Positions 1 through 32,385 of a DNA stretch of 32,385 nucleotides are shown piece by piece. The number at the start of each line of letters is the position of its first letter. Position 1 is the first letter of the stretch. Below the pieces are notes generated by a model. It worked only from the letters and a program-made list of their open reading frames with translations. It had not been told where the DNA came from and did no database searches. Made by a program: the position numbers and the translations under genes. The DNA comes from Rhodospirillales bacterium (lineage in GTDB: Bacteria > Pseudomonadota > Alphaproteobacteria > Acetobacterales > Acetobacteraceae), in the NCBI GenBank assembly GCA_018971565.1, contig JAGXAO010000014.1, forward strand, positions 1 to 32,385, read 5' to 3'.

Positions 1-1418
1 ACGGTGAGGCCGGAGAGTTTGATCGTCGGCTGGCCTACCCCCACAGGCACGCCCTGGCCGTTTTTGCCGCAGGTGCCAATGCCCGGGTCCAGCGCCGGGT
101 CGTTGCCAATCATCTCCACCTTGGTCAGCGCGTCCGGCCCGTTGCCGATGAGCGTGGCACCCTTTACCGCCGCGCCGATCTTGCCGTCTTCGATCATGTA
201 AGCCTCGGAGGCGGCGAAGACGAACTTACCGGAGGTGATGTCCACCTGCCCGCCGCCGAAATTGACTGCATACAATCCGCGCTTCACGGAGCGGATCATG
301 TCGTCCTTATTGTCCTGCCCGCCGAGCATGATGGTGTTGGTCATGCGCGGCATGGGGGCGTGGGCGTAGCTTTGGCGGCGGCCATTGCCGGTGGCGCGCA
401 TGTTCATCAGCCTTGCGTTCTGCCGGTCCTGGATGAAGCCGGTGAGGATGCCGTCCTCGATCATCACGGTGCGGGAGGTGGGGGTGCCTTCATCGTCGAT
501 GGTGAGGGAGCCGCGGCGGTTGGGGAGGGTACCGTCATCCACCACCGTGACACCCTTGGAGGCGACGCGGCTGCCCATCAGCCCGGCGAAGGCGCTGGTC
601 TGCTTGCGGTTGAAATCGCCCTCCAGACCGTGGCCGATCGCTTCGTGCAGGAGAATGCCGGGCCAGCCGGGGCCAAGCACCACGGGCATCTCACCCGCCG
701 GAGCGGGGACTGCGTTGAGATTCACTTCCGCCTGGCGGATGGCCTCGCGTACCGCGTTCTGCCAGAAATCCGGGGCGATGTAGGCGCCGTAGCCGGAGCG
801 CCCGCCAGCGCCATGGCTGCCGGATTCGCGCTTGCCGTTTTCCTCCAGCACCACGGACACATTGATCCGCACCAACGGGCGGATATCCGCCACGCGGGCG
901 CCGCCGGCGCGGATGATCTCGATCACCTGCCACTCCCCGGCGATGCTGGCCATCACCTGCACCACGCGGGAGTCTGCCGCGCGGGCGAAATCGTCGATCT
1001 GCTTGAGCAGGGCCGCGCGGTCCGCGAAGGGGGCTTCGCCCAGCGGGTTCACGCCCTCGTACAGCGGCGCGCTGGCGGGGGCGGGATCGGCGGCGGAAAC
1101 GCTATGCTCCATGGCCTTGGCTGCGCGGATGGTTTCCGCCGCGCGGGCCAAAGCCGGGGCGGAGAGGTCTCCGGCATGGGCGAAATAGGCGGCCTCCCCC
1201 AGCACGGCGCGCAGGCCGAAGCCCCGGCGCGTGTCGAAAGACGCGGCGCGGATACGGCCATCGTCGAGCGAGATGGATTCCGATTCCCGGTATTCCAGGA
1301 ACAGCTCGCCATCGTCCGTGCCGTCCAAAGCGGTGGCGATGTGCTGGTGCGCGGCGTCCAGATCCAGTCCCTGGGGGCCGTGGAACAGCTCGTCTGCCTT
1401 GTTAAGCGCGTCACTCAT
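1..1418 (-). CDS. tldD: Metalloprotease TldD, cut at the left edge near its C-terminus
   Basis: TldD is the zinc-protease subunit of the cytosolic TldD/TldE (PmbA) pair, which degrades unfolded peptides and trims some modified peptides. The reading frame starts with ATG at 1418 (MSDALNKADELF). It carries the family's HExxxH zinc motif as HEAIGH at residues 258-263, and near the C-terminus GTCGKNGQGVPVGVGQP, typical of TldD. 472 codons are present and the frame is still open at base 1, so against a usual length near 480 only a few residues are missing. A GAGGAG ribosome site lies 9 bases before the ATG and overlaps the stop of the upstream heme A synthase paralogue (13-base gap), so tldD is probably the last gene of that operon. 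No tldE partner is visible. Identification is very secure. Confidence 0.95.
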   Translation of the reverse strand, partial: MSDALNKADELFHGPQGLDLDAAHQHIATALDGTDDGELFLEYRESESISLDDGRIRAASFDTRRGFGLRAVLGEAAYFAHAGDLSAPALARAAETIRAAKAMEHSVSAADPAPASAPLYEGVNPLGEAPFADRAALLKQIDDFARAADSRVVQVMASIAGEWQVIEIIRAGGARVADIRPLVRINVSVVLEENGKRESGSHGAGGRSGYGAYIAPDFWQNAVREAIRQAEVNLNAVPAPAGEMPVVLGPGWPGILLHEAIGHGLEGDFNRKQTSAFAGLMGSRVASKGVTVVDDGTLPNRRGSLTIDDEGTPTSRTVMIEDGILTGFIQDRQNARLMNMRATGNGRRQSYAHAPMPRMTNTIMLGGQDNKDDMIRSVKRGLYAVNFGGGQVDITSGKFVFAASEAYMIEDGKIGAAVKGATLIGNGPDALTKVEMIGNDPALDPGIGTCGKNGQGVPVGVGQPTIKLSGLT

Positions 1419-1431
1419 CTCAAAACACTCC

Positions 1432-2478
1432 TCATTCCGCCGGGGCGAAGACCCTGGCAGGTGCCGCCACCGCGCCGCGCAGGCCATGGCGCGCGCCAAT
1501 GGCAGAGGCAAAGAGCAGCACGGCATTCAGCTCATGCACAAAACCGAGCTCGTTATTTCCCATTACAAGTGTCGCCATGCCGAGCACATATTGCAACGCC
1601 ACCAGTCCGGCCAGCAGCAGAAATAAATCCCGCGTGGCCGGCGGCAGCTTCATCCGCAGCCCCATCACCGCAGTGGTAAGCGCGGTGAGCGCGGTTATGG
1701 TGGCCAGCAGCCGGTGGCAGAACTGCACCATGCCCTTGTTGGTAACGAAATTCATCCAGACAGGGCTTTGGCCAAACATGTCCGGCGGCAGCCAATGGCC
1801 ATCCATGGCGGGAAAACTGTTGAAGACGTGCAGCGCCCCGGAGGTGGCGACCAGCGCGCCAAACCCCATCGTCACCCAGATCAGCGCCACAGTGGCGGTG
1901 GAAAAACCACGCAGAATAACGGCTCCCTCAATCCGCGCCGGCTCAGGGTTACGCAGGGTCATGCCTGTCCATAACAAGGCTGCCAGTATGAGCATGGCGG
2001 AGAGCAGATGCGGTGCGGCCCATTCTGGCGGCGGGGAGAGCACGCCGGGGTACAGGCCCGTCTGCACCATGTACCAGCCATAAATGGCCTGACCCGCGCC
2101 AAGCAGGAAGATGCAGCCCAGCCAAAACGCCAGCCCATGCTGGATGCGGCCTTTCAACAGAAACACCGCGAAGGGGATGGAAAACACCAAAGCCATCAGC
2201 CTGCCCCAGCAACGGTCCAGAAACATCGGCCAGAACAGGGCTTTATACTGCGCCATGCCGATGGGGTGCGCCTGGTACTGCGCCGTGCGCTGGAACAGGC
2301 CGTAAAGCTGGTTCCAATCCGCTGCGTTCATGGGCGGAATGAAGCCGGTGAAAGGCCGCCAGACCTGGATGGAAAAACTTGCCCCGATGGTGCGGGCATG
2401 CCCGCCGCCCACCACCATGCCAAAAACCATGGCGGCCAGCAGCAGAAGCCAGTTGCCGACGGCGCGGTCTGTCTTCAA
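1432..2478 (-). CDS. Heme A synthase (CtaA/Cox15) paralogue with degenerate N-terminal half
   Basis: A polytopic membrane protein of 348 residues in the Cox15/CtaA family, which oxidises heme O to heme A for cytochrome oxidase. The family has two four-helix halves, each with a His pair. Here the C-terminal half looks canonical (FNSFPAMDGHWLPPD near residue 220, QFCHR with His255, GFVHELNAV with His315). The N-terminal half is eroded: the catalytic E-Y-x-H block reads M-F-L-D, so the Glu is Met85 and the His is Asp88, and the usual TR-x-x-SGLS stretch reads HARTIGASFS. His157 is kept. The start is TTG at 2478, overlapping the stop of the upstream homologue by four bases (TTGA), with GAGG 9 bases before it. 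Translational coupling is likely. On sequence alone it should not be catalytic by itself; a helper or heme-relay subunit is an inference. Confidence 0.85.
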   Translation of the reverse strand: MKTDRAVGNWLLLLAAMVFGMVVGGGHARTIGASFSIQVWRPFTGFIPPMNAADWNQLYGLFQRTAQYQAHPIGMAQYKALFWPMFLDRCWGRLMALVFSIPFAVFLLKGRIQHGLAFWLGCIFLLGAGQAIYGWYMVQTGLYPGVLSPPPEWAAPHLLSAMLILAALLWTGMTLRNPEPARIEGAVILRGFSTATVALIWVTMGFGALVATSGALHVFNSFPAMDGHWLPPDMFGQSPVWMNFVTNKGMVQFCHRLLATITALTALTTAVMGLRMKLPPATRDLFLLLAGLVALQYVLGMATLVMGNNELGFVHELNAVLLFASAIGARHGLRGAVAAPARVFAPAE

Positions 2479-3551
2479 CGTGTCGCACCTCGCAGACGGT
2501 GGAGCAGCAGCAGCATCGCGCCCATCAGCGCCACGGCGTTCATCTGGTGCACCACGCCAAGTTCGATCTTGCCGGAAACCAAGGCGGTAACACCCAGCAC
2601 GAATTGCAAAATCACCAGTCCACCCGCCAGCAGGGCGGCATCGCGCACCGGCGGCGGGGCTTCACGGCGCAGCACCCGCACGGTGATGGCCAGGATGGCA
2701 AGCGAGGCCATCACCGCGAGGCTTTGATGGTCGAAGATAACGGTGGCGGGGTTTGAAAACGCGCCGCTGGGCCAGTGGGCTGGCGGTTGCCCGGTGCCCA
2801 CCTGCCTGGCCATGGAAAAATCCGCGATGCCATGAATGCCGGAGACAATGGTGCCGCCCAGCATCGCCAGCAGCAGCACCACGAAGGAGCCGACGCTGTG
2901 GCCGCGCAGGCCCTTTAAGCCCGCATAACGCGCGGGCTCGGGCGCGGTGACGGTAAAGGCCGTCCACAACACCGCGCTGAACAGGAACATGGCGCCGAAG
3001 AAATGCAAGGAGAGCCAGCCAGGGGCAACGGCGGTGGAATCCGGGTCGAACCCAGAGGAGACCATCAGCCAGCCGATGAGCCCTTGCAGCCCGCCGAGCA
3101 CGAACAGCAGGAACAGCCATTTGATCAGGCGTTTTTCAATACGCCCGGTAAGTGCCAGAACAACCAGCGGCACCAGCAGCACGGCACCCATCAGCCGCCC
3201 CCATAGCCGGTGGAAATATTCCGGCCAGAACAATTGCTGGAAACCGTGCATGCCCATGCCGGGGTGCAGAATCTGGTATTGCGGGATGGTCTTATACAGC
3301 GCGAACAGCTTAGCCCAGGCATCCTGGCTCATCGGCGGCAGCACGCCGATGATCGGCTCCCATTTCATGATGGAAAGCCCGGAACCGGAATCCCGTGTGT
3401 AACCGCCGATGCCGACCATTACCCAGATCATGAAGGCGAGCAGATAAAGCCAGTTGGCCACCAGCTTCCGGTTGGCCTGGCTGGCCGCACCCCCGCTTGG
3501 GCGCGCGGCGTTGAAAGAGCTGCTTGCGGGACGGGCTGTATCACTAGGCAC
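2475..3551 (-). CDS. ctaA: Heme A synthase CtaA/Cox15, canonical N-terminal half
   Basis: 358-residue multi-span membrane protein, predicted to convert heme O to heme A in the cytoplasmic membrane. The N-terminal half is textbook: GGYTRDSGSGLS at 49-60, then PEYFHRLWGRL, which supplies Glu111 and His114 (equivalent to the catalytic Glu and heme-ligand His of Bacillus CtaA), and His183 in LHFFGAM. The C-terminal half keeps His275 and His335, but the normally conserved NTFPLMDG region is replaced by unrelated sequence (IADFSMARQVG), and QFDHR has become IFDHQ. The start is GTG at 3551, supported by AAGGAG seven bases upstream. A polar, low-complexity N-terminus of about 28 residues precedes helix 1. 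It is first in a probable ctaA-paralogue-tldD operon. The family call is secure; whether it needs its neighbour is open. Confidence 0.92.
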   Translation of the reverse strand: MPSDTARPASSSFNAARPSGGAASQANRKLVANWLYLLAFMIWVMVGIGGYTRDSGSGLSIMKWEPIIGVLPPMSQDAWAKLFALYKTIPQYQILHPGMGMHGFQQLFWPEYFHRLWGRLMGAVLLVPLVVLALTGRIEKRLIKWLFLLFVLGGLQGLIGWLMVSSGFDPDSTAVAPGWLSLHFFGAMFLFSAVLWTAFTVTAPEPARYAGLKGLRGHSVGSFVVLLLAMLGGTIVSGIHGIADFSMARQVGTGQPPAHWPSGAFSNPATVIFDHQSLAVMASLAILAITVRVLRREAPPPVRDAALLAGGLVILQFVLGVTALVSGKIELGVVHQMNAVALMGAMLLLLHRLRGATR

Positions 3552-3574
3552 GGACAGGCTCCTTAAGCTTCAGG

Positions 3575-3612
3575 CCAGGGCATTACGCCCCAGGGCAAAA
3601 AACCGCCAGGGC
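3575..3612. repeat. Three direct CCAGGGC repeats in the ctaA leader
   Basis: CCAGGGC occurs on the plus strand at 3575-3581, 3590-3596 and 3606-3612, a spacing of 15 and 16 bases. The repeats lie between the guanine deaminase stop and the ctaA start. The third overlaps the proposed terminator stem. Regular spacing of about one and a half helical turns could mean protein binding, but chance in GC-rich DNA is possible. Confidence 0.5.
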
Positions 3613-3626
3613 CCAGGCCGAATGGC
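3597..3626 (-). terminator. Probable Rho-independent terminator of the folE-guanine deaminase operon
   Basis: Reading the minus strand just after the deaminase stop at 3633, an imperfect hairpin (GCCA, bulge, GGC, loop CTGG, GCC, bulge, TGGC) is followed by GG and six T (AAAAAA at 3597-3602 on the plus strand). It would separate folE-deaminase from ctaA. The stem is short and bulged, so strength is uncertain. Confidence 0.45.
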
Positions 3627-3632
3627 AGAAAT

Positions 3633-4112
3633 TCAGTATGCCGTGCGCGTTTCGAGCCTGAGCCAATCATTATAGGTCTCCCGGGCTTCATCAACAAACT
3701 CGGTAAGCTGGATAGCCGGGGTGGTCCGCTCGGCTGGGGGTTTTGCAAGCTGGCGGTAGAATTTCTGGTCGTCGAACCCGATCTTCTCCGCATCCTCCGG
3801 CGCGCAGGCATAATAAACCTTGCCAATCCGCGCCCAGAAAATGGCGGACATGCACATCGGGCAAGGCAGGCCGTTCACATAAATTTCGGCGCCGGAGAGA
3901 TCGAAGCGCTCTTCCTTGCGGGCCGCGTCGCGGATGGCCGTCACCTCCGCATGCGCCGTCGGGTCAACGGCGGAAAGCACGCGGTTATGCCCCTCGCCGA
4001 TAATCTCGCCATCGCGCACCACAACCGCGCCGAACGGCCCGCCATGGCCGCCAGCCATGCCCTGCCGCGCCAGCCCGATGGCGCGTTTCATGAAAACCTC
4101 ATGTTGGCTCAC
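3633..4112 (-). CDS. guaD: Guanine deaminase-type nucleoside deaminase
   Basis: A 159-residue cytosolic zinc deaminase of the CDA/dCMP deaminase fold. Ligands and catalytic acid are visible: HAE at 54-56 (His zinc ligand, Glu proton shuttle) and PCPMC with Cys84 and Cys87. The sequence runs parallel to Bacillus GuaD over its whole length (GGPFGAVVV, DPTAHAEVTAIR, the GFDD-x-x-x-Y region, PAERTTP, a C-terminal Tyr), so conversion of guanine to xanthine is the best prediction; a related purine or pterin deaminase is possible. The start is GTG at 4112, chosen because GGAG lies seven bases before it. It begins one base after the folE stop, so the two are probably co-translated. A 26-codon upstream in-frame extension would run into folE and was rejected. 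Not TadA: it lacks the TadA-specific surroundings. Confidence 0.85.
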   Translation of the reverse strand: MSQHEVFMKRAIGLARQGMAGGHGGPFGAVVVRDGEIIGEGHNRVLSAVDPTAHAEVTAIRDAARKEERFDLSGAEIYVNGLPCPMCMSAIFWARIGKVYYACAPEDAEKIGFDDQKFYRQLAKPPAERTTPAIQLTEFVDEARETYNDWLRLETRTAY

Positions 4113-4113
4113 T

Positions 4114-4749
4114 TCAGAACTCCGTGCAGCTCCGGGCCTGGAGCATTGCCAAAAGTTCCCGGCGGGTAGAGGGGTTTTCCCGGAATTCACCCAGCATGTG
4201 GCTGGTCACCATGCTCACCCCCGGCTTGTGCACCCCGCGGGTGGAGATGCATTGGTGGTTCGCCTCGATCACCACCGCCACCCCACGCGGTTGCAATACC
4301 TCCTGGATGGTATTGGCAATTTGCGCCGTCAGCTTCTCCTGAATCTGGAAGCGCTTGGCATAGGCATCCACCACACGGGCCAGCTTGGAAATACCTACAA
4401 CACGGGTTCCCGGCAGATAAGCCACATGCGCCTTGCCGGTAATCGGCACCATATGGTGCTCGCAATGGCTTTCCAGCCGGATATCGCGCAGCAGCACAAT
4501 CTCGTCATAGCCATCCGTCTCCTCAAAAGTGCGGGAGAGGATTTCAGTGGGGTCTTCATCATAACCTTTGAAGAATTCTTCGTAAGATTTCACGACGCGC
4601 TTTGGCGTATCGCGCAGCCCTTCGCGGGAAACATCCTCGCCTGCCCAAAGCAGCAGCGTACGCACGGCCTCCTCGGCCTGCGCGCGGGTGGGGCGCGCTA
4701 AGCTTTGCTTGCGCTTCGCCAGCTTGCCGGACTTGGACTGAATATTCAA
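4114..4749 (-). CDS. folE: GTP cyclohydrolase I
   Basis: FolE converts GTP to 7,8-dihydroneopterin triphosphate, the entry step to folate (and, in many bacteria, to queuosine precursors). The 211-residue protein has the family's zinc site: Cys96 and His99 in [10 protein letters not shown], and Cys167 in [16 protein letters not shown] and GISKLARVV are also typical. The start is TTG at 4749 with GGAG six bases upstream; no in-frame ATG fits better. The basic first 20 residues are outside the core fold. A possible promoter lies 50-80 bases upstream. It is the first gene of a two-gene unit with the guanine deaminase; folB of the same pathway is at 12883-13293. Very secure. Confidence 0.96.
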
Positions 4750-4800
4750 GGCGCACTCCGTTTCAATTCTGCGGCGTTAACTGCTTCACGCCATCATACG

Positions 4801-4830
4801 TCTATATGGGTCAGCCGGATCAGTCCGCAA
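4801..4830 (-). promoter_or_regulatory. folE: Candidate promoter for folE
   Basis: On the minus strand TTGCGG (4825-4830) and TATAGA (4801-4806) are separated by 18 bases, an acceptable sigma-70-like pair, placing the transcript start about 45 bases before the folE TTG. It lies in the 87-base gap after apaG. No experimental support; alternative -10 boxes such as TATGAT lie close by. Confidence 0.35.
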
Positions 4831-4836
4831 ATAATG

Positions 4837-5241
4837 CTAATGCCGCCGCGCATCCTGGTGAGGGCTATCCAGGCTGAAGGCGGGCACCGCCACGTCAAAC
4901 GCCATGCCCGAGGGCAAAAGCTGCATGTGGTAGGTGCCAAACATGAAACCGGTGGGGGTAGAGAGCGGCGTGCCAGAGCTGTATTCAAATCTTGCACCGG
5001 GCTGAAGCACTGGCTGCTTGCCCACCACGCCATCACCATGCACGTTCACCACCCGGCCATTGGCATCGGTAATCTGCCAGCTGCGTTTCAAAAGCTGCAC
5101 GGTTTCAACACCGTGGTTGATAATGGTGATGTGATACGCCCAGAAGAACTGCCCGGCCTCGGGTTGGGACTGCCCATCCAAGTAAGTCACGTGCACCTGC
5201 ACGGTAATGTCGCCGGTCGTGGCCTCGAACCCTGATTGCAT
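4837..5241 (-). CDS. apaG: ApaG protein (DUF525)
   Basis: A 134-residue single-domain protein with the ApaG beta-sandwich signature: an ITVQVHVTYL strand, FFWAYHITIINHG, LLKRSWQITDANG, a VxGKQPVLQPG turn, and YSSGTPLSTPTGFMFGTY. ApaG is linked to diadenosine-tetraphosphate and cation phenotypes in enterobacteria, but its molecular role is unsettled. The start is ATG at 5241. The gene is divergent from the TPR lipoprotein gene, with about 90 bases between them, and lies 87 bases before folE. Here apaG is without the ksgA/apaH neighbours seen in enterics. Family assignment is secure, function is not. Confidence 0.93.
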   Translation of the reverse strand: MQSGFEATTGDITVQVHVTYLDGQSQPEAGQFFWAYHITIINHGVETVQLLKRSWQITDANGRVVNVHGDGVVGKQPVLQPGARFEYSSGTPLSTPTGFMFGTYHMQLLPSGMAFDVAVPAFSLDSPHQDARRH

Positions 5242-5271
5242 GGCTCCAACCTATCTCACCGCGCGGGGCGG

Positions 5272-5291
5272 AACAAGCAAGCCTTGTTTTT
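5272..5291 (+). other. Small hairpin with T-run upstream of the TPR lipoprotein
   Basis: AACAAG (5272-5277), loop CAAGC, CTTGTT (5283-5288), then TTT. It resembles a weak terminator or attenuator but no plus-strand gene precedes it; it lies about 43 bases before the lipoprotein start. It could be a leader element or chance. Confidence 0.3.
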
Positions 5292-5333
5292 CCGTATTTT
5301 GCGGGGCGGCCATCCCGCTGCTACAGCTTGGCA

Positions 5334-7046
5334 ATGCCGATTTCCTTGCCGTTTGGCCGCGCCGCCACAGCCGCCTGCATCTTGCTATCCGCCTGCGCGG
5401 CAGGGCCAGGCAGCAACACCCCCGCCCCCCTCGCCCAGCCTCATCTTGCCGCATCCAACCCGGCACTGGGCGCATTTTTGGCGGCGCGTTATGCGGATTC
5501 AGTGAACGACCCCGCCAGCGCCGCGCGCTTCTACGCCACCGCCCTGAAGCACAACCCAACGAACCCGCAACTGGCCGAGGAAGGATTTCTGGCCGGGGTA
5601 TTTTCCGGCAGCCCAGAAGCCGCACAGCTGGCCCCGCGCCTGCCTGGCAATGCCCTTGCCTCTCTGCTGCGCGGCAACCAGGCGGCAATGGCAGGCGATT
5701 ACGCCACGGCGGCAAAATTTTTCGCCGCCCTGCCGCGCGACCAGCTCGCCGCAATGATCGAACCGCTGCTGCTCGCCTGGACCCAGTTTGGCCAAGGCAA
5801 TGAGCAAGCCGCGCTGAATACGCTCAGCCCCGCCTTTAACGACAGTAATTTCGGTGCTGTCTATGTACTTAACGCGGCACTCATCGCCGATGCGGCGGGC
5901 GATACCAGGAGCGCCGCGCAGCTTTACGGCGCGGTTTCAGCGGATTCTCCCAATCTGCGCCTCGCGCAAATCCTCGCCAGCTGGGACACGCGGCAAGGCC
6001 AGGTACACCAGGCACAGGCGGTGCTGGCCGCTTTGGTCGCGGCACACCCAGACCTTGCCATCGCCCTGCCGCAGATGGAAAAACAAATCCACGCGCCTGT
6101 CATTTCCACCCCGGTGCAAGGCATGGCGGAAGCGTATCTAACCCTCGCCGCCTCGCTCTCACAACCGCAGGCGGGCTTTCTGCGCACGGTTTTTCTGCGC
6201 TTTGCCCTGCAAATGCGGCCAGACCTTTCAGCCGCCCGGCTATTGTTGGCCAACACGCAAGTTAACAGCAGCGATCCAACTTACACACCCACCACCGTGC
6301 AGGCACAGAACGCCATCGCCACCCTTTCGCCCATCCAGCCTTCCGACCCGCTTTACGGCCCGGCGGCGCTGCAACAAGCCAGCCTGCTGGCAAATCTCGG
6401 CCAGACAGATCAGGCCGTGGCGCTGCTGGATAAGCTGATCGCCAGCCACCCGGGCGACCCTGGGCTGCTGGCCAGCGCCGGTGATATCCGGCGCAATGCC
6501 GGCCAGTGCGCGCAAGCCCTACCCTATTACCAAAAAGCCATCGCCATGGCGGGCAGCCTGCCGCCATCCACCGCCGGAATGTTGTTTTTCGACCGCGGCA
6601 TCTGCGAAGACCAGACAGGCAACTGGGGCGCGGCGGAAGCGGATATCGAACAGGCGCTGAAGCTCTCGCCAGACCAGCCTTATGTACTGAATTACCTGGG
6701 TTATAGCTGGGCATTGCATGATGAAAACCTGGACCAGGCGCAGGCGATGCTCACCAAGGCCACCAGGCTGGACCCCAATGACGGCGCGGTGCAGGATTCC
6801 CTCGGTTTCGTGGAGATGAAGCGCGGCAACGCCAAACAGGCTGTCGCACTTCTCATCCAGGCGGTGGAGCTCACCCCAGATAACCCGGAAGTCAACGCGC
6901 ATCTGGGCGATGCTTTCTGGCAGGCGGGCCAGCCCCTGCAGGCAGGCTACCAATGGGACAGGGCATTGAACCTCAACCCCGACCCGAAGCTGAAAGCCGA
7001 GCTTGAGGCAAAGATCCGCCAGCATTTCAGCCAGCACTCCCCATGA
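5334..7046 (+). CDS. TPR-repeat lipoprotein
   Basis: A protein of about 570 residues that begins with a lipoprotein signal: a short basic start, a hydrophobic core, and the lipobox LLSAC with Cys near residue 21, so it should be lipid-anchored in the envelope. The rest is alanine-rich helical repeat sequence. The clearest tetratricopeptide repeats are in the last 200 residues (YQKAIAMAG, DIEQALKLSPDQPYVLNYLGY, LTKATRLDPNDGAVQDSLGF, LIQAVELTPDNPEVNAHLGD). No catalytic motif is seen; TPR lipoproteins usually scaffold envelope complexes. ATG 5334 is preferred, but an in-frame TTG at 5328 is possible and neither has a good ribosome site. The stop overlaps ispE by four bases (ATGA), an arrangement I recall from other alphaproteobacteria. 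Confidence 0.88.
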   Translation: MPISLPFGRAATAACILLSACAAGPGSNTPAPLAQPHLAASNPALGAFLAARYADSVNDPASAARFYATALKHNPTNPQLAEEGFLAGVFSGSPEAAQLAPRLPGNALASLLRGNQAAMAGDYATAAKFFAALPRDQLAAMIEPLLLAWTQFGQGNEQAALNTLSPAFNDSNFGAVYVLNAALIADAAGDTRSAAQLYGAVSADSPNLRLAQILASWDTRQGQVHQAQAVLAALVAAHPDLAIALPQMEKQIHAPVISTPVQGMAEAYLTLAASLSQPQAGFLRTVFLRFALQMRPDLSAARLLLANTQVNSSDPTYTPTTVQAQNAIATLSPIQPSDPLYGPAALQQASLLANLGQTDQAVALLDKLIASHPGDPGLLASAGDIRRNAGQCAQALPYYQKAIAMAGSLPPSTAGMLFFDRGICEDQTGNWGAAEADIEQALKLSPDQPYVLNYLGYSWALHDENLDQAQAMLTKATRLDPNDGAVQDSLGFVEMKRGNAKQAVALLIQAVELTPDNPEVNAHLGDAFWQAGQPLQAGYQWDRALNLNPDPKLKAELEAKIRQHFSQHSP

Positions 7047-7897
7047 GCATCACCTCTTTCGCGCCAGCCAAGGTCAATCTGTACCTGCACGTCACCGGCA
7101 AGCGGGCAGATGGCTACCATTTGCTGGACAGTCTGGCTGTATTTCCGGCGGTGGGTGATGTGGTGGAGGTAAAGGCGGCGGCGGAGCTCAGCCTCAGCCT
7201 CGGCGGCGTGTTCGGCGCAGCCCTTCAGGCCGAACCGGATAATCTGCTGCTGCGGGCCGCGCGGGCCCTGGCGCCTGGGCGCGGGGCCCAGCTGCGGCTG
7301 GAGAAAAACCTGCCTGTGGCCTCGGGCATTGGCGGTGGCTCGGCGGATGCCGCCGCCGCGCTGCGGGCACTGTGTGCATTATGGGAAATTACGGCCGCGG
7401 ACTTACCCGGCATCGCGCTGCAGCTGGGGGCTGACGTGCCGGTCTGCCTGGCTTCGCGCCCGGCCCGGATGCAGGGCATCGGCGAAATTCTTGCACCCGC
7501 CCCGCTTTTGCCCGCTTTCGGCATGGTGCTGGCAAACCCTGGTGTCGCTGTACCCACGCCCGCCGTGTTCAAGGCGCGCACTGGCGGCTTCAGCCCCGCC
7601 CCGGCCCTACCGGCTTCTTGGCCAGATGCAGCGGCCATGGCGGCGGATTTGCAGCGCTATGGAAACGATCTGCAGGCTGCCGCCCTCTCCATCCAGCCCG
7701 TCATTGGCGATGTGCTGGCGGCCTTAGGCGCCTTGCCCGGCGCGTTGCTGGCACGCATGAGCGGCTCCGGCGCCACCTGTTTCGCCTTGTTCAACACCCC
7801 TGCCGCAGCACAGATAGCAGCCGCCATGCTGGCCACCCGTTCAGGTTGGTGGTGCTGGGGTGGGGGGCTTTACCAGCCGCCCCAGACCGGCTTATGA
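7043..7897 (+). CDS. ispE: 4-diphosphocytidyl-2-C-methyl-D-erythritol kinase
   Basis: IspE phosphorylates CDP-methylerythritol in the non-mevalonate isoprenoid pathway. The 284-residue protein has the GHMP-kinase features: APAKVNLYLHV with the substrate Lys10, the ATP loop PVASGIGGGSADAAAA near residue 90, LGADVPVC with the catalytic Asp, and the third motif LLARMSGSGATCFALF. The C-terminus ends WWCWGGGLYQPPQTGL; the WW-x-W-GG-LY pattern is typical and a few extra residues follow. The ATG overlaps the stop of the TPR gene (ATGA), indicating coupling. tRNA-Gln starts 12 bases after the stop, so they may share a transcript. Secure. Confidence 0.96.
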   Translation: MSITSFAPAKVNLYLHVTGKRADGYHLLDSLAVFPAVGDVVEVKAAAELSLSLGGVFGAALQAEPDNLLLRAARALAPGRGAQLRLEKNLPVASGIGGGSADAAAALRALCALWEITAADLPGIALQLGADVPVCLASRPARMQGIGEILAPAPLLPAFGMVLANPGVAVPTPAVFKARTGGFSPAPALPASWPDAAAMAADLQRYGNDLQAAALSIQPVIGDVLAALGALPGALLARMSGSGATCFALFNTPAAAQIAAAMLATRSGWWCWGGGLYQPPQTGL

Positions 7898-7909
7898 GAG
7901 CGCGCGCAT

Positions 7910-7984
7910 TGGGACGTCGCCAAGCGGTAAGGCAGCGGATTTTGATTCCGCCATGCGGAGGTTCGAATCCTCCCGTCCCAGCCA
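7910..7984 (+). tRNA. tRNA-Gln (anticodon UUG)
   Basis: A complete 75-base cloverleaf with encoded CCA. The acceptor stem TGGGACG pairs with CGTCCCA, D stem GCC/GGC, anticodon stem GCGGA/TCCGC with loop TTTTGAT (anticodon TTG), T stem GGAGG/CCTCC with loop TTCGAAT, discriminator G, CCA at 7982-7984. It lies 12 bases after ispE and only three bases before the convergent histidine kinase stop, so no separate terminator is visible between them. Confidence 0.97.
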
Positions 7985-7987
7985 GGC

Positions 7988-8668
7988 TCACACCATCGGC
8001 ACAACCAGCTTTGCCACGCAACCCGCACCGGGCGCGCTCTTAAGTTCCAGCCGCCCCCCCGCCGCCGCCGCAACCCGCGCCGCAATGGCAAGGCCAAGCC
8101 CCCGCCCAGCCCCGTTCGCACGGGTTGAAAACAGTAAGCCGTGCGCTTGCGCGTGAATTTCGGGCGGCATGCCAGGCCCGTCATCCCGCACGATAATGGC
8201 CACGTCGCCATCTTCCATCTCGGCACTCAGCATGGTGGAGGAACCGCTCTCTTGCACGGCTTCACGCGCATTGCGCAGAAGCTCCACCACCGCGAGGCGC
8301 AGCTGCGCCGGGTCCACCTGCACAAGCAACGCCTCACCCGGCAGGCTCAGCTCCAACCCCTGCCATTCTGGCATGGCCGCGATCTCACCCAGCAGCCGGG
8401 CCAACGGCACCGTCTCTGGCTCTTGTGCCATCCGGCCAGAATAAGTCAGTAACCGCTGGGCAAACTCCACCGCACGGATGCTGGAAGCGTTGGCGCCATT
8501 AATGTAGCCGTCCAGCCCGGCCGCACCGGTTCTGGCCACACGCAGTTGCAGCAACTCCAGATTACCAACCACGCCGGTGAGAAGATTGTTGAAATCGTGC
8601 GCCACCTGGGCGGCAAATGCCTCCAGCTCGGTGTTTCGCGCCCGGTCATTGCCATCGTTGCATGTCAT
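7988..8668 (-). CDS. Sensorless soluble histidine kinase
   Basis: A 226-residue protein that is almost only a kinase core. The H-box AHDFNNLL (His24) is of the type found in CckA/FixL-like hybrid kinases; then come the N-box ELLRNAREAV (Asn133), the G1 box DDGPGMP (162-167), an F-like LLFSTR, and the G2 box GRGLGLAI. There is no transmembrane segment, PAS, GAF or other sensor, so input must come from a partner protein or a small cytosolic signal. The ATP-binding boxes are intact, which argues against a ChpT-type phosphotransferase that cannot bind ATP. The start is ATG 8668, with no clear ribosome site. It is divergent from a stand-alone receiver gene 128 bases away, its likely partner. Confidence 0.88.
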   Translation of the reverse strand: MTCNDGNDRARNTELEAFAAQVAHDFNNLLTGVVGNLELLQLRVARTGAAGLDGYINGANASSIRAVEFAQRLLTYSGRMAQEPETVPLARLLGEIAAMPEWQGLELSLPGEALLVQVDPAQLRLAVVELLRNAREAVQESGSSTMLSAEMEDGDVAIIVRDDGPGMPPEIHAQAHGLLFSTRANGAGRGLGLAIAARVAAAAGGRLELKSAPGAGCVAKLVVPMV

Positions 8669-8796
8669 AATGCGGTCATAAGACGGTATTTCTTCCCCGC
8701 AAATTTAAAAAACGACACTCAGCCGTAAGGCATGGATGGATAGATTAACGCTATACTGAAAACCAGCAAGTGTGGCAGTCGTAAGGATTAAGGCTC

Positions 8797-9171
8797 ATGC
8801 GTATATTGCTTATCGAGGATGATGAGTCTGTGGCACAGATCGTGACTGCCGGCATGAAGGATGCCAACCACGAGGTCACCCACACGATGGATGGCCAGGA
8901 TGGCTTTGAACAGGCCATGGACAAACGGTTCGACGTGATGATCTTCGACCGCCAGTTGCCCGGCGGCGTGGATGGCGCGGAGTTGTTGCGCAAATTGCGG
9001 GATAAGCGGGTGGAAACGCCTGTGCTGTTCCTCTCCGGCCTTGGTGCGCTGGGGGATTGGATGACCGGCCTGGAGGCAGGCGGGGACGATTATATCGTCA
9101 AACCCTTCGTGTTCTCAGACCTGCTGACCCGGGTGGAAGCCCTGCACCAGCGCAGAGAAGCCACCAGCTAA
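8797..9171 (+). CDS. Stand-alone response-regulator receiver protein
   Basis: A 124-residue protein made of a single REC domain. Key residues are present: acidic pair Asp8/Asp9, phospho-acceptor Asp51 in IFDRQLPGG, Ser80 in LFLSGLG, and Lys102 in DDYIVKPF. The [14 protein letters not shown] stretch matches OmpR-type receivers, but the frame ends just after helix 5 ([11 protein letters not shown]), so the DNA-binding domain is absent. It would act by protein contact or as a phosphate sink, in the manner of CheY, CpdR or DivK. AAGGA lies nine bases before the ATG. The gene is divergent from the sensorless kinase. Its TAA shares bases with the convergent pgi stop (CTAA at 9168-9171), so it may be an OmpR-type gene truncated against pgi, or simply a compact junction. 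Confidence 0.9.
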
Positions 9172-10745
9172 CCATCCGCACCGCGCAGATACGCCACCAG
9201 CCCCGCCGTCGATCCATTGATTTGCGCGGGGGTTTCCTTGCCCTCCACCATCGGCAGCAATTTGGTTGCCAGCTCCTTGCCCAGCTCCACGCCCCATTGG
9301 TCAAACGCATTGATGTTCCAGAGCGCCGCCTCGCTGAACACGCGGTGCTCATAAAGGGCGATCAGCTTGCCCAACATCGCCGGATCCAGTTTTTCATATG
9401 CGATGACAAGCGACGGGCGGTTGCCGGGGAACACCCGGTGCGGGTTGCCGCCCGCCTCTTCCAGCGTGCGCCCCTGCAGCAGCGCCTGAGACTGCGCGAG
9501 GCAGTTGGCGATGAGCAACTGGTGCTGATGCATAAGCGCCGGCTCGTGCCCCCGTGCCGCGATATAAAATTCGCAGGGTATCACATCCGTGCCCTGGTGC
9601 AGCAGCTGGTAGAAGGCGTGCTGGCCATTGGTGCCGGGCTCGCCAAACACCAGCGGCCCGGTGGGGCGGGCAACGGGCTCACCCTCCCGCGTCACGCGCT
9701 TACCGTTTGATTCCATGTCAAGTTGCTGGAGATAGGCGGCAAAACGGGCCAGGCGCTGGTCGTAAGGCAAAATGGCGCGGGCGGGGTAGCACAGCGCATC
9801 CCGGTGCCACACGCCCACCAGCGCCAGCAACACCGGCAGGTTCTGCTCCAGCGGGGCGGTGCGGAAATGCTCGTCCATCTCCCGCGCACCGGCCAGGAAG
9901 GCGCGGAAATTCTCGGCGCCGATGGCGATGGCAACCGGCAGACCCACGGACGACCAGACAGAATAGCGCCCGCCCACCCAATCCCAGAATCCGAAGATGC
10001 GGTCAGGAGAAATACCGAAGGCCGCGCATTTTTCCACGGCGGTGGAAACCGCACAGAAATGCGCGCTCACCGCTGCCTCGCCCAGCGCCTGCGCCACCCA
10101 GCGCCGGGCGGTGGCCGCGTTGGTCATCGTCTCCACCGTGGTAAAGGTTTTGGAGGCGACGATAAACAAAGTGCGCGCCGGGTTAAGCCCGCGCAGCGTA
10201 TCCGCGATATGCGCGCCATCCACGTTCGAGACGAAATGCAGGCGCGGGCCATCATGATACGGCGCCAGCGCGAGCGTAGCCATGGCGGGGCCGAGATCCG
10301 ACCCGCCAATACCGATATTCACCACATCGGTAAAAGCATTTCCATCGGAGGAAGCAACGGTACCGGAACGGATTGATTCAGCAAAATCAAGAAAAACACT
10401 CAATGTTTCGTGAATTTTTGGCACAATATTCTGGCCTGCAACCTGCACCACAGCACCCATGGGTGCACGCAAGGCCGTGTGCAAAACAGCACGTTGCTCG
10501 GTAATGTTAATGGCCTCGCCTGCAAACATGGCTTCACGCCGGGCTTCCAACCCAGCCGCACGGGCCAGCGCCAGCAACGCCGCCAGGCTTTGCTCGGTGA
10601 GTGATGTTTTGGAAAAATCCAGCAGCATGCCGGCTTTTTGCACGGAAAATTGCGTAAAACGCTGCGGGTTGGCTGCAAAGAGCGAACGGATATCGGACGC
10701 TTCGGCGGCCAGCTTCATTACATCCGCCCATTTCGTGCCGCTCAT
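9168..10745 (-). CDS. pgi: Glucose-6-phosphate isomerase
   Basis: Pgi interconverts glucose-6-phosphate and fructose-6-phosphate. The 525-residue protein shows both family signatures: [17 protein letters not shown] (with FGFWDWV before it) and [17 protein letters not shown] near the C-terminus. [13 protein letters not shown] in the sugar-phosphate site, SKTFTTVET, and [13 protein letters not shown] with its catalytic His are also present. It is slightly shorter than the roughly 549-residue E. coli enzyme. ATG 10745 is preceded by AAGAGG five bases upstream. It follows uvrC by 60 bases on the same strand and could share its transcript. Its stop overlaps the receiver gene's stop tail to tail. 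Secure. Confidence 0.97.
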
Positions 10746-10805
10746 TTTAGCCTCTTACGCTTCATGTTCATGAATTTAGCCATTCCGCGCTTGAAGCCAA
10801 GGGGC

Positions 10806-12665
10806 TTACGCCTCCAGCCTAACACCGGGGTGAAAGAAGGCATAAACCGCCCTGGCCGTGGCGCGGTTAATGCCGGTCACCGCCTCCAAATCCTTCAGTC
10901 CCGCCGCCTTCACCCCCCGCGCGGAGCCAAAATGCAGCAGCAGCGCCTTTTTGCGCGCCGCCCCAATGCCGGGAATTTCATCAAGCTCAGATGTGGTGAG
11001 CTTGCGGCTGCGGGCCGCGCGGTGGGTGGTGATAGCGAAGCGGTGCGCCTCATCCCGCAACCGTTGCAGGAAATATAGCACCGCGTCGCGCGGCGGGAGC
11101 TGAAAGGCTTCACGGCCTTCCATATAAAACCACTCACGCCCGGCATCCCGGTCCGGCCCCTTGGCGATAGCCACCATGGGAATATCCTCCAGCCCCAGAT
11201 CCGCCATCACCCCTTTGGCGGCGGAAAGCTGGCCCGCACCTCCATCGATCAGCACGAGGTCCGGCCAGGTTTCGCCGGAACGGTCCGGGTCTTCCTCCAG
11301 CGCGCGGCCAAAGCGGCGTTGCAGCACCTCTCGCATCATGCCGAAATCATCGCCTGGGGTGATCACGCTTTTGATGCTGAATTTGCGATAGGCGGATTTC
11401 ATCGGCCCTTCCGGCCCCGCCACCACCATCACACCGTAAGCGTTGGTGCCCATAATGTGAGAATTGTCGTAGGTCTCAATGCGTTTGGGCGTTTCCGGCA
11501 AATTGAACAGCTCGCCCACCGCCGCCAGCAGCTTGCCCTGCCCCGCCGTCTCGGCCAGCTTGCGCTCCAGTGCCTCGCGCGCATTGGTGGCGGCATGGGC
11601 CACCACATCGGCCTTCTCGCCACGCTGCGGCACCAGAATATGCACGCGCCGCGCAGCCTTCAGGCTCAGCGCGTCTTCCAACAGGGGTTGTTCCTCCGCC
11701 TCGTGGTTCAGCAAAATCTGCGGTGGAGGCGGTTTGTCATCGTAGAACTGGGCAATGAACGCGGAAAGAATTTCCGGCGCTTCCTCGTCCTTCGTATGGG
11801 CCGGAAAAAAGCTCCGGTTGCCATTATTTCGTCCGCCGCGCACAAAAAACACCTGCACACAGGCCTGCCCCGCCTGCTGATACAGCGCAATCACGTCCGC
11901 ATCGCCCAGGCTGGCCGGGTTAATCACGTCATTTCCCTGCACATGGGCCAGGCCGCGAATGCGGTCCCGCAAAGCGGCGGCGCGCTCGAACTCAAGGTTT
12001 TCAGAAGCCTGCTGCATCGCAACAGCCAGCTCCTTCTGCACTGCCCCGCTCTTTCCCTGCAGGAAATCCTTGGCCTGCGCCACCAGGGCGCCATACTCCC
12101 CCGCGTTCACCCGGCCCACGCAAGGCGCCGAGCAGCGTTTGATCTGAAACAGCAGGCAGGGCCGGGTGCGGTTGGCGAACACCGTATCAGCGCAGGTGCG
12201 CAGCAGGAACACGCGTTGCAGGGCTTGCACCGTTTGCTTCACCGCCCAGGCCGAGGCGAACGGGCCGAGATAGAAATCCGCCTTCGCCTGCGCGCCGCGA
12301 TGCTTGCCGATGCGCGGAAACTCACCCGAGGTGAGCACCAGCCAGGGATAGGATTTATCGTCCCGAAGCAGAATATTGTAACGTGGTTTCAAGCGCTTGA
12401 TGAGGTTTGCCTCAAGCAGCAGCGCTTCCGCTTCTGTATGGGTGGTGAGAATCTCCATGGCGGCGGTATCCGCCACCATGCGCCGCAGCCGCTCGGGCAG
12501 GCGGTTGATCTGCGTGTAAGAAGTTACCCGCTTCTTAAGGTTGCGCGCCTTGCCGACATAGAGCGCCTCGCCCTTTTCATCCAGCATCCGGTACACACCG
12601 GGATTGCCCGGCATCGTCTCAAGCGCGGTCTCGATAATGCCAATTCCGGTTGCCCGCCCCTCCAA
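10806..12665 (-). CDS. uvrC: Excinuclease ABC subunit C
   Basis: UvrC makes both incisions in UvrABC nucleotide excision repair. Domains appear in order in this 619-residue protein: an N-terminal GIY-YIG nuclease (PGVYRML through [13 protein letters not shown]), a Cys cluster region ([27 protein letters not shown]), a UVR helix motif for UvrB binding ([15 protein letters not shown]), the RNase H-like 5' nuclease ([10 protein letters not shown] and [15 protein letters not shown]), and C-terminal helix-hairpin-helix pairs ([14 protein letters not shown] and [16 protein letters not shown]). The start is TTG at 12665 with a GGAG-rich site eight bases upstream. An AT-rich promoter region precedes it. 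pgi follows 60 bases downstream. Secure. Confidence 0.97.
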
Positions 12666-12765
12666 CTTACCCCCTCCCGCCTGTGGATAAGTTTGTGGAT
12701 TCCTTGTGCTTCGCCCGCGAACATCTCGTTATGGCATTTTCCGCCCCAAAACGCCGCCAGAACTG

Positions 12766-12795
12766 ATTATCTACAGTTAACATATTGAATTTCAA
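12766..12795 (-). promoter_or_regulatory. uvrC: Candidate uvrC promoter inside an AT-rich gap
   Basis: The 217-base gap 12666-12882 holds no gene. On the minus strand TTGAAA (12790-12795) and GATAAT (12766-12771) are 18 bases apart, a good sigma-70-like pair placed about 100 bases before the uvrC TTG. The -35 box overlaps a perfect 11-base palindrome, TTGAA-T-TTCAA (12785-12795). The patch 12770-12840 is strikingly AT-rich for this genome. Two short overlapping hairpins (12846-12867 and 12866-12880) lie just after the folB stop without a T-run. Confidence 0.5.
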
Positions 12796-12882
12796 AATAA
12801 ATTATATTACCGCTCAGTAATTTTCTTGCTATCATACCGTGCTGAAACCCTTTGATCCTACAGGGTTCCAGCCCGTGGAAAA

Positions 12883-13293
12883 CTAGCTGTTGCGGTGCTC
12901 TATCTCCACACCCACGCTGGCAGCGTCCGCCACCGCGTCCAGCTTTTCAACCATCACCCTGGCCACGCGGATGCGCGTATTCCGCAGGCATGCCTCGGCC
13001 ACGCGCTCGGCCAGTGTCTCCACAAGCTGCACATGCCCGGCGGCCACAACATCGCGCACAGCACCAATCACCGTATCGTAATCCACCACCCGGCCAAGGT
13101 CGTCCGCCCCCACCATCGGGCGGGAGAGGTTGGCCGCCCCGTCATCCTCCACGGCCAGATCCAGGTTCACACGAATGCGCTGGGTGCGGCCCTGCTCATG
13201 CGCGTACACGCCAATCCGCGCCTCCAAAACAAGGTCGCGAACAAACATGCGCCTGGTGGCGCGGGTGGCATCAGCAAGGCGGGAGTGGTCCAT
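12883..13293 (-). CDS. folB: Dihydroneopterin aldolase
   Basis: FolB cleaves 7,8-dihydroneopterin to hydroxymethyl-dihydropterin and glycolaldehyde in folate synthesis. The 136-residue protein carries the family pattern: LEARIGVYAHEQGRTQRIRVNLDL near the N-terminus, the DDLGRVVDYDTV segment, LVETLAERVAEACL with the substrate-binding Glu, and VARVMVEKLDA with the catalytic Lys. ATG 13293 gives a 15-residue tail before MFVRDLVLE; Met16 is a possible alternative start. It precedes uvrC on the same strand, separated by a 217-base gap with its own likely promoter. No folP or folK is adjacent. Secure family call. Confidence 0.92.
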   Translation of the reverse strand: MDHSRLADATRATRRMFVRDLVLEARIGVYAHEQGRTQRIRVNLDLAVEDDGAANLSRPMVGADDLGRVVDYDTVIGAVRDVVAAGHVQLVETLAERVAEACLRNTRIRVARVMVEKLDAVADAASVGVEIEHRNS

Positions 13294-13375
13294 GAGGTCA
13301 CGTTGTGCGCCGCGTACGGCGGATTGGCAATAAACCGGGGTTTCTCGCCGGGGGGTGTTGCGTTAGCCTCGGGGG

Positions 13376-13828
13376 ATGAAACGCTTCTCATGTCTTCTTG
13401 CCTTGCCTGTGCTGCTGGGCGCGGCTTCGCCTGCCACGGTGCCCGCGCCCTCGCCCGCCGATGTACACGCCGCCCATGCCTGGGTGCGCTACCTGCTGCC
13501 CAACCTCCCTGCCTCAGGTTACATGACGCTAACGAACACGGGAGACATTACCACCAGGCTGGTAAAAGCCAGCTCCCCGGCCTGCGGCGCACTAATGCTG
13601 CATGAAAGCGTAGATGACGGCGGCACCGCCATGATGACAATGGTAAAAAGCCTGACCATTCCAGCGCACGGGCAGGTAAGCCTTGCCGAAGGCGGATACC
13701 ATTTAATGTGCCTGAAGCCGAAGATGGCCCTGGGCAGCAAAATCGGCATGACCCTGAGCTTCAGCGATGGCGATAACCTGCTGCTGCTGCTACCGGTTTA
13801 TGGCCCTGGCGGCCCCACCAGCCAGTGA
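13376..13828 (+). CDS. Periplasmic copper chaperone PCu(A)C
   Basis: A 150-residue exported protein with a signal peptide (MKRFSCLLALPVLLGAASPA). It fits the PCu(A)C copper(I) motif H-x10-M-x21-H-x-M exactly: the His of MLHES, ten residues, Met, twenty-one residues, then HLM. Family members carry copper to the CuA or CuB centre of heme-copper oxidases. A second Cys (SPACG) and the last His-x-Met followed by Cys (HLMCLKP) are unusual extra potential ligands. Its stop overlaps a small cytochrome c gene by four bases (GTGA), so the two are almost surely co-translated. The gene is divergent from folB, 82 bases apart. Confidence 0.9.
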   Translation: MKRFSCLLALPVLLGAASPATVPAPSPADVHAAHAWVRYLLPNLPASGYMTLTNTGDITTRLVKASSPACGALMLHESVDDGGTAMMTMVKSLTIPAHGQVSLAEGGYHLMCLKPKMALGSKIGMTLSFSDGDNLLLLLPVYGPGGPTSQ

Positions 13829-14130
13829 AAATTTGGCGAATCGCCCTGGTGCTGCTGGGCGCGGCGGCACCCGCTGGCAAACAGATTGTGCTGCATGGCA
13901 ACAGCAATGGCGCCATGCCCTGCGCCGCCTGCCATGGCATAAACGGCCTTGGCAATGCCGCCATCGGCGCGCCGGTGCTGGCAGGCAAACCGGCCGCGGG
14001 CATTGTCTCGGCACTGGGCCATCTGGCCAGCGGCCAGGGCAGCGGGCCTATGCCCGGCATCGCCAGGGCGCTTTCCCCGCAGGAGCGGCAAGGCGTGGCG
14101 GCTTATTTCGCTGGCCTGCCCAAGCCCTGA
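13825..14130 (+). CDS. Small monoheme cytochrome c
   Basis: A 101-residue protein with a short export signal ([17 protein letters not shown]) and one heme c site, CAACH, in [15 protein letters not shown]. The probable axial Met is in [11 protein letters not shown], followed by [19 protein letters not shown], the usual C-terminal helix of class I cytochromes c. It should be a periplasmic electron carrier. The start is GTG at 13825, overlapping the copper chaperone stop (GTGA). The pairing suggests electron or copper transfer at a terminal oxidase, but could equally be a copper-stress pair. The signal region is short and lacks a strong n-region, so the exact start is slightly uncertain. Confidence 0.85.
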
Positions 14131-14194
14131 AGGTTGGCATCACGCCCCCAAGAGAATAAGGATTGCCCAAATTTTTCGATTAAGGACGAACCCC

Positions 14195-15502
14195 ATGCCA
14201 GACGCCAGCCAGTTCACTGATTTCAAGGTCAAGGATTTCTCCCTGGCCGAATGGGGCCGCAAGGAAATCTCCATGGCCGAGGACGAAATGCCCGGCCTGA
14301 TGGCGCTGCGCGAGGAGTTCGGCAAATCCAAGCCACTGGAAGGCGCCCGCATCGTCGGCTGCTTGCACATGACCATCCAGACCGCCGTGCTGATCGAGAC
14401 GCTGACCGCCCTTGGCGCCTCCGTCCGCTGGTCCTCCTGCAACATCTTCTCCACGCAGGACCATGCCGCCGCCGCCATCGCCGCCGCCGGTATTCCTGTT
14501 TTCGCCTGGAAGGGCATGAACGAGGAAGAGTTCTGGTGGTGCATCGAGCAGACGCTTCGCGGCCCAGGCGGCTGGGAGCCGAACATGATTTTGGATGATG
14601 GCGGCGACGCCACCACCATCATGCACGATAAATACCCTGAATTGCTGGCCAATGTGAAAGGCATCTCCGAGGAGACAACCACCGGCGTGCACCGCCTGTG
14701 GGAGATGGCAAAGGCCGGCAAGCTGCTGGTGCCCGCCATCAACGTTAACGACAGCGTCACCAAATCCAAGTTCGATAATCTTTATGGCTGCCGCGAGAGC
14801 CTGGTGGATGGCATTCGCCGTGGCACGGACGTGATGATGGCTGGCAAGGTTGCTGTGGTGGCGGGCTTTGGCGATGTCGGCAAGGGCTCCGCAGCCTCGC
14901 TGCGCAACGCGGGCTGCCGCGTGAAAGTGGCCGAGATCGACCCGATCTGCGCGCTTCAGGCCGCTATGGAAGGCTATGAGGTCGTCACGCTGGAAGATGC
15001 CGCGCCGCATGGCGATATCTTCGTGACCGCCACCGGCAATGTGGACGTGATCACCATCGAGCACATGCGCGCGATGAAGCACCGCGCCATCGTCTGCAAT
15101 ATCGGGCATTTCGATTCCGAGATTCAGATCGAAAGCCTGCGTAACTATAAGTGGGAGAATGTGAAACCGCAGGTGGACGAGGTGGTGTTCCCAGACGGCA
15201 AGCGCCTCATCGTACTCTCCGAAGGCCGCCTGGTGAATCTCGGCAACGCCACCGGACATCCGAGCTATGTGATGTCCGCCAGCTTCACCAACCAGGTGCT
15301 GGCGCAGATTGAGCTGTGGACCGCGCCGGCGGGCAAGTATGAGCGCAAGGTGTATGTGCTGCCGCGCCATCTGGATGAGAAGGTAGCCGCCCTGCATCTG
15401 GCCAAGGTGGGCGCGAAGCTCACCATGCTTTCGCAGAAGCAGGCGGATTATCTTGGCTTGAACGTCCAGGGTCCGTTCAAGCACGAAGCTTACCGCTACT
15501 GA
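14195..15502 (+). CDS. ahcY: Adenosylhomocysteinase
   Basis: AhcY hydrolyses S-adenosylhomocysteine to adenosine and homocysteine, clearing the inhibitory product of methyltransferases. The 435-residue protein begins [16 protein letters not shown] and shows [26 protein letters not shown], the NAD loop [34 protein letters not shown], and the conserved C-terminus KHEAYRY that completes the neighbouring NAD site. ATG 14195 is preceded by AAGGA eight bases upstream; a longer in-frame extension would overlap the cytochrome gene and was rejected. Its TGA shares a base with the ATG of the following membrane protein (TGATG). I looked for an SAH riboswitch in the 64-base leader and saw none. Confidence 0.97.
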
Positions 15503-15933
15503 TGCATCGTACAGGCAGCATCCTCGCCCTGCTGGGCACTGGCCTTCTGGCAGGTGGGATGCTGTTTTTCAGCGCGGTGATGGCCCCTCTGGTCTTCACC
15601 CGCCTGCCCATGGATGTGGCGGGGCCCTTCATCCGAACGGCCTTTCCGTTTTTATACGCCTATTGCCTGGCCACCTCTGGGGTTGCGCTGCTGGGCTATG
15701 CCCTGCGCCGCAGCCCCGCCGCGCTGGTTCCAGGTGTCATCATGCTCTGCACACTGTGGTCATGGCTCTGGATGCTGCCGCGCCTGGATGCTTTGCGCGT
15801 TGCAGGAAACCATGCCGCTTTCGCGCGCGGGCATTTTCTCTCCACCTGGGTGTTCGGGCTGGAACTGGCGCTGGCGCTGTGGCGGTTAGGCCATGAGGGT
15901 ATAAAGCGCCACTCGCAATCGCAGGCAGGTTGA
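15502..15933 (+). CDS. DUF4149-like small membrane protein
   Basis: A 143-residue protein with four probable transmembrane helices (about 8-30, 48-68, 72-92 and 112-130). The pattern MLFFSAVMAPLVFTRLP and the GHFLSTWVFGLELAL end fit the DUF4149/TMEM205-like family, whose function is unknown. It is coupled to ahcY by a one-base overlap (TGATG), so it is co-expressed. The basic, polar tail HEGIKRHSQSQAG faces away from the last helix. No catalytic motif is visible. Confidence 0.75.
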   Translation: MHRTGSILALLGTGLLAGGMLFFSAVMAPLVFTRLPMDVAGPFIRTAFPFLYAYCLATSGVALLGYALRRSPAALVPGVIMLCTLWSWLWMLPRLDALRVAGNHAAFARGHFLSTWVFGLELALALWRLGHEGIKRHSQSQAG

Positions 15934-16021
15934 GATCATCGGGCTCAACGAGGCCAGCGCCGCCATGGTGGAACGCTTCGCCAGCCATAGAAATAGCGAG
16001 ACGGCCCACGCCGTACATTAA
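15905..16021 (+). pseudogene. Orphan coding-like remnant, possibly the end of a recombinase
   Basis: A 38-codon open stretch with no usable start, in a different frame from the preceding gene and ending in TAA at 16019. It reads ...VEIIGLNEASAAMVERF then ASHRNSETAHAVH. The codons look protein-like, and SAAMVERF recalls the C-terminal MVxRYAH region of tyrosine recombinases, but the match is short and lacks the catalytic Tyr context, so the identity is a guess. It sits right before the AAA+ ATPase gene, where an insertion boundary would be expected. Confidence 0.25.
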
Positions 16022-16117
16022 AGCCGCATGATCTTCCTGGATTTACCGCCCATCCCCCTGGCTCTAAAGTAATCCCGCGGCGGCATAGCCATAACGATAG
16101 AGAGCTTGAGAAACGTA

Positions 16118-17758
16118 ATGACGGTTGCCTTGATGGATTTCGACCTGCCTGACGAGATCGTGCACAAGCTGCTCGGCCGGATCGCGGAGGACTCACCACT
16201 CGCGAAGCATCTTGGCAAGGACAGGCTCGGGTGCGGCCGGGCCGTGGTAGCCAGCAGCCTGTTCGACACGGAATCGCTGAACGCGCTCTACACCACCTGC
16301 CGGGAGAGCAATGAGCGCGGACTGATGCTGCAATTGCTGGCGCTGGACAAAATCCACTCCGCCCCGGCAGCCCGGGCGATCCCGAAAATCGATGTGCTGA
16401 TCAACGGGCTCATCGCCTATTTAAAGCGCGATGCCATCGATGGCTGGCTGTACCGGCGCAGCGCAGACGGCGTATTGCTGCCCTGGCTGGTTACCGAAAT
16501 GCGTTATGCGGTGCCCACCGAAGGCAAGCCCTATGTGATTGTCAGCCTGCTCGCCAACACCATGCAGGCGGCGGGCAATAATGCGCGCAACGATGCCCGC
16601 CAGCGCTATGCCGGCATGACCCAGGCGATCGTGGTGGATGCCAATGACATCGTCAACCGCACCATCCCCGAGCTTCTGGCCGAGCATGGCTTCTTCAAGG
16701 AATGTGCGGAGTTCAAAGCGGAATATGAGCGCCACGCCAACCGTTTCCGCCAGATGCAGCAGCAATTCGGCCAGCAGTTTCTGGCCGCGAATATCGGCTG
16801 GACAAGCGGACCTTTAAGCAAGTTCGACATAGTGCGCCTGCCCAAGCAGGGTAGTGCGCGTTGCGTGAACGACGAGGAGGCGCTGGAGCGCCAGTTCGTG
16901 ACCATGACGGCGCCGAATTTCTGGCGCGAGGCGGGGGTCGAACACGGGTTCGACCGCATCCCCATGCATTGCTATCTCTATCTTTTCCACCTGGAACTGC
17001 ATCGCAACATCTGGGTGCATGTCGAGAATGTGGAGCCTTATCGCTATAAGCCTGAACTACGCGACAGATTGGTGCTGCCGGCCGCGCACCGCGATCTGAT
17101 CGACATCCTCACCGCTGACCTCGACGTGATGGCCGAGGACATCATCGAAGGCAAATCCGGCGGCACCACGATTTTGTGCAAGGGCGCGCCCGGGCTCGGC
17201 AAAACCCTCACCGCGGAAGTTTATGCGGAAGTGGTGGGCAAACCGCTCTACCGGGTGCACTCGGGCCAGCTTGGCGTCACCGCGGAATCGGTCGAGGCGA
17301 ATCTCACCCGCATCCTGCGCCGGGCGGCCCGCTGGGGTGCCATTCTGCTGCTGGACGAGGCGGATGTGTATATCCGCAAGCGCGACAACGATTTGCAGCA
17401 CAACGCCATCGTCGCGGAGTTTCTGCGGACACTCGAATATTTCGACGGCCTCTTGTTCATGACCACCAACCGGATGGACGATGTGGACGACGCCATATTG
17501 TCGCGCTGCATCGCGGTCATCCGCTACGACACGCCGCCGCCCGAGGCTGCAAAGCAGCTCTGGCGTACGCTGGCCGCGCAATTCGAAGCCGAGATTCCCG
17601 AGACGCTGCTGGAGAAATTGCTGGCGAGCTATCCGCAGATCAGCGGCCGCGACATCAAGGAGTTGATCAAGCTCGCAACGCGCTATTGCGCGCATAAAAA
17701 CCTGCCCCTCACCGCCGAGGTGTTTGCCCTCTGCGCGGTGTTCCGTGGCATCATCTAG
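16118..17758 (+). CDS. AAA+ ATPase of the fungal DUF7025-like type
   Basis: A 546-residue cytosolic protein. The C-terminal 230 residues are a full AAA+ module: Walker A GAPGLGKT (356-363), then LTAEVYAEVVGKPLYRVHSGQLG, Walker B ILLLDEAD (409-416), sensor-1 TTNR (449-452), and SRC (462-464) holding the arginine-finger region. The GKPLY...SGQLG, LEYFDGLLFMTTNR and DDAILSR phrasing is like that of fungal AAA proteins with DUF7025 N-domains, and unlike FtsH, ClpX or MoxR. The N-terminal 330 residues are a domain I do not recognise, with a helical region around 185-220. ATG 16118 is chosen; a TTG four codons earlier is possible. It stands alone: DUF4149 gene upstream, convergent WD40 gene 12 bases downstream. 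Function unknown; substrate remodelling is inferred from the fold. Confidence 0.85.
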   Translation: MTVALMDFDLPDEIVHKLLGRIAEDSPLAKHLGKDRLGCGRAVVASSLFDTESLNALYTTCRESNERGLMLQLLALDKIHSAPAARAIPKIDVLINGLIAYLKRDAIDGWLYRRSADGVLLPWLVTEMRYAVPTEGKPYVIVSLLANTMQAAGNNARNDARQRYAGMTQAIVVDANDIVNRTIPELLAEHGFFKECAEFKAEYERHANRFRQMQQQFGQQFLAANIGWTSGPLSKFDIVRLPKQGSARCVNDEEALERQFVTMTAPNFWREAGVEHGFDRIPMHCYLYLFHLELHRNIWVHVENVEPYRYKPELRDRLVLPAAHRDLIDILTADLDVMAEDIIEGKSGGTTILCKGAPGLGKTLTAEVYAEVVGKPLYRVHSGQLGVTAESVEANLTRILRRAARWGAILLLDEADVYIRKRDNDLQHNAIVAEFLRTLEYFDGLLFMTTNRMDDVDDAILSRCIAVIRYDTPPPEAAKQLWRTLAAQFEAEIPETLLEKLLASYPQISGRDIKELIKLATRYCAHKNLPLTAEVFALCAVFRGII

Positions 17759-17770
17759 CCCCCTGGTTGC

Positions 17771-18778
17771 CTATGACTGGGTGAAATCCACGATTGCGGC
17801 GAAACCCTGATCGGTGCCGAAGGCCAACTGGCCGCCATCCGCGTTCCAGGCCAGGACGGAGACGCTGCCGCGCCCCGGGCCGCAGACCGGCAGCACACGC
17901 TCCCGGGCCACATCCGCCACCAGCACCATTCCCGTATCGAACCCGGCGGCCACCACCTCGTGCTGCGGATGGCAGGCCACGCGCTTGACCACGCCGTCCC
18001 CCATGCCGAGCTCGGTGGGTGGCTTGCCCATGGGCCCGCCGCCGAAGAAAGGCCAGAGCACAATGCTCTCCGCCCCCGCCGTGGCCAGCCAGCGGCCGGA
18101 TTTGGTGAAGCCGAAGGATTCCGGCTTGGAGGGATAACCAGACATGCGCATATGCTTGCCCCCTGGCAGGGTCCAGCCATGCAGGGCATTCTCCTGCATC
18201 GTGGTCACCAGCGCCTCGCTGCCCGGGTGAAGCACCACGCCGGTGTGGCTGCCCTTCCATTCCAGCTTCGGCGCCACAGGTGAACCGGAAGCGGTGAACC
18301 AGAGCGACGCGCCATTATAATGCGAAGCCGCAACGCGCTTGCCCTTGGTGTCAAACGCAATGCCGGTAACGGTGCTGGGGTGTTCCAGCGTTTTCAGCAC
18401 CTCGCCCGCCGGGCTCAGCAAAAACAGGTTTTTACCCACGGCAGCGGCCAGCAACGGCCCCTTGCCGGAGAAAGCCGCCACATGCTCCACCCATTTGGAG
18501 CCGAATTTCTGCATCTGCTGTGCGCCGCCATCAGGTTTGGCACGCATCAGCCGGCCATCATCCCCACCGGTTATAAACCCGCCTTCCGGGTGCGCCGCCA
18601 GGCCCAGCACTGCACCATCATGCACTGCAATGCTTTCATGCGCCTTGCCCAGGCGCAGCGTGCCATCGCCCAAGGCAAAACCCGGTAACCCCTTGGTGTC
18701 AAACGCCACAGCGGTGACATAGGCGCCAAGCTGCGCGCTGCGGCCGCGTTTATTCAGAAGCTCGTCGAGATCGGACAT
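17771..18778 (-). CDS. WD40-repeat protein
   Basis: A protein of 335 residues, beta-propeller-like throughout. Repeats of about 40 residues are visible (VTAVAFDTKGLPGFALGDG, VLGLAAHPEGGFITGGDDG, VTGIAFDTKGKRVAASHYNG, HTGVVLHPGSEALVTTMQE, FGFTKSGRWLATAG, VKRVACHPQHEVVAAGFDTG, VSVLAWNADGGQLAFGTDQG), giving roughly seven blades. There is no signal peptide, so it is cytosolic, probably a protein-interaction platform. The start is taken at ATG 18778 (MSDLDELLNKRGRS); the frame stays open up to 18943, but that extension is proline/glycine-rich, runs across a strong hairpin and has no propeller sequence. It ends 12 bases from the convergent AAA+ ATPase. Its partner is unknown. Confidence 0.85.
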   Translation of the reverse strand: MSDLDELLNKRGRSAQLGAYVTAVAFDTKGLPGFALGDGTLRLGKAHESIAVHDGAVLGLAAHPEGGFITGGDDGRLMRAKPDGGAQQMQKFGSKWVEHVAAFSGKGPLLAAAVGKNLFLLSPAGEVLKTLEHPSTVTGIAFDTKGKRVAASHYNGASLWFTASGSPVAPKLEWKGSHTGVVLHPGSEALVTTMQENALHGWTLPGGKHMRMSGYPSKPESFGFTKSGRWLATAGAESIVLWPFFGGGPMGKPPTELGMGDGVVKRVACHPQHEVVAAGFDTGMVLVADVARERVLPVCGPGRGSVSVLAWNADGGQLAFGTDQGFAAIVDFTQS

Positions 18779-18860
18779 GGCGGTTACTTGCCCCGCCGGG
18801 CCGCCCCCGGCAAGGGCGAAGGCCGCACCGTTATAATTTCCTTGATAGGTTCCGAGGGGC

Positions 18861-18894
18861 GTGGCACTGTTGAGCATGGTTTCAGCAGTGCCAC
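18861..18894 (+). repeat. Strong 14-bp hairpin upstream of the amine operon
   Basis: GTGGCACTGTTGAG (18861-18874) and TTCAGCAGTGCCAC (18881-18894) can form 14 base pairs around a six-base loop. Two pairs are G-U and only form in plus-strand RNA, so the structure is stronger in a transcript running towards the aminotransferase gene. No T-run follows, so it is not a standard terminator. Part of a 247-base divergent gap (18779-19025) that otherwise holds two more inverted repeats and no gene. Confidence 0.6.
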
Positions 18895-18913
18895 CAGCTG
18901 CGCTTAATTTACA

Positions 18914-18936
18914 CGCAGAGATGCTCATTCTCTGCG
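18914..18936. repeat. 8-bp inverted repeat, possible operator or hairpin
   Basis: CGCAGAGA (18914-18921), spacer TGCTCAT, TCTCTGCG (18929-18936); perfect arms. It is 90-112 bases before the aminotransferase ATG and 136 bases before the divergent WD40 start. Either an RNA hairpin or a dimeric regulator site. Confidence 0.5.
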
Positions 18937-18959
18937 CACGCATTGGTTTCAGCCCGCCC

Positions 18960-18972
18960 TTGTTCTGAACAA
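18960..18972. promoter_or_regulatory. Perfect 13-base palindrome, candidate operator of the amine operon
   Basis: TTGTTC-T-GAACAA, perfect two-fold symmetry, centred 60 bases before the aminotransferase ATG. Its size and symmetry fit a dimeric helix-turn-helix repressor site. No regulator gene is in the cluster, so the binding protein is unknown. Confidence 0.45.
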
Positions 18973-19025
18973 CCCTACGCCCGCCTTACCGCGTGTGCCT
19001 CAATTCAGAAAAATCGGAGCTTATC

Positions 19026-20405
19026 ATGTTGAACGAAATCAACCTTGGCGTTGACTGGCAGGCGCTGGACGCCGCACATCATTTTCACCCCTTCACTGAC
19101 CATAAGGAGCTGCACGAGCAAGGTGTACGGCTGATCACCTCTGCCGAGGGCGTTTATCTGCACGATTCCAATGGCAACAAGATCATGGATGGCATGGCCG
19201 GGCTGTGGTGCGTGGCCGTGGGCTATGGCCGCCAGGAACTGGTGGAAGCCGCCACCCGGCAGATGACCAAACTGCCTTATTACAACAGCTTCTTCAAAAC
19301 CACGAACGAGCCCGCCGTATTGCTGGCAAAGAAACTGGCGGAGATTTCTCCCCCCGGGTTCGAGCATGTATTTTTTGCCTGCTCAGGGTCTGAGGCGGTG
19401 GATTCCGCCATCCGCAACGCGCGGGTGTACTGGAAGACCATCGGCAAGCCGGAAAAGAAAATCGTGATCGGCCGGGAATATGGCTATCACGGGTCTACCA
19501 TTCTGGGTGCTTCCGCCGGCGGCATGAAAGACATGCACCGCCAGGGTGGCGATCTGCCGCATTTCGCGCAAGTGCTGCCGCCCTATTGGTATGGCAAGGG
19601 CGGGCAGATGAGCCCGGAGGAGTTCGGCCTTTACGCCGCGCGCGAGGCTGAGAAAAAAATTCAGGAGCTTGGGCCTGAAAACATCGCCGCCTTTATCGGT
19701 GAGCCCATCCAGGGTGCCGGCGGCGTGCTCATCCCGCCTTCCACCTATTGGCCAGAGATCAACCGTATCTGCAAGCAATACGATATCCTGCTGATCGCCG
19801 ATGAGGTGATCTGCGGCTATGGGCGCACCGGTAAGATGTTCGGCACGGATACATTCGGCATCCAGCCGGATATGATGACCACCGCCAAGGGGCTGACCTC
19901 CGGCTATCTGCCGCTCTCCGCCTTGCTTATGAACAACCGTGTGGCGGATGTGCTCATCAACCAGGTCGGCGAATATTATCACGGCTTCACTTATTCCGGG
20001 CATCCGGTTTCCTGCGCGGTGGGCTTACGGAATCTTCAAATCATCGAGGACGAGAAACTGGTGGAGGGCGCCGCGCGCAAGGGCGAATTGCTGCGTGAAA
20101 AACTTAACCAGGCCATTGGCGACCTGCCAATTGTAGGCGAGATCCGTGGCGTGGGGCTCATCGGCGCCATCGAGCTGACGGCAGACAGGCGCACCCGCAA
20201 ATTTTTTGAAAAAAATGGCCGCGTGGGAGGCATCTGCCGTGACCATTGCATCGCCGCAGGGCTGATGATGCGCGCCACGCGCGACACCATGCTGTTCTCC
20301 CCGCCGCTCACCATTTCGGAAGCCGAAATCGAGAAATTTGCCGCAATGGCCAAGATCGCTTTCGAGGCAACCTTCGCTGACGTCCGCGCGGAGGTAGCAT
20401 TGTGA
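19026..20405 (+). CDS. Class III aminotransferase, putrescine/polyamine:pyruvate type
   Basis: A PLP enzyme of 459 residues. PLP site residues are clear: GSEAVDSAIRNAR (phosphate loop), the YGYHGST stacking region, LIADEVICGYGRTG with Asp259, and Lys288 in TTAKGLTSGY. The sequence style (HPFTDHKELHEQG, VRGGICRDH-like end, MLFSPPLTIS) matches the SpuC group, which transfers amino groups from putrescine, spermidine or related amines to pyruvate. ATG 19026 is preceded by GGAG six bases upstream. Its stop overlaps the glutamine-synthetase-like gene (GTGA), and agmatine deiminase and a permease follow, so amine catabolism is well supported; the exact donor (putrescine, gamma-glutamylputrescine or other) cannot be read from sequence. 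Confidence 0.9.
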   Translation: MLNEINLGVDWQALDAAHHFHPFTDHKELHEQGVRLITSAEGVYLHDSNGNKIMDGMAGLWCVAVGYGRQELVEAATRQMTKLPYYNSFFKTTNEPAVLLAKKLAEISPPGFEHVFFACSGSEAVDSAIRNARVYWKTIGKPEKKIVIGREYGYHGSTILGASAGGMKDMHRQGGDLPHFAQVLPPYWYGKGGQMSPEEFGLYAAREAEKKIQELGPENIAAFIGEPIQGAGGVLIPPSTYWPEINRICKQYDILLIADEVICGYGRTGKMFGTDTFGIQPDMMTTAKGLTSGYLPLSALLMNNRVADVLINQVGEYYHGFTYSGHPVSCAVGLRNLQIIEDEKLVEGAARKGELLREKLNQAIGDLPIVGEIRGVGLIGAIELTADRRTRKFFEKNGRVGGICRDHCIAAGLMMRATRDTMLFSPPLTISEAEIEKFAAMAKIAFEATFADVRAEVAL

Positions 20406-21766
20406 ACATGCTTACCAACCCCGACATCGAGGCGAAATCCGCACTGCTTTCCGGCGCGGACTATATTGAAGCCTTCGTGATCGACGTAAACGGCGTGCCC
20501 CGCGGCAAATGGCTGCAGCGGGACAAAGCGAAATCCCTGCTGGGCGGCGGCATTGCCTTGCCGCGCTCGGCCTATCTGCTGGATATCTGGGGCCGGGATA
20601 TCGTCGAAGGCGGTATCGCCTACGACACCGGCGACCCGGATGGAATGTGCGTGGCCGTGCCCCATTCAATCACCCGCATGGGCTGGGCAGATGGCAATGT
20701 GGTGCAGGCCCTGCTTACGATGCGCGAGGCCGATGGCGAAATTTATTATCTGGACCCGCGCAGCGCCCTCACACGGGTGTTGCAGCGTTACACCAAAGCC
20801 GGGCTAACTCCGGCTTTGGGCGTGGAGCTTGAGTTCTATCTGGTAGACCCCCGGCAGGACGGTTTGAAAATTGCCCCGCGCGGCGCTGATGAATCCGGCT
20901 GGCGTGGCTGGCAGATAGACGCCGTGGGCCTGGGCGAGGTGCATGATTACGAGCCGATTCTGCGTGAAATGATGGCCTGCGCGAAGGCGCAGGATATCAT
21001 TCTGGAAACGCTGGTGAGCGAATCCGGCCCCGGCCAGTTCGAAGTAACACTGAAATATTCAACGGATGCCTTGCGCGTGGCGGACAGCGCCACTCTCTTC
21101 AAGCGCACCATCAAACAGGTGGCGCGCAAGCACGGCCTCACTGCCACCTTCATGGCCAAGCCCTACGGCCAATGGGCGGGCTCTGGCATGCACGTGCATA
21201 TGTCAGTGCTCGACAATGCCGGCAAAAACATCTTCGCCGGCACGGCCGAACGCGCATCACCGGAGCTTTACAACGCACTGGGCGGCATTATTCACAACAT
21301 GCCAGACACAATGCTCACCCTGGCGCCGCATGCCAATTCCTATCGCCGCTTCGCGCCGGGTGTGCACGCCCCCACCTATGGCGATTGGGGGCACGATAAC
21401 CGCATGGCATCCGTGCGCGTCATCACCGCGGACCCGGCGGCCTCGCGCATCGAGCATCGTGTCGCGGGGGCGGACTGCAACCCCTACCTCGCCTTTGCCT
21501 CTCTGCTTGGCACCGCCTTGCAGGGTATTGAAACCAAAGCTGACCCTGGGCCGGAAACCCATGGCACGGTGCGCAGCCCCACCGCCCCAAAACTGCCTAT
21601 CGCCTGGTCTGGCGCTGTGGATCGTTTCGCCACATCAACCGCCATGGGCGAAATTTTCGGCAAGGATTTCCAGCGGTATTATATCGCCTGCAAGCGCCAG
21701 GAGATCAGCGAGTTGCGCAAACGGATCTCCGACGTGGAATATGACGCCTATTTGAAAAATGCCTGA
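20402..21766 (+). CDS. Glutamine synthetase-family gamma-glutamylamine ligase
   Basis: A 454-residue glutamine synthetase fold protein, probably of the PuuA/SpuI type that joins glutamate to putrescine or another amine with ATP. Visible motifs: the metal-site strand LGVELEFYL, ESGPGQFEVTL, SGMHVHMSV (His in the ATP/metal site), NSYRRFAPGVHAP and WGHDNRMASVRV, and RIEHRVAGADCNPYLA. There is no adenylylation-loop Tyr region of GlnA, and the company of aminotransferase and agmatine deiminase argues against nitrogen-assimilation GlnA. The start is GTG 20402, with GGAGG seven bases before it and the preceding stop overlapped; an ATG two codons later is less well placed. Substrate amine is inferred, not shown. 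Confidence 0.88.
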   Translation: MNMLTNPDIEAKSALLSGADYIEAFVIDVNGVPRGKWLQRDKAKSLLGGGIALPRSAYLLDIWGRDIVEGGIAYDTGDPDGMCVAVPHSITRMGWADGNVVQALLTMREADGEIYYLDPRSALTRVLQRYTKAGLTPALGVELEFYLVDPRQDGLKIAPRGADESGWRGWQIDAVGLGEVHDYEPILREMMACAKAQDIILETLVSESGPGQFEVTLKYSTDALRVADSATLFKRTIKQVARKHGLTATFMAKPYGQWAGSGMHVHMSVLDNAGKNIFAGTAERASPELYNALGGIIHNMPDTMLTLAPHANSYRRFAPGVHAPTYGDWGHDNRMASVRVITADPAASRIEHRVAGADCNPYLAFASLLGTALQGIETKADPGPETHGTVRSPTAPKLPIAWSGAVDRFATSTAMGEIFGKDFQRYYIACKRQEISELRKRISDVEYDAYLKNA

Positions 21767-21773
21767 GGCGCTC

Positions 21774-22853
21774 ATGAACGATACAATCACACCGCGTGAG
21801 TCTGGCTTTTCCATGCCCGCCGAATGGGCGCCGCACGCAGGCTGCTGGATGATCTGGCCCGAACGGCCAGACAACTGGCGCCTGGGCGCCAAACCCGCGC
21901 AGAAGGCGTTCACCGCTGTCGCCACCGCCATCTCACGGTTTGAACCCGTAACTATGCTGGTGAGCGCGGCACAATATGAAAACGCCCGCGCCTCTCTGTC
22001 GCCTGAAGTGCGCGTGGTGGAGATGAGCAGCAACGATGCCTGGGCGCGGGATATCGCTTGCACATTCCTGCTTGGCAAAAATGGCGAACTCGCTGGCGTG
22101 GACTGGCCTTTTAAAAGCTGGGGCGGTTTGTACTTCCCGTGGGACAAGGACGACGCCATCGCCCAGAAAATGCTGGAGATGGAACGGGCGAAGCGTTTCC
22201 GCGCGCCGCTCGTCATCGAAGGCGGCGCCTTGCATGTGGATGGCGAGGGCACGGTGCTGGTGGCCGAGCAATGCGTGCTGAACGAGAACCGCAACCCGGA
22301 TGTGCGGCGGCAGGATATGGAGCGGATGCTGAAGGATTATCTCGGCACATCCCATGTCATCTGGCTGGAAAACGGCGTGCCGCATGACGAAACCGATGGG
22401 CATGTCGACAATCTCGTCTGCTTCGTGAAGCCCGGAATGGTGCTGCTCACCTGGTGCGACGACCCGGCCGATCCGCACTACCAGATCAGCCGGGCGGCCG
22501 AAGCGCGGCTGAAGGATGCGCGCGACGCCAAGGGGCGTGCGCTCACCATCGAACGCATCCCGATGCCAACGCCGATGTTCTACACCGAAGCAGAAGCAGA
22601 AGGTGTGGATGCCACCGCCAGCGGCATGAACCGCAAAACCGGGGAACGCCTCGCCGCGTCTTACGTGAATTTCTACATCGCCAATGGCGCCATCATCGCC
22701 CCCGCCTTCGGGGTGGAAACAGATGAGCCCGCACGCAAAGTGCTGACCCGGCTGTTCCCGGAGCGCGAGATTGTGATGCTGCCAGCACGCGAAATTCTGC
22801 TGGGTGGCGGGAATATTCACTGCATTACGCAGCAGCAGCCAAAAGCCGTTTGA
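21774..22853 (+). CDS. aguA: Agmatine deiminase
   Basis: AguA hydrolyses agmatine to N-carbamoylputrescine and ammonia. The 359-residue protein shows the family motifs: WPERPDNWRLGAKPAQ, NDAWARD with Arg92/Asp93, LEN-type EGGALHVDGEGT, DETDGHVDN with His210, SYVNFYIANG, and GGGNIHCITQQQP with the nucleophile Cys350. One oddity: after ARD the family normally has x-G-P-T-F, but here it reads I-A-C-T-F (residues 94-98). ATG 21774 is chosen because GAGG stands five bases upstream; an ATG at 21759 would overlap the previous gene. The gene follows the ligase by seven bases. No N-carbamoylputrescine amidohydrolase (aguB) is in the window. Confidence 0.93.
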   Translation: MNDTITPRESGFSMPAEWAPHAGCWMIWPERPDNWRLGAKPAQKAFTAVATAISRFEPVTMLVSAAQYENARASLSPEVRVVEMSSNDAWARDIACTFLLGKNGELAGVDWPFKSWGGLYFPWDKDDAIAQKMLEMERAKRFRAPLVIEGGALHVDGEGTVLVAEQCVLNENRNPDVRRQDMERMLKDYLGTSHVIWLENGVPHDETDGHVDNLVCFVKPGMVLLTWCDDPADPHYQISRAAEARLKDARDAKGRALTIERIPMPTPMFYTEAEAEGVDATASGMNRKTGERLAASYVNFYIANGAIIAPAFGVETDEPARKVLTRLFPEREIVMLPAREILLGGGNIHCITQQQPKAV

Positions 22854-22933
22854 TACGCGCAGGGCGGGCGCGGCTTCCGCCGAAAACGAACGACAACAGG
22901 GAATTTCTACAGACTTATCTGCAGCACTCAAAA

Positions 22934-22945
22934 CCCCGCACGGGG
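22934..22945 (+). promoter_or_regulatory. Small hairpin next to the permease ribosome site
   Basis: CCCC-GCAC-GGGG (22934-22945) directly abuts AGGAG, the ribosome site of the permease. It lies in the 102-base gap after aguA, which also holds a GGCGG/CCGCC stem near 22865. It might tune permease translation; at four base pairs it may be chance. Confidence 0.3.
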
Positions 22946-22955
22946 AGGAGCCAAT

Positions 22956-24320
22956 ATGAGCACGAAACTCAAAGCTGACTCTCTATCATTTTTCGAATCC
23001 ATCATCATGGGCGTGGCGGGCTCCGCGCCAGGCTTTTCCATCGCGGTCGCCATTGCCGGGCTGCTGGCCACGGCGGGCAGCGTCTCGCCCAATGCAATCT
23101 TGATCTTCGCGGTACCGATGCTCGGCATCGCCGTGGCTTATAAGGGCCTCTCCCACAGAATGCCGCACGCAGGTGCTGCCTATGAATGGACGAAATCCGT
23201 GTTTGGAGGATTTTTCGGCTATTTTTCCGGCTGGGCGCTGCTCATCGCGGCCATGGTGTTCATGGTCACCGGCTCGGTGCCGTTGGGCACCGCCGTGCTG
23301 CAATTGTTCGACCCCGCGCTGGCAACAAATGTCTGGCTCACCACAAGCATCGGCGCTGTCTGGTTCGTCGCCATCGGGCTGGTGCTCATCGCCGGCATAG
23401 AACTAACCAGCAAGATCCAGGTGGTGATGAGCAGCGTCGAGCTGGGTATTCTCCTGATCATCTCAATCGCCGCCTTCGCACATAGCGGCACGCATGGCGC
23501 GGTATCCGCTTTTTCCTGGTCCTGGTTCGGGTTCCATTACCCGGCGGGCAGCTTCGCGGCCTCGGCCCTCAGCGTCGTGTTTCTCTATTGGGGTTGGGAT
23601 GTAACCTCGAACCTGGCGGAGGAAACCAAAGGGCAGGAGCAGAACCTCGCCGGGCGGGGCGGATTTTTCTCAATCTTCGCCACCATTGCCTCCTTCGTCG
23701 CCTTCACCGTGGCGGCGCTGATGATGTTTTCGCTGAAGGATGCCTCGGGATTTTCCGATAACCTCATCTACCATGTCGCCATCGCGGCGGGGCTTGGCAA
23801 AGCAGGCGGCTACGCGGCGGCCCTGGCGCTCATCCTCTCCTCTGTCGCCACGCTGGAGACCACGATGCTGCAATTCTCCCGCACCTTGTTCGCCATGGGG
23901 CGGGACCGCGCCTTGCCGGGCTATTTCGGCCAGGTGCACGAAAAAACCATTACCCCCGTGCGCACCATGTATCTGCTGCTTATCATTGGGCTGGGGCTTA
24001 TTGTCATTTCCAGCTTCCTGCCTTCAATTTCGGCAATCTTGAATGATTCCGTGGCCGCCATCGCCATCCAGGTGTGCTATTATTACGGCCTCGCCGGGCT
24101 GGTCTGCGCCTGGGTGTACCGCAAGAGCAGCGGCTTCACCTTCGTGCAATATGTTATCTTCCCAACCCTTTCCGCCATCGCGCTCATCGGGTTGGGCATC
24201 TATGCCATCACCACCTTCAACGCCATCGTGAATATCGTGGGCATAGGCGGGCTTGCCATTGGCATCGTGTTCTACCGCCCCAGGGGCTATGGCCGCTCCT
24301 CGATTATCGCGGCGGAATAA
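22956..24320 (+). CDS. APC-family amino acid/polyamine permease
   Basis: A 454-residue inner-membrane transporter with about twelve hydrophobic helices. The N-terminal MGVAGSAPGFSIAVAIAG is the substrate and sodium/proton-site region of APC transporters. GLSHRMPHAGAAYEWTKSVFG and ELTSKIQVV are typical of the amino acid-polyamine-organocation superfamily, as is the ILSSVATLETTMLQFSRTLFAMGRDRALPGYF segment. AGGAG precedes the ATG at a good distance. It comes last in the amine cluster, 102 bases after aguA, and a strong terminator follows. The substrate is probably agmatine, putrescine or a related amine because of its neighbours; sequence alone cannot say. Confidence 0.92.
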   Translation: MSTKLKADSLSFFESIIMGVAGSAPGFSIAVAIAGLLATAGSVSPNAILIFAVPMLGIAVAYKGLSHRMPHAGAAYEWTKSVFGGFFGYFSGWALLIAAMVFMVTGSVPLGTAVLQLFDPALATNVWLTTSIGAVWFVAIGLVLIAGIELTSKIQVVMSSVELGILLIISIAAFAHSGTHGAVSAFSWSWFGFHYPAGSFAASALSVVFLYWGWDVTSNLAEETKGQEQNLAGRGGFFSIFATIASFVAFTVAALMMFSLKDASGFSDNLIYHVAIAAGLGKAGGYAAALALILSSVATLETTMLQFSRTLFAMGRDRALPGYFGQVHEKTITPVRTMYLLLIIGLGLIVISSFLPSISAILNDSVAAIAIQVCYYYGLAGLVCAWVYRKSSGFTFVQYVIFPTLSAIALIGLGIYAITTFNAIVNIVGIGGLAIGIVFYRPRGYGRSSIIAAE

Positions 24321-24327
24321 GCGCACC

Positions 24328-24354
24328 AAACCGGGGCCTTCCGGCCCCGGTTTT
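24328..24354. terminator. Strong terminator between the permease and alkB
   Basis: AAACCGGGGCC (24328-24338), loop TTCC, GGCCCCGGTTT (24343-24353), then a further T. An 11-base-pair GC-rich stem followed by TTTT on the plus strand. It sits in the 35-base gap between two convergent genes and could serve both strands. Confidence 0.9.
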
Positions 24355-24355
24355 A

Positions 24356-24997
24356 CTACAGCGCCCGGCGGAAGGTCAGGTTCAACCGGGCCGCCCCCGT
24401 CAGTTCATGCACTCCCGCCTTCACCGGCGCGATGCCGTGAAAGAATTTCCGCGCTTTTCCGCCCCACACCAGCACATCGCCACTGTTCAGGTGCAGGCGT
24501 GCGGGTTTGTCTGCCCGGCTCAAACCGCCCCAGAGAAAAATGGCGGGGAGCCCCAACGAGACAGAAACGATAGGTGCTGAAAAATCCTGCTCGTCGAGAT
24601 CCTGGTGCAGCGTCATTTTCGCCCCAGGTTCGTAGCGGTTGATCAACGCCATATCGGGCTGGAAATCCGCAAATCCGCCTGCCGCCGCCGCGCCCGCTGC
24701 CAGCTCATAAAACAAAACCGGCATCTCCGGCCAGGGCTGGCCGCTCAACGGGTCCTGCCGCGCATAGCGGTAACCCTTGGCATCGCTCACCCAGCCCGCC
24801 GCACCGCAATTGGTCATGGCGGCACTCATCTCCCGCCCGCCTGGGGTTTTCATGCGCCGGAAAGGTGCGGCCTGCGCCAACGCCTTAACAGCGCGCACCA
24901 GATCCGCCTCTTTATCAAGGGCAAAACCGGGCAGAACTGCCAGGCCCGGCAGGGTTGTGAACAAATCCAACCGCGCAAACCCATTTTGCGGGCTCAC
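24356..24997 (-). CDS. alkB: AlkB-type alkylated-DNA repair dioxygenase
   Basis: AlkB removes methyl groups from 1-methyladenine and 3-methylcytosine using Fe(II) and 2-oxoglutarate. The 213-residue protein has the iron site H-x-D (His131, Asp133 in LHQDLDE) and His187 in KFFHGI, and the 2-oxoglutarate motif R-x-N-x-T-x-R (RLNLTFR, 204-210). YEPGAKMTLHQD and VSVSLGLPAIFLWGG follow the bacterial AlkB pattern, and the length matches E. coli AlkB (216). The start is GTG 24997, overlapping the stop of the small membrane-protein gene (GTGA). No ada gene is present. Secure. Confidence 0.94.
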   Translation of the reverse strand: MSPQNGFARLDLFTTLPGLAVLPGFALDKEADLVRAVKALAQAAPFRRMKTPGGREMSAAMTNCGAAGWVSDAKGYRYARQDPLSGQPWPEMPVLFYELAAGAAAAGGFADFQPDMALINRYEPGAKMTLHQDLDEQDFSAPIVSVSLGLPAIFLWGGLSRADKPARLHLNSGDVLVWGGKARKFFHGIAPVKAGVHELTGAARLNLTFRRAL

Positions 24998-25179
24998 GTC
25001 ACCATCAGCGCCACAACCAGGGCAATCGCCACGCCTTGCAGCATTACCCGCCAGCGCATCAGCTTGTTGGCGGTGCGGGGGTTGTGCGCCGGGTTGGCCA
25101 TGCCCAGCACGCCCGCCAGCATCACGCCTATCACCGCCAGCATATCCAGCCCCAGCAAAATCATTAAAATAGCTCGCAT
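24994..25179 (-). CDS. Small twin-transmembrane protein (HIG1-like)
   Basis: A 61-residue protein with two hydrophobic helices (about 1-26 and 43-61) joined by a polar loop. NPRTANKLMRWRVMLQGVAIAL matches the HIG1-type twin-transmembrane proteins common in alphaproteobacteria, which in mitochondria associate with cytochrome oxidase; bacterial function is unproven. ATG 25179 starts the first helix; a GTG six codons earlier is possible. It overlaps alkB by four bases, so the two are co-translated although no functional link is obvious. Divergent from the MscS gene, about 60 bases away. Confidence 0.75.
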   Translation of the reverse strand: MRAILMILLGLDMLAVIGVMLAGVLGMANPAHNPRTANKLMRWRVMLQGVAIALVVALMVT

Positions 25180-25238
25180 GGCACCACTATACGTCACCGC
25201 GTGGTTTTGCCTATCATCCGGCGCTGGTTGACTTCTTT

Positions 25239-27560
25239 ATGAAACGGCTCTCAGGGTCGCCCATGCGTTTTCTGCCCATTTTCGCCTTCCTGGCCATGCT
25301 CGCCCCCGCTCTTGGCAACGCGGCGCCATCCGCCGTGGCCCAGCATAACCCGGCGCAGCCCGCCGCGCCGGCAAAAGCCACCCCCACAATCATCCCCGGC
25401 TCGCCGCTTGCGGCACTTACCGGGGCCGGGTCTCAGCCTGCCCAGGCCAGCGCGGCGCAGCCCGCCCCTTTCGGCACGGATGAGCTGGCTTTCGCTTTAT
25501 CCAATGTCCTCGGGCACGAAGCCACCCGAACCTTCGATGATTTTACCGACGCACTGAGACGCTCCACCCGGCTCACCCCGGTGCTTCACTGGCTTCAAGG
25601 CTTTGCCACCAGCGCGGCACGGCGCACCAGCGCTGTCGCCGTGCTGCAGGCTATCGCCATCGCCATTCTGCCCGGTATCGCGCTGGATCTCGCGGCGCGG
25701 TTTCTGCTTGGCAAACCCATGGCGCTTTGCGCGCGGCAAGGCGTTTCGCCGCGGCAAGCGCCCCCGCCCTGCCCCGACGAACTTGGCGGAACAGACGAAA
25801 CCGGCGCAAAGCCGCGGGTGCATATTTCATTTCGCGCATTGTTCCGCCGCCTGGGGTTCGCCTTGCTCAAATTCGGGCTGGCGCTTCTGCCAATCGCGGC
25901 CTTCGCCGTGGCTGAGCAATTATTCCTGTCCAGCGGGCTGCTTACCGCCCGCACCGCGCGGCTGGCCGTTACCGGCATCGCCAACGCCTATATATTAGCG
26001 CGGCTGGCGCAGGAAATTATCTGCCTGCCGCTTGCTCCCGCGGCGCCCAGCTTGCGGCTGGCGCGCATATCCACCGCCAACGCCGCCTGGGCCATGCGCC
26101 GGGCGAGCGTGCTTATCGCCACCATTTTCGTCGCCTTTTGTTTAATCTCCGTTTCGGAAATTCTGGGCCTGCCAAAGGATGGCGCAGGCGCGCTCATCCG
26201 CATCGCGGCGTTGATCGTGCATCTGGAAGTCGCACTTGCCATCTGGCAAAGCCGCCGCGTCATCAGCCGCTGGATCGCCGGGCGCCCGAATGCAGAAGGT
26301 TTCATTGCCGGCTTCCGCCGCCGCTTCGCCAAAATCTGGTACATCATCGCGCTGTTCTACGTGCTGGCGCTGTGGGTGGCCTGGGCGGGCGGGGTGCAAA
26401 ACGCGCTGGGCGTGCTGCTGCGGGCCATTCTTGTGGTGATGGCGGCGCTGGTGCTTGGCCGCATGGCCTGGACCGGCAGCAGCACCTTGCTCGGACGCCT
26501 GTTTCCAGACCCCGCCACCACACCGGGGCGCGGAGCACCTAAATTTCTGCTTCGTGCCGGAACCTATAACCCGCTCATCCGCGTTCTGGTGCGCGGGGCC
26601 ATAGCATTGCTGGCGCTGCTGCTCATTTTGCAAGGCTGGGGCATTAACGCTTTTGGCTGGCTGTTAACCAACCCGCTCAGCCGCGCCTGGCTTGGCGCGG
26701 TCTCCGCCGTTGCCATCACCATCACCATCGCCATCGTCATTTGGGAATGCATCATTTACCAGATGGAAGCACGGGTGGACAGGCTGAACGCCGCCGGGCG
26801 CACACGCCAGGCCATGCGGCTGCGCACCCTCTCCCCCATTCTGCGCGCCGGGCTGGGCGCCGTTATCGTGGTGCTCACGCTCATCATCTGCCTCTCGCGC
26901 ATTGGCGTAAACACCACGGGGCTGCTGGCGGTTTCCTCCGTGGTTGGCATCGCGGTGGGCTTCGGCAGCCAGAAGCTGGTGCAGGACATCATAACCGGGC
27001 TGTTTCTGCTGTTTGAGGACGCGATTCAGGTGGGCGATGTCGCCTCGGTGGCTGGCATGTCCGGCACCGTGGAACGCGTCTCGATCCGCACCATAAGGCT
27101 GCGCGGCGGCGATGGCTCGATCAACATCATCCCCTTCTCATCCGTCACCATCGTTACCAACCAAACCCGCGACTTCAACTACGCGCAAATCTCCATCATG
27201 GTCGGCTATCATGAGGATATCGAGCATGTAACGGCGGTTCTCAAAGAGATCGGCGCCAAAATGCGCGCGGAACCCACCTGGGGCGCAATGATGCGCGATG
27301 ACCTCCAGCTCTTCGGCCTCGATGCATTTGGCGAACTGGGCCTGGTGCTTACCGGGCAGATCCGCACCGGGCCTGGGCAGCATTGGTCGGTACGGCGGGA
27401 ATTCTACGGCCGCGTGCAGAAGCGCTTTGCCGAAGAAGGCATTGAACTGCCTTATCGTATCTCGCAGAATTTGCGGCTGGATATGGCAAACAAGCCGGAA
27501 AACCTGGCGCCACCCGGGCCTCAGGCCGCTAAGCCTGGTCTCCCACCAGAACCCGCCTGA
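25239..27560 (+). CDS. Large MscS-family mechanosensitive channel
   Basis: A 773-residue membrane protein. A signal peptide (through APALGNAAPSA) is followed by a Pro/Ala-rich linker, about nine to ten helices from residue 130 to 580, then the MscS core: pore helix LLAVSSVVGIAVGFGSQKLVQ, DIITGLFLLFEDAIQVGDVASV, the beta domain with VERVSIRTIRLRGGDGS and IIPFSSVTIVTNQT, and the cytoplasmic alpha/beta end. This layout fits the large MscM/YbiO-type channels that relieve osmotic pressure. An in-frame ATG at 25263 (Met9) with AGGG six bases upstream is a good alternative start. The last 32 bases overlap the convergent methyltransferase gene. The C-terminal tail is rich in proline. Confidence 0.92.
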   Translation: MKRLSGSPMRFLPIFAFLAMLAPALGNAAPSAVAQHNPAQPAAPAKATPTIIPGSPLAALTGAGSQPAQASAAQPAPFGTDELAFALSNVLGHEATRTFDDFTDALRRSTRLTPVLHWLQGFATSAARRTSAVAVLQAIAIAILPGIALDLAARFLLGKPMALCARQGVSPRQAPPPCPDELGGTDETGAKPRVHISFRALFRRLGFALLKFGLALLPIAAFAVAEQLFLSSGLLTARTARLAVTGIANAYILARLAQEIICLPLAPAAPSLRLARISTANAAWAMRRASVLIATIFVAFCLISVSEILGLPKDGAGALIRIAALIVHLEVALAIWQSRRVISRWIAGRPNAEGFIAGFRRRFAKIWYIIALFYVLALWVAWAGGVQNALGVLLRAILVVMAALVLGRMAWTGSSTLLGRLFPDPATTPGRGAPKFLLRAGTYNPLIRVLVRGAIALLALLLILQGWGINAFGWLLTNPLSRAWLGAVSAVAITITIAIVIWECIIYQMEARVDRLNAAGRTRQAMRLRTLSPILRAGLGAVIVVLTLIICLSRIGVNTTGLLAVSSVVGIAVGFGSQKLVQDIITGLFLLFEDAIQVGDVASVAGMSGTVERVSIRTIRLRGGDGSINIIPFSSVTIVTNQTRDFNYAQISIMVGYHEDIEHVTAVLKEIGAKMRAEPTWGAMMRDDLQLFGLDAFGELGLVLTGQIRTGPGQHWSVRREFYGRVQKRFAEEGIELPYRISQNLRLDMANKPENLAPPGPQAAKPGLPPEPA

Positions 27561-28239
27561 TACTGACCGCGCCACCAGCCGGCACGGCGCCGTGCAACGC
27601 CTTGCTGGCCTCGGCAATCGCCAGCCCCGCGAGTTGCGGCGCCAGCAGCGGGCCGCAGGCTTCAAACAGCCTGGTAAGCTTGAGCATGGGCGGGCTGATA
27701 AAGGGCGGGGCAAACATTGCGGTTGTCTGCGTCTCCACCTGAAAAAAAAGACTGCCAAGCAACCGCGCCAGTTGCCCTTCAGAATAAGGCTGGCCATGGC
27801 CAAAGGGCGTATTTTCGGCATAGGCCCACAACCCGCGCCGGTTAGGGGCCACCACAATCAAGCGTCCGTCATCCTTCAGCACCCGCCAGGCTTCGCGCAG
27901 GGTGCGGCGGGCATTCTCCGCCTGCTCCAGCCCATGAACGAGCAAAATCCGGTCGAAGGACAGATCCGGAAACGGCAATGCCTCTTCCTCCGCAAGGCAG
28001 GAAACCCCCGGCCGCCCGGCGGGCCAGGGTGCCGCCCCCATGTAAGCGGGTGAAACCGCTATGCAGCGCGCTTCTTCCCGCCATAAATGCAGGCACGGCC
28101 CCGCATGGCCCATGCCAAGCACAGAAAGCCCCGCCACCCGCGGCCAGAGCCTGCCCAGCTTGCGCCGCAGCGTTGCGGCCGCGTACCGGCCAAGTGGCGT
28201 TGCATAAAATCCCGCCGCATCTCGTGCATCAATCGCCAT
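27529..28239 (-). CDS. SAM-dependent methyltransferase (class I, Methyltransf_11)
   Basis: A 236-residue cytosolic enzyme. Rossmann-type elements are visible: GLSVLGMGHAGPCLHLW in place of the usual G-x-G-x-G motif I, an acidic end of the second strand region, ALPFPDLSFDRILLVHGLEQAENARRTLREAWRVLKDDGRLIVVAPNRRGLW, the standard motif IV to VI pattern of small-molecule methyltransferases. Met at 28239 is chosen; seven codons upstream are in frame but lie in the divergent promoter gap. No substrate can be named. It is divergent from gloB with 42 bases between them, and such pairs (methyltransferase plus gloB) are familiar from alphaproteobacteria. Confidence 0.85.
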   Translation of the reverse strand: MAIDARDAAGFYATPLGRYAAATLRRKLGRLWPRVAGLSVLGMGHAGPCLHLWREEARCIAVSPAYMGAAPWPAGRPGVSCLAEEEALPFPDLSFDRILLVHGLEQAENARRTLREAWRVLKDDGRLIVVAPNRRGLWAYAENTPFGHGQPYSEGQLARLLGSLFFQVETQTTAMFAPPFISPPMLKLTRLFEACGPLLAPQLAGLAIAEASKALHGAVPAGGAVSIRRVLVGDQA

Positions 28240-28281
28240 TGCCCCTATATAACGCAGCAAACACGAGGAGCGAGAGAAGAG

Positions 28282-29007
28282 ATGACCGTCACCGCCCAGG
28301 CCATTCCCATGCTGTCCGACAATTATTCCTGGCTGTTGATCGATTCAGCCACCGGCAAAACCGGCATTGTCGACCCGGCCGAGACGAGGCCTGCCATCGC
28401 CGCGCTGGAAGCTCTCGGCACGGGCCTGGATTTCATATTCCTGACCCACCATCATGACGACCATACCGCCGGCGTGGCAGGGCTTGTGGAAATGTACCAC
28501 CCCACCGTTGTCGGCAACCAGGCTGATGCGCATCGCCTGCCTCCGCTCGACATCGCGGTGCATGAGGGTTCGCTGGTGGATTTCGGCAGTGCCCGGCTGC
28601 GCGTGATAGAGACCCCCGGCCACACCGTTGGCCATATTTCGTATTACATCGCCGACGGCAATATTCTGCTCCCCGGCGACACATTGTTCAGCCTCGGCTG
28701 TGGCCGGCTGTTTGAAGGCAGCGCCGAGCAGATGTTCAATTCAATCGCCAAATATGGTGATCTGCCGGATGAAACGCTGATCTGCGCCGGGCACGAATAC
28801 ACCTCCTCCAACGCCAGATTCGCCCTCACCGTAGAGCCGCAGAACGAGGCGCTGCTGCATCGCGCCCGGCAGGTGCAGGTGCTGCGCGGCATGGGCCAGC
28901 CCACACTGCCCGTGAGCCTGGGCATGGAGCGAGCCACAAACCCCTTCATCCGCGCCAAGGATGTGCAGACATTCGCGCGCATCCGCAAGGCAAAGGACAA
29001 CGCCTGA
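28282..29007 (+). CDS. gloB: Hydroxyacylglutathione hydrolase (glyoxalase II)
   Basis: GloB hydrolyses S-lactoylglutathione to lactate and glutathione, the second step of methylglyoxal detoxification. The 241-residue protein shows the metallo-beta-lactamase motif THHHDDHTAG (His56, His58, Asp60, His61), ETPGHTVGHISYY, LLPGDTLFSLGCGRLFEG, CAGHEYTSSNARFA, and the C-terminal glutathione-site residues NPFIRAK. The start is ATG 28282, preceded by a purine-rich GAGGAGCGAGAGAAGAG stretch; an in-frame extension upstream would cross the divergent methyltransferase and was rejected. Secure. Confidence 0.96.
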   Translation: MTVTAQAIPMLSDNYSWLLIDSATGKTGIVDPAETRPAIAALEALGTGLDFIFLTHHHDDHTAGVAGLVEMYHPTVVGNQADAHRLPPLDIAVHEGSLVDFGSARLRVIETPGHTVGHISYYIADGNILLPGDTLFSLGCGRLFEGSAEQMFNSIAKYGDLPDETLICAGHEYTSSNARFALTVEPQNEALLHRARQVQVLRGMGQPTLPVSLGMERATNPFIRAKDVQTFARIRKAKDNA

Positions 29008-29040
29008 GCCTATGCTGCTTTTTTGCAACAGCAACCGGAA

Positions 29041-29616
29041 ATGACGCTCTTGTTACACATTAATGCTGCCGCGCCAGCTTCCAGGTTTGTTAGAACTTCC
29101 AGGACGGAAAGCCTCAACAAGCGGCTCCGTCTGGGAGATTTAGCTTTTTTGCATTTGTGGCTGCTGGCCGGTTTTATACTGGCCGGCACCGCATTTGCAA
29201 CTTCTGCCAAGGCTGAACCGTTTAAAAGCGGATATTGGGTGTCTTCCGGGCGGGAGATTGTGCTTCAAATCACCCCCTGCGGCGCTGACCTGTGCGGCTT
29301 CATCGCCGGCATCGCGTTAAGCCACCCCGGGGATGCCATGCCGGTTAATTGGCAAGGCAAGCCGCAATGCGGGTTTCTCATGCTGCGCGTAGCCCCCGCC
29401 CAACCCGCGGGAAATGGCGGAAAACGCTGGAAGGGCGCGCTGCAAGACCCGCGAAACGGAAATGTCTACCGCACTACCGTGAAGTTCAATGCCGCCGGAA
29501 ACCTGGAATTGCACGGCTATATCGGCATCCCCGTGCTGGGTGAAACACAGCTCTGGCCAAAATTCGATGCCAAAATTCTGCCCGGCTGCCATGTACCGTC
29601 TCTGGACGGAAAATAA
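29041..29616 (+). CDS. DUF2147 family secreted protein
   Basis: A 191-residue exported protein. A hydrophobic segment (WLLAGFILAGTAFATSAKA) at about 40-58 acts as signal peptide, followed by a DUF2147 domain: GYWVSSGREIVLQITPCGADLCGFIAGI, a CGFLMLR stretch, WKGALQDPRNGNVYRTTVKF, LHGYIGIPVLGETQLWPKF. DUF2147 proteins are small beta-rich periplasmic proteins of unknown role. The start is unsure: ATG 29041 leaves a 35-residue polar, basic tail before the signal, so a later TTG around 29149 may be the real one. Four Cys may form disulphides. A terminator follows. Confidence 0.75.
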   Translation: MTLLLHINAAAPASRFVRTSRTESLNKRLRLGDLAFLHLWLLAGFILAGTAFATSAKAEPFKSGYWVSSGREIVLQITPCGADLCGFIAGIALSHPGDAMPVNWQGKPQCGFLMLRVAPAQPAGNGGKRWKGALQDPRNGNVYRTTVKFNAAGNLELHGYIGIPVLGETQLWPKFDAKILPGCHVPSLDGK

Positions 29617-29617
29617 C

Positions 29618-29646
29618 AAAAAGGCCGGGCATCTCCAGGCCTTTAG
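29618..29646. terminator. Bidirectional terminator between the DUF2147 gene and ppdK
   Basis: AAAGGCC (29620-29626), loop of 11 bases, GGCCTTT (29638-29644). On the minus strand the stem is followed by five T, so it best serves ppdK; on the plus strand the TTT is short. The convergent stops are at 29616 and 29650. Confidence 0.75.
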
Positions 29647-29649
29647 CGG

Positions 29650-32322
29650 CTATTTGTCACGGAAATGGTTTTCCTTGGCCTCAATAGCCGCCTGCGCCGC
29701 CGCCAGCCGCGCCACCGGCACGCGATATGGCGAGCAGGAAACATAATCCAGCCCCACATCCTCGCAGAACGCGATGGAAGCAGGGTCGCCGCCATGTTCG
29801 CCGCAGATGCCGAGCTTCAACCCTGGTTTTTTACCGCGCCCCTTCCCGGCCGCGATTCTCACCAGCGCGCCCACACCCTCCACGTCGATTGAAACGAACG
29901 GATCCTTCGGCAGGATGCCCTTTTCCACGTATTCAGGCAGGAACTTGCCGGCATCGTCGCGAGAGAGGCCGAACACGGTCTGCGTCAGGTCATTGGTGCC
30001 GAAAGAGAAGAAATCCGCCGCCTCAGCAATCTCGCCGGCAATCAACGCCGCACGCGGCAGCTCGATCATCGTGCCGACCGAATATTCGATAGCCTTGCCA
30101 GTTTCCTCGAACACGGATTTGGCGGTATTTTCCACCTGGGCACGGGTGATATCCAGCTCCTTCCTGGTGCCAACCAACGGAATCATAATCTCCGGCACCG
30201 GGGCCTTGGCGGTTTTGGAAACCTCGATCGCTGCCTCGAAAATAGCGCGGGCCTGCATCTCGTAAATTTCCGGATAGCTGACGCCCAAGCGGCAACCACG
30301 ATGCCCGAGCATGGGGTTGGTCTCGGCAAGCTCGGCCGCACGCTGCCGCATGGCAGCGGCATCCATGCCCAGCGCGTCGGCCACTTCCTTCATCTCAGCC
30401 TCGCCATGCGGCAGAAACTCATGCAGCGGCGGGTCCAGCAGGCGGATTGTAACCGGCAGGCCCTCCATAATCCTGAACAGCGAGACAAAATCCTCCCGCT
30501 GGAAAGGCAGCAGCTTGGCAAGCGCGGCGCGCCGCCCAGCCTCGCCGCGGGACATGATCATCTGCCGCACCGCGCCAATACGCTCGGCATCGAAAAACAT
30601 ATGTTCGGTGCGGCTGAGGCCGATACCCTCCGCACCAAATTTACGCGCGGTTTCGGCATCCAGCGGGGTTTCCGCGTTGGCGCGAATCTTCAGCCGGCGG
30701 CTGGCATCCGCCCAACCCATCAACGTACCAAAATCACCGGAAAGTTGTGGTTCGATCGTTTTCACCATGCCGGTGAACACCTCGCCGGTGGAACCATCGA
30801 TGGTAATAATGTCTCCCGCACGCACGCCAATACCACCGGCGGAAAGCGTCTGCGCTTTATAATCAACCAAAACGCCACCCGCCCCCGCCACGCAAGGCCG
30901 GCCCATGCCGCGCGCCACCACGGCCGCATGGCTGGTCATGCCGCCCCGGGTGGTGAGAATACCCTGGGCGGCGTGCATGCCGTGAATATCCTCAGGGCTG
31001 GTCTCAATGCGCACCAGAATCACTGGCTCGCCCTTCTGCGCGCGCCGCTCGGCTTCGTCGGCCGAGAACACCACCGCCCCGCAAGCCGCACCTGGCGAAG
31101 CTGGCAGGCCCTTGGAGAAGATTTTTTTCTCCGCCTTCGGGTCCAGCGTGGGGTGCAACAACTGGTCGAGCGCCGCCGGGTTCACCCGCATCACGGCGGT
31201 GTTGCGGTCGATCAGCCCTTCATTCACCATCTCCACGGCAATCCGCAGGCTGGCGGCGGCGGAGCGCTTGCCCGCGCGCGTTTGCAGCATATAAAGCTTG
31301 TTCTGCTGCACCGTGAATTCGATGTCCTGCATATCCTTGTAGTGTTTTTCAAGAGTTTCACGAACCTGGCGTAGTTCCCCATAGGCTTCCGGCAACGCCT
31401 CCTCCATGGAGATTTCACCCGGCTTGGCATAGGCCCTGGAAAGCGGGCGCGGTGTGCGAATGCCCGCCACCACATCCTCACCCTGGGCATTCACCAGATA
31501 TTCGCCATAGAATTCGTTAAGGCCGGTGGAAGGGTCGCGGGTGAAGCACACGCCGGTGGCGCAGTCATTGCCCATATTGCCGAACACCATGGCCTGCACA
31601 TTCACCGCCGTGCCCCAATCCGCCGGAATATCGTGCAAGCGGCGATACACATTGGCACGCGGGTTCATCCAGGAACCGAACACGGCGGTAATCGCGCCCC
31701 AAAGCTGGTCTTGCGGGTTCTGCGGGAAGGGCTTGCCCAGCTCTTCCGCCACCATTTTTTTATAGCCCTCCACAACGTCCCGCCAATGCGCCGGGGTCAG
31801 TGCGGTATCTTCGGTCACGTCCGCATCCAGCTTGGTCTGCTCGATGATCTCCTCGAAACGGTGATGGTCCACGCCCAGCACCACGGAGCCATACATCTGG
31901 ATGAAGCGGCGGTAGCTGTCCCAGGCGAAGCGTTCATCGCCGGAGGCGGCGGCCAGGCCCTGCACGGTCTCGTCATTCAGGCCGAGGTTCAGCACCGTAT
32001 CCATCATGCCCGGCATGGAAACCCGCGCGCCTGAGCGCACGGAAACCAGCAGCGGCTTTCCCCTGTCGCCGAATCTGCGGTCCACGGCGGTCTCTATCCG
32101 CGCCAGCGCCGCATCCACCTGCGCCTTCAGCGCCGCGGGGTAATTACGGTCATTTTCGTAATAGGTTGTGCAAACTTCGGTGGTGATAGTGAAGCCGGGC
32201 GGAACGGGTAGATCGATGCTCGCCATCTCGGCCAGATTGGCCCCCTTGCCGCCGAGCAAATTGCGCAGCGAGGCATTTCCGTCATTCACGCCAGCGCCGA
32301 AATTATACACCCATTTCGTCAT
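29650..32322 (-). CDS. ppdK: Pyruvate, phosphate dikinase
   Basis: PpdK interconverts pyruvate, ATP and phosphate with PEP, AMP and pyrophosphate, and links glycolysis with gluconeogenesis. The 890-residue protein has all parts: N-terminal nucleotide-binding domain (LLGGKGANLAEM, VSVRSGARVSMPGMMDT, GDCATGVCFTRDPSTG), the swivelling phosphohistidine domain (GGMTSHAAVVARG with His465), and the C-terminal PEP/pyruvate barrel (GTNDLTQTVFGLSRDD and GICGEHGGDP with Cys840). Length matches the bacterial enzyme (about 875-890). The start is ATG 32322, with a GGGAG site about ten bases before it. It lies 15 bases after a probable glyS end, an order I recall from other alphaproteobacteria. Secure. Confidence 0.97.
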   Translation of the reverse strand: MTKWVYNFGAGVNDGNASLRNLLGGKGANLAEMASIDLPVPPGFTITTEVCTTYYENDRNYPAALKAQVDAALARIETAVDRRFGDRGKPLLVSVRSGARVSMPGMMDTVLNLGLNDETVQGLAAASGDERFAWDSYRRFIQMYGSVVLGVDHHRFEEIIEQTKLDADVTEDTALTPAHWRDVVEGYKKMVAEELGKPFPQNPQDQLWGAITAVFGSWMNPRANVYRRLHDIPADWGTAVNVQAMVFGNMGNDCATGVCFTRDPSTGLNEFYGEYLVNAQGEDVVAGIRTPRPLSRAYAKPGEISMEEALPEAYGELRQVRETLEKHYKDMQDIEFTVQQNKLYMLQTRAGKRSAAASLRIAVEMVNEGLIDRNTAVMRVNPAALDQLLHPTLDPKAEKKIFSKGLPASPGAACGAVVFSADEAERRAQKGEPVILVRIETSPEDIHGMHAAQGILTTRGGMTSHAAVVARGMGRPCVAGAGGVLVDYKAQTLSAGGIGVRAGDIITIDGSTGEVFTGMVKTIEPQLSGDFGTLMGWADASRRLKIRANAETPLDAETARKFGAEGIGLSRTEHMFFDAERIGAVRQMIMSRGEAGRRAALAKLLPFQREDFVSLFRIMEGLPVTIRLLDPPLHEFLPHGEAEMKEVADALGMDAAAMRQRAAELAETNPMLGHRGCRLGVSYPEIYEMQARAIFEAAIEVSKTAKAPVPEIMIPLVGTRKELDITRAQVENTAKSVFEETGKAIEYSVGTMIELPRAALIAGEIAEAADFFSFGTNDLTQTVFGLSRDDAGKFLPEYVEKGILPKDPFVSIDVEGVGALVRIAAGKGRGKKPGLKLGICGEHGGDPASIAFCEDVGLDYVSCSPYRVPVARLAAAQAAIEAKENHFRDK

Positions 32323-32337
32323 GACTTTTGCACTCCC

Positions 32338-32385
32338 TCAACCCTCTATGCGAGAAAACTCCGCCACTTGGTTGACCGCCTGCGT
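32338..32385 (-). CDS. glyS: 3' end of an upstream gene, probably glycyl-tRNA synthetase beta subunit
   Basis: Only 15 codons plus stop TGA (32338-32340) are inside the window, reading TQAVNQVAEFSRIEG. The VAEFSRIEG end resembles the VADFSKIEG-like C-terminus I recall for alphaproteobacterial GlyS, and glyS-ppdK adjacency fits. The fragment is too short for more than a tentative name. Confidence 0.55.
   Translation of the reverse strand, partial: TQAVNQVAEFSRIEG

Follow-up and report, generated by a model that had tools for sequence, protein, structure and literature searches.

Two Overlapping COX15/CtaA Genes

What is the role of a second COX15/CtaA gene that overlaps a copy with a full set of heme A synthase residues and lacks part of that set itself? 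This question is raised by the window analyzed here, a stretch of DNA of 32,385 nucleotides from Acidocella (contig C29; the genome totals 2.16 Mb and is assembled into 166 contigs). It encodes two overlapping COX15/CtaA genes on the minus strand: an upstream copy, A (2475..3551; 358 amino acids, GTG start), the predicted catalytic heme A synthase, and a downstream copy, B (1432..2478; 348 amino acids, TTG start), its predicted non-catalytic twin. Both reading frames of the original prediction were recovered, as was the four-base overlap TTGA (2475..2478, minus strand) that joins the stop codon of A to the start codon of B. The proposal that the two are co-translated is consistent with public records, in which 40 of 48 pairs overlap by NTGA, and the genes are probably translationally coupled.

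B is followed by a gene of the PmbA/TldD family (3..1418, minus strand) that reaches the edge of the window; the name tldD is a label based on its Pfam match. Upstream of A are genes for a deaminase, FolE, and ApaG. Elsewhere in the window (18993-24320), genes for an aminotransferase, a glutamine-synthetase-like protein, a peptidyl-arginine-deiminase-family protein, and an amino acid permease follow one another and are perhaps a cluster for polyamine or agmatine use, a role that is a guess.

Both copies match PF02628 (COX15-CtaA; cut-off of 29.9 bits) over its full length (profile positions 2-321 of 322), with E values of 7e-78 and 1e-75 (262 and 255 bits), and they are the only matches to the COX15/CtaA family in this genome. 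Neither reaches the cut-off of 550 bits for NF045570, the NCBIfam equivalog for alphaproteobacterial heme A synthase (183.9 bits for A and 191.2 bits for B), and this model thus names neither copy. Family models recognize both genes alike, so that a tally of two heme A synthases would be misleading.

Residues Retained and Lost in Each Copy

Residues of both copies were compared by aligning 37 single copies with 48 A copies and 49 B copies, those of the window included. The single copies comprised 37 of 44 single-copy loci, following exclusion of near-duplicates (L046, L077, L078, and L079) and fragments (L088, L091, and L093); they were best-scoring matches or were drawn from genomes in which at least two matches occurred and are therefore biased toward canonical sequences. 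One A copy cut by a contig end (L137_A) was excluded from the alignment, and a fragment from a Nitrospirae metagenome-assembled genome (MAG; L152) was excluded from counts of pairs. The Bacillus subtilis numbering of the catalytic Glu57 and the heme-site His residues, used below for equivalents, follows the literature (excerpts of PMC8239418, PMC9145763, PMC7327177, PMC12808453, PMC10715153, and PMC13213658).

Copy A of the window carries the catalytic motif E111-Y-F-H114 in helix II (3210..3221), His183 (His2; 3003..3005), His275 (His3; 2724..2729 with the adjacent Gln276, where single-copy relatives have His-Arg), and His335 (His4; 2547..2549), all on the minus strand; the Glu and the four His residues are as predicted. 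The catalytic Glu and the equivalents of His60, 123, 216, and 278 are kept in 48/48 A copies. The N-terminal half of A had been described as perfect, which overstates its conservation: of 65 N-half columns with conservation of at least 95% in the 37 single-copy relatives, it retains 56.

The C-terminal half of A is altered in Acidocella. In the ECL3 stretch (residues 246-257; 2781..2816, minus strand), NxFPLMxG is replaced by G-x-G-x-P-P in all 38 Acidocella A rows; the FPLM..G loop motif is absent, and 31 of the 38 rows have a loop shortened by 5-6 residues. Beside His3, the following Arg is Gln and the Gln three positions before is Ile or Leu, each in 38/38 rows. The predicted degeneration of this half thus held for the loop motif and extends to the Gln and Ile beside His3, but the half is altered rather than empty, given that both heme-ligand His residues (His275 and His335) remain in 38/38 rows. 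The ten A rows from the Acidiphilium side, including the genus denoted g24, retain canonical C-half motifs. A separate change was seen in Acidiphilium-side A copies (e.g., L139 and L145), in which the first-loop T-R-L-T-G-S has been lost, along with its Arg, a residue found without exception in 37/37 single copies; in Acidocella A, it is the opposite loop that has lost its motif.

In copy B, Met85-F-L-Asp88 (2215..2226, minus strand) replaces the E-x-x-H of the catalytic site. Glu occupies the catalytic position in 37/37 single copies and 48/48 A copies, versus 0/49 B copies, in which the residue is Met (44), Asn (4), or Asp (1). Likewise, the His1 position is His in all single copies and A copies, versus 0/49 B copies, where Asp is invariant (49/49). 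His2, His3, and His4 are present in every row of the alignment. In the window these are His157 (2008..2010), His255 within a canonical QFCHR (1711..1725), and His315, which is followed by a B-specific Glu316 (1531..1536; Glu in 49/49 B copies, Gln in 37/37 single copies and 48/48 A copies), all on the minus strand. The ECL3 motif of B, NSFPAMDGHWLP (1786..1821, minus strand), is likewise of the canonical type. Throughout the B copies, the C bundle keeps His3 and His4 (the equivalents of His216 and His278) and the Gln and Arg of Q-F-x-H-R in 49/49, with Phe at a frequency of 1.00 in both the Acidocella and Acidiphilium groups; the first-loop Arg is retained in both groups and Asn-x-Phe-Pro-x-Met-x-Gly is largely retained. 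The residues named for B in the original prediction (Met85, Asp88, His157, His255, and His315) are therefore as claimed: B has no catalytic block but has canonical C-half motifs, and it additionally keeps the second His of the N half.

B has also acquired conserved residues of its own. Gly24, Thr65, Asp88, and Glu316 are identical in 49/49 B copies at positions where single copies and A commonly have other residues, while His27 (2398..2400, minus strand; 96% of 49, Ala in most single copies), Pro156, and Met301 are conserved in 96-98% of the 49. The pattern at the catalytic and heme sites is not due to chance: 49/49 B copies lack Glu and have Asp at His1, and 48/48 A copies retain Glu and all four His.

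Distribution of the Losses Between Halves

Ninety-nine columns are at least 95% conserved in the single copies. In the N half, 58 of 65 such columns are kept by Acidocella A and 38 by Acidocella B; in the C half, the two keep 15 and 24 of 34, respectively. Columns lost from only one of the Acidocella copies number 1 (A) versus 21 (B) in the N half and 12 versus 3 in the C half, which yields a Fisher p of 2.8e-6 when columns are treated as independent. Merging neighboring columns into blocks reduces these counts to 1 versus 9 and 4 versus 3 (p = 0.10). On the Acidiphilium side, the private losses by column (5 versus 21 and 5 versus 5) are not significant (p = 0.10). Both copies have lost the same column in 13 cases, versus 9.7 expected, indicating that the losses do not avoid one another. 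Across the rows examined, the motif losses as such are fixed. These data suggest that complementarity of the halves is real as a description of Acidocella and statistically soft beyond the named motifs.

Taxonomic Distribution of the Pair

Matches to a profile of B above 520 bits were identified in 26 of 397 genomes of the family, all of them Acidocella (14/14), Acidiphilium (g96; 11 of at least 13), or the one further genus, g24 (1/1). Two g96 genomes, with completeness of 88% and 83%, yielded only a fragment or nothing matching the B profile. The next-best match in the family sample after these 26 genomes was an A copy (355 bits). Among 385 genomes sampled from the class, a B-type match was detected only in the window's own genome (625 bits; 315 bits in the next genome). 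Scanning of genome contigs with the B profile recovered 49 loci, with A directly upstream of B in 48; the 49th is the Nitrospirae MAG fragment of 129 residues. Open frames are full-length in 48/48 pair loci, and both copies are on one contig in 38/38 Acidocella genomes, that of the window included (A is cut by a contig end in one, G007). Neither copy was found alone with the same substitutions in the 38 genomes of the genus or in 48 of the 49 B-profile loci, the remaining locus being the fragment.

At the level of the whole protein family, 240 genomes of the taxonomic family had a PF02628 match, of which 212 had one and 28 had two or more. Seven of the 28 were Acidocella, and re-inspection of the other 21 revealed an adjacent full pair in seven (g24 and six g96) and pieces, weak matches, or copies on separate contigs in 14. 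Another 15 genomes, which had two matches or otherwise gave an odd result, yielded no full adjacent pair. In genus g89, part of a second cox15-like sequence was observed (G227:C207:10059-10577), about 3 kb from a full copy and on the opposite strand. No natural fusion of A and B was seen among the pairs; B is in frame with A in L026/L127 and L032/L130, but a TGA lies between them.

Evolutionary History of the Pair

Phylogenetic reconstruction with 53 rows (18 pairs and 17 single copies, the latter as outgroup) placed A and B together, apart from single copies, with support of 100/100. B formed one clade (100/100), and monophyly of all A copies was weak (61/10). A quicker reconstruction with 85 rows did not recover an A clade, with Acidocella A grouping weakly with B and other A copies grouping weakly with single copies (support of 71 each). 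Three derived residues are common to A and B and occur in at most 5% of single copies: Pro at A110/B84, Trp at A145/B119, and Asp at A304/B284. Gene order is also shared, in that a PmbA/TldD gene follows B in 48/48 pair loci, and 16 of 44 single-copy loci also have such a gene next to cox15 when flanks of up to 1.5 kb are considered. An origin of B by acquisition from elsewhere was rejected on the basis of the grouping of A with B (100/100), the shared derived residues, and the synteny with PmbA/TldD.

The predicted duplication and subsequent divergence of the two overlapping genes is thus supported by the 53-row tree, the shared derived residues, and gene order. We infer that a single tandem duplication occurred in situ before Acidocella, g24, and Acidiphilium diverged, and this simplest history is well supported. 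On the same simplest history, B would have lost Glu and His1 on its own stem, and the C half of A would have been altered later, in Acidocella alone. The catalytic loss is common to the whole B clade and the C-half loss of A is private to Acidocella, which suggests that the complementary halves came later.

Both copies are under purifying selection, with dN/dS below 1 in 21/21 pairs of loci (0.04-0.57 for A and 0.09-0.52 for B; 21 disjoint locus pairs, whole gene, dS up to 1.2). Identities of A and B are correlated across the 48 pairs (r = 0.83), except in some cases where one partner seems to have been exchanged. Between L124, which is from a MAG, and L125, identity is 0.94 for B versus 0.63 for A, and between L105 and L108, dS is 0.34 for B versus 0.83 for A. 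The MAG Acidocella sp. clean1021 contains two A-B loci, L112 (k141_2946991) and L124 (k141_2835916), with swapped partners: A of L112 is nearest L118 and its B nearest L107, whereas A of L124 is nearest L108 and its B nearest L125. This swap stems either from recombination where A and B join or from a chimeric assembly.

Predicted Structure and the Likely Requirement for Heme a

AlphaFold2 models of the two copies (pLDDT of 88.5 and 90.1) have an eight-helix, two-bundle fold. Among the best 50 structural matches of each model, the heme A synthases 6a2j and 8aw5 were the only ones with a probability of 1.00 for both, with modest TM-scores (0.54-0.70). A sequence search of the PDB yielded no match for A and one chance match for B.

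One contig of the genome (C58) ends with ctaC and the first part of ctaD, and another (C80) carries ctaD (truncated at the contig end), ctaB, ctaE, and SURF1; ctaD and SURF1 are supported by profiles, and ctaC, ctaB, and ctaE were read by eye from translations. SURF1 was identified in 22/22 pair genomes tested and CtaD above the cut-off in 20 of 22, the exceptions being the copy cut by a contig end in the window's genome and a 225-residue piece in G230. Given these oxidase genes, heme a is very likely needed by this organism. A is the only candidate heme A synthase with a full set of residues.

Oxidase assembly in the genomes with a pair has a further peculiarity. Cox11/CtaG (PF04442) is missing from 17/17 pair genomes tested (11 Acidocella, five Acidiphilium, and one g24) and was found in 7/7 tested single-copy genomes with SURF1 and an aa3-type CtaD above the cut-off; two genomes without cox15 also lack Cox11. 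Among the genomes listed, Caa3_CtaG (PF09678) is present in 14/14 Acidocella, 1/1 g24, and 13/13 g96, and it is present in 2 of the 7 Cox11-bearing genomes. It is possible that the CuB-insertion factor was swapped on the same branch on which the gene pair arose. We also considered whether B replaces Cox11 as the CuB chaperone and rejected this, since Caa3_CtaG is a simpler substitute and the presence of B and absence of Cox11 co-occur as one event on the tree.

A Probable Synthase With a Proposed Non-catalytic Partner

Published mutants bear on what each copy might do. In yeast, the E166A variant makes heme o and no heme a (excerpt of PMC13213658), and a mutant with His1 changed to Leu is inactive and still binds hemes b and o (excerpt of PMC12808453); the catalytic Glu is strictly conserved in the sequence set described in that excerpt. 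These mutants predict a B that does not synthesize heme a, although it may bind heme. In Aquifex, the enzyme forms a trimer whose core consists of C bundles (excerpt of PMC7327177). From the published mutants and structures, A is expected to be active and B inactive, with heme binding and an oligomer formed through C bundles. Together, the mutants and the trimer lead us to read B as a non-catalytic, heme-binding partner that joins A through its intact C bundle.

We therefore favor, with confidence slightly better than even, an arrangement in which A is the synthase and B a non-catalytic heme-binding subunit acting with A in a mixed oligomer. Heme o would be bound in the N bundle of A and oxidized with the help of Glu111, His114, and His183. 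B would be a catalytically dead paralogue, or pseudo-synthase, that still folds as an eight-helix CtaA, retains the C-bundle heme b ligands and one N-bundle His, and may give its C bundle to the core of the oligomer and perhaps hold heme o or heme a. Partnership with B would have relaxed constraint on the C bundle of A itself in Acidocella. Physical contact between A and B is what we infer from this reasoning. Evidence for an enzyme with a partner includes the fixed tandem order, dN/dS below 1, the invariance of Asp88 and Glu316 in B (49/49), and the retention of Glu and four His in A (48/48). Some evidence points the other way: the re-pairing of A and B in some genome pairs would speak against a tightly co-evolved interface, canonical C-half motifs in A on the Acidiphilium side give no apparent sign that A needs B, column losses in the two copies do not avoid one another, and the presence of B and the absence of Cox11 are each single events on the tree.

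How dependent A is on B separates this reading from a synthase divided between two genes. The original prediction had offered both a split synthase with complementary halves and one enzyme plus a heme-binding helper, and the latter fits better, since A keeps the residues reported as essential in CtaA/Cox15 (excerpts of PMC12808453 and PMC13213658) and the ECL3 loop of B. subtilis can be resized with activity intact (excerpt of PMC8239418). For the same reasons, A may well be active without B, and the C-half change in Acidocella A need not imply dependence on B. An obligate complex seems rather doubtful; in it, A would contribute the catalytic N bundle and B the C-bundle core with its heme b, and Acidocella A would have surrendered part of its cofactor half. 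Also unlikely in our estimation is a strict split enzyme, an obligate heterodimer or heterotrimer in Acidocella in which A would provide N-bundle catalysis and B the sole proper C-bundle heme b site. The private losses in Acidocella argue for it (1 versus 21 in the N half and 12 versus 3 in the C half, A versus B), as do the Gln in place of Arg beside His3 in 38/38 Acidocella A copies and the failure to find a full A of the Acidocella kind without B in the 38 genomes of the genus and the B-profile loci. It is opposed by the retention of His275 and His335 in A (38/38), the canonical C-half motifs of Acidiphilium-side A despite the presence of B, and the block-level p of 0.10. As an origin for the pair, complementary halves are not supported: ten Acidiphilium-side pairs have canonical C-half motifs in A together with a B that already lacks Glu and His1. 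The intact motifs on that side suggest that B arose as the dead twin of an enzyme with intact C-half motifs, and the complementary halves would be a later elaboration of this enzyme and dead-twin pair, the C half of A having changed subsequently in Acidocella only.

It is also conceivable, if rather improbable, that A works alone and B has left heme A synthesis to become a separate heme or oxidase-assembly factor, such as a sensor or a carrier that delivers heme a made by A to CtaD/SURF1. The conserved residues specific to B (His27, Pro156, and Met301 at 96-98%; Asp88 and Glu316 in 49/49) would suit such a factor, and assembly of the oxidase does differ in the same clade, which lacks Cox11 (0/17) and has Caa3_CtaG. 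Yet B is fixed beside A and not beside the cox operon, SURF1 is present in 22/22 pair genomes, and Caa3_CtaG already provides a CuB-insertion factor where Cox11 is missing. That B is a functionless duplicate in decay, as loss of its catalytic residues might imply, is scarcely credible: dN/dS is below 1 in 21/21 pairs, its new residues are invariant, its frames are open at full length in 48/48 loci, and it is retained in 38/38 genomes. Those data refute decay unless selection keeps only the 3' end of A or the expression of the next gene. The acid-loving Acidocella/Acidiphilium group has an old, conserved twin gene beside that of its synthase, without the catalytic residues and with three of four heme-site His kept, a pattern suggestive of an enzyme that operates together with a non-catalytic partner.

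Comparison With Known Heme A Synthases

With the catalytic site lost from one partner and, in Acidocella, the cofactor half altered in the other, the pair places the two functions on two genes, each of which can be removed or altered separately. It bears on why heme A synthase is an oligomer and on the role of the C-half heme b, which an excerpt of PMC12808453 describes as not fully elucidated. Among the full-text literature matches listed, no title or abstract concerns a heme A synthase paired with a dead twin, the excerpts cited here do not describe one, and the excerpt of PMC10715153 on the Cox15 tree for this order does not mention two copies. If confirmed, a heteromeric heme A synthase would be the first as far as literature searches show.

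The closest known relatives are the type 2 (class D) Cox15/CtaA enzymes of Alphaproteobacteria and mitochondria, with which the pair shares the family, eight helices, Glu and four His (in A), and a tldD neighbor (16 of 44 single-copy loci). It differs from them in having two adjacent genes, a B without Glu and His1, and, in Acidocella, an A without the ECL3 motif. Natural loss of catalytic or ligand residues has a parallel in the CtaA variants E57N, E57K+H123N, H60N, and H278D (Table 1 of PMC8239418, seen in excerpt); those are types of CtaA rather than tandem partners of an intact copy, and a change of His1 to Asp is absent from that table. In related bacteria, a dead respiratory paralogue beside a heme enzyme is known from Acetobacter, where a COX1-like protein without metal ligands clusters with ctaB and is explained as structural support (excerpt of PMC10715153), although it belongs to another protein family. 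The two structures that both models match in fold with a probability of 1.00, the B. subtilis CtaA (6A2J) and the Aquifex trimer (8AW5), are single-gene enzymes with Cys pairs, and the Aquifex trimer is homomeric (excerpt of PMC7327177). Finally, the four-helix enzyme of the archaeon Aeropyrum pernix, a homodimer of half-length proteins (excerpts of PMC12808453 and PMC9145763), illustrates that the two bundles need not share one chain; its halves are identical, whereas the pair described here comprises two full-length, unequal copies.
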